From Tsukamurella pulmonis (GTDB lineage Bacteria; Actinomycetota; Actinomycetes; Mycobacteriales; Mycobacteriaceae), in contig NZ_FNLF01000002.1 of assembly GCF_900103175.1 (NCBI RefSeq), positions 1,364,001 through 1,428,000 on the forward strand: a stretch of 64,000 nt of DNA, written 5' to 3'. Each line of letters opens with the position of its first letter. Position 1 is the first letter of the stretch. The translations under genes and the position numbers were made by a program. The notes under the pieces are model-generated. The model did not search any database. It saw nothing but the letters and a program-made list of their open reading frames with translations, and had not been told where the DNA came from. Of the stretch, positions 1 through 64,000 are shown piece by piece.

Positions 1-564
1 GTCGCGATCGACGGAGCGCGCCAGCGCCTCTTCGCGGCCGCCGAGGCCGTCGTGCTGCGCAGCGGCGTCGACGGGCTGTCGGGACGCGCGGTCACCGCGC
101 AGGCGGGCGTGGCCACCGGCCTGCTGCACGCGCACTTCGGCGATTTCGACGCGTTCCTGGCGGCCTACGCGGTGGACCGGAGCTTCCTGCTGGCCGCGGA
201 CGCGGCGGAGACCGGCAACGACGCGTGGGCGCTCCCCGACGTGCTCTGCGCTCAGCTCGACGCTCTGACACAGCCCGCGGCCACCGCCTTCGCCCGGCTG
301 CTGGCGGCACGCCCCGCACTGCGGGACCGGGCCGCCGAGGTGCTCGGCGACGGGGCCGCCGGCTTCGACGGCGTCACCGCAGCGGTGGCGGCCACCCTGG
401 AGTCCGCCGTGGACGGCGGCCGGCTGTCACCCGCGGTCGATCCCGCGGCGCTGGCCTACGCGATCGTCGGTGCGGCGCTGCGCGCCTGGTGCGCGGGCGA
501 TCCGGACGCGTGCTGGCACGCGGCCGTGCGCGCGAGCGTCATCGCGTCCGTTCGCGCCGACTGA
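1..564 (+). CDS. TetR-family transcriptional regulator, 5' truncated by window
   Basis: An open frame enters from before the window edge and stops at 562-564, giving 187 visible residues. The first about 45 residues look like the TetR N-terminal three-helix DNA-binding domain (GLSGRAVTAQAGVATGLLHAHF: a helix, a turn, the typical 'hFgdfd.fl' end). The rest is an Ala-rich helical ligand domain without recognisable specificity. The true start lies upstream and cannot be placed. It converges on the ABC exporter genes that end at 584, so it may regulate them, but the sequence shows no operator. Family assignment is fairly safe; the target is unknown. Confidence 0.75.
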   Translation, partial: VAIDGARQRLFAAAEAVVLRSGVDGLSGRAVTAQAGVATGLLHAHFGDFDAFLAAYAVDRSFLLAADAAETGNDAWALPDVLCAQLDALTQPAATAFARLLAARPALRDRAAEVLGDGAAGFDGVTAAVAATLESAVDGGRLSPAVDPAALAYAIVGAALRAWCAGDPDACWHAAVRASVIASVRAD

Positions 565-583
565 CGGACCCGCGAGCGCCGGG

Positions 584-2164
584 TCAGGCGCGCGTCACGG
601 CGTAGTGGATCTGATCGGGGCTGCGCTGCAACCGCTGGACCGCGGAGCGGCCGAGCAGCCACCACCCCGCCCCGCCGACGGCCGCCGCCACGGGCACGGC
701 GATCCACGAGGCGGCGCCGGGCAGCAGCGCCCCGAGCAGCGCGCACGGGCCCACCGTGACCACCAGGATGCCGGCGGAGGCGAAGGCCCAGCCGATCGCT
801 GCGCCGCTCGACGAGTTCCGGGTGGCGACGGACATCATCTTGCGCGCCTCGGGGACGGGGTACGGCGCCGCGGCCGAGGCGAGGACGACCAGGCCCGCGC
901 CGACTCCGATCGCGCAGACGGTGACGGCCGCCGGGACCGCGAGGCGATCGAGGGGATCATCGCCGAAGGCGCGGACGATGATCACCGGCAGGACCGCGAT
1001 CGGGGCGATCACCAGCGCCCACGCCAGCTGTCGCCCGCGCACGTCGGCGCCCGCGGCGCGCGGGATCATCGCGATGTGCCAGAAGGAGCGGCCGTCCAGT
1101 CCGTAGAGGTTCAGGCCCGACATGACCGCCATCAGCAGCACCATCCACGCGCCCCACCGGGCGTCGAACGGGAAGTCGTCGACGAACAGCGGGAGCACGC
1201 CGCTCATGATGCCGAAGGCGATGGGCGCCATGAGCTGATACCGGCGGCGGACGTCGCCGCCCCACAGCGAGAGCTCGCGCGCGACCACCGCGCCCCGCGG
1301 GCCGGCGCGCCATCCGCCGCGGAGGCGGCCGCGCCGCTCGCGACCGCTGCGCGAGGACGTCGGCACCGGCACCGCGCCGGCGAACAGCCGTCGCACCAGG
1401 CTCTGCCAGGCGGCGAGGAGCGCCGCATCGAGGGCGGCCAGCCCGGCGACGGCGCCGAGGGCGATGCCCCATTGGCCGTCGACTGCGCGCTCGACGGCGG
1501 CGATGCCCCACGCGAAGGGGATGGCGAGTGCGATGCGCGGACCGTCGTCGCCGGCCGTCGCGAGCAGCTTGTTGAGCAGGAACTGGCCGGCGTACAGCAC
1601 GCAGAAGCCCGCGACGAAGAGCAGCAGCGCGGCTTCCCGGCCCCGCCGGGTGCGGACCGCCTGCGACAGGGTCAGCGAGATCACCCGCGACAGCGCGACG
1701 ACGAGGACGACAGTGAGCAGCGCGGCGGGCGCCGCGAGGACCAGGGTGAGCGGCGCCCGGGCCGCCGCGTAGCCGATCACCGAGAGGAAGGCGAGCGCCG
1801 TCAGCGGCACGGGGACGCCGATCAGCGAGGCGAGGAACAGAGCCCGCGCGAGCGGACCCGGCTGCAGCGGCAGCAGCGTGAACTGGCGCGGCTGCAGGGT
1901 GTTGTCGGAGAAACCGGAGAGCGCCGGCAGGTACGCCCAGAGGACGCCGATCCCCACCAGGGTGGCCGCGATGTACGCGGCGGCGGAGGAACTGCGCTCG
2001 AGTCCCGCGGCCACGGCGCCGAGGACGAGGCCGAGCGCCGCGAGGGTGCCGAGGATCCCGAGGACGATGGTGACCGCGAGGCGCCCGCCCGTCGACCGGC
2101 GCTTGTAGAGCGTCCACTGCATGGAGGCGACGACGCGGTGGAGGTCCGCCTCCGGCGCGGTCAC
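584..2164 (-). CDS. ABC transporter permease (exporter type)
   Basis: This 526-residue integral membrane protein has about twelve hydrophobic segments, for example around residues 35-80, 95-190, 330-400 and 430-510, separated by an Arg-rich cytoplasmic loop near the middle. I chose the GTG at 2164 because it overlaps the stop of the upstream ATPase gene (GTGA), which indicates translational coupling. An in-frame ATG lies 15 codons inside. With the adjacent ATPase it would form an exporter; the absence of a solute-binding protein argues against uptake. No motif reveals the substrate. Large actinobacterial permeases of this kind often move drugs or lipids, but that is only a family tendency. 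Confidence 0.75.
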   Translation of the reverse strand: MTAPEADLHRVVASMQWTLYKRRSTGGRLAVTIVLGILGTLAALGLVLGAVAAGLERSSSAAAYIAATLVGIGVLWAYLPALSGFSDNTLQPRQFTLLPLQPGPLARALFLASLIGVPVPLTALAFLSVIGYAAARAPLTLVLAAPAALLTVVLVVALSRVISLTLSQAVRTRRGREAALLLFVAGFCVLYAGQFLLNKLLATAGDDGPRIALAIPFAWGIAAVERAVDGQWGIALGAVAGLAALDAALLAAWQSLVRRLFAGAVPVPTSSRSGRERRGRLRGGWRAGPRGAVVARELSLWGGDVRRRYQLMAPIAFGIMSGVLPLFVDDFPFDARWGAWMVLLMAVMSGLNLYGLDGRSFWHIAMIPRAAGADVRGRQLAWALVIAPIAVLPVIIVRAFGDDPLDRLAVPAAVTVCAIGVGAGLVVLASAAAPYPVPEARKMMSVATRNSSSGAAIGWAFASAGILVVTVGPCALLGALLPGAASWIAVPVAAAVGGAGWWLLGRSAVQRLQRSPDQIHYAVTRA

Positions 2165-2925
2165 GACTGCAGCCACGACAACCCGCCCGTGTGCGCCGGG
2201 CCGCCGACCAGCCGGACGAAGGCGTCGTCCAGGGTTCCGCCCGCCCGGACCTGGTCGACGGTGCCCGCCGCCGCGACCCGTCCGGCGTTGATCACCGCCA
2301 CATGCGTGCACAGCTGCGCCACCGTCGCCATCACGTGGCTGGAGAGGATGACGGTGCCGCCTCCCCGCACGTACTCGATGAGGATCGACCGGATCGTGGT
2401 GCTCGAGACCGGGTCGACCGATTCGAAGGGCTCGTCCAGGACGAGCAGTCGCGGGCTGTGCAGCAGTGCCGAGGCCAGGCCGATCTTCTTCGTCATGCCG
2501 GCCGAGTAGTCGGCGATCACGGTGCGGTGCGCATCGGTGAGCCCCAGGACCGCGAGCAGCTCGTCGCGCCGGGCTGCGATCGTCGCCTCGTCCATCCCGC
2601 GCAGCCGCCCCAGGTAGGTCAGCAACTCGCCGCCCGTGAACTGGTCGGGTAACGAGAGTCCGTCGGGCAGCACGCCGATGAGCTGCTTCGCGGTGATCGG
2701 GTCCTGCCAGACGTCCACACCGAAGACGAGGCTCCGGCCGTGGCCGGGGCGCAGCAGGCCCACCGCCATCGACAGGGAGGTGGTCTTGCCGGCGCCGTTG
2801 GGCCCCACCAGGCCGAACATCGAGCCCTGGGGCACCCACAGCGACACCCCCGCGACCGCCGGCTTGCCGCCGAAGGCGACGTGCAGGTCTTCGAGCAGCA
2901 GAGCCGGCGGCGGGGGTGAGGTCAT
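2161..2925 (-). CDS. ABC transporter ATP-binding protein
   Basis: The 254-residue nucleotide-binding subunit energises the permease encoded next to it. Walker A (GPNGAGKTT) is at about residues 41-49, the degenerate signature YSAGMTKKIGLA at 140-151, Walker B LLVLDEP at 160-166, and the switch histidine in SSH near 196. The order and the DrrA/CcmA-like look fit ABC exporters. The ATG at 2925 is preceded by TAGCCT (2932-2937, reverse strand) only 6 bases away, so the mRNA is probably leaderless. The two genes form a two-gene operon overlapping by 4 bases. Confidence 0.9.
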   Translation of the reverse strand: MTSPPPPALLLEDLHVAFGGKPAVAGVSLWVPQGSMFGLVGPNGAGKTTSLSMAVGLLRPGHGRSLVFGVDVWQDPITAKQLIGVLPDGLSLPDQFTGGELLTYLGRLRGMDEATIAARRDELLAVLGLTDAHRTVIADYSAGMTKKIGLASALLHSPRLLVLDEPFESVDPVSSTTIRSILIEYVRGGGTVILSSHVMATVAQLCTHVAVINAGRVAAAGTVDQVRAGGTLDDAFVRLVGGPAHTGGLSWLQS

Positions 2926-2971
2926 GTAGCGAGGCTAATTCACGATCTCCAACGGGACAATGGTGATTCCG

Positions 2972-4639
2972 TCAGGACTCGCGGAACTCCGCGGAGGTCA
3001 GCCCCTGCTCCTCCGCCTTGCGCAGCTCCACGCGGCGGATCTTGCCGCTGATGGTCTTGGGGAGTTCGGCGAAGGCGATGCGGCGCACCCGCTTGTACGG
3101 CGCGAGGTGCTCGCGGCTGTAGTCGAAGATCGACTTCGCCGTAACCTCGTCCGGCGAGAAGCCCTCCGCGAGAACGATGTACGCCTTCGGCACCGCCAGT
3201 CGCAGCTCGTCGGGCGCGGGGACGACAGCGGCCTCCGCCACTGCATCATGCTCCAGCAGAACGGACTCCAGCTCGAACGGGCTGATCTTGTAGTCGCTGG
3301 ACTTGAAGACATCGTCGGTGCGGCCGACGTAGGTCAGATAGCCGTCCGCGTCCTTCGAGGCGACGTCGCCGGTGTGGTAGACCCCGCCCTCCATCACCTT
3401 CGCGGTCTTCTCGGCGTCGCCGTGGTAGCCGACCATGAGGCCGAGCGGCCGCGGGTCCAGGCGCAGGCAGATCTCGCCCTCGTCCACGCCCTGCTCGCCG
3501 GTGGCCGGGTCGACGAGCACCACGTCGTAGCCGGGGCACGGGCGGCCCATCGACCCGTCCTTGAGCGGCTGACCCGGCGTGTTCGCCACCTGCACCGTGG
3601 TCTCCGTCTGGCCGAAGCCGTCCCGGATCGTCACGCCCCAGGCGTTCCGGACGCGGGTGATCACCTCGGGGTTGAGGGGCTCGCCGGCGCCCACGACGAC
3701 GCGCGGCGGGGTCTTCAGCGCCGCGAGGTCGGCCTGGATCAGCATGCGCCACACCGTGGGCGGCGCGCAGAAGCTGGTGACGCCGGCCCGCTCCATCTGC
3801 TTCATCAGCGCGGCCGCGTCGAACCGGTTGTAGTTGTAGATGAACACACAGGCCTGCGCGATCCACGGCGTGAAGACGTTGCTCCACGCGTGCTTGGCCC
3901 AGCCGGGCGAGCTCACGTTCAGGTGCACGTCGCCGGGGCGCAGCCCGATCCAGTACATCGTCGACAGGTGGCCCACCGGGTAGCTCGCATGGGTGTGTTC
4001 GACCAACTTCGGCGCGCTGGTGGTGCCGGAGGTGAAGTACAGCAGCAGGGTGTCGTCGGCTCGGGTGGTGTGCGTCGGGGTGAACGTGTCGGGCGCGGTG
4101 TAGGCGGAGGCGAAGGTCTCCCAGCCCGGCACGGGCGAGCCGATGACGATGCGGCTGACCTGCGCGTCGGCGGGAACCCGCTCGGCGAGCTCGCTGCGCA
4201 CGATCACGTGCTTGGCGCCGCCGCGGGTGATCCGATCGGCGATGTCGCCCTCGGCGAGCAGGGTGGTGGCGGGGATGACGACCGCGCCGAGCTTGATCGC
4301 CGCGAGCATCACGTCCCAGAGCTCGACCTGGTTCGAGAGCATCAGCAGGATCCGGTCGCCGGGGGCGACGCCGCGCTCGCGCAGCCAGTTGGCGACGCGG
4401 TTGCTGCGGGCGCTCATCTCGGCGTAGCTGAACTTCGACTCGGAGCCGTCCTCCTCCACGATCCAGAGGGCGGGGGCGTCGTTGCCCTCGGCCACGCGAT
4501 CGAACCAGTCGAGGGCGAAGTTCCACTCGTCGAGCTGCGGCCAGGCGAACCGCTCGCGCGCCGCGTCGTAGTCCTCCGCGAGCTCCACGAGCAGGTCGCG
4601 GGCGGCCAGGAAGTCCCGATACCCCTGTGCACTGGTCAC
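2972..4639 (-). CDS. AMP-dependent acyl-CoA synthetase (medium-chain/ACSM-like)
   Basis: This 555-residue member of the ANL superfamily activates a carboxylic acid to its acyl-adenylate and then to the CoA thioester. The P-loop motif YFTSGTTSAPK is at residues 201-211, the Gln-Thr-Glu adenylate motif (GFGQTETT) near 345, the hinge TGDVA near 420 and the C-terminal catalytic lysine in KTISGKIRR near 535. Length and motifs resemble medium-chain acyl-CoA and benzoate-CoA-type ligases. The GTG at 4639 has GGAAGG seven bases upstream, which decided the start over a GTG two codons earlier. It diverges from the valine-degradation operon across a palindromic operator, so it probably feeds a branched or short-chain acid such as isobutyrate into it. 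The substrate is inferred from context only. Confidence 0.85.
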   Translation of the reverse strand: MTSAQGYRDFLAARDLLVELAEDYDAARERFAWPQLDEWNFALDWFDRVAEGNDAPALWIVEEDGSESKFSYAEMSARSNRVANWLRERGVAPGDRILLMLSNQVELWDVMLAAIKLGAVVIPATTLLAEGDIADRITRGGAKHVIVRSELAERVPADAQVSRIVIGSPVPGWETFASAYTAPDTFTPTHTTRADDTLLLYFTSGTTSAPKLVEHTHASYPVGHLSTMYWIGLRPGDVHLNVSSPGWAKHAWSNVFTPWIAQACVFIYNYNRFDAAALMKQMERAGVTSFCAPPTVWRMLIQADLAALKTPPRVVVGAGEPLNPEVITRVRNAWGVTIRDGFGQTETTVQVANTPGQPLKDGSMGRPCPGYDVVLVDPATGEQGVDEGEICLRLDPRPLGLMVGYHGDAEKTAKVMEGGVYHTGDVASKDADGYLTYVGRTDDVFKSSDYKISPFELESVLLEHDAVAEAAVVPAPDELRLAVPKAYIVLAEGFSPDEVTAKSIFDYSREHLAPYKRVRRIAFAELPKTISGKIRRVELRKAEEQGLTSAEFRES

Positions 4640-4654
4640 TTTCACGCCTTCCGG

Positions 4655-4683
4655 TTGATTACTTGGATATCCAAGTATATAGT
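4655..4683 (+). promoter_or_regulatory. mmsA promoter with 18-bp palindromic operator
   Basis: TTGATT (4655-4660) and TATAGT (4678-4683) are separated by exactly 17 bases, a near-consensus sigma-70 promoter reading toward mmsA. A perfect 18-bp palindrome, TACTTGGATATCCAAGTA (4660-4677), occupies the spacer. It also lies 21 bases upstream of the divergent acyl-CoA ligase start. The size and symmetry fit a MarR-family dimer, and a MarR gene ends the mmsA operon, so autoregulation by a repressor that blocks both promoters is the simple inference. Confidence 0.75.
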
Positions 4684-4745
4684 GATGGGCAACACATCGC
4701 GCAAGGGATTCGCGATGGACCTCGATCGAGAGAGAAGGACACAGC

Positions 4746-6269
<1,524 letters not shown>

Positions 6270-6278
6270 GAGCGGCAC

Positions 6279-7442
6279 GTGCCCTACCCCAATCTGACGG
6301 GCGACGACCTCGCCATCGTCGAGATGGCGCGCGATTTCTCCCGCAAGCGGCTCGCGCCCTACGCGCTCGAATGGGACGCCACCAAGCACTTCCCGGTGGA
6401 GGAGATGAAGGAGGCGGGCAGCCTCGGCATGGCCGCCATCTACACCCGCGAGGACGTGGGCGGGTCCGGCCTGCGCCGGCTCGACGGCGTGCGCATCTTC
6501 GAGGAGCTCGCCAAGGGCGACCCGGTGACCGCGGCGTTCATCTCGATCCACAACATGTGCACGTGGATGGTCGACACCTACGGCTCCGAGGAGCAGCGGC
6601 AGGAGTGGATCCCCAAGCTGGCGCCGATGGACGTGATGGCCAGCTACTGCCTCACCGAGCCGGGGGCCGGCTCGGACGCGGCCTCCCTGACCACCAAGGC
6701 CGAGCGCGACGGAGAGGACTTCGTGCTCAACGGCACCAAGCAGTTCATCTCCGGCGGCGGCGCCTCCGACCTGTACGTCGTCATGGCGCGCAGCGAGGGC
6801 GAGGGCGCCCGCGGCATCTCGACCTTTCTGGTGGACAAGGGAACACCGGGGCTGTCCTTCGGTCCGCCCGAGGTCAAGATGGGCTGGCACAGCCAGCCCA
6901 CCACCCAGGTGATCTTCGAGAACGTGCGGATCCCGGCCTCGCGCATGCTCGGCGGGACCGACGGTGCCGGTAAGGGCTTCGGCATCGCCATGAACGGGCT
7001 CAACGGCGGCCGGCTCAACATCGCCGCCTGCTCCCTGGGTGGAGCGCAGGCCGCGTACGACAAGGCGCTGCAGTACATGACCGAGCGGGAGACCTTCGGT
7101 CGCAAGCTGATCGACGAGCCGACCATCCGGTTCGCGCTCGCCGACATGGCCACCTCGCTCGAGGCCTCGCGCCTGATCCTGTGGCGCGCGGCGACCGCGC
7201 TCGACGAGAACGACCCCGACAAGGTCGAGCTGTGCGCGATGGCCAAGAAGTTCGTCACCGAGACCTGCTACCAGGTCGCGGACCAGGCGCTGCAACTGCA
7301 CGGCGGGTACGGCTACCTGCACGAGACCGGTGTCGAGAAGATCGTCCGCGACCTGCGGGTGAATCGGATCCTCGAGGGCACCAACGAGATCATGCGGATG
7401 GTGATCGGCCGCGCCGAGGCCGCCCGCGTCCAGGGCAAGTAG
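6279..7442 (+). CDS. Acyl-CoA dehydrogenase, probable isobutyryl-CoA dehydrogenase
   Basis: The 387-residue FAD enzyme should oxidise isobutyryl-CoA to methacrylyl-CoA in valine catabolism. Family signatures are CLTEPGAGSDAAS near residue 125-137 and the C-terminal QLHGGYGYL and EGTNEIMRM segments; in isobutyryl-CoA dehydrogenases the catalytic base is the Glu of the last motif, which is present. The GTG start lies ten bases after the mmsA stop, with AGGAG between them. It corresponds in position and type to FadE9 of M. tuberculosis. A short or branched-chain acyl-CoA with a different side chain cannot be excluded. Confidence 0.88.
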   Translation: MPYPNLTGDDLAIVEMARDFSRKRLAPYALEWDATKHFPVEEMKEAGSLGMAAIYTREDVGGSGLRRLDGVRIFEELAKGDPVTAAFISIHNMCTWMVDTYGSEEQRQEWIPKLAPMDVMASYCLTEPGAGSDAASLTTKAERDGEDFVLNGTKQFISGGGASDLYVVMARSEGEGARGISTFLVDKGTPGLSFGPPEVKMGWHSQPTTQVIFENVRIPASRMLGGTDGAGKGFGIAMNGLNGGRLNIAACSLGGAQAAYDKALQYMTERETFGRKLIDEPTIRFALADMATSLEASRLILWRAATALDENDPDKVELCAMAKKFVTETCYQVADQALQLHGGYGYLHETGVEKIVRDLRVNRILEGTNEIMRMVIGRAEAARVQGK

Positions 7443-7456
7443 GGAAGGCACCTCTG

Positions 7457-8326
7457 ATGAGCACGATCGCATTCCTCGGCCTCGGCCACATGGGCGGGCC
7501 GATGGCGAAGAACCTCGTCGCGGCCGGCCACACGGTGCGCGGCTTCGACCTCGTCCCGGCGGCGCAGGAGGCGGCCCGCGCCGCCGGCGTCACCGTGATC
7601 GACACCGCCGAGGAGGCGGTGGCCGGTGCCGACGCCGTGGTCACGATGCTGCCCAACGGCGCCATCGTGACATCGGTGTACGAATCGGTCCTCCCGCACG
7701 CCGCGCCGGGCACGCTGTTCATCGACAGCTCCACCATCGCGGTCGACGACGCCCGTGCGGTCAACGCCCTGGCCGTGGCGGCGGGGATGAAGCAGGTGGA
7801 CGCGCCCGTCTCGGGCGGCGTCAAGGGCGCCGACGCCGGCACGCTGGCCTTCATGGTGGGCGGCGACGACGCCGCCTTCGCAGCGGCCGAGTCGGTACTG
7901 GAGCCCATGGCGGGCAAGGTGATCCACTGCGGCGGCTCCGGCAACGGGCAGGCCGCGAAGGTGTGCAACAACATGATCCTCGCGGTGCAGCAGATCGTCG
8001 TGGGCGAGGCCTTCGTCCTCGCCGAGAAGCTGGGCCTGGCGGATCAGGCGCTGTACGACGTGGTCACCGGTGCCACCGGCAACTGCTGGTCCCTGCACAC
8101 CAACTGCCCGGTGCCGGGGCCGGTGGCGGGGGCACCGTCGGGCAACGAGTTCAAGCCAGGCTTCGCGACGGCCCTGATGAACAAGGACCTGGGCCTGGCG
8201 ATGGACGCCGTGGCGTCCACCGGTGCGCGCGCGCCGCTCGGCACGCATGCGGCGGAGCTGTACGCTGCGTTCGCGCAGGACAACGGCGGCCTGGACTTCA
8301 GCGCGATCATCCAGACGCTGAAGTAG
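7457..8326 (+). CDS. mmsB: 3-hydroxyisobutyrate dehydrogenase
   Basis: The 289-residue NAD-dependent enzyme converts 3-hydroxyisobutyrate to methylmalonate semialdehyde, the substrate of MmsA. The N-terminal Rossmann motif GLGHMG is at residues 8-13, the substrate-binding DAPVSGG segment at 115-121, and the catalytic lysine is Lys168 in GQAAKVCNN. The ATG at 7457 sits eight bases after GGGAAGG and 14 bases after the preceding stop. The hydratase and the hydroxyisobutyryl-CoA hydrolase needed between the dehydrogenase and this step are not in the operon, so they must be supplied from elsewhere. Confidence 0.93.
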   Translation: MSTIAFLGLGHMGGPMAKNLVAAGHTVRGFDLVPAAQEAARAAGVTVIDTAEEAVAGADAVVTMLPNGAIVTSVYESVLPHAAPGTLFIDSSTIAVDDARAVNALAVAAGMKQVDAPVSGGVKGADAGTLAFMVGGDDAAFAAAESVLEPMAGKVIHCGGSGNGQAAKVCNNMILAVQQIVVGEAFVLAEKLGLADQALYDVVTGATGNCWSLHTNCPVPGPVAGAPSGNEFKPGFATALMNKDLGLAMDAVASTGARAPLGTHAAELYAAFAQDNGGLDFSAIIQTLK

Positions 8327-8352
8327 CGACCACGACGAGGAAGGCGGGTGTG

Positions 8353-8853
8353 ATGGCGGAGCCGGATTCCCGGGACCCGATCGCGCGCGCCCGCCGCAAC
8401 TGGGAGGACGCGGGCTGGGGCGGTGAGGTGGCCTCCGGCATGGAGGCGGTGACCTCGGTGATGCGCGCCCATCAGATCCTGCTGGCGCGGATCGAGGCCG
8501 CGCTCAAGCCCTTCCGCCTGTCGTTCTCCCGGTTCGAGCTGCTTCGGCTGCTCGCCTTCACCAAGCGCGGCGAGCTGCCGATCTCGAAGGCGAGCACCCG
8601 GCTGCAGGTGCACGTCTCGTCGGTCACCCATGCGATCGATCGGCTCGGCGAGGCCGGGCTGGTCGAGCGCAAGCCCCATCCGACCGACGGCCGCACCACC
8701 CTCGTCGCCATCACCCCGGCCGGCCGGGAGCTGGTGGAGAAGGCGACCGTCGTGCTCAACGACGTGTTCTCCGACATCGGTATGCCCGACGACGAGTCGG
8801 AGGCGCTCGTGGGCGCCATCCGCTCGCTGCGTCGCTTCAACGGCGACTTCTGA
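8353..8853 (+). CDS. MarR-family transcriptional regulator of the valine operon
   Basis: The 166-residue protein has the MarR winged-helix core: the recognition helix around residues 75-95 (SKASTRLQVHVSSVTHAIDR) followed by the wing RKPHPTDGRTTLVAITPAG with the family Asp-x-Arg. It is the last gene of the mmsA operon, 26 bases after mmsB, with GGAAGG upstream of the ATG. I infer that it binds the 18-bp palindrome at 4660-4677 and is released by a valine or acyl-CoA intermediate; the ligand is not visible. Its last 17 bases overlap the end of the convergent MFS gene. Confidence 0.88.
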   Translation: MAEPDSRDPIARARRNWEDAGWGGEVASGMEAVTSVMRAHQILLARIEAALKPFRLSFSRFELLRLLAFTKRGELPISKASTRLQVHVSSVTHAIDRLGEAGLVERKPHPTDGRTTLVAITPAGRELVEKATVVLNDVFSDIGMPDDESEALVGAIRSLRRFNGDF

Positions 8854-10276
8854 CCGGCTCCGCGACGGTGCGCCCGTCGTCGGCCGACGGTCCGCCGGTG
8901 TGCGCGTGCAGGCTCCACGCGCACACCGCGAAGGCGAGTGCGAGCGCCGCGTGCACGACGAGGATCACGGCGAACGCGTTCTGCGCCGCCAGGTGGCCGC
9001 TGAGCGCCGTGAAGCCGGTCCCCAGCGTGGCCACACCGAGCGCGAGCGCCGCCTGCTGCGCGGTCGCCACCAGACCGCCGGTGAGCCCGGCGATCCGGTC
9101 CGGGACCGCGCCCATGATGGTGGCGACCAGCGGCCCGAACTGCATCGCCTGCGCGGCCCCCACCAGGATCAGCGCCGGCTGCACCGCCCAGGCCCAGATC
9201 GACGGCGCCGCGAGGCAGCTCGCGGCGAGCAGGAGCAATCCCACGGCGTTGAGCGCGGCGCCCACCGGCATCGCCTGCGCCCCGAGGCGGCCCTGGATCG
9301 TGGACTGCGCCAGGGAGACCGTGACGAAGGCGATCCCGTAGGGCACCAGCGCGAGGCCGGAGGCCACGGGACTCATCCCGAGGGCGTGCTCGCTGAGCAG
9401 CGCGAACTCGAAGATCAGGGCGCCGTAGCCGGAGAAGAACAGCAGCGCCATCAGCAGGCCGAGCCGGATCGGCCGGTGCGCGAACACCGACGGCGGCAGC
9501 ATCGGCGCACCACCCGCGGCCTCGACCCGGCGCTGGGTGGACCAGAACGCGATCGCGGCCGCGGCGGCCACCGCGAGCAGCGTCCACGACCCGGCGGGCC
9601 AGCCCAGGGCCCCGCCGAGGGAGAGCCCGACGAGCAGCGCGAGCAGCGACACCGTCAGCAGCGCCGTGCCACGGTAGTCGAGCGGCAGCCTGCGCTCGGC
9701 CCGGGTGGCGGGCACAGCTCCGGCGGCGGCCGCGGTGACGAGGGCGATGCCGGCGGCCGACCACCACACGGCCCGCCAACCGAGGCCCGCCGGGTCCCAG
9801 GCGAGCAGAGCGCCGCCCAGCACCTGTCCGCCGCAGAAGCCCAGCCCTGCCGTCGCCGCGATCACCGCGATCGCCCGGCGCCGCGCGTCGCCCGCGGCGG
9901 TCGCCTGCACCGTGGAGAGCACCTGCGGGGTGAAGGCCGCCGCGCCGACGCCCTGCACGGCGCGCAGCACGAGGAGCGAGGTGATGTCCGGGGCGAACCC
10001 CGCCGCGACGGAGGCGATCCCGACGGCGAGGAGGCCCGCGACGAAGATCCGCCGCCGCCCGCGGTTGTCGCCGAGCCGGCCGAACAGGATGAGCGCCGTC
10101 GCGAACGTCGCCGAGAACGCGGCCAGGATCAGCGTCTGCTGCGCGGGCGACGCGGAGAGGCGCCGCGCCACCTCGGGGACGGCGACGTTCGCCGAGGCGA
10201 AGAGGAAGGTGGTGAGGAAGTAGGCGGTGCCGAGGACGGCGAGCCCGCGGCGGGTCAGGCGGGGAGCGGAGGTCAT
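8837..10276 (-). CDS. MFS transporter (drug exporter-like)
   Basis: This is a 479-residue hydrophobic protein with about fourteen membrane segments. The loop-2 motif GRLGDNRGRRRIF (near residue 65-77) is characteristic of the major facilitator superfamily, and the arrangement resembles 14-helix drug/H+ antiporters. I placed the start at the ATG at 10276 because the hydrophobic pattern begins right after MTSAPRLTRRG; an in-frame ATG at 10300 has no better ribosome site. It diverges from an XRE/MmyB-type regulator 111 bases away, its most likely controller. The exported compound is unknown. Confidence 0.82.
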   Translation of the reverse strand: MTSAPRLTRRGLAVLGTAYFLTTFLFASANVAVPEVARRLSASPAQQTLILAAFSATFATALILFGRLGDNRGRRRIFVAGLLAVGIASVAAGFAPDITSLLVLRAVQGVGAAAFTPQVLSTVQATAAGDARRRAIAVIAATAGLGFCGGQVLGGALLAWDPAGLGWRAVWWSAAGIALVTAAAAGAVPATRAERRLPLDYRGTALLTVSLLALLVGLSLGGALGWPAGSWTLLAVAAAAAIAFWSTQRRVEAAGGAPMLPPSVFAHRPIRLGLLMALLFFSGYGALIFEFALLSEHALGMSPVASGLALVPYGIAFVTVSLAQSTIQGRLGAQAMPVGAALNAVGLLLLAASCLAAPSIWAWAVQPALILVGAAQAMQFGPLVATIMGAVPDRIAGLTGGLVATAQQAALALGVATLGTGFTALSGHLAAQNAFAVILVVHAALALAFAVCAWSLHAHTGGPSADDGRTVAEPVRSRR

Positions 10277-10387
10277 GGCTCGACGGTGCTCCGCCGCCAT
10301 CCGGGTATCCAGACCGTGCGGATCCTAGTAGTGACACCACCGGGCCGGCGGCGCGGCGACGGGCCCGCGACAGGGGATACTCGGTGC

Positions 10388-11218
10388 ATGGGGACCCGCA
10401 ACAACGCCGAGCTGGCGCGCTTCCTGCGCACCCGCCGGGAGCAGGTGACCCCGGAGCAGGTGGGGCTGGCGCCCGGTGGTCGGCGACGCACGCCCGGGCT
10501 GCGCCGGGAGGAGGTCGCGGCGCGCGCCAGCGTGGGCACCACCTGGTACACGTGGGTCGAGCAGGGGCGGGACGTCAATCCCAGCCCGGAGGTCCTGTGC
10601 GCCGTCGCCGACGCGCTCCTGCTGGATCCGGGGGAGCGGGACCACGTCCTGCGCCTGGCCGGACATCCGCCCGGCCCCCCGGCCGCGGACACCGTCACGG
10701 ACACCGTCCAACCCGTCCTCGACGCCCTCCTGCCGAATCCCGCCGTGGTGCTCAACGCGCGGGGCGACATGATCCGCTACAACCGCGCCTTCCGCTTCCT
10801 CATCACCGACGTCGAGGAGTTCGCCCCGCAGGACCGGAACTGCCTGTGGCTCGACTTCACCGACGAGCTCTGGCTCGGCGCCTACGTCGCGGACCGGCAG
10901 GAGCTGGAGGCCGTCGTGGCGCGGACCCGGGCGATCTACGCCGACAGCCACGCCGACCCCGCGTGGAAGCCGCTGCTCGACCGGCTGCAGGCGGCGTCGC
11001 CGTTGTTCGCGCAGCTGTGGGGCGCGGGCCTGGTGCTGGACGCCGCGGACTGGGAGAAGACGATCCGCAATCCGCGGGTGGGGGAGCTGCGCCTGCAGGT
11101 GAGCACGTTCAACCTGCGGGACCGGCCCTCGCTGCGGATGCTGACCTACCTCCCGCGCGACGAGGAGACCCGGGAACGCCTCACCCGGCTCGTCCCGCCC
11201 GAGCACCGTCCCGCCTGA
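10388..11218 (+). CDS. Helix-turn-helix regulator with MmyB-like ligand domain
   Basis: The 276-residue protein has an XRE-type helix-turn-helix at residues 8-75 (RTPGLRREEVAARASVGTTW, then EQGRDVNPSPEVL) followed by a MmyB-like PAS-type domain (LLPNPAVVLNARGDMIRYNRAF onward). This architecture is common in actinobacteria and often controls a neighbouring dehydrogenase or transporter. GATACT (10376-10381) lies six bases before the ATG, so a leaderless transcript is likely. The divergent MFS gene is its probable target. MmyB-like domains of this group have been reported to bind fatty acids; whether this one does is not shown. Confidence 0.85.
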   Translation: MGTRNNAELARFLRTRREQVTPEQVGLAPGGRRRTPGLRREEVAARASVGTTWYTWVEQGRDVNPSPEVLCAVADALLLDPGERDHVLRLAGHPPGPPAADTVTDTVQPVLDALLPNPAVVLNARGDMIRYNRAFRFLITDVEEFAPQDRNCLWLDFTDELWLGAYVADRQELEAVVARTRAIYADSHADPAWKPLLDRLQAASPLFAQLWGAGLVLDAADWEKTIRNPRVGELRLQVSTFNLRDRPSLRMLTYLPRDEETRERLTRLVPPEHRPA

Positions 11219-11234
11219 CCCGCGGAGGCCGTGC

Positions 11235-11912
11235 TCAGCGCGCGCCGCGATCGGAGATCATGCCCGTCAGGTGCTCCCGGCTCAGCCGCGCGGCCGCGTC
11301 CGCGTCGCGCCGCTCGATCGCCGCCAGGAGCTCGGCGTGCGAGCGCTGATCGTCGTCGCCGCCGAACTCCCCGGCGCGGGTCCGCAGCATGTCGATCATG
11401 GCGCGGCGCAAGTGCGCGGCGATGCCGTCGAACATCTCCAGCAGAACGGGGTTGTGGGCGGCGGCGAGGACGGCGCGGTGGAAGGCGGTGTCGGTCTCGA
11501 CGTGGCGCACCAGGTCGGCGCGGTGCGCGCCGCGGATCGCGAGCGCGGCGCGGATCGCGTCCAGGTCCTCCTCGGTGCGGCGCCGCGCGGCGAGGGCGGC
11601 GGCCTCCACCTCGACCGCGATCCGCGCCTCGAGCACCGCGTCGATCGCGGCGCCGTCGAGCAGGACGTCGAGGCCGGAAGGTGTGTCGAGCCTGGTCACG
11701 AACACCCCGGCGCCCTGCCGGGTGGTGAGCACGCCGATCCCGGCGAGCCGGCGGATCGCCTCGCGCACCGTCGAGCGCCCGACCTCGAGCTGTGGCGCGA
11801 GGGTGGTCTCGCCGGGCAGCTTGTCGCCGACCGCCCACTCGCCGGACCGGAGGCGGGCGAGCAGGGCGTCGGCGGCCTGGTCGGCGAGCGAGGCGCGGCG
11901 GATCGGGGGCAT
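11235..11912 (-). CDS. GntR/FadR-family transcriptional regulator
   Basis: The 225-residue protein has an N-terminal GntR winged helix (residues 8-70, with GDKLPGETTLAPQLEVGRST and VREAIRRL) and a C-terminal FadR/FCD all-helical effector domain. Asp and His residues in EARIAVEVEAA, DTAFHRAVL and QRSHAELLAAI match the metal-binding positions of FCD domains. The ATG at 11912 has GGGGG close upstream. It is divergent from the leuA leader, and an imperfect palindrome lies in the gap, so it may regulate leucine synthesis or only itself. The effector is unknown. Confidence 0.85.
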   Translation of the reverse strand: MPPIRRASLADQAADALLARLRSGEWAVGDKLPGETTLAPQLEVGRSTVREAIRRLAGIGVLTTRQGAGVFVTRLDTPSGLDVLLDGAAIDAVLEARIAVEVEAAALAARRRTEEDLDAIRAALAIRGAHRADLVRHVETDTAFHRAVLAAAHNPVLLEMFDGIAAHLRRAMIDMLRTRAGEFGGDDDQRSHAELLAAIERRDADAAARLSREHLTGMISDRGAR

Positions 11913-11923
11913 GCGTCGAGAAT

Positions 11924-11946
11924 ACTTCTCAGCTTGTCTGAGGAGT
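11924..11946. promoter_or_regulatory. Imperfect palindrome, candidate GntR operator
   Basis: The arms ACTTCTCAG (11924-11932) and CTGAGGAGT (11938-11946) are complementary at eight of nine positions across a 5-base centre. The site sits 12 bases upstream of the GntR start and just upstream of the -10 box TAGGGT (11952-11957) of the leuA leader transcript, so a bound dimer could affect both directions. Confidence 0.55.
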
Positions 11947-11964
11947 TGTGATAGGGTCGTCCGC

Positions 11965-12015
11965 ATGACGCAGCACCTCCGCCTCCTTCTCCTTCCGCGC
12001 CACGGCGGGGCCTGA
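11965..12015 (+). CDS. leuL: leuA leader peptide
   Basis: This 16-codon frame encodes MTQHLRLLLLPRHGGA, with five Leu in six residues (the codons are CTC and CTT) and then a stop at 12013-12015. The -10 box TAGGGT ends seven bases before its ATG, so the leader is probably translated from a leaderless mRNA. The 3' end of the frame overlaps the first arm of the downstream RNA structure. Such leucine-rich leaders, together with a conserved pseudoknot called the LEU element, have been predicted upstream of leuA in many actinobacteria. Ribosome stalling on scarce leucyl-tRNA is the expected sensor. Confidence 0.8.
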   Translation: MTQHLRLLLLPRHGGA

Positions 12016-12059
12016 TCTCTCGGGCCGGCCTCCCGCCGTGGGGGATTCGCGCCGGCCCG
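12001..12059 (+). promoter_or_regulatory. leuA leader RNA, pseudoknot/alternative hairpins (LEU element-like)
   Basis: Two perfect 9-bp pairings interleave. CACGGCGGG (12001-12009) pairs with CCCGCCGTG (12032-12040), and CGGGCCGGC (12021-12029) pairs with GCCGGCCCG (12051-12059). The order left1-left2-right1-right2 allows an H-type pseudoknot or two exclusive hairpins. There is no U-run, so intrinsic termination is unlikely; control of leuA translation or Rho access is more plausible. The leuA ribosome site GAAGGA lies 13 bases further down. Confidence 0.7.
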
Positions 12060-12084
12060 CAGCAGACTCGACGAAGGAACCGTC

Positions 12085-13836
12085 ATGCCCTTCCCCACGA
12101 TCGACACGCCCCGCGGACCCGTCCCGGACGCCGCGCCCGCCTGGAACCGGCAGCGGGGCTCGCAGATGCCCCACCACCGCTACCGCGACGCCTACGCCCG
12201 CGTCGACGTCCCCCTTGTGGACCGCTCCTGGTCCGCGCGGCGCCTGACCGCGGCGCCGCTGTGGGTCCCCGTCGACCTGCGCGACGGCAACCAGGCCCTG
12301 CCCGAGCCCATGGACCCCGCGCGCAAGCGCCGATTCTTCGAGCTCATGACGGCCATGGGGTACAAGGAGATCGAGGTCGGCTACCCGTCCGCCTCGCAGA
12401 CCGACTACGACTTCGTCCGGCTCATCGCGGAGACCGATATCGCGCCCGACGACGTCACCGTCGTGGTGTTCACCCCGGCGCGCCGCGACCTGATCGAGCG
12501 GACCGTCGAATCCGTGCAAGGCATCCGGAACGACGTCGTCATCCACATGTACACCGCGACCGCGCCCGTCTGGCGCGACGTGGTGCTCGGCCGCGACCGC
12601 GCGGAGCTGCGGGAGCTGATCCTCGACGGCGGCCGCGACCTGCTGGCCGCGGCGGGAGACCTGGACGGCGTGCGGTTCGAGTTCTCGCCCGAGGTGTTCA
12701 ACCTGACCGAACCCGACTACGCGCTCGAGGTGTGCGACGCGGTGACCTCGCTGTGGGACGCGACCGCGGAGCGGCCCGTCATCCTCAACCTGCCCGCCAC
12801 CGTCGAGATCGCCACCCCGAACGTCTACGCCGACCAGATCGAGTACATGCACCGCAACCTCGCCCGGCGCGACGGCGTGATCCTCTCGGTGCACCCGCAC
12901 AACGACCGCGGGACCGGTATCGCCTGCGCGGAGCTGGCGGTGCTCGCCGGGGCGCAGCGCGTGGAGGGCTGCCTCTTCGGCAACGGCGAGCGCACGGGCA
13001 ACGTGGACCTGGCGACGCTGGCGCTCAACGTGTTCGCGCAGGGCATCGACCCGATGGTCGACTTCTCCGACATCGACGAGGTGCGGCGCACCGTCGAGGC
13101 GTGCAACGGGATCGCCGTGCCCGACCGGCACCCGTACGTCGGCGACCTGGTGCACACCGCGTTCAGCGGCACCCACCAGGACGCGATCAAGAAGGGCTTC
13201 GCCGAGCACCGCGCCCGTGCCGCCGACGAGGGGCGCCCGGAGCGGGAGATCGAGTGGCGGGTGCCCTACCTGCCCGTCGATCCCGCCGACATCGGCCGGA
13301 CCTACGACGCCGTCATCCGCGTCAACTCCCAGTCCGGCAAGGGCGGCATGGCGTACCTGTTGGAACGGGACCTCGGGCTGGAACTGCCGCGGCGGCTGCA
13401 GATCGACTTCGCCCGCCACGTCCAGGCCCACGCCGACGAGCACGGTGCGGAGCTGGACGCCGCGGCGCTGTGGGCCGTCTTCGAGGGTGCCTACCGGGCC
13501 GGGACGGGCCGGTTCGAGCTCGTCGACTGCGTCGTCGAGGAGACCGGGGCCGGCAGCCGCGTCACCGTCGGGCTCCGGGTCGACGGTGCGCCGCGCCGCG
13601 CCGTCGTCGACGGCGCCGGCCCGGTCGAGGCGCTCGTCGCGGCCCTGGCCGAGCACGACGCGAAGATCGACGTGCTCGGGCTGCACCAGACCGCGCTCGG
13701 CCACGGCGACGACGCGGAGGCGCTGACCCTCCTCGAGTACCGCCGCGACGGCGAGGTGTCCTGGAGCATGGGCCGCGACCGCTCGGTGCTCGCCGCGACG
13801 GCCGCCGCCGTGATCGGCGCCGCGCAGGCCACATGA
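12085..13836 (+). CDS. leuA: 2-isopropylmalate synthase
   Basis: The 583-residue enzyme condenses 2-oxoisovalerate with acetyl-CoA, the committed step of leucine synthesis. The TIM-barrel motif LRDGNQAL near residue 65 binds the divalent metal, and HPHNDRGTG near 271-279 with the GNGERTGN segment near 299-306 completes the metal and substrate site. The C-terminal about 150 residues form the regulatory domain where leucine feeds back. Length and sequence fit the long actinobacterial LeuA type. The ATG at 12085 follows GAAGGA. Expression is probably controlled by the leucine-rich leader just upstream. Confidence 0.95.
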
Positions 13837-13886
13837 CCGGCCGGTAACGTCGCGGGCGGCGCGGGCAACCAATAGGGTCGGTAGGC

Positions 13887-16352
13887 GTGCACGCAGAAGG
13901 AACCTTCACCGTCGAGCCCGTCTACCCCGACTCGCTCGCGCCGCTCGCCGAACTCGCGCTCAACCTGCGCTGGGTCTGGCACGGGCCCACGCAGGACGTC
14001 TTCGCCACCGTCGCGCCCGACGTCTGGGCGGCCACCCGCGATCCGCTCGCCGCACTGCGCGGCGCGGACCAGGCACGGGTCGACACCCTCGGCGCCGACG
14101 GGGAGTTCGTCGCGCTGGTCCGCGCCGTGCACGCCGACCTGAACGACTACCGCACCCGCCCGGCCTGGGCGGACGAGCTGCGCGACGGCGCCAAGGGGAT
14201 CGCCTACTTCTCCATGGAGTTCGGCGTCAGCCAGACGCTGCCGAACTACTCCGGCGGACTGGGCGTGCTGGCCGGCGATCATCTCAAGGCCGCCTCCGAT
14301 CTGGGGCTGCCGCTGATCGCCCTCGGCCTGCTCTACCGGCACGGGTACTTCCAGCAGTCGCTCTCCGCCGACGGTTGGCAGCTCGAGCAGTACCCCGAGC
14401 TGGACCCGGGCCGCCTGCCGCTGCGTCCGGTGACCCTCTCGACCGGGCAGCAGCTGGTGGTCTCGGTGCCGCTCGAGAACCGCGTGCTCAGCGCCGCCGT
14501 GTGGCGCGCCGACGTCGGCCGCATCCCGCTGCTCCTGCTGGACACCGACATCGAGAACAACGATCCCGATCTCCGCGCCGTCACCGACCGGCTGTACGGC
14601 GGCGACGCCGAACACCGCCTGCGCCAGGAGATCCTGCTCGGCATCGGCGGCGTGCGGGCGGCCCGCGCCTTCTGCGACCTCACGGGGCATCCCGGCTTCG
14701 AGGTCTTCCACGCCAACGAGGGCCATGCGGGATTCCTCGGCCTGGAGCGGATCCGGGAGTTGATGGCCACCGACGAACTGACCTACCCGCAGGCGCGGAC
14801 ACTGGCGCGCACCGCCACCGTCTTCACCACCCACACGCCGGTGCCCGCCGGGATCGACCGCTTCCCGGTGGATCTCGTGCGTCGCTACTTCGGCGACGGA
14901 AGCCAGATGTGTTCGCTGCTGCCGACGGTGCCGCTCGACGAGATCATCGCCCTCGGTGCGGAGGCCGACCCCGGCGTCTTCAACATGGCCCACATGGGTT
15001 TCCGGCTCGCGCAGCGCGCGAACGGCGTCTCGCGGCTGCACGGCGCCGTGAGCCGCGAGATGTTCGCCGGGCTGTGGCCGGGCTTCGAGCCCGCCGAGGT
15101 GCCGATCGGCTCGGTCACCAACGGCGTCCACCACGGCACGTGGGCCGATCGAGTCGTCGCCGAGCGCGCGACCGATCCGCTGTCGATGCCCGACGACGCA
15201 CTGTGGCGCCTGCGGACCACGCTGCGGCACCGCCTCGTCGACGAGGTGCGCACGCGCACCCGGGCCGCCTGGATCGAACGGGGCGCCGTCGACGCCGAAC
15301 TCGGGTGGACGGACCGGATGTTCGACCCCGAGGTGCTCACCATCGGCTTCGCGCGCCGCGTCTCCACGTACAAGCGGCTGACGCTGATGCTCCGCGATCC
15401 CGAGCGGCTGCGTGCGCTCCTGCTCGACGACGAGCGCCCCGTACAGGTGGTGATCGCCGGCAAGAGCCACCCCGCCGACGACGAGGGCAAGCGCCTGCTG
15501 CAGCAGCTGCTGCACTTCACCGACGACCGCACCCTCCGACACCGGATCGCCTTCCTGCCCAACTACTCCATCGGCATGGCCGGCTATCTCTACCACGGGT
15601 GCGACGTGTGGCTGAACAACCCGCTGCGGCCGCTGGAGGCCTGTGGCACCTCCGGGATGAAGAGCGCGATGAACGGCGGTCTGAACCTCTCGGTGCTCGA
15701 CGGTTGGTGGGACGAGCTCTACGACGGCAACAACGGCTGGGCCATTCCCTCGGCCGTCGGCGTGGACCCGGGCCGGCGCGACGACATCGAGGCCGACGCC
15801 CTCTACGACCTGCTCGAGCACGAGGTGGTGCCGGCGTTCTACGACCGGCGCGACGGCGGCGATCCACCCGCGCGCTGGCTCGCGAAGGTGCGGCACACCC
15901 TCTCGTCGACCGCACCCGAGGTCTCCGCGGAGCGCATGGTCCGCGAGTACGCCGCCGGCTACTACCGTCCCGCCGCGCGATCGGCCCGCGCGACCCGGCC
16001 CGCCGTCGCGGAGCTGGTGCAGTACATCGACCGCGTGCGCGCCGGGTGGCCGGACGTGAGCGTCGGCCGATCGAGCGCCGCGGTGGTGCCCGAGGGCGTC
16101 GACCTCACCGCCGAGATCGAGCTCGGTGCGCTCGAGGACGGCGACGTGCGGGTGGAGGCCGTGATCGGCGGCGTCGGCGAGGCCGGGGAGATCGTGAGCG
16201 GCCGACCCGTTCGTCTGCACTTCGACGGCGAGCGCTACCGGGCGGTACTGCCCGCCCAGGTGGGGCGCTTCGGCTACGCGGTGCGCGTACTCCCGCAGCA
16301 CCGCCTGCTCTCCGGGCCCGCGGAACTCGGCCTCGTGCGGTACGCGCGATGA
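13887..16352 (+). CDS. glgP: Alpha-glucan (glycogen/maltodextrin) phosphorylase
   Basis: The 821-residue enzyme releases glucose 1-phosphate from alpha-1,4-glucans using pyridoxal phosphate. The PLP lysine is Lys592 in EACGTSGMKSAMNGG. The N-terminal YFSMEFGVSQTLPNYSGGLG segment near residue 107 is typical of the shorter bacterial phosphorylase family. The C-terminal about 100 residues form a beta-rich extension. The GTG at 13887 is nine bases after TAGGGT (13873-13878). It begins an operon with a ROK kinase (ATGA overlap) and an acyltransferase-like gene, suggesting that released sugar is phosphorylated next. Confidence 0.9.
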   Translation: MHAEGTFTVEPVYPDSLAPLAELALNLRWVWHGPTQDVFATVAPDVWAATRDPLAALRGADQARVDTLGADGEFVALVRAVHADLNDYRTRPAWADELRDGAKGIAYFSMEFGVSQTLPNYSGGLGVLAGDHLKAASDLGLPLIALGLLYRHGYFQQSLSADGWQLEQYPELDPGRLPLRPVTLSTGQQLVVSVPLENRVLSAAVWRADVGRIPLLLLDTDIENNDPDLRAVTDRLYGGDAEHRLRQEILLGIGGVRAARAFCDLTGHPGFEVFHANEGHAGFLGLERIRELMATDELTYPQARTLARTATVFTTHTPVPAGIDRFPVDLVRRYFGDGSQMCSLLPTVPLDEIIALGAEADPGVFNMAHMGFRLAQRANGVSRLHGAVSREMFAGLWPGFEPAEVPIGSVTNGVHHGTWADRVVAERATDPLSMPDDALWRLRTTLRHRLVDEVRTRTRAAWIERGAVDAELGWTDRMFDPEVLTIGFARRVSTYKRLTLMLRDPERLRALLLDDERPVQVVIAGKSHPADDEGKRLLQQLLHFTDDRTLRHRIAFLPNYSIGMAGYLYHGCDVWLNNPLRPLEACGTSGMKSAMNGGLNLSVLDGWWDELYDGNNGWAIPSAVGVDPGRRDDIEADALYDLLEHEVVPAFYDRRDGGDPPARWLAKVRHTLSSTAPEVSAERMVREYAAGYYRPAARSARATRPAVAELVQYIDRVRAGWPDVSVGRSSAAVVPEGVDLTAEIELGALEDGDVRVEAVIGGVGEAGEIVSGRPVRLHFDGERYRAVLPAQVGRFGYAVRVLPQHRLLSGPAELGLVRYAR

Positions 16353-17254
16353 CGGTGCTCGCGGTCGACCTCGGCGGCACCAAGGTGGCCGCGGCGCTGG
16401 TGCAGCCGGACGGCACGGTCGTCGAGGCCTCGCGGCACCGCGCCCCGACCGGGCCCGACGCGACCACCGCCGAACTGGAGGTCGCGATCGCCGGTGTCGT
16501 GCGGGACGCCCTCGCCGTCGCGGACGGCCGCGTGCTCGGCGTGGGGCTCGCTGCCGCCGGCCCCGTCGATGAGACGGCGGGCACCACCTCCCCGATCAAC
16601 CTCGAAGCGCTGCACGGATTCCCGTTGCGGGATCTGGTGGCGGACGCCGCCGGCGGGCTGGACGTGGAGTTCCGCCGGGACGGCGTCGCGATCGTCCTCG
16701 GCGAGCACTGGCTCGGTGCCGCGCGCGGCCACGACGACGCCCTCGGCATGGTGGTCTCCACCGGCATCGGCGGCGGCTTCGTCGTGGGTGGGCGCGCGCT
16801 GGTCGGCAACGCCGGGCACATCGGGCAGATCGAGGTGTCGGGATACACCGGCAGCGAATCCCTCGGCCGCACCACGATGCTCGAGTCCGTCGCGTCCGGT
16901 CCGCACACCGTGGAGTGGGCGCGCAGCCAGGGCTTCACGGGGGAGACCGGTGAGGAGCTGGGGGCCGCCTATCGCGCCGGAGACGCCGTCGCGGTGACCG
17001 CGGTGCGGCGGTGCGCCGACGCGGTCGGGCAGGGCATCGGCAGCGCCGTCGCCCTGGTCCCCGTCTCCGTGGTGGTGCTCGGTGGCGGCTTCACCCGCGT
17101 CGCCGACGATTTCGTCGATCAGGTGCAGACGACCGTCGCCGCGCATCCGCTGCCGTACGTGGCGGCCGCCCGGGTGGTGCCCGCGGGCCTGGGCGGCGAT
17201 GCGCCGCTCGTCGGTGCGGCGGCACTGGTCTACCGGCGGGACCGGCTGCCGTGA
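16349..17254 (+). CDS. ROK-family sugar kinase
   Basis: The 301-residue protein has the ROK ATP-binding start VDLGGTKVAAALV at residues 6-18 and a second glycine motif STGIGGGFVVGG near 137-148. The catalytic region NAGHIGQIEV follows near 155-164. The usual ROK zinc cysteines (CxCGxxGCxE) are missing; the corresponding stretch reads GYTGSESLGRT, which is unusual for a glucokinase and closer to some actinobacterial ROK proteins. It overlaps glgP by 4 bases and is overlapped by the next gene. Phosphorylation of glucose or a related sugar released from glycogen is the likely role; the exact sugar is not determinable. Confidence 0.82.
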   Translation: MTVLAVDLGGTKVAAALVQPDGTVVEASRHRAPTGPDATTAELEVAIAGVVRDALAVADGRVLGVGLAAAGPVDETAGTTSPINLEALHGFPLRDLVADAAGGLDVEFRRDGVAIVLGEHWLGAARGHDDALGMVVSTGIGGGFVVGGRALVGNAGHIGQIEVSGYTGSESLGRTTMLESVASGPHTVEWARSQGFTGETGEELGAAYRAGDAVAVTAVRRCADAVGQGIGSAVALVPVSVVVLGGGFTRVADDFVDQVQTTVAAHPLPYVAAARVVPAGLGGDAPLVGAAALVYRRDRLP

Positions 17255-18576
17255 CGGGCGGGTTGCTCGCGCCGCGCGATGCCCGCACGTTCTGGGCGTC
17301 GCGCGTGCTGCCGAGCGACCAGTTCCTGCTCTACTGCTTCGATCACGGCGCCGGACCGGCGCCGTCGGCCGCGGAGGTCGCGGACGTGGTGCTGGCGCGC
17401 GCACCGTCGATCATGGACCTGCGACTGCGGATCGCGCCCGCCCCGGTCGATCTCGAGCATCCCGCGTGGGCTCCGAACGCGGTCGTCGACGTCCGCGAGG
17501 GCATCGCCCGCACCTGGGACGCGATGCCCGCCGCGCTGGCCCGCCTCTTCGCCCGGCAGGTCGACGCCACGGTCTCGCCGTGGCGGCTGCACGTCTTCCC
17601 GCACGTGCACGGGGCGCCGCGGTGCACCGGCCCGGCCACCGTGGTGGTGCTGCAGCTCTCGCACGCCCTCGCCGATGGTCGACGCTCCGCCGAGATCGCC
17701 CGGGAACTGTTCGCCGGGAACGGGGGAGTGATCCCCGTCGTGCGGCCGGCGCCCGGCCCGGTGCGCGCGGCCCGGGGACTGCTCGGGCTGCCCGTCGCGC
17801 TGGCTCGCACGGTCGCCCTCGGCGCGCGGGCCCCACGGGCGCGCGTCGCGATCGACCGGCGCACGGCCGACGGAACACTCCCCGAACCGGTGCCCGGCTG
17901 CCCGCCCACCGCACTCAACGCCGCCCCCGACGAGAGCCGCGACGTGCGGATGCTGGTGCGCGACGGCGCATCCCTGCGCGGGGAGCACACCGTGACGGTG
18001 TCGGCGCTCGCCGCGGTCGCGCTCGCGGTCGAGCGCTATCTCGCGGCCCGCGGAGCGGCGGTGCCGCCGCAGCTGTCGGCGGAGGTGATGGTCGCGCGCG
18101 AGCGGCGGGCCGGCGAGCGCAACGCCTTCGGCAACGTCTCGGTGCCGCTGTACCCGGGGCTGCCCGCCGCGGAGCGCCCCGCCCTCATCGCCGCCGCGCT
18201 CGCCGCGGCGCGCCGCCGCGCCGCGAGCCCGTTGTGGCGCACCGTGGGCGCGGCGGAGGACGCGGCACCGTCGGTCCTGGCGGCGCTCGGGGTACGCTCC
18301 TTCGACCCCGCCGTCGTCCCCGAGCTGATGGCGGGTGCGACCGTGCTCTCCAGCGTGCATCGCGGACCGGCGGACCTGGAGCTGCTCGGCGGGAGATCCG
18401 TTTTCACCGCGGGATTTCCGGCGCTCTCGCCCGCCATGGGGCTCACGCACGGCGTGCACGGCCTCGGCAGTGCGGTCACGGTGTCCGTCACCAGCAGCCG
18501 CACGGCCGTGCCGGACGTCGACGAGTACGCGAGCCTGCTCGCGGCTGCGCTCGAAGAGGTGGGTCAGGTGCGCTGA
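17251..18576 (+). CDS. Wax ester synthase/DGAT-like acyltransferase homologue, degenerate motif
   Basis: The 441-residue protein resembles the WS/DGAT (condensation-fold) family: an N-terminal FWASRVLPSDQF segment, a core VVVLQLSHALADGRR and a C-terminal NAFGNVSVPLYPG segment like the second half of the fold. The catalytic HHxxxDG motif reads SHALADG (Ser137-His138 to Asp142-Gly143), so the first His is replaced while the usual catalytic second His is kept. The GTG start overlaps the kinase stop (GTGA). Coupling to glycogen phosphorylase and a sugar kinase suggests acylation of a carbohydrate or glycolipid, but that is inference. Its end overlaps the convergent LacI gene by 13 bases. Confidence 0.6.
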   Translation: MTGGLLAPRDARTFWASRVLPSDQFLLYCFDHGAGPAPSAAEVADVVLARAPSIMDLRLRIAPAPVDLEHPAWAPNAVVDVREGIARTWDAMPAALARLFARQVDATVSPWRLHVFPHVHGAPRCTGPATVVVLQLSHALADGRRSAEIARELFAGNGGVIPVVRPAPGPVRAARGLLGLPVALARTVALGARAPRARVAIDRRTADGTLPEPVPGCPPTALNAAPDESRDVRMLVRDGASLRGEHTVTVSALAAVALAVERYLAARGAAVPPQLSAEVMVARERRAGERNAFGNVSVPLYPGLPAAERPALIAAALAAARRRAASPLWRTVGAAEDAAPSVLAALGVRSFDPAVVPELMAGATVLSSVHRGPADLELLGGRSVFTAGFPALSPAMGLTHGVHGLGSAVTVSVTSSRTAVPDVDEYASLLAAALEEVGQVR

Positions 18577-19556
18577 GGCGCGGGCCCGGTGGTGTCGCCG
18601 AGGACGAGCTCGACGTCCATCGCCCGGGTGGGCAGGGGCGCACCGTCGTGCGCGGCGAGCACCGCCTGCGCCGCGAGGCGGCCCATCTCCACGATCGGCT
18701 GCCGAATCGTGGTGAGGGCGCGGTCGAAGCCGTCGATGCGGACGCCGTCGAAGCCCACGACCGAGAGGTCCTCGGGGACGCGCAGCCCCTGCGCCTCCGC
18801 GGCCCGGATCGCGCCGACGGCGAGGAGGTCGGACTGGGCGACGATCGCGGTGGGACGGCTGCTGTGCCGCAGCAATTCCTGCGCGGCGCGGAAGCCCTCG
18901 TCGATGGTGCTGTCGGTGCTGATCGCGACCGGTGACCCCGGGTACGCCGCGAGCGCGGCCTCCGTGCGCGCCCGCTCCACGTCGCCGTGCCGGAGCCGGA
19001 CGATGCCGGCGGTGCGGTGACCGAGCGCCCGGAGGTGGTCGGTGAGCTGCTCGGTGGCGGCGTGGTTCTCGACGCCGACGCTGCCGATGGCGTCGACCTG
19101 GTTGCCCGCAGTGACCACGGGGATGGAGCGCCGCGTCATCGCGGCGCGCAGCTCGGGCAGCGTCGGCGAACAGCCCGCGGCGACCACCCCGTCGACGGGG
19201 AGCGTGCGCAGGCGCTCCTCGGGGACCGAGTCGGGGATGAGCAGGACCGAGGTGGGGCTGGCGGCGAGGGCGGCCGACACTCCGTCGAGGATGCCGATGA
19301 TGACCGGATCGCGGAAGGCGCGCCCGGCCTCGTCGTCGACCTGGACGCCGATGATGTCCGTGCGGCCGCTGCGCAGCGAGCGGGCCCGCGGGTCGGGGCC
19401 CTCGTAGCCGAGCTCCTCGGCCGCGGCGAGGACGCGGGCGCGCGTGGCGTCGCTGATCGGCTTGTCGACGCCGAAGGCGTGCGAGGCCGTGGACAGCGAG
19501 ACGCCCGCCGCCTCGGCGACGTGCACCAGCGTTATCCGGTTTGACCCGCGTGTCAT
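18564..19556 (-). CDS. LacI-family transcriptional regulator
   Basis: The 330-residue repressor has the LacI helix-turn-helix at residues 9-30 (TLVHVAEAAGVSLSTASHAF) with the hinge-helix region after it, and a periplasmic-binding-protein-like effector domain (DIIGVQVDDEAG, SVVGFDGVRIDGF). It diverges from an MFS transporter, with a perfect palindromic operator in the 49-base gap. TAGGCT upstream of the ATG suggests a leaderless transcript. By family habit the effector is a sugar or nucleoside moved by the MFS protein; the identity is open. Confidence 0.9.
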   Translation of the reverse strand: MTRGSNRITLVHVAEAAGVSLSTASHAFGVDKPISDATRARVLAAAEELGYEGPDPRARSLRSGRTDIIGVQVDDEAGRAFRDPVIIGILDGVSAALAASPTSVLLIPDSVPEERLRTLPVDGVVAAGCSPTLPELRAAMTRRSIPVVTAGNQVDAIGSVGVENHAATEQLTDHLRALGHRTAGIVRLRHGDVERARTEAALAAYPGSPVAISTDSTIDEGFRAAQELLRHSSRPTAIVAQSDLLAVGAIRAAEAQGLRVPEDLSVVGFDGVRIDGFDRALTTIRQPIVEMGRLAAQAVLAAHDGAPLPTRAMDVELVLGDTTGPAPQRT

Positions 19557-19580
19557 GGGGACCTAGCCTAGCAACAGCAA

Positions 19581-19594
19581 TCGAAACGTTTCGA
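19581..19594. promoter_or_regulatory. LacI-type operator palindrome
   Basis: TCGAAACGTTTCGA is a perfect 14-bp palindrome with a central CG step, the form most LacI-family repressors recognise. It lies 24 bases upstream of the LacI start and 11 bases upstream of the MFS GTG, so it can serve both genes. Confidence 0.8.
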
Positions 19595-19605
19595 AGGGTT
19601 GATCG

Positions 19606-20820
19606 GTGAGCGTGGACTTCCGGGAGCAGAGGGCGGACGCGGCAGGGGCCTCGGTCCTCGCCTGGCGCAACGCCGTCGCGGTGATCTTCGCGCTCAGCGG
19701 CCTCACCTTCGCGAGCTACCTCGGTCGGCTGCCGCAGGTGCGCGACGACCTCGGCGCCACCACACTGCAGGTCAGCCTGCTCACCTTCGGTCTGGCGGTC
19801 GGCTCCGTCGTCGGTCTCGTCGGCTCGGGCACGCTGGCCGCGCGGTTCGGCGCGCGCCGGGTGATGGCCGTGACGCTGCCCGCACTGGGCGTCACCATGA
19901 TTGCGGCCGCCGCCGGCGCGCAGTCGGGGATCTACGCTCTGACGCTGCTTCCGCTGGTGTTCGTGGGCCTCTCGCACGGCATCACCGACGTGTGCATGAA
20001 CCTCTCCGGTGCCGAGAACGAGCGGGCGCTGGGGCGCACCGTGATGCCGGCCTTCCACGCAGCCTTCTCGCTGGGCACCGTCGCGGGTGCGCTCACCGCG
20101 GCCGCCGCCCAGGCCGCGCACGTGCCGCTGCTGCCGCACCTGATCGTGGTGAACGGCGTGCTGTTGGTCGCGGGCTGGTTCGCCCTGCGCCACGTGCCGT
20201 TCCAGGCGCACGACGCCGACGATCACGCCCCCGTCTCCCGCCGCGAGCGGCTCGCGGTGTGGCGCGAGCCCCGCACCCTGCTCATCGGCCTGATGGTGCT
20301 CGGAATGGCGCTCACCGAGGGCAGCGCCAACGACTGGCTGGCGCTGGCCATGGTCGACGATCACGGCACGTCGAAGACGGTCGGCACGCTGACCTTCGCG
20401 GTCTTCGTGACCTTCATGACCGTCGGCCGGCTCGCGGGCACCCGCGTCCTGGACGCCTACGGCCGAGTGCGGACGCTGCGGGCCTGCGGCGCGCTCGCGT
20501 TCGCCGGCCTGGCGCTGGTGATCTTCGGCCCGACCTGGGCCGCCTACGTGGGCGTCGCGCTGTGGGGTCTCGGCGCCTCGCTCGGCTTCCCGGTGGGCAT
20601 GTCCGCCGCGGCCGACGAGCCGCGCATGGCGGCGGCGCGGGTGTCGGTGGTCTCCACGATCGGCTACCTCTCCTTCCTCGCCGGCCCGCCGATCATCGGC
20701 GCGCTGGGCGAGTACGTCACGCTGCTCAACGCGCTGATCCTGGTGCTCGTCGCCGTCGCGGTCACCGTCGTGGTCGCGCCCGCCGCGCGCGAGCCGCGCG
20801 AACCGGCACCGTCGACCTGA
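19606..20820 (+). CDS. MFS transporter controlled by LacI regulator
   Basis: This is a 404-residue protein with about twelve membrane segments. The loop 2-3 motif is degenerate (GSGTLAARFGARRVM, near residues 72-86). The DVCMNLSGAENERALGRTVMP stretch resembles the FucP/YbjJ-like branch of MFS proteins. The GTG at 19606 follows AAGGG by seven bases. The LacI repressor and its operator upstream suggest an inducible sugar or nucleoside importer, though members of this branch also act as exporters. A GC-rich hairpin follows the stop. Confidence 0.8.
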   Translation: MSVDFREQRADAAGASVLAWRNAVAVIFALSGLTFASYLGRLPQVRDDLGATTLQVSLLTFGLAVGSVVGLVGSGTLAARFGARRVMAVTLPALGVTMIAAAAGAQSGIYALTLLPLVFVGLSHGITDVCMNLSGAENERALGRTVMPAFHAAFSLGTVAGALTAAAAQAAHVPLLPHLIVVNGVLLVAGWFALRHVPFQAHDADDHAPVSRRERLAVWREPRTLLIGLMVLGMALTEGSANDWLALAMVDDHGTSKTVGTLTFAVFVTFMTVGRLAGTRVLDAYGRVRTLRACGALAFAGLALVIFGPTWAAYVGVALWGLGASLGFPVGMSAAADEPRMAAARVSVVSTIGYLSFLAGPPIIGALGEYVTLLNALILVLVAVAVTVVVAPAAREPREPAPST

Positions 20821-20822
20821 TT

Positions 20823-20861
20823 CGAGCGGGCGGACGGCTTTCCCTCCCGCCCGCCCGCTCG
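20823..20861 (+). terminator. Hairpin terminator after MFS gene
   Basis: CGAGCGGGCGG (20823-20833) pairs perfectly with CCGCCCGCTCG (20851-20861) across a 17-base loop, starting two bases after the MFS stop codon. There is no clear T-run, as is common in this GC-rich group. Confidence 0.6.
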
Positions 20862-20896
20862 CGCTCCCTAGGGGGACGTCGCTGCCGAAGATGGCG

Positions 20897-20998
20897 CTCC
20901 CTAGCGGGGCGTGCTGCGCCATGGCGTGTCGTGCATTCCCCATGTCCATGGACCTAGGGACGTTGCCGCCCCGCTAGGGAGCGCCACGAGCGCAGCGA
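20897..20998. repeat. 102-bp palindromic repeat, copy 1
   Basis: This stretch aligns without gaps to 22085-22186; the inner 76 bases (from 20923) differ at only two positions. It has complementary ends: in this copy GCGCTCCCTAGCGGGGC (20894-20910) pairs perfectly with 20968-20984. The rest of the intergenic region 20821-21119 holds a further CTCCCTAG half-arm at 20864-20871 and, after 21000, nothing that I recognise. The form is that of a small non-coding palindromic element. It contains several CTAG tetramers, otherwise rare in such DNA. Confidence 0.8.
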
Positions 20999-21119
20999 GG
21001 CTAGTCGGCCACGGGAACGTGTCGGTGGCCTGTGGATAACCACGTTTCTGTGGAGGAAAGTGCGGATCGGGAGGCTCTGAGAGCGGGGCGGAGCAGGGGC
21101 GAGCGGCACGATCGACATC

Positions 21120-22046
21120 ATGGGGGAGTTGATGACGCGCGATCTGCTGCTCGCGCAGGGATGGACGCGCAACGGGATCCGGCAGGCGATCCGCGGCAAG
21201 AAGCTGCGGATGCTGTGGCCCACCGTCTACACCGATGCGTCGGTCGGGGAGGCGTGGGTCGAGTACGAGCGGATGGTGCGGGCGGCCGGCACCGTCGGCG
21301 GATGGGGAGTGATCAGTCACCAGAGTGCGGCGGTGCTGTGGGGCCTGCCCGTGCTCGGTCCGGACTACGCGCGCGTGCACACCACGATCGACGACAGGCA
21401 CAAAGGCGGTCTGGTCAGCGGGAAGCGGCACGTGCATCCCAGGCCGCTGCCGCCCGAGGACGTCGTCCTGCTGGACGGGATCCGGGTCACCTCACTCGCT
21501 CGGACCGCGGTCGACGGTGCGATGGCCGGGACCTACGAGCAGGCCCTCGTGCTTCTCGACGGTGCGCGACTGGTTCCCCGAGTGCCGGGGGCGACGGATC
21601 GCCCTTCGGTGCCACTGCGGGAGTTGGCGCGGATCGTGACGGCGCTCGGAAGGCGGACCGGCAGCGAGATGGTGATGCGCGCGCTCGCCGACTCCGTGGA
21701 GTGCAGCGAATCGGTGGGGGAATCGTGGTCGCGAGCACGGATGATCCAGTGGAAGCTGCCGGCGCCGGAGTTGCAGCGGACGTTCCGGATCCGGGGCAGG
21801 ACCTACCACGTCGACTTCTGCTGGGGCCGACTCGTCGGCGAGTTCGACGGGGAGAGCAAATACCGCTCCGACGCGGACCGTCGGGCCTACGAGCAGCGAC
21901 GGGACGCGGACTTCGCGACGATAGGCATCACCGTCTGTCATTGGAAATGGGAGGACCTGCTCGACCGGCGCCGGTTCTACTTGATCCTGACGAGCCAGAT
22001 GTACAACACCGGCGTGATCGCGTCGATCCCGCGGTTCCCCGGGTGA
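21120..22046 (+). CDS. AbiEi-like HTH protein with C-terminal PD-(D/E)XK nuclease-like domain
   Basis: The 308-residue protein starts with a winged-helix-like segment (residues 5-45: LMTRDLLLAQGWTRNGIRQA, then the RMLWPTVYT turn) as in AbiEi antitoxin N-termini. Its C-terminal third carries Asp232 (YHVDFCWG), Glu241, Asp243 and Glu245-Ser-Lys247 (EFDGESK), the spacing of a Vsr/DUF559-type PD-(D/E)XK core. The ATG at 21120 lacks a good ribosome site; an ATG at 21132 after GGGGGAG is an alternative. It stands alone between two palindromic repeats, with no AbiEii toxin beside it. Proteins of this architecture are common orphans in Mycobacteriales; a defence or DNA-repair role is possible but unproven. 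Confidence 0.65.
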   Translation: MGELMTRDLLLAQGWTRNGIRQAIRGKKLRMLWPTVYTDASVGEAWVEYERMVRAAGTVGGWGVISHQSAAVLWGLPVLGPDYARVHTTIDDRHKGGLVSGKRHVHPRPLPPEDVVLLDGIRVTSLARTAVDGAMAGTYEQALVLLDGARLVPRVPGATDRPSVPLRELARIVTALGRRTGSEMVMRALADSVECSESVGESWSRARMIQWKLPAPELQRTFRIRGRTYHVDFCWGRLVGEFDGESKYRSDADRRAYEQRRDADFATIGITVCHWKWEDLLDRRRFYLILTSQMYNTGVIASIPRFPG

Positions 22047-22076
22047 GACGGGGCGCGAACTGCTGCCGGCCCCGTC
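22047..22076 (+). terminator. Hairpin immediately after AbiEi-like gene
   Basis: GACGGGGC (22047-22054) and GCCCCGTC (22069-22076) form a perfect 8-bp stem beginning at the first base after the stop codon, with a 14-base loop. The position favours a terminator. Confidence 0.6.
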
Positions 22077-22084
22077 GGCCCTCC

Positions 22085-22186
22085 CTCCCTAGAGGGACAT
22101 GCTCAGCCACGGCGTGTCGTGCATTCCCCATGTCCATGGACCTAGGGAGGTTGCCGCCCCGCTAGGGAGCGCCACGAGCGAAGCGA
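22085..22186. repeat. 102-bp palindromic repeat, copy 2
   Basis: This is the second copy of the element at 20897-20998, in the same orientation, so the two bracket the AbiEi-like gene as direct repeats. Its own ends CTCCCTAG (22085-22092) and CTAGGGAG (22162-22169) are inverted. The left 26 bases have diverged more from copy 1 than the rest. Confidence 0.8.
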
Positions 22187-22204
22187 GCGCCACGAGCGAA
22201 GCGA
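22169..22204. repeat. Two tandem 18-bp units
   Basis: The unit GCGCCACGAGCGAAGCGA occurs twice in perfect tandem (22169-22186 and 22187-22204) at the end of the second palindromic repeat. Copy 1 of the palindromic repeat has only one unit, with one mismatch. Confidence 0.8.
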
Positions 22205-22236
22205 GTCGCGGGCCGCGCGCGATGGCCCGCCCGAAC

Positions 22237-23001
22237 TCAGCGCAGGAGCTGCCAGGCGAAGGCGGCGGCCAGCGCGCCCGCGCCGTTGAGGCACCAGTGC
22301 AGGGCGATGGGGGCGATGAGGGAGCCGCTGCGGGAGCGGAGCCAGGTGAACACCCAGCCCGCGAAGGCGGTGGCGATCACGGCGCCCGCGATGCCGGCGA
22401 ACTGGGCCAGGGGGCCGGCGCCGAGGATCTTGGTCAGGCCCGCGTTGCCGCTGGTCAGGCCCAGCGACGAGGCGATGTGCCAGAAGCCGAAGAGCAGCGA
22501 GCCGGTGACCACGACCCAGCGGAAGTGCATCGCGCGCGACAGGGTGCCGTGCAGGGCGCCGCGGAAGGCGAGCTCCTCGGGAATCACGGTCTGCAGCGGG
22601 ATGATCACCATCGAGGCGATGATCGCGGTCGAGAAGGTGGCGTAGCGGTCGTTGAGGAACAGGCCGCGGGTGACGGGCAGGAGCGCGCCGACCACGATCA
22701 CCGTCGCCACGACGAACACCGCGGCGGCCGCGTACTTCGCACCGGAACGCCAATGCTCGCGGCCGAGGCCCAGCTCGTGCCAGTCCAGGCCGCGGTGCCG
22801 GGCGATGCCGATCAGCAGGACCGCGGACACCGGCACGGCCAGCAGGGCTGCCCAACTGCCGGTGAAATGCGCCACCAGATTGGTGGCGACGAGGACCGCC
22901 ACGACCACGCCCACGTCGACGATCGCGCGTGCCCCGGACACCGCCGAACGCAGAGCGGAGTGATCGGGTGCGCTCGTCTGTGCAGTAGTCACTCGATCCA
23001 T
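22237..23001 (-). CDS. CPBP-family intramembrane metalloprotease
   Basis: This is a 254-residue membrane protein of the CAAX protease/bacteriocin-processing (Abi) family. The three zinc/catalytic motifs are present: PEELAFRG (Glu142-Glu143 to Arg147), FGFWHIASS (His near 172) and HWCLNGAG (His near 236). About seven hydrophobic segments surround them. I chose the ATG at 23001; an in-frame GTG three codons later and an ATG at 23028 are alternatives, none with a strong ribosome site. Substrates of actinobacterial members are mostly unknown. It diverges from the PimE-like gene. Confidence 0.85.
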   Translation of the reverse strand: MDRVTTAQTSAPDHSALRSAVSGARAIVDVGVVVAVLVATNLVAHFTGSWAALLAVPVSAVLLIGIARHRGLDWHELGLGREHWRSGAKYAAAAVFVVATVIVVGALLPVTRGLFLNDRYATFSTAIIASMVIIPLQTVIPEELAFRGALHGTLSRAMHFRWVVVTGSLLFGFWHIASSLGLTSGNAGLTKILGAGPLAQFAGIAGAVIATAFAGWVFTWLRSRSGSLIAPIALHWCLNGAGALAAAFAWQLLR

Positions 23002-23058
23002 GGTCCAGACGCGCGGCGGTTCGCGCAATGAGTGTGACCATCGCTAAGGTGTCCACCC

Positions 23059-24369
23059 GTGACCAAGGACCGCAGCACGTCGGCCGACGGCGGTCCCGCG
23101 AGCGGCCTCCGGCGCGTCGCGCTTCCCCTCTTCCTCGTTGCCATCGGCGCCCGGATCGTCTGGATCCTCGCCGGGCAGCACAACTTCAACTTCGTCGACC
23201 TGCGCGTCTACTACGAGGCGGCGCAGCGGGTGACCGCCGACGGCGGTCTGTACGACTTCGCGCTGCGCGACTACACGCCCCAGCAGCCGCTGCCGTTCAC
23301 GTATCCGCCCTTCGCGGCCCTGTTCTTCTACCCGCTGAAATTCCTCCCGTTCCCGGTCGTTGCGGTCGGCTGGGTGGCGCTCACGGCGGGCCTGTTGTTC
23401 CTGGTCATCCGCATGTGCCTGGCCATCCTGGCCGCAGGGCGCGGCGCACCGTCGCGCCTGGGCGACGTGCCGCGCGAGCTGCCCCTGGTGTGGACCGCCG
23501 CCGCACTGTGGATCGACCCCGTGCGCACCAACCTCGACTACGGCCAGATCAACGTGGTCCTCATGACCTTCGGCGTGTGGGCGGCGTACCTCATCGCCCG
23601 GACCGCGCCGTCGCCGTCGCTCGCGCTGCGCCCGGAGAAGGTCGACGGTGCCTCCGGCTTCCTCGTAGGCCTCGCCGCCGGGATCAAGCTCACGCCCGCG
23701 GTGGGCGGGCTGTTCCTGCTCGCGCGCGGTCGCGTGTGGGCGGCCGTCTTCTCCGGTGTGACCTTCGCCGCCACGGTGGGGATCAGCTACCTGATCCTGC
23801 CGTCGGAGACGCGCCGCTACTTCACCGTGCTGCTCGGCGACACCGGGCCCATCGGCGACCCCGCCAAGCCCGACAACCAGGCGCTGCGGGGCGCGATCTC
23901 CCGCTTCGCCGGGCACGATGTGGGCACCGGGCCGGCGTGGATCATCGCGGTGCTGGTGGCGGCGGTCCTCCTGTTCGCCGCCTGGTGGGTGGTGCGCCGC
24001 GGTGACGCGCTCATCGCGCTGGTCCTGGTGCAGTTCCTCGGACTCCTGGCCTCGCCGATCTCGTGGATCCATCACTTCGTGTGGATCGTGCCCCTGCTGA
24101 TCTGGGTGGTGCACGGCCCCCTCGGCCCGCGCGGCGGGGAGGGCTTCGAGGGTCCCGGCGCCGCGTTCACCTCGTGGGCCACCAGGGCTGCTCTCGTCAT
24201 CGCGGTGTTCGGGTACATCGGCGTGCACTTCCTGCGCAAGGGACTCGAGGCGATCGGCATCGAGGACGGCGTCGTCTGGGCGTTGCTCATGGCGCCCGGG
24301 GTGCTCGCGGTAGCGGTCCTCGTCGCCCTGATCCTGGCGCAGCGGCGGCGGCTCGACGCACTAGTCTGA
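23059..24369 (+). CDS. GT87-family mannosyltransferase, PimE-like
   Basis: This is a 436-residue polytopic protein with about ten membrane segments. The first periplasmic loop carries FVDLRVYYEAA with an acidic residue (Asp47) at the position where GT-C enzymes keep their catalytic Asp; DYGQINVVLM and GIKLTPAV near residues 165 and 212 are typical of GT87 alpha-mannosyltransferases. PimE adds alpha-1,2-mannose to phosphatidylinositol mannosides from polyprenyl-phosphate mannose. The gene lies upstream of the LpqW homologue, as pimE does in M. tuberculosis, though about 10 kb away. It could instead be another GT87 member acting on arabinogalactan or lipomannan. Confidence 0.7.
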   Translation: MTKDRSTSADGGPASGLRRVALPLFLVAIGARIVWILAGQHNFNFVDLRVYYEAAQRVTADGGLYDFALRDYTPQQPLPFTYPPFAALFFYPLKFLPFPVVAVGWVALTAGLLFLVIRMCLAILAAGRGAPSRLGDVPRELPLVWTAAALWIDPVRTNLDYGQINVVLMTFGVWAAYLIARTAPSPSLALRPEKVDGASGFLVGLAAGIKLTPAVGGLFLLARGRVWAAVFSGVTFAATVGISYLILPSETRRYFTVLLGDTGPIGDPAKPDNQALRGAISRFAGHDVGTGPAWIIAVLVAAVLLFAAWWVVRRGDALIALVLVQFLGLLASPISWIHHFVWIVPLLIWVVHGPLGPRGGEGFEGPGAAFTSWATRAALVIAVFGYIGVHFLRKGLEAIGIEDGVVWALLMAPGVLAVAVLVALILAQRRRLDALV

Positions 24370-24373
24370 GCGA

Positions 24374-25438
24374 ATGAGCAACCTCGGCCGGATCGGCCTC
24401 GCGATCCTGACGGCGGCGGCCCTCGCGACCAGCGCCTGCGCGACGAGCACGGCACCGTCGGCGGAGAGCGGCGCACCGTCGGCGACGGGGGCCGTGACCC
24501 TGGTGACCCACTCCAGCTTCCACCTGCCCGAACAGGTCCTCGCCGACTTCACGAAGCAGACCGGCCTCGCGGTCAAGACCGTCGAGCTCGGCGACGGCGG
24601 CGAGCTCGCCACCAAGCTCTCGCTGACCCCGGGCAACCCGCCCGGCGACGTCGCCTTCGGCGTGGACAACACCTACGCCGCGCGGCCCGTACGGGCCGGC
24701 GTCTTCGACGAGTACGTCTCGCCCGCCGCGGCCAACGGCGCGCAGGAGTACGCCCTCGCGGGCATGCCGCAGCTCGCCGCTGTCGACTTCGGCGACGTCT
24801 GCATCAACATCGACACCCGGTACTTCCGCGACAAGAACCTGCCGGAGCCGGTCACCTACCAGGACCTGGCTAAGCCCGAGTACCGCGGCCTGACCATCGT
24901 GGAGAACCCGGAGACGGCCTCGCCGGGGATGGCCTTCCTGGCCGGCACCGTGGCGACCCTCGGCGAGGGCTGGCAGGACTACTGGCGCTCGCTGCGCGCC
25001 AATGACGTGGTCGTCGCGCCGGACTGGTCGACGGCGTACAAGACCGACTTCTCCGGCTCGTCGGGCAAGGGCCCGAAGCCGATCGTCGTCTCCTACGCCA
25101 GCTCGCCCGCCGCCGAGGTCGGCGAGGACGGCGCCGCGCCGCCGACCAAGGCGCTGCTCGACACCTGCTTCCGGCAGGTCGAGTACGCGGGCGTCCTGCG
25201 CGGCACCAAGAACCCCGACGGCGCGCGCAAACTGATCGACTTCCTGCTCTCGCCGGCGGCGCAGGCCGCGATCCCCGACGCGATGTACGTCTACCCCGTC
25301 ACCCGCGGCGTCCCGCTGCCGGAGGCCTGGGCGAAGTACGCGCCCGTCCCGCCGAAGTCCGCCACCCTGCCCGCCGATCGCCTCGCCGACGAGCGCGACG
25401 GCTGGGTGCGCCAGTGGCGCCAAGCGATGGGGCGGTGA
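24374..25438 (+). CDS. Thiamine-type ABC transporter substrate-binding lipoprotein
   Basis: The 354-residue protein has an N-terminal signal ending at Cys22 (LATSAC, a weak lipobox), a short Ser/Ala/Pro linker, and then a TbpA-like binding domain (VTLVTHSSFHLPEQVLADF; FGVDNTYAARPV; VVAPDWSTAYKTDF). Such proteins bind thiamine or its phosphates outside the membrane. TAGTCT (24362-24367) lies six bases before the ATG, so its own leaderless transcript is possible. It overlaps the permease gene. No THI-box fits in the four-base gap upstream. Confidence 0.8.
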   Translation: MSNLGRIGLAILTAAALATSACATSTAPSAESGAPSATGAVTLVTHSSFHLPEQVLADFTKQTGLAVKTVELGDGGELATKLSLTPGNPPGDVAFGVDNTYAARPVRAGVFDEYVSPAAANGAQEYALAGMPQLAAVDFGDVCINIDTRYFRDKNLPEPVTYQDLAKPEYRGLTIVENPETASPGMAFLAGTVATLGEGWQDYWRSLRANDVVVAPDWSTAYKTDFSGSSGKGPKPIVVSYASSPAAEVGEDGAAPPTKALLDTCFRQVEYAGVLRGTKNPDGARKLIDFLLSPAAQAAIPDAMYVYPVTRGVPLPEAWAKYAPVPPKSATLPADRLADERDGWVRQWRQAMGR

Positions 25439-27072
25439 AACCCCTGTCGTTGCGGGGCGCCGTGACGTCATCGTCGAGCGGGCGGCTCGCGCTGCTGGCC
25501 GCGCCGCTGCTGTTCGTCGCGGTCTTCTTCCTCTGGCCCGTCGCCGCGATCATCGCGCGGGGCCTCTCCTCCGACGGTGTCGGCCTGTGGCAGGGGTTCA
25601 CCGGCGCGGGCGGCCTCGGGCTGGTCCGGTTCACGCTCTGGCAGGCCGCGGCGTCGACGCTGCTCACCGTGGTGCTCGGGCTCCCGCTGGCGTGGCTGAC
25701 CGCCCGGGTCCGCTTCCGCGGGCAGTGGCTGCTGCGCGTGGTGGCGACGGTGCCGTTCGTGCTGCCGACCGTCGTGGTGGGCGTGGCCTTCCGCACCCTT
25801 TTCGCGCCGGAGGGCAGCCTCGGCTTCCTCGGCCTGTCGGAGACGGTGTGGGCCGTGCTGCTGGCGCACGCCTACTTCAACGTCTCGGTGGTGGCGCGGA
25901 TCGTCGGCGGAGTCTGGTCCGCGATCGATCCCCGGGCCGAGCAGGCGGCGCGCACTTTGGGCGCCGGTCCGGTGCGGGCCTTCCTCACCGCGACCGGGCC
26001 GGCCCTGCTACCCGCGATCGCCTCGGCGGCGTCGGTCGTCTTCCTGTTCTGCGCCACCAGCTTCGGCATCGTCCTCGTGGTCGGCGGCAGCCGCCTGCGC
26101 ACCCTGGAGACCGCCGTCTACCAGGAGGTCGTCGGCGCCTTCGACCTGCGCACCGCGGCCCTTCTGGCCCTGGTCCAGATCGCCGTCGTGGTGTTCGCCG
26201 TCGCGCTGAGCGGCGCGCTGCGCGTGCGGGTGTCCCGGCCCTCGAGCGCCGCGCGCACGGAGCCCGCCCGCCCCCGCGGCCGCGCCCGGCTCGCCGTCCT
26301 GCTGGGCGTCCCGGTGAGCGTGGTGCTGCTGCTCTTCCCGCTCGGGGCGCTGGTGGTGCGCTCGCTGCACCCGCACGCCTCGGGGGCGCTGAGCCTCGAC
26401 GCCTACCGGCGGCTCACCGCCGACTTCGGCGGCGTGGTCCCCGCGAAGGCGCTGGTGATGTCGCTCGTCACGGCCGCGCAGGCCGGGGTGATCGCGCTGC
26501 TCGTCGGCGGCCTCGCCGCGGTCGCGATCGCCCGCTCCCGAGGCCTGCTGAGCCGGTTCGCCGACGCCGTGGTGATGCTGCCGCTGGGCGTGAGCGCGGT
26601 GACGCTGGGCTTCGGCTACCTGCTCGCCCTGCAGTCGCTGCCCGCGGTGCGCGAGTCGCCCGCCGTGCTGCCCTTCGTGCAGGCGCTCGTCGCCCTGCCG
26701 CTGGTGGTGCGGGTGCTGGTGCCCGCGCTCGCGGCGGTCGATCCGCGGCAGCGGCAGGCCGCGGCGGTGCTCGGCGCCTCGCCAGTGAGGGTCTTCGCCT
26801 CGGTCGACCTACCGGTGATCAGCCGCTCGGTGGCCGTCGCCGCGGGCTTCGCGTACGTCGTCACGCTGGGCGAGTTCGGAGCGGCGAGCTTCCTCGTGCG
26901 CCCCGAGCAGATGACGCTGCCCGTGCTGATCGGCCGGATCGCCGGCCGCCCGGGCTGGGACAGTGCGGCGCTGGCCGCGTCCTGCTCGGTGCTGCTCATC
27001 GTCGCGACGGTGCTGGTGATCGGCGTCGTCGAGGCGCTGCGCCGCGACGACGCGGGGAAGGCCGAGTTCTGA
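25435..27072 (+). CDS. ABC transporter permease, fused ThiP-type
   Basis: This is a 545-residue permease made of two similar halves, each with about six membrane segments and an EAA loop (EQAARTLGAGPVRAFL near residue 170; RQRQAAAVLGASPVRVF near 445). This fused form is usual for thiamine and iron(III) transporters. The GTG at 25435 overlaps the stop of the binding-protein gene (GTGA), which decided the start over an upstream GTG at 25414. It works with the flanking binding protein and ATPase. Confidence 0.83.
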   Translation: MKPLSLRGAVTSSSSGRLALLAAPLLFVAVFFLWPVAAIIARGLSSDGVGLWQGFTGAGGLGLVRFTLWQAAASTLLTVVLGLPLAWLTARVRFRGQWLLRVVATVPFVLPTVVVGVAFRTLFAPEGSLGFLGLSETVWAVLLAHAYFNVSVVARIVGGVWSAIDPRAEQAARTLGAGPVRAFLTATGPALLPAIASAASVVFLFCATSFGIVLVVGGSRLRTLETAVYQEVVGAFDLRTAALLALVQIAVVVFAVALSGALRVRVSRPSSAARTEPARPRGRARLAVLLGVPVSVVLLLFPLGALVVRSLHPHASGALSLDAYRRLTADFGGVVPAKALVMSLVTAAQAGVIALLVGGLAAVAIARSRGLLSRFADAVVMLPLGVSAVTLGFGYLLALQSLPAVRESPAVLPFVQALVALPLVVRVLVPALAAVDPRQRQAAAVLGASPVRVFASVDLPVISRSVAVAAGFAYVVTLGEFGAASFLVRPEQMTLPVLIGRIAGRPGWDSAALAASCSVLLIVATVLVIGVVEALRRDDAGKAEF

Positions 27073-27106
27073 TGCGCGATCGTCACGACAGGGGAGGGTG
27101 GATTCG

Positions 27107-28147
27107 GTGCTGACCATCGACCGGGTCTCGGTGCGCTACGGCGACCGGACCGCCGTGCGGGACGTCTCGCTCACCGTCGGCGAGACCGCGGGGGGAGAGA
27201 CGGCCGGGGACGAGAGCACCGCGGTGACCGCGCTGCTCGGCCCCTCGGGCTGCGGCAAGTCCACGCTCCTGCGGGCCGTCGCCGGGCTCGAGCCCCTCGC
27301 CGAAGGGCGGGTGCTGTGGGACGGCGAGGACCTCGCGCAGGTGCCCACGCACCGCCGCGGCTTCGGCATGGTCTTCCAGGACGGCCAGCTCTTCGGACAC
27401 CGCGACGTGGCCGGCAACATCCGGTACGGCCTGCAGCGCCACCACTGGCCGCGCGCCGAGGCCGACGCCCGCGTCGAGGAACTGCTCGAGCTGGTGGGGC
27501 TGCCGGGAATGGGAGCGCGGCCCGTCGGGGAGCTCTCCGGCGGACAGCAGCAGCGCGTCGCGCTCGCCCGGGCGCTCGCGCCGAAGCCCCGGCTGCTGCT
27601 GCTCGACGAGCCGCTCTCGGCCCTCGACCGCCAGCTCCGCGACCGCCTCACCGCGGACCTGCGGCGGATCCTGCGCGAGACGGGCACCCCGGCGCTGATC
27701 GTCACCCACGATCACGACGAGGCGGTCGCGTTGGCCGGCACCGTCGCCGTGCTCGACGCCGGCGAACTCGCCCAGGTCGACCGGCCTGCGCGGCTGTGGC
27801 GGCGGCCGCGCACGGCCGACGTCGCCCGCTTCCTCGGCTACTCCGTGCTGCTGGACGCGCAAGTGACGAATCTGCAGGCGACGTCCGCGCTGGGGCGGGT
27901 CCTCGTCGACTGCCCCGACGGCCGGTTCCAACTGGGGCTGCGGCCCGGCTCGGTCGCGATCCAGGCACACGGCGTCGAAGCCCGGGTGATCGGCTCGGTC
28001 CCCACGGCCGACGGGGTCCGGATCACCGCCGCCGTCGACACCGAGGACGGCGAGCTGCTCGTGGACGCGCTCGGCGACACCCCGCCCGCCGACGGCGAGA
28101 TCGTGCGCGTCGCGCTCAACCCGCGCCGCATCGCCGTGATCGGATGA
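27107..28147 (+). CDS. ABC transporter ATPase, ThiQ/PotA-type
   Basis: The 346-residue ATPase has Walker A GPSGCGKST near residue 45, the Q-loop FQDGQLFGH near 90, signature LSGGQQQRVALARAL near 144-158, Walker B LLLLDEPLSALD near 165-176 and switch His in THDHDEA. A C-terminal TOBE-like domain follows from about residue 250. I took the GTG at 27107 because GGGGAGG lies nine bases upstream; a GTG at 27098 abuts that site. It completes the binding protein-permease-ATPase operon, likely for thiamine, though iron or another small ligand cannot be excluded. Confidence 0.85.
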   Translation: MLTIDRVSVRYGDRTAVRDVSLTVGETAGGETAGDESTAVTALLGPSGCGKSTLLRAVAGLEPLAEGRVLWDGEDLAQVPTHRRGFGMVFQDGQLFGHRDVAGNIRYGLQRHHWPRAEADARVEELLELVGLPGMGARPVGELSGGQQQRVALARALAPKPRLLLLDEPLSALDRQLRDRLTADLRRILRETGTPALIVTHDHDEAVALAGTVAVLDAGELAQVDRPARLWRRPRTADVARFLGYSVLLDAQVTNLQATSALGRVLVDCPDGRFQLGLRPGSVAIQAHGVEARVIGSVPTADGVRITAAVDTEDGELLVDALGDTPPADGEIVRVALNPRRIAVIG

Positions 28148-28151
28148 TGCC

Positions 28152-30101
28152 GTGACGAACGACGTCTTCACCCCGCGCCAGGCCCGTGCCCTGCTGTCGA
28201 TCGCCGACACCCTCATCCCCGGCGGCGACGGCATCCCCGGCGCCCGGGAGATCGACTTCCTCGCCTCCGTCTCCCGCACGGCCGCGCACAAGATGCTGCC
28301 GCGGGAGCTGCGCGAGCTCAAGGCGTTCCTCGACGTCTGGGACACCCGTGGTTTCGGGCTCGTCAACAGGATCGGGCCGCGGCATTTCTCCGCGCTCCCG
28401 CACGCGCGGCGCGAGCAGGCCCTGCTCGGCTGGGGCACGCACTCCCTCGCGCCGGTTCGCGCCGTCTTCCAAGGGCTGCGCTCGCTGATCATCGGCGCCT
28501 ACTACATCGCGCCCGATGCGACCGGTGCCCGCGCGACGATCGGCTACCCCGAGGCGCCCGGCCCGCTGCCCGACGCACCGGAGCGCCCGCTGCGGCCGCT
28601 CGCCATCCCCGCGGGCGGTGCGCGACTGACCGCGGACGTCGTGGTGGTGGGCTCCGGCGCGGGCGGCGGGACCGCCGCAGCGGTCCTCGCGGCGGCCGGG
28701 CTCGACGTGCTCGTCCTCGAGCGCGGCGGCTACCACGACGACCGCGATTTCGGTGCGGGCGAGCTGGAGTCGCTGACCACCCTCTACGCCGGTGCCCCGG
28801 CGATCTCCGCGGAGGGGCAGTTCTCCTCCTTCATGGCCGGCGGCACACTCGGCGGCGGCACGGTGGTCAACTGGTCCACCTCCTTCGCCACGCCCGAGCA
28901 CGTCCGCGCCGAATGGGCCGCGCACGGCGCCCGCCAGTTCGCGGCCGGCGAGTTCACCCGCTCGCTCGACGCCGTGCAGCGCAGGCTCGGCGTCAACACC
29001 GACCATGGCACCGTGTCCTCGCGCGACGCGCTCCTCGAACGCGGCCTGACGGCCCTCGGCTGGCACTGCGAGGCGATGCCCCGCAACGTGCTCGGCTGCG
29101 ACCAGGGCGTCGAGTGCGGCCGCTGCGGGTACGGCTGCCGGATCGGCGCCAAGCAGTCCACCGCCAAGACCTGGCTGCACGACGCCGCCGCCGACGGTGC
29201 GCGGATCGCCGTCGGCGTCGAGGTGCGGCGCGTGATCGTCGAGCGGGGCCGCGCCACCGGAGTCGAGGCGATCGGGCCCGACGGTGCGCCCGTCACCGTC
29301 GCCGCGAAGGCGGTCGTGGTGGCCGCGGGCTCGCTGCAGACCCCGCCCCTGCTGCGTCGTTCGGGCCTGCGCAACAAGCGGATCGGCGAGAACCTGCGGC
29401 TGCACCCCGTGACCGCCGTCGCGGGCGTCTTCGAGGAGGACGTGCGCCCCTGGGAGGGGGGCCTGCAGACCCGGTATTCCACCGAGCACGCCGATCTCGA
29501 CGGCGAGGGCTACGGCGTGATCTACGAGACCGGGCCGGTGAGTCCCGGCGCGATCACCTTGTTCCAGCCCTGGCACTCCGCGGCGCAGCACGCCGCCGAC
29601 ATGCGGGCGATGCGGCACACCGTGCAGGTGGGAGTCATTGTCCGCGACACCGGGAGCGGGCGGGTCACCGTCGGGCGCGACGGTGAGCCCGTCGTGCGGT
29701 ACCGGCTCAACGAGCACGACGCCGCCCACATGCAGCGCGGCGTGGTGGGCGCGGCCGAGATCATGGCCGCCGCCGGGGCCCGATCCGTGCGCAGCTCCCA
29801 CCAGAACCGGGTCAGCGCGGACCTCCCCGGATCGCTCGACGGATTCGCGGCCGCCGCGCAGCGGGAGGGCTACGCGCCGGCGCGGTGCCAGATGATCGCG
29901 CTGCACATCATGGGGTCGGCCGCGATGGGCGGCAGCCGCGAGACCTCGGCGACGGACCCGGACGGAGCCACCTGGGAGGTGCCCAACCTCATCGTCGCGG
30001 ACGCCTCGTGCTTCCCCACGCCCAGCGGGGTGAACCCGATGATCTCCATCGAGGCCATCGCGCACATGAACGCCTCGCGGCTGGCGGCCCGCCTGGCTTA
30101 G
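28152..30101 (+). CDS. GMC-family FAD oxidoreductase with N-terminal helical domain
   Basis: The 649-residue protein begins with about 130 residues resembling the small subunit of gluconate dehydrogenase (FTPRQARALLSIADTLIPGG), fused to a glucose-methanol-choline oxidoreductase. The FAD motif VVVGSGAGGGTAA is near residue 169, a Cys-rich CGRCGYGCRIGAKQST segment near 319-334, and the C-terminal HxxGSAAMG with NPMISIEAIAHMNA near 590-645 matches GMC enzymes. This layout is shared with long-chain alcohol oxidases and cholesterol-oxidase-like proteins. The GTG start lies four bases after the ATPase stop, so it belongs to the same transcript; the link with transport is not explained. Confidence 0.82.
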   Translation: MTNDVFTPRQARALLSIADTLIPGGDGIPGAREIDFLASVSRTAAHKMLPRELRELKAFLDVWDTRGFGLVNRIGPRHFSALPHARREQALLGWGTHSLAPVRAVFQGLRSLIIGAYYIAPDATGARATIGYPEAPGPLPDAPERPLRPLAIPAGGARLTADVVVVGSGAGGGTAAAVLAAAGLDVLVLERGGYHDDRDFGAGELESLTTLYAGAPAISAEGQFSSFMAGGTLGGGTVVNWSTSFATPEHVRAEWAAHGARQFAAGEFTRSLDAVQRRLGVNTDHGTVSSRDALLERGLTALGWHCEAMPRNVLGCDQGVECGRCGYGCRIGAKQSTAKTWLHDAAADGARIAVGVEVRRVIVERGRATGVEAIGPDGAPVTVAAKAVVVAAGSLQTPPLLRRSGLRNKRIGENLRLHPVTAVAGVFEEDVRPWEGGLQTRYSTEHADLDGEGYGVIYETGPVSPGAITLFQPWHSAAQHAADMRAMRHTVQVGVIVRDTGSGRVTVGRDGEPVVRYRLNEHDAAHMQRGVVGAAEIMAAAGARSVRSSHQNRVSADLPGSLDGFAAAAQREGYAPARCQMIALHIMGSAAMGGSRETSATDPDGATWEVPNLIVADASCFPTPSGVNPMISIEAIAHMNASRLAARLA

Positions 30102-30113
30102 CGCGTCGGCGGG

Positions 30114-31118
30114 TCACCGGGACGGCGCGGCGCCGTCCTCGGGGAGGTACCAGTCGGGGAGCGGTTCGAGGGCGAGCCGCGTCGTATCGCCGGGGCGGGT
30201 GAGGGTGAAGACCGCGCGCTGGATGCGCGGGATGCGGTGCATGTCATCGGCGATCGTCGCCAGGCGCGTGGCGACCTGGGACTCCGGCAGGTCGCCCTCG
30301 AGGTCGACGGCGGCGACGAGGAACAGGCGGTCGGCCCCGACCCACTCCATGTGCAGGAAGCTCACCTGCTTGATATCGGGGTGCGCGTACAACTCCTCGA
30401 GCATGCGGTTGCGCGCCAGCGGCGTGGCCTCCTCGCCGGTGAGGAAGTCCATGTTCCGGCGGATCAGAAACACCGCGACGAAACCGAGCAGGATCCCGAC
30501 GGCGATCGAGCCGATGGCGTCCCACACCGGGTCGCCCGTGATCTGGTGCAGCGCGATCGCGACGGTCGCGATGACGATGCCGATCAGCGCACTGAGGTCC
30601 TCGGCGAAGACGGAGCGCAGCACCGGATTCGAGGTGATCCGCACGTACCGCAGCGGTGATAGATGCCGCTCCTGCGCGCCGGACTTCATCTGGCGCAGGG
30701 CCTGCAGGAAGGAGATGCCCTCGAGGACGAACGAGATGCCCAGCACGGCGTAGTTCCAGCCGTAGTTCGTCACCTCCTCGGGATCGCCGAGCGCGGTGAT
30801 CCCGTGCCACACCGACACAGCCGCGCCCACGCTGAACAGGCCGAAGGCCGCGAACATCGACCACACGTAGCCGGAGCGCCCGTACCCGAAGGGATGGCTC
30901 TCGTCGGCCGGCTTGCCTGCGCGTTTGGCGCCGATGAGCAGGAAAACCTCGTTCCCGGTGTCGGCCCACGAGTGCGCGGCCTCGGCCAGCATCGCCGCCG
31001 ATCCGGTGATCGCCGCCACCACCGATTTCGCCACCGCGATCAGCACGTTCGCGCCGAAGGCGATGAGCACCGTCAAGAGGCTCTCGTCCTGGGAGTCGTC
31101 GACCGCCTCGTCCGTCAT
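30114..31118 (-). CDS. Cation diffusion facilitator (zinc/metal efflux) transporter
   Basis: This 334-residue CDF protein has about six membrane segments. Helix 2 carries HSWADTGNE (metal-site His and Asp near residues 48-52) and helix 5 EDLSALIGI (Asp near 185), the usual tetrahedral site although the fourth ligands differ from strict zinc exporters. A cytoplasmic domain with [14 protein letters not shown] follows. TACGAT seven bases before the ATG at 31118 points to a leaderless transcript. It is divergent from an aldo/keto reductase across 37-49 bases. Metal specificity is not readable. Confidence 0.85.
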
Positions 31119-31167
31119 GCTGCCGATCGTAGGCCCGGGGACCCGGCAGCCGGGCATGATGGGGGAC

Positions 31168-32247
31168 ATGGGTGCATTCGATCCGTACGCCGCGCGTGAG
31201 AACCGCTATGACGACGGGGTCCCGTACCGCCGGGTGGGGGAGTCGGGACTCAAGCTCCCGGCGCTCTCGCTGGGGCTCTGGCACAACTTCGGCGACGATA
31301 AGCCGTTGCAGACCCAGCGCGACATCCTGCGCCGGGCCTTCGATCTGGGCGTGACCCACTTCGATCTCGCGAACAACTACGGGCCGCCGCCCGGCAGCGC
31401 CGAGCGCAATTTCGGCACGATCTTCGCCGAGGACTTCCGTCCCTACCGTGAGCAGTTGGTCATCTCCTCCAAGGCCGGTTGGGTGATGCAGCCCGGTCCG
31501 TACGGCTTCGGCGGCTCGCGCAAGTACCTACTCTCCTCGCTGGACCGCTCGCTCGAGCGGATGGGCCTCGATCACGTCGACATCTTCTACAGTCACCGTC
31601 CCGATCCCGAGACGCCGCTCGAGGAGACGATGGGCGCGCTGCACAGCGCAGTCACCTCCGGCAAGGCCCTGTACGTCGGAATCTCCTCCTACAGTGCCGA
31701 TCTCACCGCGAGAGCGCAGGAGATCATGCGCGAACTCGGCACGCCACTGCTGATCCATCAACCCTCCTACTCGATGCTCAACCGCTGGGTCGAGCGCGGC
31801 GAGGAGACCACGACGGGGACGTCGGGGCCGTCCCTGCTGGAGACCACCGCCGCCGAGGGGATGGGGGTGATCGCCTTCTCGCCGCTGGCGCAGGGGCTGC
31901 TCACCGGCCGCTACCTCGACGGGGTGCCCGAGGACTCCCGCGCCGCGGCCGGCAAGAGCCTGTCCGGGCGGATGCTGTCGGAGGAGAACCTGGCCAGGGT
32001 GCGCGGACTGGCGGGCATCGCCGCCGATCGCGGACAGAGCCTGGCGCAGATGGCCATCGCCTGGGTGCTCCGCTCACCGGCGGTGACCTCGGCACTGATC
32101 GGGGCCTCGAGCGTCGCGCAGCTGGAGGACAGCGTCGGCGCCGCCGCGAACCTGGAGTTCACCGCCGACGAATTGGCCGCGATCGACGAGTTCGCGGTCG
32201 ACGGCGACGTCAACATCTGGTGGGGCGCCACCGCCTCGACGTCGTGA
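31168..32247 (+). CDS. Aldo/keto reductase (YghZ-like)
   Basis: This is a 359-residue NADPH-dependent aldo/keto reductase. The catalytic tetrad members Asp ([17 protein letters not shown]) and Tyr lie near residue 65-70, the Lys in VISSKAGW near 100, and His in [13 protein letters not shown] near 135. The C-terminal [13 protein letters not shown] is the NADP-binding end. The insert pattern matches YghZ/Kv-beta-like reductases that act on methylglyoxal and other aldehydes. In-frame ATGs at 31156 and 31159 are possible starts; I chose 31168 where the conserved N-terminus begins. Physiological substrate unknown. Confidence 0.85.
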
Positions 32248-32260
32248 CCGGGTCTGTTCG

Positions 32261-32458
32261 CTAAGCCACGCGGGTGCGGTGCGGGTTGTCGCGCACTGCC
32301 TTGAGCGACTTCTTCAGTTCCTTCTTGGAGGCGCCGTCGGCCGCGAGGCGATTGAGCCGGTGGATCACGACGGGGCACTTCATGCACCGCGTCTTCTTGC
32401 GGCAGCACTTCTTCTTGGGCTTGCTGCCCACGAGCTCGTGCGCCTTGGTCTTACTCAC
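32261..32458 (-). CDS. Small Cys-rich basic protein under iron-box control
   Basis: The 65-residue protein is highly basic. It has a cysteine cluster CCRKKTRCMKCPVV at residues 18-31 and Lys-rich ends, suggesting metal or nucleic-acid binding; I do not recognise a named family. The GTG at 32458 has TAACCT (32465-32470, reverse strand) six bases upstream, so it is probably leaderless. That -10 box lies inside a strong IdeR/DtxR box. It is convergent with the aldo/keto reductase and divergent from typA. Confidence 0.7.
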   Translation of the reverse strand: MSKTKAHELVGSKPKKKCCRKKTRCMKCPVVIHRLNRLAADGASKKELKKSLKAVRDNPHRTRVA

Positions 32459-32462
32459 CTCA

Positions 32463-32481
32463 ATAGGTTAGCGCAACCTAA
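32463..32481 (-). promoter_or_regulatory. IdeR/DtxR-type iron box
   Basis: On the reverse strand the site reads TTAGGTTGCGCTAACCTAT, which matches 16 of 19 positions of the known IdeR consensus TTAGGTTAGGCTAACCTAA. The arms TAGGTT and AACCTA are inverted around a 5-base centre. It covers the probable -10 hexamer of the Cys-rich gene, so iron-loaded IdeR would repress that gene. An effect on typA, about 165 bases away, is less likely. Confidence 0.75.
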
Positions 32482-32646
32482 TCAGCGATTGTCAATCGTC
32501 ACACCGGAGACGTCCGATTCGGGGCAGAACCGGGTTTGCCCGTAACCTGGAGTCGACCAGGCGTGTCCTCACGCCCCCTTCCCCGTGTCCGCGTGAGCCG
32601 TTCGACGAACCTCATGCGCGCGCGGACGCCAGCACAGGAGAACTTC

Positions 32647-34554
32647 GTGACCCAGCCCAGCTTCCGCAACGTCGCCATCGTCGCGCACGTCGACCACGGG
32701 AAGACCACCCTGGTCGACGCCATGCTGCGGCAGTCCGGCGCGTTCGGTGAGCGCGCCGAGCTGGTCGACCGCGTGATGGACTCCGGTGACCTGGAGAAGG
32801 AGAAGGGCATCACCATCCTGGCGAAGAACACGGCCGTGCACCGTGTCAACGCCGATGGCACCACCACCGTCATCAACGTGATCGACACCCCCGGCCACGC
32901 CGACTTCGGTGGCGAGGTCGAGCGCGGTCTGTCCATGGTCGACGGTGTCGTCCTGCTCGTCGACGCCTCCGAGGGCCCGCTGCCGCAGACCCGCTTCGTG
33001 CTGCGCAAGGCGCTCGCCGCCTCGCTGCCCGTGATCCTCGTGGTGAACAAGACCGACCGCCCCGACGCCCGCATCGAGGAGGTCGTCACCGAGGCGCAGG
33101 ATCTGCTGCTCGACCTCGCCTCCGACCTGTCCGACGAGGCCGCGGAGGCCGCCGAGCTCGCGCTGGGCCTGCCCGTCATCTACGCCTCGGGCCGTGAGGG
33201 CAAGGCGTCGACCACCGCCCCCGCCAACGGCGAGGTCCCGGCCGCCGAGAACCTCGACGAGCTGTTCCAGATCCTGCACGATCACATCCCCGCCCCCAAG
33301 GGCGACGCCGCCGCGCCGCTGCAGGCGCACGTGACCAACCTCGACGCCTCGGCCTTCCTCGGCCGCCTCGCGCTGGTCCGCATCCACAACGGCACCCTGC
33401 GCAAGGGCCAGACCGTCGCCTGGATGCGCGAGGTCGACGGCGAGCCCGTCATCACCAACGCCAAGGTCACCGAGCTGCTCGCCACCGACGGCGTCGAGCG
33501 CAAGCCGGCCGAGGAGGCCGTCGCGGGCGACATCGTCGCCGTCGCGGGCTTCCCGGAGATCATGATCGGCGACACCCTCGCCGACCTGGACAACCCCGTC
33601 GCGCTGCCCCGCATCACCGTCGACCAGCCGGCCATCTCGGTCACCATCGGCACCAACACCAGCCCGCTGGTCGGCAAGGTCTCCGGCCACAAGCTCACCG
33701 CCCGCATGGTCAAGTCGCGCCTGGACTCCGAGCTGATCGGCAACGTCTCGCTCAAGGTGCTCGACATCGGCAAGCCCGACCAGTGGGAGGTGCAGGGCCG
33801 TGGCGAGCTGGCGCTGGCCATCCTCGTCGAGCAGATGCGCCGCGAGGGCTTCGAGCTCACCGTCGGCAAGCCCCAGGTGGTCACCCAGAAGATCGACGGC
33901 AAGGTGCACGAGCCCTACGAGCACCTCACCATCGACGTTCCCGAGGAGTACCTCGGCTCGGTCACCCAGCTGCTGGCGAACCGTCGCGGACGCATGGAGA
34001 CCATGGCGAACCAGGGCACCGGCTGGGTCCGTATGGAGTTCGTCGTCCCCTCGCGCGGCCTCATCGGCTTCCGCACCGACTTCCTCACCGAGACCCGCGG
34101 CACCGGCATCGCCAACGCCGTCTTCCACGAGTACGCGCCGTGGGCCGGCGAGATCCGCGCCCGCCACACCGGCTCGCTCGTCTCCGACCGCCAGGGCAGC
34201 GTGACCCCGTTCGCGATGATCCAGCTCGCGGACCGCGGCACGTTCTTCGTCGAGCCGGGCGCCGACACCTACGAGGGCATGGTCGTGGGCATCAACCCGC
34301 GTGCCGAGGACCTCGACATCAACGTCACCAAGGAGAAGAAGCTGACCAACATGCGTCAGTCCTCCGCCGACGTGATGGAGACCCTCGCCAAGCCCATCAA
34401 GCTCGAGCTCGAGGCCGCGATGGAATTCTGCGCCGCCGACGAGTGCGTCGAGGTCACCCCCGAGGTCGTGCGGGTGCGTAAGGTGCACCTGAACGCCACC
34501 GAGCGCGCCCGCGAGCGGTCGCGCGCGAAGTCGCGGGACCAGTCCGCGGGCTGA
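32647..34554 (+). CDS. typA: Translational GTPase TypA/BipA
   Basis: The 635-residue ribosome-binding GTPase is needed for stress and cold adaptation and 50S assembly in bacteria studied. The G motifs are AHVDHGKTT (residues 13-21), DTPGH and NKTD (near 130), followed by domains II, III and V and the BipA-specific C-terminal domain. The GTG at 32647 follows AGGAGA by seven bases, the best ribosome site in the frame. The promoter is probably TAACCT at 32543-32548, giving a leader of about 95 bases with a small hairpin (32560-32575). A hairpin around 34581-34592 lies downstream. Confidence 0.95.
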
Positions 34555-34630
34555 TCGAAGCCCCGGTGACGTGATCCCGGCGACGATCGTCGGGCGGTGG
34601 AGCGGCAGCGAGCGGTAGGAGGCACGAGCA

Positions 34631-36487
34631 GTGCGGCGTAGGTCCCTGGGGCTGACGGTGGCGTCGGCACTGCTCGCGACCACCCTGACCGCGTGCGTCG
34701 CGGACCCGCCCCCGGCCGTCCCGGGATCGGAGACCTCGGCGCCGCCGCAGGCTCCGACCGCCACCGGCGCCACCGTGCAGGTGGCGATCGACGGCCTCGG
34801 TCCGGGCTTCAACCCGCACCTCGCATCCAACTCCTCCTCGGCCTCGCGGGCTCTGGCGGCGATGACGCTGCCGAGCGTCTTCCGCGAGGTCAAGGAGCCG
34901 GACGGCCGGGTCACTCCGGTGCAGAACACCGATCTCGTCCCGACGATCGAGCACCCCGCGCCGCTCCAGATCGCCTACACCATCCGGCAGGACGCGCAGT
35001 GGTCCGACGGTGCGCCCATCGCGGCCGAGGACTTCGTCTACCTCTGGCAGTCGATGATCACGGCCCCCGACACCGTCGGCTCGGCACCGTACCGGCAGAT
35101 CGAGTCCGTCGCCTCCGGCGCCGGCGGCAAGAGGGTCATCGTCACCCTCAAGGCGCCGCTGCCGGGCTGGCGCACGCTGTTCCAGAACCTGCTCCCGAGC
35201 CACCTCGTCAAGGGCTCGCCGGGCGGCTTCAACGGCGCCATGCGGGAGAAGATCCCCGCGTCGGGCGCCGGATACCTGGTCAAGAAGGTGGACGTCGCCC
35301 GCGACGAGGTGACCCTCGAGCGCAACGACCGCTACTGGATGAAGCCCGCCCGCGTGGACCGCATCGTGCTCCGCAAGGGCGGGACCGACACCCAGCTGGC
35401 CAACTCGGTGCGCACCGGCGACGTGCAGGTGGTCTCGATGCACGGCGGACCGTCGCTGCTGGCGCAGCTCACCTCGATCTACGAGGTGCGCGCCGTCGAG
35501 CAGGTCGATCCCCGCGTGCTGTCGCTGACCCTGAACACCCGCTCGAAGTTCCTCGCCGACGTCGAGGTGCGCCGCGCGCTGCTGGACGCCGTGAACGTCG
35601 ACCTGCTCACGACGGTCGGCTCCGGCGGCGACGCCGTGCGGCCCGCCCGCGCGCAGGTGCTGGCACCGTCGGACCCCGGCTACGTCCCGACGATGCCGGG
35701 GCGCCCCACCCAGGCCGAGGCCAAGGCCAGGCTGGAGCAGGTCCTCGCGACCGCCGGGTACTCGCTGCAGAACGCGCCCATCCCGCCCAGCCAGAGCGTG
35801 CCCCCGACCCCGCCGCCGCCCACCACCGAGCCGGCGATGCCGAGCACCAGCACCGATCCGTCGGCGCTGCCCGTGCCGCCCTCGCCGTCGCCCGGCGAGA
35901 ACGTGCGGCAGTACGTGCGCGACGGGGTGCCGATGTTCCTGCGGATCGGTGTGCCGCAGGGCAACGTGCCGGCGTTCGCCGTCGCGAGCAACGCCACCGA
36001 TCAGCTGCGCGCGATGGGGGTCTTCGCCTCGGTCGTGACGCTGGAGCCGCAGACGGTCGCCGGGACGGCGCTGCTCGACGGCGGCGTCGACGCCGTGGTC
36101 GGCTGGTCCAGCACCGGGCCGACGCCCACGGAGCGGTTCGCCTCGCGCGTCGAGTGCCCCGCGCCCCCGTCGGAGAGCGGCCCGCGGAGCACCACCACGC
36201 CGGCGCCGACGCCGAACGCCGAGAACGACCCCGCCGCCACGACGGTGGGCGGCAACCTCGCCGGCCTGTGCGACCAGGCCCTGCAGGGGCTCGCCCTCGA
36301 CGGGCTGCGCGGCGGCCCGATCGACCTCGCGGCGATCGACACCCAGCTGTGGTCGCAGGCAACGGTGCTGCCGATCCTGCAGGACGTCACCCTGACGGCC
36401 GTCGGGCCGGCGGTGCAGGGCGTGACCCTGGAGGGGCCGCCGCGCGACGGCGTCTTCACCGGCGTGGAGGGATGGTCCCGGCAGTGA
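34631..36487 (+). CDS. lpqW: LpqW-like family-5 substrate-binding lipoprotein
   Basis: The 618-residue lipoprotein has a signal peptide with lipobox LTAC (Cys22) and a family-5 (oligopeptide type) binding fold: YTIRQDAQWSDGAPIAAEDFV near residue 115. In mycobacteria LpqW is not a transporter part but steers phosphatidylinositol mannoside precursors toward lipomannan and lipoarabinomannan, working with PimE. Position between typA and mshB is as in M. tuberculosis. A long Pro/Ser/Thr linker (about residues 378-418) is an oddity. AGGAGG eight bases before the GTG is the strongest ribosome site in the window. Confidence 0.82.
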   Translation: MRRRSLGLTVASALLATTLTACVADPPPAVPGSETSAPPQAPTATGATVQVAIDGLGPGFNPHLASNSSSASRALAAMTLPSVFREVKEPDGRVTPVQNTDLVPTIEHPAPLQIAYTIRQDAQWSDGAPIAAEDFVYLWQSMITAPDTVGSAPYRQIESVASGAGGKRVIVTLKAPLPGWRTLFQNLLPSHLVKGSPGGFNGAMREKIPASGAGYLVKKVDVARDEVTLERNDRYWMKPARVDRIVLRKGGTDTQLANSVRTGDVQVVSMHGGPSLLAQLTSIYEVRAVEQVDPRVLSLTLNTRSKFLADVEVRRALLDAVNVDLLTTVGSGGDAVRPARAQVLAPSDPGYVPTMPGRPTQAEAKARLEQVLATAGYSLQNAPIPPSQSVPPTPPPPTTEPAMPSTSTDPSALPVPPSPSPGENVRQYVRDGVPMFLRIGVPQGNVPAFAVASNATDQLRAMGVFASVVTLEPQTVAGTALLDGGVDAVVGWSSTGPTPTERFASRVECPAPPSESGPRSTTTPAPTPNAENDPAATTVGGNLAGLCDQALQGLALDGLRGGPIDLAAIDTQLWSQATVLPILQDVTLTAVGPAVQGVTLEGPPRDGVFTGVEGWSRQ

Positions 36488-37395
36488 CCCAGGCGAGCGG
36501 GCGGCGGCTGCTGCTGGTGCACGCGCACCCCGATGACGAGACGATCACCACCGGCGGGAGCATCGCCCGGTACCTGGCCGAGGGCGTCGAGGTCACCGTC
36601 GTGACCTGCACCCTGGGCGAGGAGGGCGAGGTGATGGAGCCGCGGTTCGCGCAGCTCACCGCCGAGCACGCCGATCAGTTGGGCGGCTATCGGATCGGTG
36701 AGATGACCGGCGCACTGGCCGCGCTCAGCGATCCCGGCGGTCCGCCGCTGCGGCCCCGGTTCCTCGGCGGGGTGGGGCGTTGGCGCGACTCCGGCATGGC
36801 CGGCACACCCGCGGCCGAGCACCCCCGCGCCTTCGCCTCGTCGCCCTACCTCGAGCCCGCCGACGACGGGCCGCTGCAGGCCCTCACCCGGATCATCCGG
36901 GAGACGCGGCCGCAGGTCGTCGTGACCTACGACGAGGTCGGCGGCTACGGGCATCCGGATCACATCGCGGCACACCGGCTCACGCACGCGGCCGTCGACG
37001 CCGCAGCGGCGCCGGGTGGGGCGGGGGAGCCCTGGGAGGTCGCCAAGCTGTACTGGACGGTGACCTCTCGCGACGACCTGACGGCGGGGCTCGAGGCGCT
37101 GCGGGACGCGGATCTGCCCGACGGCTGGCGCGTGCCCGCCGCGGACGAGCTGCCCGCCCACGACGACGCCGCGATCACCACCCGCGTCGACGTCACGCAC
37201 GTCCTGGACCGCAAGCGCGCCGCGCTGCGCGCGCACGCGACCCAGCTCGGCGTCGATGACACGGGCGCGGCGCTCGCGCTGACCAACCGGATCGCCCAAC
37301 CGGTCTACGCCGAGGAGTCCTTCGTTCTCGCCCGGGGGACCGCCGCACCGGGCCCCGACGGGATCGAACGCGATCTGTTCGCGGGGGTCGGATAG
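36484..37395 (+). CDS. mshB: GlcNAc-inositol deacetylase, mycothiol synthesis
   Basis: The 303-residue zinc deacetylase removes acetate from GlcNAc-Ins, the second step of mycothiol synthesis. The metal motif AHPDDE is at residues 14-19 and the second histidine in [12 protein letters not shown] near 157. The GTG start overlaps the lpqW stop (GTGA). An ATG four codons earlier (36472) is possible but sits against the GGAGG. The related deacetylase Mca acts on mycothiol conjugates; position between lpqW and the Rv1171-like gene favours MshB. Confidence 0.9.
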
Positions 37396-37749
37396 ATGGA
37401 GCCGATCGACAAGGTGCTGCTGGGCGCCGCCACCCTCGGCGGCGCGGTGTGCGCCGTGGGCGCCGCGATGTACCTCTACCTGTACGTCGGGGTCGTGCCC
37501 CTTCCGCTCTCCGCGGTTCTGTTCGGCGCGCTGCTGGCGTGGATCTCCGTGGCGGCGCGCCGCCTGGGCGGCGAGCCGGTCCACGGCGCCCTGCCGGTGA
37601 TCGCGTTCCTCCTGGTGACCGCCGTCTTCCTCCTGGGTGGGCCGGGAGGCGACATCGTCCTCTACGCCGACTGGCGCTTGCCCGTGCTCCTGCTCTGTGG
37701 AATCGGGATGCCGATCCTGGCGGGACACCTGGCATCATCGACAGAGTGA
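37396..37749 (+). CDS. Small membrane protein (Rv1171-like)
   Basis: The 117-residue protein has four hydrophobic segments (about residues 8-30, 36-53, 64-80 and 93-112). No functional motif is visible. It starts directly after the mshB stop and overlaps fbiC by 4 bases. A protein of the same size sits at the same place between mshB and fbiC in M. tuberculosis. The tight coupling suggests a link with mycothiol or F420, but the function is unknown. Confidence 0.8.
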
Positions 37750-40337
37750 CGGACGCTACTGAGCAGACCCCCGCTCTTCTGCCGGTGCCCTCGGTGCCGA
37801 AACGCACGGCGGAGCCGTACGTGCCGACGGCGTCGGCGATGCGACGCGCCCTGCGCCGGGCGCGGGACGGCGCGGTGCTCAACGTCGACGAGGCCCAGGT
37901 CCTCCTCGCCGCCCGCGGCGAGGACCTCGACGACCTGTGCCGTTCGGCCGCCCGGGTGCGCGACGCGGGCCTGCTCGAAGCGGGCCTGACGGGGGCCGAC
38001 GGTCGCCCGCAGGTCACCTACAGCAAGAAGGTCTTCATCCCGATCACGCGGCTGTGCCGCGACAAGTGCCACTACTGCACCTTCGTGACGGTGCCCGGCA
38101 AGCTGGCCGCGGAGGGTCACGGCGCCTACATGGAGCCCGACGAGATCCTCGAGGTGGCGCGACGCGGAGCCGAACTCGGCTGCCACGAGGCGCTGTTCAC
38201 CCTGGGCGACCGGCCGGAGGACCGCTGGGAGGCGGCCCGCACCTGGCTCGACGAGCGGGGCTACGACTCGACCCTGGACTACGTGCGCGCCATGGCGATC
38301 CGCGTGCTCGAGGAGACGGGCCTGCTGCCGCACCTGAACCCGGGCGTCATGAGCTGGGAGGAGCTCTCGCGGCTCAAGCCCGTCGCGCCGTCGATGGGCA
38401 TGATGCTCGAGACCACCTCGGAGCGGCTCTTCACCGAGAAGGGGCAGCCGCACTACGGCTCGCCCGACAAGGACCCGGCGGTGCGGCTGCGCACCCTCAC
38501 CGACGCCGGGCGTCTCTCGGTCCCGTTCACCACGGGCCTGCTCATCGGCATCGGCGAGGACGAGCGCGAGCGCGCCGAGTCGATCATGGCCATCCGCAAG
38601 GTGCACAAGGCCTTCGGGCACGTGCAGGAGGTCATCATCCAGAACTTCCGCGCCAAGCCGGACACCGCGATGCGCTCCGTCGAGGACGCGGATCTCGAGG
38701 TCTACCGCGCGGCGATCGCCGTGACCCGCATGGTGCTCGGCCCGTCGATGCGGGTGCAGGCGCCGCCGAACCTGGTCTCCGCGGAGGAGTGCCGCCTGCT
38801 GCTGGAGGCCGGCGTCGACGACTGGGGCGGCGTCTCGCCGGTCACCCCGGACCACGTGAACCCGGAGCGGCCCTGGCCGGACCTGGACGCGCTCGCGCAG
38901 ATCACCGCCGACGCGGGATTCGAACTGCGCCAGCGGCTCACGGCGCAGCCCAAGTACGTGCGCGCCGGCAACCCGTGGATCGATCCGCGGGTCGCGCCGC
39001 ACGTCGCCGCCCTCGCCGACGCGGAGACCGGGCTCGCGGATCCGGACGCGATGCCCGCCGGCCTGCCGTGGCAGGAGCCCGACGAGGAGTGGGCGTCGTC
39101 CGGCCGCACCGACCTGAACACCGCGATCGACGTCGACGGCCGCAACACCGACACCCGCTCGGATCTGGGATCGGCGTTCGGCGACTGGGAATCGGTGCGG
39201 GAGCAGGTGCTCTCGCTGTCCGCGCCGGAGAAGGTCGAATCGGATGTGCTCTCGGCCCTGAGGGCGGCCGAGAAGAATCCCGGCGGCCTGAGCGACGACC
39301 AGTACCGCGCGCTCGCCTACGCGGACGGCAGCGGCCTGGAAGCCCTGGTGGCCCTGGCGGATCAACTCCGCAAGGACGCCGTGGGCGAGGTCGTGACCTA
39401 CGTGGTCAACCGCAACATCAACTTCACCAACATCTGTTACACCGGCTGCCGGTTCTGCGCCTTCGCGCAGCGCAAGGGCGACGCGGATGCGTTCACGCTC
39501 TCGATGAACGAGGTGGCCGACCGCGCCGAGGAGGCGTGGCGGGTGGGCGCGACCGAGGTGTGCATGCAGGGCGGCATCGACCCGGACCTGCCCGCCACCG
39601 GCTACGCCGACCTGGTGCGCGCGGTCAAGCAGCGCGTGCCCGGCATGCACGTGCACGCCTTCAGCCCGATGGAGATCGTCAACGGCGCGGCCCGCTCGGG
39701 GGAGTCGGTGCGGGACTGGCTGATCGGGCTGCGCGAGGCCGGCCTGGACACCATCCCCGGCACTGCGGCCGAGATCCTCGATGACGAGGTGCGCTGGGTG
39801 CTCACCAAGGGCAAGCTGCCCACCTCCGCGTGGATCGACGTGGTCACCACGGCGCACGAGGTGGGCATCCGGTCGTCGTCGACGATGATGTACGGCCACG
39901 TCGACAACCCGTCGCACTGGGTCACGCACCTCAACGTGCTCAAGGGCATCCAGGACCGCACCGGCGGTTTCACCGAGTTCGTGCCGCTGCCCTTCGTGCA
40001 CCAGAGCGCGCCGCTGTACCTCGCGGGCGCCGCGCGGCCCGGGCCCACCAAGCGCGACAACCGCGCGGTGCACGCCCTGGCGCGGGTGATGCTGCACGGG
40101 CGTATCGAGCACGTTCAGACTTCATGGGTGAAACTGGGCACAGCGGGTACCCAGGCCATGCTGCAGGGCGGCGCGAACGACCTGGGTGGCACGCTCATGG
40201 AGGAGACGATCTCGCGGATGGCGGGATCGGCGCACGGATCGGAGAAGACGGTGGCGGAACTGCACGCTATTGCCAACGGCATCGGGCGCCCGGCGCGCGA
40301 GCGCACCACGACGCACGCCCAGCGGGGTGCCGCGTGA
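37746..40337 (+). CDS. fbiC: FO synthase (fused CofG/CofH), coenzyme F420 synthesis
   Basis: The 863-residue enzyme makes the deazaflavin FO from tyrosine and 5-amino-6-ribitylaminouracil. It has two radical SAM halves: CofG-like with [10 protein letters not shown] near residue 102, and CofH-like with [10 protein letters not shown] near 563, each giving the Cx3Cx2C cluster motif. Length is close to the 856 residues of mycobacterial FbiC. The GTG at 37746 overlaps the preceding stop. Both halves appear intact. Confidence 0.97.
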
Positions 40338-41101
40338 ACGCCCTCGAGCCGCGCGGCGGCGCGGTGACGGGCACGGTCAGCGACCTGGATCTGGCGCGCA
40401 CGGTCGGGGTGTTCGTGGCGGCGGCCCGCCCGGCGGTCGCCGGGGCGCGCTTCGTCTCCACGCTCGCCGGCCTCACGCCGATCCCGGTGGTCAACGGCTA
40501 CCTGCGCCGTGACGCCGACGGCCGCTCGCGGTGGTGGGTGATCCCCGTCGGCGCGGTGTCGACGGTGGCCGTGGCCTGGCCGGGCGCGCTCGGCGTCGTC
40601 GCGCGCCTGCTGCCGCTGCAGACCTACCTGGGCTTCGCGAACCAGACGCTGGTCGTGGTCGGTGTCGCGGGCGAGCACGGCGTGGATCAGGTGCCGGAGC
40701 AGATCGACCTGGTCGCGCGCGTACTCTCGCGGCGCCAGATCGACGCCCGCACGCTGCTGGGCGACCACCCGGGCTTCCAGGACCTGGTGCCCGTGCGGGA
40801 GACCACCGACAAGCTGCGCGGCGGTGTCTTCTCGGCCGTCGGCGCCGTGCGGGACGTCCTGGGCATGGTGAAGTCGGCACGCTCCGCGCTCGAAGCGCGG
40901 CCCAAGCCCGCCGGCGTCTTCGACACCCTCGGCAAGCTGCCCGTGGTGGGTGCTGCCGCCGGGTACGTGGGCGAATTCGCCACGCTGCGCATCGTCGAGG
41001 CCCGGGCCTCCGACGGTGCGAAGATCCTCGGCCTCGAGGCCGCCTTCGCGGGCGGTGCGGCACCGTCGGGCATCGAAGCCGATCCCGAGTCGGAGTCGTA
41101 G
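40334..41101 (+). CDS. Hypothetical protein coupled to fbiC
   Basis: The 255-residue protein is of unrecognised family. It is rich in Val, Ala and Gly, with moderately hydrophobic stretches (about residues 28-50, 70-90 and 95-112) but no convincing membrane anchor, and no cysteines. The GTG start overlaps the fbiC stop (GTGA), so it ends an operon that runs from lpqW through mshB and fbiC. Context suggests a role with F420 or cell-envelope metabolism. Base composition and codon use look native. Confidence 0.7.
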
Positions 41102-41146
41102 CCAGGCACCGTCGTCGCTAGTCGACGGTTCCCCCTCGATCCGTCC

Positions 41147-41183
41147 CCTCCCCGCCCCAACGCCGGTCGTTCCGGTGGGGAGG
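41147..41183. terminator. Hairpin between convergent genes
   Basis: CCTCCCC (41147-41153) pairs with GGGGAGG (41177-41183), with an inner CCGG-CCGG pairing at 41163-41175. It lies between the convergent fbiC operon and the nucleoside transporter and could stop transcription from either side. There is no T-run. Confidence 0.4.
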
Positions 41184-41221
41184 CGACGAATCGGTGGGGA
41201 GAGGGCGTGGTCGGCGCCGCG

Positions 41222-42439
41222 TCAGGAGATGAGGCCGACGACGGTGGCGGAGAGGAACGAGACCAGCGTCGCGCCGTAGAGCAGCTTGAGGCCGAACTTG
41301 GCGATCTGATCGCCCTGTGACGGGGCGAGCGACTTCGCGGCGCCGGCGATGATGCCGATCGAGCTGAAGTTGGCGAAGGAGACCAGGAAGGTCTGCACGA
41401 TCGCGGTGGCCCGCTCGCTCATCACGACGGCGCCGCCGGGGTTCTGCGGGGTGAAGGAGAGCATCGCCACGAACTCGTTGCTCACCAGCTTCGTGGCCAT
41501 GATCTGGCCCGCCTGCACGCACTCGCTCCAGGGGACGCCCGTCAGCCACGCCAGGGGCGCGAAGATGTGCCCCAGCACGTCCTGGAAGGTCGTGCCGTTG
41601 AAGACCCAGGCGAAGAGGCCGTTGACGAGGGCGAGCAACGCGACGAAGCCGATGAGCATCGCGGCCACCGTCAGCGCGACCTTGGCGCCGTCGAGGATGT
41701 ACTCGCCGAGCATCTCGAAGAAGGACTGCTTCTTCTGCTCGGGGGCGGCGAAGACGTCGTCCTCGGGCGCCACCTCGTACGGGTTGAGCAGCGAGACCAC
41801 GATGAAGGCGCCGAACAGGTTCAGCACGATCGCCGCCACCACGTAGCGGGGCTGGATCATCACCATGTACGAGCCGACGATCGACATCGAGACCGTCGAC
41901 ATGGCGGACGCCGACAGCGTGTAGAGCCGGTTCGGCGGCAGCGTCGGCAGGATCTTCTTGATCGCGATGAAGTTCTCGGACTGGCCGATGATCGCCGAGC
42001 TCACCGCGTTGAAGGACTCCAGCTTGGGCATGCCGGTGACCTTCGACAGCACCAGGCCGAGGTACTTGATGATCAGCGGCAGCAGCTTGATGAACTGCAG
42101 GATGCCGATGATCGCCGAGATCACGATGATCGGGAGCAGCACGTTCATGAAGAACGGCCCCGCCCCGTCGGGGTTGGTCTTGTAGTCGACCAGCCCGCCG
42201 AAGACGAACGACGTTCCCTCGTGCGCGAACCCGAGGAGGTTCGTGAAGCCCCGCGAGAGAGCGTCGATCACCTTCTCGCCGACCGGTGTCTTGAGCATGA
42301 TCAGCCCCAGGATGAACTGGATGGCGATCATCCCGATGATGTACGGCGCCTTCTTCTTGAGCATCGCGACGTTCCGGGTGGGAAGGTACGCGAGGAGGAG
42401 GAAGACGATCAGCCCGAAGGTACCGACGATTACGTGCAC
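41222..42439 (-). CDS. Concentrative nucleoside transporter (NupC/CNT family)
   Basis: This is a 405-residue cation-coupled nucleoside importer with about ten membrane segments. Family motifs are QSENFIAIK near residue 153 (nucleoside-binding Gln and Glu), the SYM segment near 190, and VSNEFVAML near 325 (Asn and Glu of the second half). These match CNT transporters. The GTG at 42439 is the only suitable start. It stands alone between the fbiC operon and ferredoxin. Whether purines or pyrimidines are preferred cannot be told. Confidence 0.9.
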   Translation of the reverse strand: MHVIVGTFGLIVFLLLAYLPTRNVAMLKKKAPYIIGMIAIQFILGLIMLKTPVGEKVIDALSRGFTNLLGFAHEGTSFVFGGLVDYKTNPDGAGPFFMNVLLPIIVISAIIGILQFIKLLPLIIKYLGLVLSKVTGMPKLESFNAVSSAIIGQSENFIAIKKILPTLPPNRLYTLSASAMSTVSMSIVGSYMVMIQPRYVVAAIVLNLFGAFIVVSLLNPYEVAPEDDVFAAPEQKKQSFFEMLGEYILDGAKVALTVAAMLIGFVALLALVNGLFAWVFNGTTFQDVLGHIFAPLAWLTGVPWSECVQAGQIMATKLVSNEFVAMLSFTPQNPGGAVVMSERATAIVQTFLVSFANFSSIGIIAGAAKSLAPSQGDQIAKFGLKLLYGATLVSFLSATVVGLIS

Positions 42440-42547
42440 CCGTGAATGAAATCACAAGGCGGGAGGTTAGGCGACACTTCTTTGTGACGCGTTCCAGCGG
42501 CGCGGAATACTGTGTGGTGGAAGCAGTCGGTGCGAAGGAGATGACAG

Positions 42548-42874
42548 GTGACGTACACCATCGCAGAGCCCTGTGTGGATGTGCTCGACAAGGCATGTAT
42601 CGAGGAGTGCCCCGTCGACTGTATCTACGAGGGCAACCGGATGCTGTACATCCAGCCCGACGAGTGCGTGGACTGCGGCGCCTGTGAGCCGGTGTGCCCC
42701 GTCGAGGCGATCTTCTACGAGGACGACGTGCCGGACGAGTGGGCCGAGTACGTGACCGCGAACATCGATTTCTTCAACGAGATCGGTTCGCCCGGCGGTG
42801 CCGCCAAGCAGGGGAAGATCGACTACGACCACCCCTTCATCAAGGCGCTCCCGCCCATGAACACCGAGCACTGA
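42548..42874 (+). CDS. fdxA: Seven-iron ferredoxin
   Basis: This 108-residue electron carrier has one [3Fe-4S] and one [4Fe-4S] cluster. Cys9, Cys17, Cys21 and Cys25 and the second set Cys40, Cys43, Cys46 and Cys50 (CVDCGACEPVCP) are all present. Mycobacterial homologues (FdxA/FdxC type) serve cytochrome P450s and central redox enzymes. GTG at 42548 follows AAGGAG by eight bases. dapC begins one base after its stop, an association shared with M. tuberculosis. Confidence 0.95.
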   Translation: MTYTIAEPCVDVLDKACIEECPVDCIYEGNRMLYIQPDECVDCGACEPVCPVEAIFYEDDVPDEWAEYVTANIDFFNEIGSPGGAAKQGKIDYDHPFIKALPPMNTEH

Positions 42875-42875
42875 C

Positions 42876-43979
42876 GTGCCACGCGTGCCCGTGGCGTCCG
42901 GCCTGCCGGACTTCCCGTGGGACACCCTCGCGGGAGCCAAGGCGAAGGCCGCCGCGCACGTCGGCGGCATCGTCGACCTCTCGGTCGGCACGCCCGTCGA
43001 TCCGGTGGCCGAGCCGATCCGCCGTGCCCTCTACGAGGGTTCGGCGTTCCCCGGCTACCCGGCGACGATCGGCACCGTCGCGCTGCGCGAGGCCGCGGCC
43101 GAGGCCCTGAGCCGGCGGTACGGCACCGTCGAACTGCCGGAGAACGCGATCCTGCCCGTGATCGGGACCAAGGAGGCGATCGCGCAGCTGCCGTCGACGC
43201 TGGGCCTCGGCGCGGGTGACGTGGTCGTGATCCCCGAGGTCGCGTATCCCACGTACGAGGTGGGCGCGCTGCTCGCCGGCGCGCGGCCGGTGCGGGCCGA
43301 CGGTACCGCCCAGCTCGGCCCGGAGCGGCCGGCGCTGGTCTTCATCAATTCGCCGTCGAACCCGACCGGCAAGGTGCTCGGCATCGACCACCTGCGCAAG
43401 GTGGTGCAGTGGGCGCGCGAGCGCGGCGCGATCGTGGCCTCCGACGAGTGCTACCTGGGCCTGGCCTGGGAGGCCGAGCCCGTGTCGGTGCTCGACCCGC
43501 GCGTCTGCGACGGCGACACCACCGGCCTGATCGCGATCCACTCGCTCTCGAAGACCTCCAACCTGGCGTCGTACCGCGCGGGCTTCCTCGCGGGCGACCC
43601 GGCGCTCATCGCCGAGCTGGCGGCGGTGCGCAAGCACGCCGGCGCGATCGTGCCGTTCCCGATCCAGGCGGCCATGAGCTACGCGCTGTCGGTCGACGAG
43701 CACGAGGCGGAGCAGCGCGCCCGGTACGCCGCGCGCCGCGCGGTGCTGCTGCAGGCCGTGCGCGGTGCGGGCTTCACCGTCGATCACTCCGAGGCGGGGC
43801 TGTACCTGTGGTCCACGCGCGGCGAGCCGTGTCGTGACACCGTCGACTGGCTCGCCGAGCGCGGCATCCTCGCCGCCCCGGGCGAGTTCTACGGCCCGCA
43901 GGGTGCGCAGCACGTGCGCATCGCGATGACCGCGACGGACGAGCGGATCGCCGCCGCCGCCCAGCGCCTGGCCCGATGA
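42876..43979 (+). CDS. dapC: N-succinyldiaminopimelate aminotransferase
   Basis: The 367-residue PLP aminotransferase acts in the succinylase branch of lysine/diaminopimelate synthesis; dapD and dapE are also in this window. The PLP lysine lies in SLSKTSNLASYRAGF near residue 228, with NSPSNPTG near 158 and SDECYLG near 190 as cofactor contacts. It starts one base after fdxA. Its stop overlaps the start of the DUF692/MNIO gene (ATGA), coupling the two. Confidence 0.93.
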   Translation: MPRVPVASGLPDFPWDTLAGAKAKAAAHVGGIVDLSVGTPVDPVAEPIRRALYEGSAFPGYPATIGTVALREAAAEALSRRYGTVELPENAILPVIGTKEAIAQLPSTLGLGAGDVVVIPEVAYPTYEVGALLAGARPVRADGTAQLGPERPALVFINSPSNPTGKVLGIDHLRKVVQWARERGAIVASDECYLGLAWEAEPVSVLDPRVCDGDTTGLIAIHSLSKTSNLASYRAGFLAGDPALIAELAAVRKHAGAIVPFPIQAAMSYALSVDEHEAEQRARYAARRAVLLQAVRGAGFTVDHSEAGLYLWSTRGEPCRDTVDWLAERGILAAPGEFYGPQGAQHVRIAMTATDERIAAAAQRLAR

Positions 43980-44863
43980 GCCTCACCGGCGTCTCGGCCG
44001 CGTGGCGGCCCGAGCTCGCCGGGATGCTGCTCGACGGCGCGCGGTCCGGTTCCGTCTCGTTCACGGAGGTGGTGGCGGAGAACGTCGACCCCGCCGACCC
44101 ACCTGCAGATCTGGTGGAACTGGTGCGCCTGGGCGTCACCGTCGTGCCGCACGGCGTGACGCTGGGCATCGCGGGTGCCGACCGCCCCGATTCGGGCCGG
44201 CTGCGGCGGCTCGCGGACCTGGCCCTCGCGTTCGACGCGCCGCTGGTCAGCGAGCACGTCGCCTTCGTCCGTGCCGGCGGCATCGGGCTCGACGGGGATG
44301 TGACGATCGGTCCGCACGACGACGTCCTCGAGGCCGGCCACCTGATGCCCGCCCCGCGCACCCCGGAGGCGCTCGACGTGCTGGTGGAGAACGTGCACTT
44401 CGCGCAGGCGGCGCTGCCCGTGCCGCTGGCGCTCGAGAACATCGCGGCCCTGTTCGCGTGGCCCGAGGACGACTACGACGAGCCGGCCTACCTGCGGGAA
44501 CTGGTCGAGCGGACCGGGGTGCGCCTGGTGCTCGACCTGGCGAACGTCTACGCCTCCTGCACCGCCCGCGGGGTGGACGCGGTCGCGGAACTGCGGCGGT
44601 ACCCGCTCGAGGCCGTCGCGTACGTTCACATCGCGGGCGGGCGCTTCGACGGCGACCTCTACCTCGATACCCATGCCGACCCGATATGTCCGGAAGTTCT
44701 TGATCTCCTTGCGGTCTGGCGGGATTCACAGGGTCCTCTTGGGGGCGTTCGTGCAGGTGAGAGCCTGTTGCCCGGAGTGTTGCTCGAACGTGACGAGTCC
44801 GTGATCGAATCCGCGGTCCGGCACGAGATGCTGTGCCTACGAGAGGTTCTCGGGATCGACTGA
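43976..44863 (+). CDS. DUF692/MNIO iron-dependent oxidase
   Basis: The 295-residue TIM-barrel protein belongs to the multinuclear non-haem iron oxidases (the MbnB/TglH group, formerly DUF692), which modify cysteines or other residues in ribosomal peptides. Metal-ligand motifs are in place: Glu31 (EVVAEN), His59 (VPHGVTLG), Glu93-His94 (SEH), Glu154-Asn155 (LEN), Asp187 and Asn190 (LDLAN), His218 (YVHIAGG), Asp231 and His233 (DTH) and Glu240. The ATG overlaps the dapC stop. The next two genes encode a Cys/Ser-rich peptide and a small protein that could be its precursor and partner. The substrate assignment is inference from context. Confidence 0.85.
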   Translation: MSLTGVSAAWRPELAGMLLDGARSGSVSFTEVVAENVDPADPPADLVELVRLGVTVVPHGVTLGIAGADRPDSGRLRRLADLALAFDAPLVSEHVAFVRAGGIGLDGDVTIGPHDDVLEAGHLMPAPRTPEALDVLVENVHFAQAALPVPLALENIAALFAWPEDDYDEPAYLRELVERTGVRLVLDLANVYASCTARGVDAVAELRRYPLEAVAYVHIAGGRFDGDLYLDTHADPICPEVLDLLAVWRDSQGPLGGVRAGESLLPGVLLERDESVIESAVRHEMLCLREVLGID

Positions 44864-44881
44864 ACGACCTGGAGGTGCGAG

Positions 44882-45163
44882 ATGGAATTCCTGGTGGTGT
44901 TCTTCGTGATCTTCGCAGTGATCGCCGCGTGCGTGTCCATCGCGGGCGGTCAGAACGGTGGGCGGCGCGGCGGGCGGTCCCGAGGGCGAGGCGGGTCGGC
45001 GGGCGACGGCGGCGGTTCGGCCTGGTTCTTCGGCGGCTCCGACGGCGGTTCGCACCACTCGGGCCACGATTCCGGTTCCAACTGCAGCGCGAGCAGCTGC
45101 GGGGGTTCGAGCAGTTGCGGGTCGAGCAGTTCGAGCAGTTCGAGCAGCTGTGGTTCCTCCTGA
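44882..45163 (+). CDS. Membrane-anchored Gly/Ser/Cys-rich peptide, candidate MNIO precursor
   Basis: This 93-residue protein has one hydrophobic segment at residues 3-21, an Arg/Gly stretch (RRGGRSRGR, 28-36), and a Gly/Ser tail with His58, His59 and His62 and cysteines at 68, 73, 79 and 90, three of them followed by Gly. By the positive-inside rule the tail should face the cytoplasm, where the oxidase could reach it. GGAGG lies seven bases before the ATG, so it is well translated. Its layout (anchor or leader, then a low-complexity Cys tail next to DUF692) is that of a modified-peptide precursor. No mature product is known. Confidence 0.7.
   Translation: MEFLVVFFVIFAVIAACVSIAGGQNGGRRGGRSRGRGGSAGDGGGSAWFFGGSDGGSHHSGHDSGSNCSASSCGGSSSCGSSSSSSSSSCGSS
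45122..45148 (+). repeat. Three tandem 9-bp units in the peptide tail
   Basis: TCGAGCAGT occurs twice and TCGAGCAGC once in direct tandem, encoding the Ser run before the last Cys. Such a repeat can gain or lose units by slippage without breaking the frame of the peptide, although the overlapping downstream gene would also be touched upstream of its start. Confidence 0.8.
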
Positions 45164-45551
45164 CGCGCGGGAGCGGTTGCGGCACCGGCAGGCCGAGGTC
45201 CTCGCGGATCTCCTGGCCTGCCGGGTGCCGCCCGGCTTCGATGCCGCCGGCGCCACGCTGACGGGCCGCGTCCTCGCGGTCAAGCGGGCGGGGGCCGCGG
45301 CCCGGGCCCTCCCGGCGCTGCGCACGTTGCCGGGCTGGCCGGGCGGCTTCGTCGACTACGCGGCATCGCATCCGAAAGCGGACTGCTCCGCCCACGACGC
45401 CCGCGACTACATCGCCTGGCTGCGCGCGCACGGCTCCGATGCCGAGCGCGCGTGGGTCGCGGTCGAGGCGGTCCGCAGCGGCGCGCGGCGCTGGGCCCTC
45501 GCGCACGGCCGGCCCGTGGTACGGGTGGGATCTCGGGTGTACGGCGGCTGA
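45150..45551 (+). CDS. Small putative partner protein of the MNIO cassette
   Basis: The 133-residue protein starts at the only in-frame GTG near the cassette, 14 bases before the end of the peptide gene, so translation is coupled. The N-terminal part (RLRHRQAEVLADLLACRVPP, then GFD, and later FVDYAASHPKAD and DYIAWLRAHG) resembles in pattern the N-terminus of HvfC/DUF2063-type partner proteins that present peptides to DUF692 enzymes. The C-terminal WALAHGRPVVRVGSRVYGG is unfamiliar. The likeness is by eye and weak. If right, it binds the precursor and the oxidase. Confidence 0.6.
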   Translation: MVPPDARERLRHRQAEVLADLLACRVPPGFDAAGATLTGRVLAVKRAGAAARALPALRTLPGWPGGFVDYAASHPKADCSAHDARDYIAWLRAHGSDAERAWVAVEAVRSGARRWALAHGRPVVRVGSRVYGG

Positions 45552-45653
45552 CTGTGGCGCGGGCATCGGCGCTCCGGCGCATGCCGACGAGGGTGCTGTG
45601 CACGGGCGGTCGCGCCCCCCGCGCAGGACGACGACGAATTTCGATGCTTTCGG

Positions 45654-45689
45654 TTGCGAATTGTACGACCGTCCGTGCTACGCTATCGC
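45654..45689 (+). promoter_or_regulatory. Possible promoter of small secreted-protein gene
   Basis: An AT-richer island holds TTGCGA (45654-45659) with TACGCT (45679-45684) at 19 bases, or TTGTAC (45661-45666) with TATCGC (45684-45689) at 17 bases. Either could drive the gene that follows. The rest of the gap 45552-45727 shows nothing else. Confidence 0.3.
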
Positions 45690-45727
45690 AAAGGTGATTG
45701 AGGTTCAGTTTCGATCGGGCGGTGAGG

Positions 45728-45988
45728 ATGAGATTCAACAAGGCGCGTGCGGCGCTGACGTCGGCATTGTGCGCGGCGGTGCTGGCGGGCGGTATCGGCC
45801 TGTGGACCGTGGAGTCCCGCCTGCTGGAGGGGCATCCGGAATGCTCGACCACGGGTGCCTCCCATGCCTCCATCGCCGCCATGACGGAGGCGGAAGTGGG
45901 CTCCGACGGGACGTCGACCTACGGCCGTGCGGTGGAGAAACTGCTCTCCAGGTTGGGGTGCAACGGGGCGCCCGTGTCCCGGAGTTGA
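45728..45988 (+). CDS. Hypothetical small exported protein
   Basis: The 86-residue protein has a basic N-terminus and a hydrophobic segment (about residues 6-24: ARAALTSALCAAVLAGGIGL) that reads as a signal peptide or anchor. The mature part carries two Cys (HPECSTTG and RLGCNGAP) that could form a disulfide. I do not recognise the family. The start is uncertain: ATG 45728 is chosen, but a GTG at 45722 and a TTG at 45698 are in frame. A large bidirectional terminator follows. Confidence 0.5.
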   Translation: MRFNKARAALTSALCAAVLAGGIGLWTVESRLLEGHPECSTTGASHASIAAMTEAEVGSDGTSTYGRAVEKLLSRLGCNGAPVSRS

Positions 45989-46005
45989 CGAACTGACATA
46001 CCCGA

Positions 46006-46053
46006 CGAACGCGAAACGGCGGCCGATGTACATCGGCCGCCGTTTCGCGTTCG
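46006..46053. terminator. 48-bp perfect palindrome, bidirectional terminator
   Basis: The 48 bases are perfectly self-complementary around 46029/46030, giving a 24-bp stem with core GGCGGCCGATGT/ACATCGGCCGCC and GAAAC/GTTTC outside it. It lies between the convergent small exported protein gene and dapD, where a two-way terminator is expected. The A/T-containing outer arms add some U-richness on each side. Confidence 0.85.
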
Positions 46054-46059
46054 AGGAGA

Positions 46060-47010
46060 TCAGTTCTTGTGCAGTGCGGCGTTCAGCTCGACGCCGTCGC
46101 TCTTCCACGGAACGACCTCGACCGCGCCGGTCATCGAGTTGCGGCGGAAGAGCAGGTTGCTCTTGCCGGCCAGCTCGCGCGCCTTGATGGTCTGCCCGTC
46201 CGGGCCGGTGACCTTGGTGCCGGCGGTGAGGTAGAGCCCCGCTTCGAGCACGCAGTCGTCGCCGAGCGGGATGCCGAGGCCCGAGTTGGCACCCAGGAGG
46301 CACCGCTCGCCGAGGGCGATGATCTCCTTGCCGCCGCCCGAGAGGGTGCCCATCGTCGATGCGCCGCCGCCGACGTCGGAGTGATCGCCGATGACCACGC
46401 CCGCCGAGATCCGGCCTTCGACCATCGCCGTGCCGAGCGTGCCCGCGTTGAAGTTCACGAAGCCCTCGTGCATCACCGTCGTGCCGTCGGCCAGGTGCGC
46501 GCCGAGGCGGACGCGGTCGGGGTCGCCGATCCGGACGCCGGTGGGCAGCACGTAGTCGACCATGCGGGGGAACTTGTCCACCGCGAGCACGGTGACGGTG
46601 CCGCGCTTGCGCAGTGCCGCGCGCACCAGCTCGAAGCCGGCGGGCGAGCAGGGGCCGAAGTTCGTCCACACCACGTTGGCCAGCAGGCCGAACTGGCCCT
46701 CCAGGCTCAGGCCGTGCGGCTGCACCAGGCGGTGGCTGAGCAGGTGCAGGCGCAGGTACACGTCGTGCGCATCGACGGGGGCGGCGCTCAGGTCCGCGAT
46801 CGTCGTCTCGACGACGACGGTGCGCACCTTGCGGTCCGCGTCCGCACCGGCGAGTGCGGTGAGCTCCGCCGGCGCGCCCGCGGGATCCTGCACCGAGCCG
46901 GCGGTGCCGCCGCCTTCGGTCAGCTCCGGCGCGGGGAACCAGGTGTCGAGCACCGTCCCGTCGTCGGTGAGGGTGGCCAGTCCGTACGCCTTCGCTCCAC
47001 GATTCGTCAC
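46060..47010 (-). CDS. dapD: Tetrahydrodipicolinate N-succinyltransferase
   Basis: This 316-residue trimeric left-handed beta-helix acyltransferase of the succinylase diaminopimelate pathway matches in length the 317-residue M. tuberculosis enzyme. Hexapeptide repeats run from about residue 165 to 270 ([49 protein letters not shown]). TACCCT (47018-47023, reverse strand) ends seven bases before the GTG at 47010, so a leaderless mRNA is likely. It is divergent from mgtE. Confidence 0.95.
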
Positions 47011-47100
47011 GTCGCTCAGGGTACCGGGCGGGCGTGCGGGCCCCGGGGCGCCCGCGGTGCTCGCGCTGCGGACATCGCGGATTCGGATACCGTGCATCCA
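47011..47100. promoter_or_regulatory. Divergent dapD/mgtE promoters
   Basis: In this 90-base gap, TACCCT (reverse, 47018-47023) lies seven bases before the dapD GTG, and TACCGT (47088-47093) seven bases before the mgtE GTG. Both starts therefore coincide with the expected transcription start. No magnesium riboswitch can fit before mgtE. Confidence 0.6.
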
Positions 47101-48453
47101 GTGACCACGACACTCGACACGGCCAAGCTCGCCGACCGGATCGATGACGCCGTCGATGACGGGGACCTCACGGAGGTCTCGTCGCTGATCGCGCCGCTCA
47201 CGTCGCGTCAGGTGGTCGACGTGCTGGAACGGCTCAGCCGCAAGGACCGCGCCGTCGTCTTCCGACTCCTGGCCAAGGACGAGGCGCTGACCGTCTTCGA
47301 GTCGCTCGACGCGCCCCTGCAGGGCGAGCTCATCCACGATCTGCAGGACGAACAGGTCACCGGCCTGTTCGCGGAGCTCGATCCCGACGACCGGGTGACG
47401 CTGCTCGACGAGCTGCCCGCGACCGTCGCCGCGCGGCTGCTACACGGCCTGCCCGAGGGAGAGCGCGCCGCCACGGCCGCGCTGCTCGGCTACCCGCAGG
47501 GCTCGGTCGGCCGCGAGATGACCCCCGAGTTCGTCTCGGTCCACCCGGAGTACACCGCGGAGCAGGCGCTCGCCGCCGTCCGGGCCCGCATCGACGACGT
47601 CGAGACCATCTACGGCATCCCGGTGGTCGGCCCCGGACGGGTGCTGGTCGGCATCGTCGGGCTGCGCGGCCTGCTGCGCAGCGACCCGGAGACCCCGGTG
47701 CGCGAGATCATGAACATCGCGGGCACCGCCCGGGCGCGGGAGTCGGCCGAGGACGCCGCTCGCCGCTGCGCTGAGCAGCGCCTGCTGGTGATGCCCATCG
47801 TCGACGACGAGCACCGCCTCGTCGGCATCCTCACCGTCGACGACGCCCTCCGCATCCTCGAAGAGGCGGAGAGCGAGGACGCCGCGCGTCAGGGCGGCGT
47901 GGAGCCGCTGAACCGGCCCTACCTGTCCACGTCCGTGCGGACACTGGTGCGCTCGCGCGTGGTGTGGCTGCTGGTGCTGGCGATCGGCGCGACCCTCACT
48001 GTCAAGGTGCTCTCGGTGTTCGAGGACAGCCTGCAGGAGATGGTGGTGCTCTCGCTGTTCGTGCCGCTCATCATCGGCACCGGCGGCAACACCGGCAACC
48101 AGGCCGCGACGACGGTGACCCGCGCGCTCGCCCTGGGCGACATCACCACCCGCGACGTCGCTCGCGTACTGGGCCGCGAGGTGCGCGTCGGCGCGACACT
48201 GGGCCTGGTCCTCGGCGCCCTCGGCGCGGTCATCGCCGGCGTCCTCTTCGGTACCGACGTGGGCCTGGTCATCGGGGCCACCCTGTTCGGGGTGTGCACG
48301 ATGTCGGCCACCGTCGGCGGTCTCATGCCGATCGTGGCCAAATCGATCGGGGTGGACCCGGCCGTCTTCTCCAACCCGTTCATCAGCACCTTCGTCGACG
48401 CGACGGGCCTGATCCTGTACTTCCTCATCGCCAAGGCGATCCTCGGGATCTGA
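47101..48453 (+). CDS. mgtE: Magnesium transporter MgtE
   Basis: This 450-residue magnesium channel has an N-terminal superhelical domain (residues 10-130), two CBS domains (about 135-255, including [17 protein letters not shown] and [18 protein letters not shown]) and a five-helix membrane part from about 285. The pore signature GTGGNTGNQ and the conserved PLIIG are near 325-335. In known MgtE proteins the CBS domains close the channel when cytoplasmic magnesium is high. Confidence 0.93.
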
Positions 48454-48470
48454 CCGCCTACCCTGGAGGG

Positions 48471-49547
48471 GTGACTCTCGACATCGCCTCGGACCCGATC
48501 GACCTCACCGCTGCGCTGGTGGACATCCCCAGCGTCAGCCACGACGAGGAGCGGATCGCGGACGAGGTGGAGGAGGCACTGCGCGCGCTCGGGCGCTTCG
48601 AGGTGCTCCGCGTGGGCAACAACGTGCTCGCGCGCACGAATCGCGGCCTGCCGCAGCGGGTCATGCTCGCCGGCCACCTCGACACCGTGCCGATCGCCGA
48701 CAACGTGCCCAGCCGCCGCGAGGGCGCGATCCTGCACGGCTGCGGCACCGTCGACATGAAGAGCGGCGACGCGGTCTTCCTGCACCTGGCCGCGACCATG
48801 GCCGAGCCGGCCTACGATCTGACGCTCATCTTCTACGAGTGCGAGGAGATCTCCGCGCAGTTCAACGGTCTCGGCCGCATCGAGCGCGAACTGCCGCAGT
48901 GGCTGCAGGCCGACGTCGCGATCCTCGGCGAGCCCTCCGGCGGCCTCATCGAGGCGGGTTGCCAGGGCACGATCCGGGTGCGCATCACCGCCTCGGGCAC
49001 CCGCGCGCACAGCGCCCGGTCGTGGTTGGGCGACAACGCGATCCACAAGCTCGGACCGGTGCTCACGGCACTGCAGGGCTACATCCCCCGCACGAAGGAC
49101 ATCGACGGCTGCGAGTACCGCGAGGGCCTGTCCGCCGTGAAGATCGAGGGCGGGGTCGCCGGCAACGTCGTGCCCGACGAGGCCTTCGTCGACGTCAACT
49201 TCCGCTTCGCGCCGGACCGCTCCGTCGACGAGGCCGTCGCCCACGTCCGGGAGGTCCTGGCGGGACCGCTCGCCGACGGTGCCCTCGGCTTCGAGGTCAC
49301 CGACGCCGCGCCGGGCGCCCTGCCCGGCCTGGGCGCCCCCGCGGCGGCCAAGCTGGTTGCGGCCGCCGGCGGACGCTTCCGCGCCAAGTACGGCTGGACG
49401 GACGTCTCGCGGTTCGCCGCGCTCGGCATTCCCGCGGTGAACTTCGGGCCCGGAGACCCGAACTTCGCGCACAAGCGCGACGAACAGGTCGAGATCGCGC
49501 AGATCACCGAGGTGGCCGCCGTGCTGCGCGCCTTCCTCGCTGGGTAG
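48471..49547 (+). CDS. dapE: Succinyl-diaminopimelate desuccinylase
   Basis: The 358-residue dinuclear zinc peptidase-family (M20) enzyme releases LL-diaminopimelate. Motifs: HLDTVP near residue 71 and [15 protein letters not shown] near 89 (metal ligands), then ECEEIS with the catalytic Glu near 124-128. TACCCT (48459-48464) followed by GGAGGG precedes the GTG, so either a leaderless start or a very close ribosome site is used. With dapC and dapD, three steps of the succinylase pathway are in this window. Confidence 0.95.
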
Positions 49548-49557
49548 GTTGTCCGTC

Positions 49558-50352
49558 ATGGCCTCCGATAAGAAGCCCTCCCACGACCACTACCTGCGTT
49601 ACCGCGGACCCGTCCGGGTGCAGGGCGCGGCGGCGACGGAATCGTCGACGACCGACCAGCGGCTGCTCGCCAACGCGGACGATGCCGACTGGCTGCACCG
49701 CGACCCCTGGCGGGTCATGCGGATCCAGGCCGAGTTCGTCGAGGGCTTCGGCGCCCTCGCGGAGCTGCCGCGCGCCGTCACCGTCTTCGGATCCGCACGG
49801 ATCAAACAGGATTCGCCCGAGTACGCCACCGGACGGGAGCTGGGCGCCGAGCTGGTGCGCGCGGGTTACGCCGTCATCACCGGCGGTGGGCCGGGCGCGA
49901 TGGAGGCCGCGAATCGCGGTGCCAAGGACGCCGACGGGCTGTCCGTCGGCCTCGGCATCGAGTTGCCCTTCGAGCAGGGCCTCAACGACTGGGTCGACCT
50001 GGGCATCAACTTCCGCTACTTCTTCGTGCGCAAGACGATGTTCGTCAAGTACGCGCAGGCCTTCGTCTGCCTGCCGGGAGGTTTCGGCACGCTCGACGAG
50101 CTCTTCGAGGCGCTCACCCTGGTGCAGACCCACAAGGTGACCAGGTTCCCCATCGTGCTCCTGGGCTCCGCCTACTGGGGCGGCCTGGTCGACTGGATCC
50201 GCGGCACGCTCACCGAGCAGGGCATGATCTCGCCCGGCGACGCCGACCTGATCACCGTGACCGACTCCGTCGCCGAGGCCATCGACATCATCGTGCGTGC
50301 CGACGCCGCGCGCGAGCGCGAGGCGGCCGCGAGCGAGGTGGACCCCTCGTGA
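49558..50352 (+). CDS. LOG-family protein (longer type)
   Basis: The 264-residue protein has the Rossmann-like lysine-decarboxylase/LOG fold: TVFGSARI near residue 80, GGGPGAMEAANRGA near 108 and the PGGFGTLDE active-site motif near 173. The family releases nucleobases from nucleoside 5'-monophosphates, as in cytokinin activation. TAGGTT at 49545-49550, overlapping the dapE stop codon, lies seven bases before the ATG. It overlaps a second LOG gene by 4 bases. The extra N-terminal 70 residues distinguish the two. Confidence 0.85.
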   Translation: MASDKKPSHDHYLRYRGPVRVQGAAATESSTTDQRLLANADDADWLHRDPWRVMRIQAEFVEGFGALAELPRAVTVFGSARIKQDSPEYATGRELGAELVRAGYAVITGGGPGAMEAANRGAKDADGLSVGLGIELPFEQGLNDWVDLGINFRYFFVRKTMFVKYAQAFVCLPGGFGTLDELFEALTLVQTHKVTRFPIVLLGSAYWGGLVDWIRGTLTEQGMISPGDADLITVTDSVAEAIDIIVRADAAREREAAASEVDPS

Positions 50353-50897
50353 CCGCGATCGCCGTCTTCTGCGCCTCGCGTCCCGTGCCGCAGGAGTACA
50401 TCGACCTCGCCCTCGACGTCGGCCGGGGCATCGCCGCCGGCGGGGACTCGCTCGTGTGGGGCGGCGGGCACGTGTCCATGATGGGCGCGGTGGCCCAGGC
50501 CGCCCGCGACGGCGGCGCGTACACGCTCGGCGTCATCCCGACCGCCCTCGTCGACCGGGAGGTCGCCGACCGCGGCGCCGACGAGCTGCTCGTGGTCGAC
50601 ACCATGCGCGAGCGCAAGCAGCTCATGGACGATCACGCCGAGGCCTTCCTGGTGCTGCCCGGCGGGGTCGGCACCCTCGAGGAGTTCTTCGAGGCGTGGA
50701 CCGCGGGCTACCTGTCCATGCACGACAAGCCCGTCGTCGTCCTCGACCACGACGGCTTCTACGCGCCGCTCCTGGACTGGATCGACGGACTCAAGGCGAA
50801 GGGCTTCGTTGGTGATGCCGCTCTCGCGCACCTGCGGCGCGCGACGGACGTCACGACCGCCCTCGACGCGTGCCGTGGTACGGCGGTGCCACGGTAG
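50349..50897 (+). CDS. LOG-family nucleoside 5'-monophosphate phosphoribohydrolase
   Basis: The 182-residue protein has the LOG motifs VWGGGHVSMMGAVA near residue 36 and PGGVGTLEE near 103-111. It is the size of the M. tuberculosis cytokinin-type LOG protein Rv1205 and stands in the same place, just before fadD6. The predicted reaction is cleavage of N6-modified AMP into a free cytokinin base and ribose 5-phosphate. The GTG start overlaps the previous LOG stop. Confidence 0.87.
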   Translation: MTAIAVFCASRPVPQEYIDLALDVGRGIAAGGDSLVWGGGHVSMMGAVAQAARDGGAYTLGVIPTALVDREVADRGADELLVVDTMRERKQLMDDHAEAFLVLPGGVGTLEEFFEAWTAGYLSMHDKPVVVLDHDGFYAPLLDWIDGLKAKGFVGDAALAHLRRATDVTTALDACRGTAVPR

Positions 50898-50906
50898 GCT
50901 CGCCGC

Positions 50907-52718
50907 GTGAGCTCTACGCATAAGAACACCACCGTCCGCGTCGCGGAGCTGGCCAAGGGTGTCCGCAAGCTGGTCCCCGACCTGCCCCTGCTGATCAAGG
51001 AGGGCCCGTCGATCCTGCTGCGTTCGCAGAGCAGCAAGGAGACGATCGGCACCGTCTTCGCCAAGCGCGCCGCGCAGTACCCCGGGCGCGACTTCCTCCG
51101 TTTCCACGGCGAGGGGATCACCTACGCCGAGGCGAACGCCACGGTGAACACCTATACGCGCGTGCTGCTCCAGCGCGGCGTGAAGGTGGGCGACGTGGTC
51201 GGCGTCGTCATGCACAACCACCCGCAGATGGTGCTGGTGATGCTGGCGATCGTCAAGGTCGGCGCCACCGCCGGCCTGGTGAACTACAACCAGCGCGGCG
51301 CGGTGCTCGCGCACAGCCTCGGCATCCTCGAGACCGACACGATCATCGCGGGCGCCGAGGACCTCGAGGCCTTCGAGTCGCTCGACGCCGCGGACCGCCC
51401 GGCGGACGGCGTGGTGCTCACCATCGACGAGCTCGCCGCGCAGGCCGAGCAGGTGCGCGCCGCGGATCCGCGGGCCACGGAGAACCCGGCCGTGACCGCG
51501 ACGCTGCCGGCCGGCACCCGCGCCTTCTACGTCTTCACCTCGGGCACCACGGGCATGCCGAAGGCGTCGATCATGACGCACTACCGCTGGCTCAAGGGCA
51601 TGTCCGGCTTCGGCGGCACCGCCGTCCGGATGCGTGGCGACGACGTCATGTACTGCCCGCTGCCGCTCTATCACAACAACGCCGCCCTGGTGGCCCTCGG
51701 TTCCGTGCTGATCTCCGGTGCGACGCTGGCCGTCGGCCGCAAGTTCTCGGCGAGCAGGTTCTGGGACGAGGCCAACGAGAACTCGGCCACGATGTTCATC
51801 TACATCGGCGAGATCTGCCGGTACCTGCTCAATCAGCCGCCGAAGCCCACCGATCGGGACAACACCATCCGGGTCGCGGCGGGCAACGGCATGCGGCCCG
51901 AGATCTGGCGGGAGTTCCAGGAGCGCTTCGGCATCGACCGGATCATGGAGTTCTACGCGGCCAGCGAGACCAACATCGCCTTCGTCAACGTCTTCGACGT
52001 CGAGGCGAGCGTCGGCCTGTGCCCCCTGCCGCACGCCGTGGTGGAGTACGACATCGACACCGCCGGACCGAAGCTCGACGCGCGCGGCAGGCTGCAGCGG
52101 GTGCGGCGCGGCGAGAACGGGCTGCTGCTCACCAAGATCACCAAGGCCGCGCCGTTCGACGGCTACACCGACGGAAAAGCGGGTGAGGCCAAGCTGATCC
52201 GCGACGGCTTCAAGGACGGCGACGTCTGGTTCAACACCGGTGACGTGGTGACCAACCAGGGCTTCTTCCACATCGCCTTCGTCGACCGCCTCGGCGACAC
52301 CTTCCGCTGGAAGGGCGAGAACGTGGCCACCACGGAGGTCGAGGGCGCGCTCGACGAGGCCGACCAGGTGGAGGGCGCCATCGTCTACGGCGTCGCGATC
52401 CCCGGCGCCGACGGCAAGGCCGGCATGGCCGCGATCAAGCTGGCCGAGGGGCACGATTTCGACGGTGCCGTGCTCGCCAAGCAACTGCGCGGCGAGCTGC
52501 CCGGCTACGCGATCCCGCTGTTCGCGCGGGTCGTTCCCAGCCTGGAGGTCACCTCCACGTTCAAGAGCCTCAAGGGCGAACTGCGCGAGCAGGGCTTCGA
52601 GAAGACCGGCGACGACCCGCTGTACGTCTTCGTCGGCGGCGCGGACGGCTACGTCCCCGCCTACGACGGGTTCGTCGCGGACGTCGCGGCGGCCAAGGTC
52701 CCGGACCTGCGCTCCTAG
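50907..52718 (+). CDS. fadD6: Long-chain acyl-CoA synthetase FadD6-like
   Basis: The 603-residue ANL enzyme of the fatty-acid transport-protein (FATP/FadD6) type has FYVFTSGTTGMPKASIMTH near residue 205, the FYAASE adenylate motif near 350, and FNTGDVV with DRLGDTFRWKGENVATTEVE near 435-475. Unlike most ANL enzymes, FATP-type members have a long N-terminal hydrophobic patch. Here the start region is only mildly hydrophobic. TAGGCT, overlapping the LOG stop, is six bases before the GTG. folP2 follows without a gap. Confidence 0.9.
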   Translation: MSSTHKNTTVRVAELAKGVRKLVPDLPLLIKEGPSILLRSQSSKETIGTVFAKRAAQYPGRDFLRFHGEGITYAEANATVNTYTRVLLQRGVKVGDVVGVVMHNHPQMVLVMLAIVKVGATAGLVNYNQRGAVLAHSLGILETDTIIAGAEDLEAFESLDAADRPADGVVLTIDELAAQAEQVRAADPRATENPAVTATLPAGTRAFYVFTSGTTGMPKASIMTHYRWLKGMSGFGGTAVRMRGDDVMYCPLPLYHNNAALVALGSVLISGATLAVGRKFSASRFWDEANENSATMFIYIGEICRYLLNQPPKPTDRDNTIRVAAGNGMRPEIWREFQERFGIDRIMEFYAASETNIAFVNVFDVEASVGLCPLPHAVVEYDIDTAGPKLDARGRLQRVRRGENGLLLTKITKAAPFDGYTDGKAGEAKLIRDGFKDGDVWFNTGDVVTNQGFFHIAFVDRLGDTFRWKGENVATTEVEGALDEADQVEGAIVYGVAIPGADGKAGMAAIKLAEGHDFDGAVLAKQLRGELPGYAIPLFARVVPSLEVTSTFKSLKGELREQGFEKTGDDPLYVFVGGADGYVPAYDGFVADVAAAKVPDLRS

Positions 52719-53612
52719 ATGACCGCGCCGGCGGAGGGCCCCGTCCCCGTGCGACCGACCTTCTGCGGCCGGCCGGTCCCGACGGACCGGGCCCTGGTGA
52801 TGGCGATCATCAACCGGACCCCGGACTCGTTCTACGACCGCGGCAGCTACTTCGCGGTGGACGCCGCACTCGGCCGGGTGGACGCCGCCGTCGCCGAGGG
52901 GGCCGACGTCGTGGACGTCGGCGGCGTCAAAGCCGGGCCGGGTCAGGACGTGGACGCGACCGAGGAGATCGCACGGACGGTGCCCTTCATCGCGCAGGTG
53001 CGCGACCGGCACCCGGACTTGCTGATCAGCGTCGACACGTGGCGCGCGTCCGTGGCCGAGGCCGCGGTGGACGCCGGCGCGGACCTCATCAACGACACCT
53101 GGGCGGGCGCCGACCCGGACCTGCCCCGGATCGCCGCCGCGACGGGTGCCGGCCTGGTCTGCTCGCACACCGGCGGGGCGGTGCCGCGCTCGCGTCCGTT
53201 CCGGGTGCGGTACCCGGACGTGGTGTCCGACGTGCGCGAGCGGCTCCTCGCGGCGGCCGAGGCGGCCTTCGCCGCGGGCGTGCGCGAGGACGGCATCGTC
53301 ATCGACCCCACCCACGACTTCGGTAAGAACACCCACCACGGGCTCGCACTCCTGCGCCACCTCGACGAGCTGGTCGGCACCGGGTGGCCGGTGCTGATGG
53401 CGTTGTCCAACAAGGACTTCATCGGCGAGACGCTGGACGCCGGGCTGGAGGAGCGGGTGGCCGGCACCCTGGCGGCGACCGCGCTCGCCGCCCACGCCGG
53501 GGCCCGGATGTTCCGCGTGCACCAGGTGGCCGACACCCGTCGGGTGGTCGAGATGGTGGCCTCCATCGACGGCGTCCGGCCGCCGGCGCGCGTGGTGCGG
53601 GGCCTGGCGTGA
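52719..53612 (+). CDS. folP2: FolP2-type dihydropteroate synthase paralogue
   Basis: The 297-residue TIM-barrel protein of the DHPS family has MAIINRTPDSFYDRG near residue 28. However, the pterin-loop motif is VDVGGVKAGPG instead of the catalytic DIGGESTRPG form, and a later loop reads THDFGKNT. The M. tuberculosis FolP2 with similar changes lacks DHPS activity, so this protein probably does something else. Its position between fadD6 and gpgS is conserved. The ATG directly follows the fadD6 stop; its own stop overlaps gpgS. Confidence 0.88.
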   Translation: MTAPAEGPVPVRPTFCGRPVPTDRALVMAIINRTPDSFYDRGSYFAVDAALGRVDAAVAEGADVVDVGGVKAGPGQDVDATEEIARTVPFIAQVRDRHPDLLISVDTWRASVAEAAVDAGADLINDTWAGADPDLPRIAAATGAGLVCSHTGGAVPRSRPFRVRYPDVVSDVRERLLAAAEAAFAAGVREDGIVIDPTHDFGKNTHHGLALLRHLDELVGTGWPVLMALSNKDFIGETLDAGLEERVAGTLAATALAAHAGARMFRVHQVADTRRVVEMVASIDGVRPPARVVRGLA

Positions 53613-54541
53613 GCGGCGAGGCGCCGCAGGCGCAGGCCAGCGAACGCTTCTTCGCCGAACCGACCTGGTCGGTGGAGGAGCTGATCGCGGCGAAGGACGG
53701 CCGGACCGTCTCGGTGGTGCTGCCCGCCCTCAACGAGGAGGAGACCGTCGCCGGGGTGGTCGAGACGATCGTCCCGCTGCTCGGCACGCTCGTCGACGAG
53801 CTGATCGTGCTCGACTCGGGATCGACCGACGCGACCGCGGAGCGTGCCCGCGCGGCGGGTGCCACCGTGATCAGTCGCGAAGAGGCGGTCCCCGGCATCG
53901 CGCCGGTGCCGGGCAAGGGGGAGGCGCTCTGGCGCGGCGTGGCCGCGTCCTCGGGTGACCTGATCGCCTTCGTCGACTCCGACCTGATCGAACCCGACCC
54001 GCGGTACGTGCCGAGGCTGCTCGGGCCGATGCTCTTCGATCGCGACGTGCACCTGGTCAAGGCCTACTACCGGCGGCCGCTGCGGGTGTTCAAGCAGGGC
54101 GAGGACCCGACGGGCGGCGGTCGCGTCACGGAGCTGGTGGCCCGCCCGCTGCTGGCGGCGCTGCGACCACCCCTGCGGGTGATCCTGCAGCCCCTCGGCG
54201 GCGAGTACGCGGGCACCCGTGAGTTCCTCGCCTCCGTGCCCTTCGCGCCCGGCTACGGCGTGGAGATCGGGCTCCTGCTGGATGCGGAGGCGCGCTACGG
54301 CCTGGACGGCATCGCGCAGGTCAACCTGTCCGTGCGCAAGCACCGCAATCGGGACCTGCGCGACCTGGGCGTGATGAGCCGGCAGATCATGGGAACGGCC
54401 CTGCGCCGCTGCGGGATCGAGGACTCGGGCGCGGGCATCACGCAGTATCTGGTGGAGCCCGGGCCGGAGGATCGGTTCACGGAGGTCACCTCCGATCTGA
54501 ACCTCGAGGACCGACCGCCGGTGAGGTCGCTCGGCATCTGA
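53609..54541 (+). CDS. gpgS: Glucosyl-3-phosphoglycerate synthase
   Basis: The 310-residue GT81 enzyme transfers glucose from UDP-glucose to 3-phosphoglycerate, the first step toward methylglucose lipopolysaccharides that bind fatty acids. Motifs: PALNEEETV near residue 39, LDSGSTD near 69, GKGEAL near 102, and the metal-binding DSD (Asp123-Asp125). The GTG start overlaps folP2. The genomic link to fadD6 is conserved in mycobacteria. Confidence 0.93.
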   Translation: MSGEAPQAQASERFFAEPTWSVEELIAAKDGRTVSVVLPALNEEETVAGVVETIVPLLGTLVDELIVLDSGSTDATAERARAAGATVISREEAVPGIAPVPGKGEALWRGVAASSGDLIAFVDSDLIEPDPRYVPRLLGPMLFDRDVHLVKAYYRRPLRVFKQGEDPTGGGRVTELVARPLLAALRPPLRVILQPLGGEYAGTREFLASVPFAPGYGVEIGLLLDAEARYGLDGIAQVNLSVRKHRNRDLRDLGVMSRQIMGTALRRCGIEDSGAGITQYLVEPGPEDRFTEVTSDLNLEDRPPVRSLGI

Positions 54542-54542
54542 C

Positions 54543-54580
54543 GGCAAGTACTTGCCAAAGTGGAAAGTCCTTTCTATAGT
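54543..54580 (+). promoter_or_regulatory. Consensus promoter with two operator palindromes
   Basis: TTGCCA (54552-54557) and TATAGT (54575-54580) are 17 bases apart. The perfect palindrome GGCAAGTACTTGCC (54543-54556) overlaps the -35, and GAAAG-TC-CTTTC (54563-54574) fills the spacer. The shared AAGT/ACTT core suggests two sites for one dimeric repressor, presumably the winged-helix protein encoded by the second gene. Confidence 0.75.
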
Positions 54581-54610
54581 CGGATCACCGACGAGGGAAG
54601 GGCTTCGATC

Positions 54611-55084
54611 ATGGGCGAGGATTCCGGGCGCATGAGTGCCGATGAGGCGCGACGCACCCTCGAGGCCGCGGACGCGGCGTCGATCGCGACACCCGCGGAT
54701 CGCGAGCGGCTGGAGAAGGGGCTCATCCGCATCGGCGTCCTGGTCGGGCTGCTGATCGTCGCGCTCCGGCTCACCATCGGCAACCCCGACGCGCCGTTGT
54801 GGCTGCGGCACTGGGGCTTCGGCGCGGTGATGGTCGTGTACGTCGTGGCGATCATCGCGGCGACGGTGGTCATGCGGCGGGCGAAGGCGGTGCCGCGCGG
54901 CTTCTCGAGCCGGTACACGGTGGGCCTGGCGCTGACCTTCCTGGTCTACACCGGGTACATCGTGATCCAGGCGGGCACCGTCGACACCGGGATGCCCTGG
55001 GGCTGGGTGGTCTTCGGCGCCGTCGCGACGATGACGCCCGCGCTGCTGGCGGCGCGCTCGATCTCGCGGCTGGCCCTCCGGTGA
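54611..55084 (+). CDS. Four-helix membrane protein paired with a regulator
   Basis: The 157-residue protein begins with a soluble helical segment (MSADEARRTLEAADAASIAT from residue 8) followed by four membrane segments (about residues 39-56, 66-85, 100-118 and 128-150). The ATG at 54611 has GAGGGAAGGG about nine bases upstream; a longer frame from 54560 would begin inside the promoter and is rejected. It overlaps the following winged-helix gene by 4 bases. Such pairs are widespread in actinobacteria, but the function is unknown to me. Confidence 0.75.
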   Translation: MGEDSGRMSADEARRTLEAADAASIATPADRERLEKGLIRIGVLVGLLIVALRLTIGNPDAPLWLRHWGFGAVMVVYVVAIIAATVVMRRAKAVPRGFSSRYTVGLALTFLVYTGYIVIQAGTVDTGMPWGWVVFGAVATMTPALLAARSISRLALR

Positions 55085-55389
55085 CGTCGACCGACGGCGG
55101 GCACGCCCGGCACCGGCTCGACGACGTGATCCACGCGCCCGTGCGGTTCTCCATCGTCGCGGCGCTGTCGAAGGTCGAGTACGCCGAGTTCGCGGCCGTC
55201 CGTGACGCGGTGGAGCTCTCGGATTCGGTGCTCTCGAAACAGGCGTCGCAGCTCGAGACGGCGGGATACGTGAAGATCACGAAGGGCTATGTGGGCAAAC
55301 GCCCGCGCACCTGGCTGTCGCTGACCGCGCAGGGCCGCAGGGCGTTCGCGGCGCACCTCGACGCGCTGCGCGCCATCGCGGAGGGCTGA
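55081..55389 (+). CDS. Winged-helix transcriptional regulator (MarR/ArsR-like)
   Basis: This 102-residue single-domain DNA-binding protein starts with DDVIHAPVRFSIVAALSKVE, then the recognition region ELSDSVLSKQASQLETAGYV, and the wing KGYVGKRPRTWLSLTAQGR. This group carries no separate ligand domain. The GTG start overlaps the membrane-protein stop (GTGA). It most likely represses its own operon through the palindromes at 54543-54574; what lifts the repression may involve the membrane partner. Confidence 0.85.
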   Translation: MTSTDGGHARHRLDDVIHAPVRFSIVAALSKVEYAEFAAVRDAVELSDSVLSKQASQLETAGYVKITKGYVGKRPRTWLSLTAQGRRAFAAHLDALRAIAEG

Positions 55390-55427
55390 CGCTCGGAGAA
55401 TCGGCCGATCTCCGGCCGGTATCGCTC

Positions 55428-56165
55428 TCAGGGAATCGCCGGCCCGACATCCGCGGATTCCCCGAGGGTGCTCAGGAATGCATCGAGTGCGGCGGCGCCG
55501 GCGACGAGGGCGCGGCCCCGGCGCGTGAGCGCAGCGCTCCATCCGTCGAGCGTCCCCCGCAGCGGCTCGACCCCTCCGGCGGCGCGCACCTGCGCGGTGA
55601 GTTCCGCGATGCGGGCGAGGCCGTAGCCGCCGCGGCGCAGTTGCTCGGCCATCCGGGCGTCGCGCACGTCGCCGGGCCCGTAACACCGATATCCGGTGGC
55701 CCGGTCGCGCGGCGGCGCGACGATTCCCGCCCGCTCCCAGGCGCGCAGCGTCGCCGGGACGACGCCGAGCCGCCGGGCCACGTCGCCGACGAACAGCGGG
55801 GGAGTGTCGGCGTCGTCGGGATCGTGCAGGTCCTCCAGCGCGGCGCGCACCCGGCGGAACGTGGCGCGGTCCTCGGCCAGCTCCTCGTGCGCCTGCCCGA
55901 GGAGGGCGAACGCCCCGTCGAGGTCGCCGCGGTGCACCGCGCGCAGGATCGACCCCGCCCGCGCGTGGCCGCAGCCCGGGATCAGGGCGAGGAACGCGTT
56001 CAGGGCGAGGCGGTGCGCGGGCGTGTACATCCGGTAGCCCGACGGGCTGCGCTCGGCCTGCGGCAGGACGCCCTGCTCCTCGTAGTTGCGGACCGCCTGG
56101 GTGGAGAGGCCATGCGCCCGCGCCAGGTCTACGGGGCGCAATCGCGGTGGAAGGTTCTGCGACAT
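55428..56165 (-). CDS. MerR-family regulator with two HTH domains (TioE-like)
   Basis: The 245-residue protein has two MerR-type helix-turn-helix units: residues 11-55 (RPVDLARAHGLSTQAVRNYE) and about 123-175 (LFVGDVARRLGVVPATLRAW). This double arrangement is that of TioE-like actinobacterial regulators. No cysteine metal site is visible. GATAAC upstream and the close ATG suggest a leaderless transcript. It diverges from an erythromycin-esterase-type gene, its most likely target. Confidence 0.85.
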   Translation of the reverse strand: MSQNLPPRLRPVDLARAHGLSTQAVRNYEEQGVLPQAERSPSGYRMYTPAHRLALNAFLALIPGCGHARAGSILRAVHRGDLDGAFALLGQAHEELAEDRATFRRVRAALEDLHDPDDADTPPLFVGDVARRLGVVPATLRAWERAGIVAPPRDRATGYRCYGPGDVRDARMAEQLRRGGYGLARIAELTAQVRAAGGVEPLRGTLDGWSAALTRRGRALVAGAAALDAFLSTLGESADVGPAIP

Positions 56166-56222
56166 CGACTCGAGTTATCTGGGAAAAGTTTCAACGGAGT
56201 CTTCAACGATACCGTGGAGGGA
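56166..56222. promoter_or_regulatory. Divergent promoter region with TTCAACG direct repeats
   Basis: TTCAACG occurs at 56190-56196 and 56202-56208, 12 bases apart, followed by TACCGT (56210-56215) seven bases before the esterase ATG. GATAAC on the reverse strand precedes the MerR start. The direct repeats are candidate binding sites for the MerR-type protein. Confidence 0.5.
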
Positions 56223-57401
56223 ATGAATCACCAGCAGATCGACCTCGTCTCCTTCCTCGACTCCTGTCCCACCGAGACCCGGCTGCTCGCGCTCGGCGAG
56301 CCGATGCACGGGTCCGAGGAGGTGCTGCGAGCCCGCAACGCCGTGATCGAGGACCTGGTGCTGCGCGGCGGGTACCGCTCGATCGCGGTGGAGTCGGACC
56401 TGCACCGTGGCCCGCTCGTCGACGCCTACATCGGCGGCGCGGACGTCGCTCTCGACCGGGTCCTCGACGAGGGCTTCAGTCACCCCTACGTGCACCGGCT
56501 CGCGGCGACCGGCGAGTTGCTGCAGCGCCTGCGTGAGCTCAACCGGACGCTGACGACCCCGGTGCGGTTCTACGGCTTCGACGGCCCGATGGAGATGGCC
56601 GCCGCCCCGAGCCCCCGCGCGTACCTGCTGCGCCTGCGCGACGCGCTGGCCGAGCTCGCGCCCGGCGTGGTCGCCGAGGACGAGTTGGATGCTCTGCTCG
56701 GCGACGATGCGCGGTGGACCGAGGAACGCGCCATGTACGAGGCGGACCGGGGCGTGGGGCGGACCGTCGACGCGGATCGGTTGCGCGTACTGGCCGACGA
56801 TCTGTGCGCCCTCTTGGCGGAGCGCGCTCCCGACCTCGCCGAACGCGGGGACGCGTGGTGGTGGCTGCGGGCGGACGCCGAGACCACCGTCGGCCTGCTG
56901 CGCTACCACGCGATCATGGCCACCGACACCCCTGATCGCCTCGGTCGGCTCAGCGCACACCGCGACGCGATGATGGGCGGCAATCTGATGGCGATCCTCG
57001 AGCGCGAGCAGGGGCGCGGCGGCACCATCGCCTTCGCCCACAACCTGCATCTGCAGCGCGGGGTGAGCGAGATGCGGATGGGCCCGCACCCGGTGCGCTG
57101 GTTCAGCGGGGGCGCGCAGGCGGCGGCGCGGCTGGGCGAGGGGTACCGGTTCGTCGCGATGGCCCTCGGGACCGCGCCCGCGCACGGCCTGGGCGTGCCC
57201 GCGCCCGGCACCGTCGAGGGGGATCTGAACCGCGATCAGGACGTGCCGGCCCGCCTGTACTCGGGCCAGGAGCTCGCCGCGCGGCTGGGCGCGGCGCCCG
57301 CACGGGAGGACCGGGACGCCCTCGGGGCCTACTTCCCGCTGGAGGCCGATCGGCTGGGGACGACCGACGCCGTCCTCTTCCTCCGCGAGGTTCGGGCATG
57401 A
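56223..57401 (+). CDS. Erythromycin esterase-family protein
   Basis: This is a 392-residue member of the Ere/succinoglycan-biosynthesis esterase family. Conserved active-site segments are LLALGEPMHGSEE near residue 20 (Glu and His), AVESD near 57, and FAHNLHLQRG near 270 (His). Characterised Ere enzymes hydrolyse the macrolide lactone, but most genomic homologues have no shown activity. TACCGT seven bases before the ATG suggests a leaderless mRNA. The divergent TioE-like regulator probably induces it; drug resistance is possible but unproven. Confidence 0.82.
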   Translation: MNHQQIDLVSFLDSCPTETRLLALGEPMHGSEEVLRARNAVIEDLVLRGGYRSIAVESDLHRGPLVDAYIGGADVALDRVLDEGFSHPYVHRLAATGELLQRLRELNRTLTTPVRFYGFDGPMEMAAAPSPRAYLLRLRDALAELAPGVVAEDELDALLGDDARWTEERAMYEADRGVGRTVDADRLRVLADDLCALLAERAPDLAERGDAWWWLRADAETTVGLLRYHAIMATDTPDRLGRLSAHRDAMMGGNLMAILEREQGRGGTIAFAHNLHLQRGVSEMRMGPHPVRWFSGGAQAAARLGEGYRFVAMALGTAPAHGLGVPAPGTVEGDLNRDQDVPARLYSGQELAARLGAAPAREDRDALGAYFPLEADRLGTTDAVLFLREVRA

Positions 57402-57408
57402 TGGCCTC

Positions 57409-57729
57409 ATGGTGATCGTGTTGTACGCCCTGGGACTGCTGGCCGTCGCGGCCGTGCTGTACGGCGTGGCCGCGCTCGTGTTCGGGCGCGGCGACGACAC
57501 CCCGCCCCTGGAAACCGGCGCCACACCCACGGTGCTCCCCGCTGAGGACGTGGCGGGTGCCGACGTGCGCGCGCTCCGGTTCCAGCAGGTGGTACGGGGG
57601 TACAAGCCCGCCGAGGTGGACTGGGCGCTGGAACGACTGGCGCGGGAGATCGATGTCCTGCGCGCCCGGCTGGCCGCCGAACAGGAGCCCGCGGCGGTCG
57701 CGACGGAGGACTCCGCCGAGGCCGACTAG
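57409..57729 (+). CDS. Small DivIVA-domain membrane protein (Rv1209-like)
   Basis: The 106-residue protein has an N-terminal membrane segment (residues 2-24) and a DivIVA-like motif LRFQQVVRGYKPAEVDWALERLAREIDVLRARL (residues 55-87, coiled-coil at the end; quoted here only as its key residues FQQVVRGY and VDWALERL). M. tuberculosis has a similar protein, Rv1209, after gpgS. The DivIVA-type motif suggests a place in polar growth or septation. The ATG at 57409 is eight bases after the esterase stop. Confidence 0.82.
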   Translation: MVIVLYALGLLAVAAVLYGVAALVFGRGDDTPPLETGATPTVLPAEDVAGADVRALRFQQVVRGYKPAEVDWALERLAREIDVLRARLAAEQEPAAVATEDSAEAD

Positions 57730-57774
57730 GTCCGCTTTGCCAGTAGTCCGCGCCGATCAGCGCAGCGCACAGGC

Positions 57775-57780
57775 TAGAAT
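57775..57780 (+). promoter_or_regulatory. -10 box before DUF3117 gene
   Basis: TAGAAT at 57775-57780 would start transcription near 57787 and leave a leader of about 53 bases to the ATG at 57840. No clear -35 stands at 17 bases. The stretch 57730-57839 holds no gene. Confidence 0.45.
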
Positions 57781-57839
57781 GTAGAGCGGACCCGCGGCGG
57801 GCGTGCCCGGGCGGGTGAAGGATCTGAAGGGAGCAACGG

Positions 57840-58007
57840 ATGGCGGCGATGAAGCCACGTACGGGGGACGGCCCCTTGGAAGCGACCAAGGAGGGGCGCG
57901 GCATCGTGATGCGCGTACCCCTGGAGGGCGGTGGTCGCCTCGTGGTGGAGCTCACGCCCGACGAGGCCGCGGCACTCGGCGAGGAGCTGCGCGGCGTCAC
58001 GTCGTGA
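57840..58007 (+). CDS. DUF3117 small protein (Rv1211-like)
   Basis: The 55-residue protein begins MAAMKPRTGDGPLEATKEGR and continues with RIVMRVPLEGGGRLVVELT-type strands, ending in an amphipathic helix. It belongs to a highly conserved actinobacterial family (Rv1211 in M. tuberculosis) of unsettled function; some reports treat the M. tuberculosis member as calmodulin-like. AAGGGAG lies six bases before the ATG. A strong hairpin follows 24 bases after the stop. Confidence 0.85.
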   Translation: MAAMKPRTGDGPLEATKEGRGIVMRVPLEGGGRLVVELTPDEAAALGEELRGVTS

Positions 58008-58031
58008 TGAAGTCGTAAACCTGCTTTCACT

Positions 58032-58065
58032 GGAGATCCCGCGCGGTGCACCGTGCGGGATCTCC
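58032..58065 (+). terminator. Strong hairpin terminator
   Basis: GGAGATCCCGC (58032-58042) pairs with GCGGGATCTCC (58055-58065), and the stem continues almost to the loop (CGGT-GCACCG). TCGTTTCC follows. It separates the DUF3117 gene from the methyltransferase gene, whose start lies 20 bases further. Confidence 0.8.
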
Positions 58066-58085
58066 TCGTTTCCCGGGGGTGTCCC

Positions 58086-58949
58086 ATGGCGCAAGTCCCA
58101 CCCGGCCTGGCCGCGGTGCTGCCCGCGCTGGCCTGCCCGCACTGCGGGGGCGAGCTCGACGCCGACGGCGGCACGCTGCTGTGCCCGCGCGGTCACGCCT
58201 TCGACGTGGCGCGGCAGGGCTACGTGGCGCTGCTCGCGGGCGACGTGAGCGGCTTGACCGCCGATGACGCCGAGATGATCGCCGCGCGCGAGCGCTTCTT
58301 CGCGACGGACCACTACGCCCGCTTCCACACGGCCGTCGCCGAGGCCGCGGCGAGCGCACCCGCCGGCCCGATCCTCGACAGCGGGGCCGGCGAGGGCGAG
58401 TACCTGGCCCGGGCGTGCGCCGCGCGCGCCGCCGCCGGGCTCGGCGGCACCGGCATCGGCCTGGACCTCTCCAAGCCCGCGGCGCGGCGCACGGCCCGCC
58501 GCGGACCGTCGATCGGCTCCGTCGTCGCGAACGGCTGGGGTCGACTTCCCGTCGCCGACGGTGCCGTCGCGGCGGTGCTCTCCGTCTTCGCGCCGCGCAA
58601 CGCCGCCGAGTTCGCGCGCGTCCTCGCGCCCGGCGGCCGGCTCGTGGTGCTCACGCCCGGACCGCGGCACCTGCGCGAGATCGTCGAGCCGCTCGGGATG
58701 ATCTCCGTCGAGGAGGGCAAGGTCGCGCGGCTCGACGGTGCGCTGCACGACTTCTCGCTCGTCTCCCGCGAGAAGTACGAGTGGATCATGGATCTCACGG
58801 CCGAGGCGGCCGCCGACCTGGTCGCGATGGGGCCGAGCGCGCACCACGGTTCGCCGGCGGCGCGCGCCGCCGCGATCGCGCGTCTCACCGCCGACGGGAC
58901 CGCCCCTGTGACGGCGTCGGGCACCGTCAGCGTCTACGAATCGCGCTGA
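58086..58949 (+). CDS. RlmA-type rRNA guanine-N1 methyltransferase
   Basis: The 287-residue SAM-dependent methyltransferase has an N-terminal zinc ribbon (CPHCGGEL and LCPRGHAFD, residues 18-41) as in RlmA(I)/RlmA(II)/TlrB, which methylate G745 or G748 of 23S rRNA. The SAM motif ILDSGAGEGEYLA is near residue 97 and VLSVFAPRNAAEFARVL near 163. TlrB-type enzymes give tylosin resistance in producers; here a housekeeping role is as likely. The ATG at 58086 is chosen; a GTG at 58053 lies inside the terminator stem. Confidence 0.85.
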   Translation: MAQVPPGLAAVLPALACPHCGGELDADGGTLLCPRGHAFDVARQGYVALLAGDVSGLTADDAEMIAARERFFATDHYARFHTAVAEAAASAPAGPILDSGAGEGEYLARACAARAAAGLGGTGIGLDLSKPAARRTARRGPSIGSVVANGWGRLPVADGAVAAVLSVFAPRNAAEFARVLAPGGRLVVLTPGPRHLREIVEPLGMISVEEGKVARLDGALHDFSLVSREKYEWIMDLTAEAAADLVAMGPSAHHGSPAARAAAIARLTADGTAPVTASGTVSVYESR

Positions 58950-58970
58950 GCCGCCGCGCAGGATCGCGGT

Positions 58971-60152
58971 TCAGTCGCGCGCAGCGAGCGCGTGCCGGTA
59001 GACCTCGAGGGTCTGCGCGGCGATGGTCTCCCAGCTGAACTCGGCCATCGCCCGGGCGCGACCTGCGGTGCCGAACGCGGCGGCGCGAGCGGGATCGGCG
59101 CAGAGCGCGTTCACCGCTGCGGCGAGATCGGCCTCGAAGGTGGCGGTGTCGGACTCGTCGTAGTGGACGAGCGTGCCCGTCTTCCCGTCGTCGACGACCT
59201 CGGGGATGCCGCCGACATCCGAGGCGACCACGGCCGTGCCGCACGCCATGGCCTCGAGGTTGACGATGCCCAGCGGCTCGTAGACCGAGGGGCAGACGAA
59301 CACCGTCGCGGCACTGAGGATCTCGCGGACCTTCGGGGTGGGCAGCATGTCCTGCACCCAGTGCACGCCGTCGCGGGACTCCGCGAGGGCGGCCACGGCG
59401 TCCGCCGTCTCGGCCGCGATCTCGGGGGTGTCGGGGGCGCCGGCGCACAGGACGAGCTGGACGTCCGGCGCGAAGTGGTGCGCCGCGGCCACCAGGTGCC
59501 GCACGCCCTTCTGGCGCGTGATGCGGCCGACGAAGGCGACGATCGGCCGGTCGGGGTCGACGCCGCGCTCCGTCAGGGGCGAGTCCTCGCCGAAGGCGGT
59601 GGCCGGGTACCAGACGTCGGTGTCGATCCCGTTGCGCACCACGTGGACCCGGTCGGGATCGAGGCGGGGGTAGGCGTCGAGCACATCCAGGGCCATGCCC
59701 CGGCTCACGGCGATCACCGCGTCGGCGTACTCGACGGCGTTGCGCTCGGCCCAGCTGGAGAGGCGGTAGCCGCCGCCCAGCTGCTCGGCCTTCCACGGCC
59801 GGCGCGGCTCGAGGCTGTGCGCGGTGAGGATGTGCGGGACGCCGTAGAGCTGTCCCGCGACGTGTCCGGCGAGGCCGGTGTACCAGGTGTGGCTGTGCAC
59901 CACGTCCGCGCCGGAGGCGAGGTTCGCCATGCGCAGATCGGTGGAGAACATCTCGAGGGCGGTGTTGGCTCCGGCCAGCTCGGGGTCCGGGCCGGAGACG
60001 GTGACGTCGTCGGCGTCCGGGCGCGGGGCGCCCATGCAGTGCACGTCGACCTCGCAGAGGTGGCGCAGGCGCGCGACGAGTTCGGTCACGTGCACGCCCG
60101 CCCCGCCGTAGACCTCCGGCGGGTACTCCCTCGTCATCATCGCTACGCGCAT
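58971..60152 (-). CDS. glgA: GT4 glycogen synthase / maltose-1-phosphate synthase (GlgM)
   Basis: This is a 393-residue GT-B enzyme of family GT4. N-terminal REYPPEVYGGAGVHV near residue 8-22 binds the donor; FVGRITRQKGV near 212-222 and SVYEPLGIVNLEAMACGTAVVAS near 290 (quoted key residues: the Glu pair in YEPLGIVNLE) are the nucleotide-sugar site. In mycobacteria this protein makes maltose 1-phosphate from ADP-glucose and glucose 1-phosphate for the GlgE pathway. TAGCGT six bases before the ATG suggests a leaderless mRNA. It is divergent from glgC, which makes its ADP-glucose. Confidence 0.92.
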   Translation of the reverse strand: MRVAMMTREYPPEVYGGAGVHVTELVARLRHLCEVDVHCMGAPRPDADDVTVSGPDPELAGANTALEMFSTDLRMANLASGADVVHSHTWYTGLAGHVAGQLYGVPHILTAHSLEPRRPWKAEQLGGGYRLSSWAERNAVEYADAVIAVSRGMALDVLDAYPRLDPDRVHVVRNGIDTDVWYPATAFGEDSPLTERGVDPDRPIVAFVGRITRQKGVRHLVAAAHHFAPDVQLVLCAGAPDTPEIAAETADAVAALAESRDGVHWVQDMLPTPKVREILSAATVFVCPSVYEPLGIVNLEAMACGTAVVASDVGGIPEVVDDGKTGTLVHYDESDTATFEADLAAAVNALCADPARAAAFGTAGRARAMAEFSWETIAAQTLEVYRHALAARD

Positions 60153-60318
60153 GGCACCACGCTAGAGCGTGCCGGCGCGGGACGCAGCGGGTTCGCCCGA
60201 GCCCGAGCGGCGCGGTTCATCTGTGGTTGTCCGCCCGGACGCCTGTGCTTCCCCCTGGAACCGGATGCACTGTCGCAGAACACTGCACGGGTGCCCGAAT
60301 TGGGGTTAGCGTGGACCC
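60153..60318. promoter_or_regulatory. Divergent glgA/glgC promoters
   Basis: The glgA -10 TAGCGT (reverse, 60159-60164) and the glgC -10 TAGCGT (60307-60312) are identical and each is followed by six bases (GGTGCC, GGACCC) and then the start codon. The twin architecture suggests joint control. The remaining about 140 bases contain no gene. Confidence 0.6.
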
Positions 60319-61536
60319 GTGAGCAACCAGCCTCGTGTCCTGGGAATCGTCCTCGCCGGTGGCGAGGGCAAGCGCCTGTATCCGCTGACCGCGGATCGCG
60401 CGAAGCCCGCAGTGCCCTTCGGCGGGTCGTACCGCCTCATCGACTTCGTGCTGTCGAACCTGGTGAACGCCGGGTACCAGCGGTTGTGCGTGCTGACCCA
60501 GTACAAGTCGCACTCGTTGGACCGGCACATCAGCCAGACGTGGCGCATGTTCGGTTTCCGCGGCGAGTACATCACCCCGGTTCCGGCGCAGCAGCGCGTG
60601 GGCAAGCGCTGGTTCACCGGCAGCGCGGACGCGATCTTCCAGTCGATGAACCTCATCACCGACGACGACCCCGACTACATCGTGGTCTTCGGTGCGGATC
60701 ACGTGTACCGGATGGACCCGTCGCAGATGGTGCAGGCGCACATCGAGTCCGGTGCGGGCGTGACCGTCGCCGGGATCCGCGTTCCGCGCGCCGAGGCGAA
60801 GGCCTTCGGTTGCATCGAGTCCGACGACGCCGGCCGCATCACCCAGTTCCTGGAGAAGCCGGCGGACCCGCCCGGCACCCCGGACGATCCCGAGGTCACC
60901 TTCGCCTCGATGGGCAACTACGTCTTCAGCCGGCAGGCCCTCGTCGAGGCGATCATCGCCGACGCCGAGAACCCCGACTCAGACCACGACATGGGCGGCG
61001 ACATCATCCCCGCCTTCGTCGCCCGGGGCGAGGCCGCGGTCTACGACTTCAGCGACAACGAGGTGCCCGGCGCCACCGAGCGCGACGCCGGCTACTGGCG
61101 CGACGTCGGCACCATCGACGCCTTCTACGAGGCGCACATGGATCTCGTGTCCGTGTACCCGATCTTCAACCTCTACAACCGCCAGTGGCCCATTCGGTGC
61201 GAGAACGACAACCTGCCCCCGGCGAAGTTCGCCCGCGGCGGCCTCGCGCAGGAGTCGATGGTCGGGGCGGGCAGCATCATCTCGGGAGCGACCGTGCGCA
61301 ACTCCGTCATCGGCGCCAACGTCACCATCGGCGACGGTGCCACCGTCGAGGGCTCCGTCCTCATGCCGGGCGTGAAGATCGAGCCCGGCGCCGTCGTGCG
61401 CCGCGCGATCCTCGACAAGAACGTCGTCGTCGGCCGCGGCGAGATCCTCGGGGTGAACCTCGAGCGCGAACGCGAGCGGTTCAACGTCTCGGCCGGCGGG
61501 GTGGTCACCGTCGGCAAGGGCATCCGGATCGGCTGA
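60319..61536 (+). CDS. glgC: Glucose-1-phosphate adenylyltransferase
   Basis: The 405-residue enzyme makes ADP-glucose, the donor for glycogen and maltose 1-phosphate. The nucleotidyltransferase signature [13 protein letters not shown] is at residues 12-24, [10 protein letters not shown] near 133-142, EKPADPP near 182, and a C-terminal left-handed beta-helix ([20 protein letters not shown]) from about 315. Allosteric control by sugar phosphates is usual for the family. GTG at 60319 is six bases after TAGCGT. Confidence 0.95.
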
Positions 61537-61555
61537 CGCCGCAGAAGCCTCGCAC

Positions 61556-61632
61556 GCAGCAGAAATCTCCGCTGCCCCCGGCGATTCGCGGGGCGGGCGG
61601 AGACTTCTGCTGCTACCGGAGACTTCTGCTGC
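61556..61632. terminator. Convergent terminator with duplicated arm
   Basis: GCAGCAGAAATCTCCGC (61556-61572) pairs, with one mismatch, with GCGGAGACTTCTGCTGC (61597-61613). The right arm is repeated at 61617-61632. The structure lies between the convergent glgC and hydrolase genes and can act in both directions. Confidence 0.65.
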
Positions 61633-61633
61633 G

Positions 61634-62443
61634 TCAGGCCGCGTCGTCCGCGCGGGCCAGGAGTCCGCCCGAGGAGCCGCGGAGCAGGATCTCGACGACG
61701 GCGTCGGCGTCGTCGGACATGGGGACGTGACCGCTGCCCGGGAGCCAGATGTGCTCGGCGGTGGGGAGCTGCGTGCGCGCGCGCCGGGCCTGGTAGGGCA
61801 GGAGCACGCGGTCCTGCGTGCCCCACGCGATGGTGACGGGCACGTCGTCGGCGATCTCGTCCTCGAACGGGAAGGCGCCGCCGATGATGTCGGCGAGGGT
61901 GTGCCGCGAATCGACCATGTTGCGCAGGTCGCCCAGCACGCGCTCCGGGGTGAGGCGCTCGCCGTGCGTCATCAGCGAGGCGAGCATCAGCTTGCGGCCG
62001 AGGCCGCTGCGGGTGAGCTGCGGCGCGAGCGGCGCGGCCAGGCGTCCGGCGGCGATCAGCGCGACGAAGTGCGCGCGGATGAGGAGGAAGTCCTTGTCGC
62101 CGCGCCAGAAGCCGGCGGGGGAGAGCCCCGTCGCGCTGCTGACGATGCCGCTGGCCGCGGCCTCGAGCGCGATGCGGCCGCCGAGGGAGTTGCCGGCGAT
62201 GTGCGGGCGGACGAGGCCCAGCTCGGTGAAGAGGTCCTCCAGGTGCTGGTGCAGGGCCTCCTGGACCGTGCGGCCGGCGAGGTCGAGGGCGGGGGACTCG
62301 CCGTGGCCGGGGAGGTCGAACAGGATGACCTCGCGGTGCTCGGCGAGCCGCTCGGCCACGGGGTACCAGGCCTGACGGCGGTGCGCGATCCCGTGGACCA
62401 GCACCAGCGGCTCACCTGAGCCGAATCGTTCGTACGCCAACAT
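61634..62443 (-). CDS. Alpha/beta hydrolase
   Basis: The 269-residue alpha/beta-hydrolase has its oxyanion segment at VLVHGIAHRR near residue 15-24, nucleophile Ser86 in GNSLGG, Asp near 211 in WGTQDRVLLP and His near 238 in GSGHVPMS. No transmembrane segment is evident. It stands alone between the glgC terminator and an SDR gene. The natural ester, epoxide or lactone substrate is unknown. The ATG at 62443 follows GAGGTGG. Confidence 0.82.
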   Translation of the reverse strand: MLAYERFGSGEPLVLVHGIAHRRQAWYPVAERLAEHREVILFDLPGHGESPALDLAGRTVQEALHQHLEDLFTELGLVRPHIAGNSLGGRIALEAAASGIVSSATGLSPAGFWRGDKDFLLIRAHFVALIAAGRLAAPLAPQLTRSGLGRKLMLASLMTHGERLTPERVLGDLRNMVDSRHTLADIIGGAFPFEDEIADDVPVTIAWGTQDRVLLPYQARRARTQLPTAEHIWLPGSGHVPMSDDADAVVEILLRGSSGGLLARADDAA

Positions 62444-62616
62444 CTCGTGCCACCTCGTCGTGGTCGGGGCGGGCCGCGGCCCGCCGGGGTCCGACGGTGC
62501 GCCGGACGGTTGTTCGGAGCGTACGGATTGATAGGAACTAACGCAATGCCTCTCAGAAAAGTCGTCGGTGCTGGGTTCGGGGACGCCGCGATCGGCGGGG
62601 TCGGCGGGATCGAGGG

Positions 62617-62655
62617 CTTGCGTTCGAGCGCGCTCGAAGGCCTAGCGTCGCCGCC
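62617..62655 (+). promoter_or_regulatory. SDR promoter with 16-bp palindromic operator
   Basis: TTGCGT (62618-62623) and TAGCGT (62643-62648) are spaced by 19 bases, and the perfect palindrome TTCGAGCGCGCTCGAA (62623-62638) lies between them. The ATG is seven bases past the -10. A TetR-like dimer could sit there; no regulator gene is adjacent in the window. Confidence 0.6.
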
Positions 62656-63528
62656 ATGAACACGAACAAGGAACGAACATGGCTGGTCACCGGGGCTTCG
62701 CAGGGTTTCGGGCGCGCGCTCGTGGAGGATGCGCTGCGGCGCGACGATCGCGTCGTCGCCGTCGTGCGCGACGCCGGATCGGTGGCCGATCTCGCCGCCG
62801 CCCACCCGGACCGTCTCGACGTCGTCGAGGCGGACCTGCGCGATGGACGGGCCCGGGAGCGGGTTGCGGACAGGCTCCGGACCGCGCCCGTCGACGTGCT
62901 GGTCAACAACGCCGGCCGGGCCATCGCGGGCTCCGCCGAAGACCTGCCCATCGAACTCCTGCGGGAGCAACTGGAACTGAACTTCTTCGCCGCGGCGGCG
63001 CTCACCCGGGCGGCCCTGCCCGGCATGCGTGCGCGCGGCGCGGGCACGATCGTGCAGATGAGCAGCCAGGGCGGGCGGTTGTCCTTCCCGTCGGTCGGCG
63101 CGTACTCGGCGAGCAAGTTCGCGCTGGAGGGCTGGTCCGAGGCGCTCGCCGCCGAGGTGGCGGAGTTCGGGATCGGTGTGCTCATCGTCGAGCCGTCGCG
63201 GTTCCGCACCGGCTTCAACACCGCGCACTCGCTGGCGGTCACCGCACCGTCGGAGGCCTACGGGCGGACCGTCGGGGCCGTGCAGCGCGACCTGACGGGC
63301 TCCGACGGTGCGCAGGAGGGCGACCCCGTGCGCGCGGCCCGGATCATCGGCGACATCGTCCGGTCCGGGGACGTGCCGCTGCGGCTGCCGCTCGGCGCCG
63401 AGGCCGTCGAGCGGCTCAGCGCCGCGTACGCCGCCGCGGGCGAGAACGTCCGGCGCTGGGCCGATCTCGCCCGCTCCGCCGACTTCCCGAACGCGGCCGC
63501 ATCGTCGCGGGCGATCCCGACGGCGTGA
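62656..63528 (+). CDS. Short-chain dehydrogenase/reductase
   Basis: The 290-residue NAD(P)-dependent SDR has the cofactor motif TGASQGFG at residues 12-19, NNAG near 89-92, and the catalytic Ser and YSASK (Tyr and Lys near 151-155). The EPSRFRTGF segment after the active site is usual in oxidoreductases of this group. It is monocistronic. The substrate is not recognisable; the palindrome in its promoter implies that it is inducible. Confidence 0.87.
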   Translation: MNTNKERTWLVTGASQGFGRALVEDALRRDDRVVAVVRDAGSVADLAAAHPDRLDVVEADLRDGRARERVADRLRTAPVDVLVNNAGRAIAGSAEDLPIELLREQLELNFFAAAALTRAALPGMRARGAGTIVQMSSQGGRLSFPSVGAYSASKFALEGWSEALAAEVAEFGIGVLIVEPSRFRTGFNTAHSLAVTAPSEAYGRTVGAVQRDLTGSDGAQEGDPVRAARIIGDIVRSGDVPLRLPLGAEAVERLSAAYAAAGENVRRWADLARSADFPNAAASSRAIPTA

Positions 63529-63561
63529 CCGTGGATCAGGCGCGGCGGGGCGGCACCGTCG

Positions 63562-64000
63562 TCAATCCCGGGCGAGGGCGGCGCGCACCTGGTGGGCCAC
63601 GGTGGTGTGCTCGGCGGACTCGGGGAGGGCGTCGACGGGCCACCAGCGCAGGTCGTTCGACTCCTCACTGATCGCGAGGTCCGGCGTGCCGGGGCCGACG
63701 GCGAAGGCGCGGAAGCGCAGGTCCAGGTGGCGGGTGGGGACGCCGAGGGAGCAGCGGATCGGGTGGGTGTGCAGGGTCAGCAGATCCGCGTCCAGGACCA
63801 GGTCGGCCAGGCCGGACTCCTCGTGGCCCTCGCGCAGCGCGGCCGCGGCCACCGTCGAATCGGAGTCCTCGCAGTGCCCGCCGAGCTGGAGCCACTCGCC
63901 CACGCGGGGATGATGCGTCAGCACGACGTGGGTGCGCGCTTCGTTGAGGATCACCACCGACGCGGTGATGTGACCGGGGACGTTGGCGCGGGCGCACGCG
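63562..64000 (-). CDS. NUDIX hydrolase, 5' end beyond the window
   Basis: The open frame runs from the stop at 63562 to the window edge, about 145 codons. The Nudix box is GGHCEDSDSTVAAAALREGH plus EESGL: the invariant REx2EE and G are present. The upstream in-frame part (ARANVPGHITASVVILNE) shows that the gene starts outside. A start at 63957 would cut into the first beta-strand and is unlikely. Family members hydrolyse nucleoside diphosphate derivatives; this one cannot be specified. Confidence 0.82.
   Translation of the reverse strand, partial: ACARANVPGHITASVVILNEARTHVVLTHHPRVGEWLQLGGHCEDSDSTVAAAALREGHEESGLADLVLDADLLTLHTHPIRCSLGVPTRHLDLRFRAFAVGPGTPDLAISEESNDLRWWPVDALPESAEHTTVAHQVRAALARD

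Follow-up and report, generated by a model that had tools for sequence, protein, structure and literature searches.

A putative oxidase cassette with a membrane-anchored, cysteine-tailed peptide behind dapC in Tsukamurella pulmonis

Results

Organization of the cassette

An MNIO (DUF692) oxidase, a short partner protein and a single-span peptide with a Cys-bearing tail are encoded by adjacent genes behind dapC in the window (the whole stretch of 64,000 nucleotides of Tsukamurella pulmonis DNA that was analysed), and the three genes form one unit. The best joint explanation, predicted from sequence and in our view slightly better than an even chance, is that the trio comprises an MNIO, its short partner and a membrane-anchored substrate in Tsukamurella. 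On this reading the trio resembles a pared-down form, facing inward, of a system already suspected in other actinobacteria.

The gene directly upstream was identified as dapC by TIGR03539 (579.5 bits against a cut-off of 355.65), and its stop codon is overlapped by 4 bp (ATGA) by the start of the MNIO gene (43976..44863, + strand), which begins with ATG and encodes a 295-residue member of PF05114. The gene of the peptide, the putative substrate, follows at 44882..45163 (+ strand; 93 residues) as an open reading frame with a ribosome-binding site, GGAGG, six bases 5' of its ATG. The partner gene (45150..45551, + strand; 133 residues) starts with GTG inside the peptide gene, giving an overlap of 14 bp. 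Three coupled genes after dapC, the last overlapping the peptide gene, had been described in the initial annotation, and all were found in that arrangement.

A downstream ORF (45698-45985) was considered as a fourth member and rejected, as similarity to its region persists in congeners that lack the cassette (G148 and G188). The Pfam match of this ORF to COX15-CtaA (E 0.071) is noise. Behind dapC is where the cassette lies in Tsukamurella, in Williamsia muralis and in one further genus; other families carry it at other chromosomal places. For Tsukamurella, such a location gives no hint of metal-induced expression.

Co-occurrence of the three genes

Co-occurrence in other genomes had been set beforehand as a check, and it was found at two levels. 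Among 15 congeners, MNIO, peptide and partner were present together in 10 and missing together in 5, with the partner in 10/10 genomes that have this MNIO and 0/5 that lack it; one of the five (G198) is too fragmentary to carry much weight, and for G201 the search covered partner and peptide, both of which were found. In G148, just the 5' edge of the MNIO gene is left after dapC. Across 296 actinomycete genomes, the MNIO profile was found in 63 and the partner profile in 60, all of them within the 63, in a count that pools MNIOs of all substrate kinds and compares profiles by eye. The partner profile matched none of the 233 genomes without an MNIO, and 61 of 62 partner places adjoin one. Since this profile was built from MNIO neighbours, the absence of the partner elsewhere is the informative part. 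The two proteins are also fused at two loci (L048 and L050), each next to a single-span tail peptide. Co-occurrence and natural fusions together show the pairing of oxidase and partner.

Similar single-span peptides adjoin an MNIO gene in Williamsia, Mycobacteroides, Nakamurella, Metallococcus, Nocardioides and Aeromicrobium. The tail peptide was next to the MNIO in all 18 loci of one set (L004-L021) and in 13 of 15 loci of a second (L053-L067), five of which are identical with loci of the first. No tail protein was found within 1.5 kb at L028-L030. A search around G290 gave nothing beyond the MNIO of its own locus. Of the 65 further loci numbered L068-L132, 63 from Streptomyces by title, 36 lacked both a tail protein and a TIGR04222 protein in the examined flank; another 13 encode a TIGR04222 protein whose last 60 residues contain one Cys or none. 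The tree omitted duplicate loci and L049, and of the L068-L132 loci that lack a Cys tail it included about one quarter. Conserved neighbours of the cassette, considered as a clue to function, were for the most part housekeeping genes, and not the same ones in each lineage. The detailed comparisons below used hand-picked subsets of loci, with 24 small peptides (A2), 20 large ones (A3), 38 partners (A4) and 28 enzymes (A5).

The oxidase has a complete set of ligand equivalents

The window MNIO matched PF05114 at 191 bits (cut-off 25), and its PDB relatives were TglH (8hci), the best by phmmer, and 3bww. For the tri-iron site, we used for comparison the nine TglH ligands given in PMC10880893. Direct alignment with TglH placed six of the nine; for the other three the alignment came from 3bww, whose His residues pair with H59 and H94 and whose ERD motif pairs with E271, and we infer that these three are equivalents of TglH ligands. 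The iron-ligand equivalents are H59, H94, E154, D187, N190, H218, D231, H233 and E271, and D273 corresponds in position to the proposed catalytic base. All nine, and the base equivalent, were invariant in 28/28 aligned enzymes, which upholds the earlier description of an MNIO with its metal ligands intact.

The enzyme fell below the cut-offs of two NCBIfam equivalogs, BufB (140.1 bits against 310) and HvfB (93.1 against 360). At the profile level its family matches five bufferin-type or DUF2063-linked MNIOs with a probability of 100 percent (E 9e-42).

The partner protein

Homologues of the partner adjoin MNIO genes at other loci, and one HMM finds both those of small-peptide loci and those of loci with TIGR04222 proteins; the partner is probably of the PME-type 2 kind, that of MNIO-linked partners which lack the DUF2063 signature of PME-type 1 and resemble that family remotely. 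The initial annotation had noted a weak resemblance to HvfC-type proteins. A weak likeness does stand, and it does not extend to a DUF2063 signature in the window protein, which had no Pfam match at E up to 1. DUF2063 was the commonest Pfam match among relatives of the partner, yet in 3 of 38 only (best E 0.0011), and it gave three matches in 246 genomes of the phylum, one of them above the cut-off (L156). Profile-profile comparison (hhalign) of the partner with a profile of L156 and seven plasmid loci (A6) gave a probability of 4.4 percent and E 0.009, and neither the partner sequence nor its profile retrieved a relative from the PDB by sequence search. Any kinship to DUF2063 is tentative. 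The codon comparison of partners left L006 aside.

A single-span peptide with a tail predicted inside

The peptide has the single span and the four tail cysteines that had been claimed for it. A membrane helix is predicted at residues 3-21 (44888..44944, + strand; mean hydropathy 3.07), and includes Cys17, a further Cys absent from the initial annotation. An Arg-rich juxtamembrane stretch with five Arg follows at residues 28-36 (44963..44989, + strand), then an aromatic-Gly motif, SAWFFGG, at residues 46-52 (45017..45037, + strand), which may be a recognition element and recurs in 20 of the 24 small peptides by a loose pattern. The Ser/Gly tail (45080..45160, + strand) holds Cys68, Cys73, Cys79 and Cys90, the proposed modification sites. 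Only this peptide, out of 501 stop-to-stop ORFs of at least 60 residues in the window, passed a filter for a helix and a Cys-rich Gly/Ser tail, and its gene is under purifying selection (dN/dS 0.14-0.26 against five congeners); with the co-occurrence of the partner, these observations indicate that the peptide is more than a chance ORF.

The sequence IAAC at Cys17 resembles a lipobox. A lipoprotein was nonetheless rejected, since Val precedes that Cys in the close congeners L004-L008, L010 and L011 have no Cys at the position, and a basic n-region is lacking. Such a region was found in none of the 24 peptides, which, by this charge test only, also argues against a Sec signal peptide.

No Lys or Arg preceded the helix in any of the 24 sampled peptides, and 2-9 occurred in the 20 residues after it; one of them (L048) has a net charge of 0 after the helix despite four Lys/Arg there. 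By the positive-inside rule, the tail is predicted to face the cytoplasm in 24/24, the same orientation that had been proposed for the window peptide from its own sequence. These charges bear on an unlikely alternative that deserves some weight, namely that the tail is modified outside, as for TIGR04222 proteins, and that the peptide is such a protein reduced to its last helix and tail. One TIGR04222 tail (L047) holds GGSDGGSHH and then SCGGG, very like the window tail, MNIO and partner families are common to both kinds of locus, and TIGR04222 tails are predicted to be periplasmic by Antoine et al. (2025; PMC12452194). Besides the charge pattern, the lack of any TIGR04222 match speaks against this descent: none of the 24 small peptides matched at E up to 1, against 20/20 of the large ones as a control, and the window peptide had no NCBIfam match to TIGR04222. 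The same charge test on the 20 TIGR04222 proteins was mixed, with the N-flank more positive in 7 and the last helix often missed, and we do not draw on it as support.

The tail as a probable substrate

The residue after a tail Cys was Gly in 81 cases, Ser in 31 and the C-terminus in 2 (n=114), so that every non-terminal Cys (112/112) is followed by Gly or Ser only, although in so low-complexity a tail the Gly/Ser beside Cys, like the similarity of tail profiles, is partly composition. A preference of FonB for a small residue after Cys, and for Cys-Gly, has been reported (PMC12668002). We consider it quite likely that the tail is the substrate of the oxidase.

If the peptide instead were a membrane anchor or scaffold for oxidase and partner, with the true substrate elsewhere, the many Streptomyces loci with oxidase and partner and no recognisable tail protein nearby would be readily accommodated. 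The uniform Gly/Ser after Cys points the other way, as do the tandem peptide duplicates in Williamsia, L010 and L011, whose tails differ while their Cys are kept, and the presence of at least three tail Cys in 24/24 peptides, though the small-peptide search filter itself demanded three. We find a scaffold improbable.

A tail that serves unmodified as a Cys-rich, metallothionein-like metal-binding or redox peptide, while the oxidase has some other target, would leave the pairing with oxidase and partner unexplained and is very improbable, even though Cys clusters and His pairs (found in 14/24 small peptides) could bind soft metals unaided.

Least probable of all, and given scant credence here, is modification followed by cleavage and release as a secreted bacteriocin- or metallophore-like peptide. 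Four of the 24 small peptides matched the Pfam YxzE-like putative bacteriocins (best E 3.4e-6), and two Nocardioides loci (L058 and L066) have an MMPL transporter gene close to the cassette and share a nitroreductase gene as well. The window peptide has no YxzE match, however, seven members rescanned at E 0.01 gave none, and the match may reflect Gly/Ser/Cys composition; among the YxzE papers listed, none bore on the cassette. The cassette encodes no protease, nor do any of the ten neighbouring genes that were scanned at five loci.

Discussion

Relation to other MNIO systems

It had been stated initially that MNIO precursors are secreted or soluble and that a membrane-anchored substrate would be a different system. 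Membrane-bound candidates have in fact been published: Antoine et al. (2025; PMC12452194) proposed TIGR04222 integral-membrane proteins, which have short partners and tails of Ser/Gly/Cys, and also Buf_EGKCG proteins preceded by a predicted transmembrane helix, as well as bufferins fused to MerC or made as lipoproteins. The cassette is better described as a variant than as a wholly different system. It shares with the TIGR04222 systems, one of which (L001) lies elsewhere in the same genome, their occurrence in Actinomycetota, an integral membrane protein with a C-terminal Ser/Gly tail holding Cys, a related MNIO and a partner found by the same HMM. TIGR04222 proteins have several helices before the tail, whereas the window peptide has one by hydropathy and 93 residues in all, and its gene lies 3' of the MNIO gene, unlike the precursor candidates of Antoine et al., which were drawn from genes 5' of it (PMC12452194). 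With TIGR04222 tails predicted periplasmic, related enzymes would have to act on tails at opposite faces of the membrane, which counts against the proposal. The part that appears new is the small peptides without TIGR04222, whose tail is predicted inside. We know of no earlier case of an anchored MNIO substrate with its tail in, outward-facing ones having been proposed already.

The Buf_EGKCG/EF-hand, MerC-fusion and lipoprotein (Buf2) types are likewise putative membrane-anchored substrates, and the first shares a single predicted helix before its Cys region; as described in the same source, they carry bufferin-type Cys domains rather than Gly/Ser/Cys tails like that in the window, and the MerC fusions are predicted periplasmic and the lipoproteins anchored after export, in contrast to the tail predicted inside here (PMC12452194). 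Antoine et al. also list adjamnio-V, very small proteins without structural relatives encoded directly after an MNIO, and by that description they may or may not include the window peptide (PMC12452194). Bufferins and captophorins (BufABC, HvfABC, FonABC) have in common with the cassette the MNIO family, Cys followed by a small residue and possibly thiooxazole chemistry. Their operons, however, are of the DUF2282-MNIO-DUF2063-DoxX type (for example L160), and the cassette lies behind dapC with no NCBIfam or Pfam match to DUF2282 or DUF2063 in its proteins; the window peptide has no Lys, and hence no Lys-Cys or Cys-Lys bufferin motif. The TglHI (3-thiaglutamate) and MbnBC (methanobactin) systems also combine an MNIO with a partner, and differ from the window cassette in that their precursor peptides are soluble and their clusters hold other genes.

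Proposed mechanism and significance

Judged by its charges, the peptide would enter the membrane through its N-terminal helix, leaving the N-terminus outside and placing the Arg-rich linker and the tail on the cytoplasmic side. The partner would bind it, perhaps at the aromatic-Gly motif, and present the tail to the oxidase, which with its iron cluster and oxygen would oxidise tail Cys that precede Gly or Ser. By analogy with characterised relatives, the likeliest change would be a four-electron one such as 5-thiooxazole formation, and we place a thiooxazole-type product just short of an even chance. Because the cassette has neither protease nor exporter, the product would stay membrane-bound, and, in the least certain step, could serve, tethered to the inner face, to buffer soft metals (copper) or redox changes; a metal-buffering role is proposed tentatively, as one that may well not hold. 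The full picture, a RiPP-like product that is never released, in which cytoplasm-facing tail Cys become thiooxazole-type heterocycles of a membrane-tethered, soft-metal-binding brush at the inner face, is speculative and, taken as a whole, rather unlikely.

TIGR04222 proteins are large, vary widely and do not lend themselves easily to assay as substrates of an MNIO. A peptide of about 90 residues that has one helix and four tail Cys, and that needs only a single enzyme and a partner of 133 residues beside it, offers a simple form for such a test. It could tell if anchored Gly/Ser/Cys tails serve as MNIO substrates, which chemistry results and which side of the membrane is involved, and would also reveal if actinobacteria put MNIO chemistry to use in the anchored, intracellular handling of metals.

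The dapC-linked cassette and its oxidase

Directly behind dapC we found a tightly coupled set of three genes on the forward strand. The first (43976-44863) encodes an MNIO (DUF692) oxidase, the second (44882-45163) a single-span peptide of 93 residues and the third (45150-45551) a partner of 133 residues; the first 14 bases of the partner gene overlap the peptide gene. This arrangement agrees with the initial annotation. The oxidase matched PF05114 with 191 bits and stayed under the cut-off for all five NCBIfam equivalogs matched. The annotation had also credited it with metal ligands, and in our alignment H59, H94, E154, D187, N190, H218, D231, H233 and E271 occupy the places of the nine iron ligands of TglH, a characterised MNIO enzyme, as given in the available text of PMC10880893. 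These nine residues, together with R11 and D273, were invariant in 28/28 aligned MNIO relatives. D273 lies within an ERD motif at the place of Asp249, the proposed base of the characterised enzyme FonB, a mapping made through the ERD motif in 3bww, a PDB relative, rather than through the FonB sequence. Within the genus, the MNIO of Tsukamurella sp. 1534 (G125) shares 80 percent identity with the window enzyme.

Co-occurrence of the cassette genes

Counting the own genome, dapC was present in 15/16 Tsukamurella genomes and the partner in 11/16. A close MNIO orthologue was detected in 10 of the 15 genomes searched, and the partner in exactly those 10; the eleventh partner-positive genome, G201, lay outside the orthologue search. 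As a phmmer query the peptide matched 9/16 genomes and missed G125 and G168, yet both carry diverged peptides at the expected place. Four genomes (G070, G137, G148 and G188) kept dapC and lacked MNIO orthologue, peptide and partner alike, and three of them retain only the other, TIGR04222-type MNIO; in the fragmentary assembly G198, both the cassette and a dapC match were absent. In G148, similarity continues for 27 bases after dapC ends, reaching the start of the MNIO gene, and then returns past the cassette. A small ORF (96 aa, 45698-45988) separates the cassette from the dapD-like gene, and similar sequence is present in the cassette-less G148 and G188.

Pairing extended across the class. 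A profile of 28 hand-picked MNIO enzymes (E up to 1e-30) matched 63/296 genomes and one of 38 hand-picked partners (E up to 0.001) matched 60 of the same 296, all among those 63, with match sets compared by eye and MNIOs of every substrate kind included. The partner profile found nothing in G642, G647 and G698, whose MNIOs are remote. An MNIO adjoined 61/62 partner places, the exception being on contig C116 of G612. At two loci, oxidase and partner form a single open reading frame on the reverse strand: L048 (5403-6629), where residues 4-269 match Pfam MNIO and 301-381 the partner HMM, and L050 (1555-3105), where the corresponding matches span 118-372 and 412-499. Each fusion gene has a single-span Cys-tailed peptide alongside, and the two are natural models of the enzyme complex as a single chain.

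Among loci L068-L132 (65 loci, 63 of them titled Streptomyces), 16 carried a TIGR04222-like protein whose tail contains Cys and 13 a TIGR04222 protein whose last 60 residues hold no more than one Cys, while 36 had neither tail protein nor TIGR04222 protein in the examined flank, some flanks stopping at a contig end. The partner was present in 34 of these 36; contig ends truncate the remaining two, L120 and L129. Loci L028-L030 likewise had no tail protein within 1.5 kb, and thus the oxidase-partner pair can exist where no tail is visible. Any kinship of the partner to DUF2063 is putative.

In Williamsia muralis (L040) and G012 (L041) the cassette occupies the same position, with the dapC cluster on one side and what we take to be the dapD cluster on the other, and in Aeromicrobium (L063) it is flanked by isocitrate dehydrogenase and lactate/malate dehydrogenase. 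Nocardioides L058 (5358-7811) and L066 (5136-7827) both have genes for a nitroreductase and an MMPL transporter in the vicinity of the cassette, with Pfam identification run on L058 only; further genes may therefore belong to the cassette in some lineages. The cassette of L059 (NZ_JNYV01000004.1, titled Kitasatospora arboriphila) is nearly identical to the G040 cassette and closely similar to the one in Williamsia muralis; this assembly is probably mislabelled or contaminated.

A family of single-span, Cys-tailed peptides

A single-span Gly/Ser/Cys-tailed peptide adjoined the MNIO at 18/18 loci in L004-L021 and 13/15 in L053-L067, sets that overlap by five loci, and such peptides occur in Tsukamurella, Williamsia, Metallococcus, Nakamurella, Nocardioides, Mycobacteroides and Aeromicrobium, with two in tandem in Williamsia. 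The gene trio is real and conserved. At the exceptions, L061 and L062, MNIO and partner frames are open and the partner is followed (from about 4764) by a short peptide that begins similarly and has the usual helix; its tail stops early and contains a single Cys.

None of 24 hand-picked peptides has Lys/Arg ahead of the helix, and each has 2-9 in the 20 residues that follow the helix (net charge 0 to +8), a pattern that predicts an N-out, tail-in orientation. A loosely defined aromatic-Gly motif, which reads SAWFFGG in the window peptide, was present in 20/24. Of 114 tail Cys, 81 are followed by Gly and 31 by Ser, and 2 are C-terminal. Because the finding filter demanded a Gly/Ser-rich tail with three Cys, Cys number and composition are to some extent predetermined; adjacency and charge pattern lay outside the filter. 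The window peptide is under purifying selection, with dN/dS of 0.14-0.26 against five close congeners. In its Ser tail (45100-45160) the codons TCG AGC AGT form a short tandem repeat, and the run of nine Ser is equally long in congeners L004-L008.

Relation to TIGR04222 proteins

A second MNIO in the own genome (C2:2430132-2430905; L001, L033) adjoins a 304-residue TIGR04222 protein (93.1 bits, cut-off 43) that ends in a Gly/Cys tail, and a short partner match lies there too, so that this genome houses both putative substrate kinds. TIGR04222 was matched by 20/20 large tail proteins sampled and by 0/24 small peptides at E up to 1. In a carefully searched enzyme tree (83 rows), 27/29 single-span-associated enzymes and the two cut-tail loci formed one group with moderate support (bootstrap 86, SH-aLRT 97); the L048/L050 fusion pair branched separately, close to the base, and enzymes associated with TIGR04222 fell in other groups. 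The single-span label required 3 changes vs a shuffled mean of 24.3, with starred branches forcing 2. The single-span kind is therefore clustered and old, and no local oddity.

In the available text of their MNIO cluster survey, Antoine et al. (2025; PMC12452194) propose that MNIO substrates include subsets of the TIGR04222 membrane proteins, paired with PME-type 2 partners, which lack the DUF2063 signature. The same text names Buf_EGKCG proteins preceded by a predicted transmembrane helix, MerC-bufferin fusions and lipoprotein bufferins as candidates, and adjamnio-V for very small proteins encoded directly after MNIO; a lipidated MNIO product is the subject of a preprint, as far as its available text goes (PMC12636315). 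In Gadgil et al. (PMC12668002), FonB prefers a small residue after Cys, with a reported Cys-Gly preference, and 5-thiooxazole formation takes about 4 Da from each modified Cys. TIGR04222 tails are predicted by the Antoine survey to be periplasmic, whereas the window tail is predicted inside, and that survey took precursor candidates from genes preceding the MNIO, whereas the window peptide gene follows it. In the accessible text of the open literature (subscription papers outside its scope) we found no cytoplasm-facing or Gly/Ser/Cys single-span MNIO substrate.

The suggestion that a membrane-anchored substrate would make this a different system therefore holds in part: the single-span kind lacks a TIGR04222 match, but membrane-anchored MNIO substrates have already been proposed. 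In the most likely working that we propose, the peptide would be anchored in the membrane, its tail Cys would be oxidized by the oxidase under guidance of the partner, and the modified product would be retained. Observed directly were the genes with their conservation, pairing and fusion, the selection and the charge pattern, while substrate role, chemistry, topology and function are inferences. The window peptide is a minimal, probably tail-in variant of the membrane-anchored substrates already proposed, and the main value of the trio is as a simple test case.
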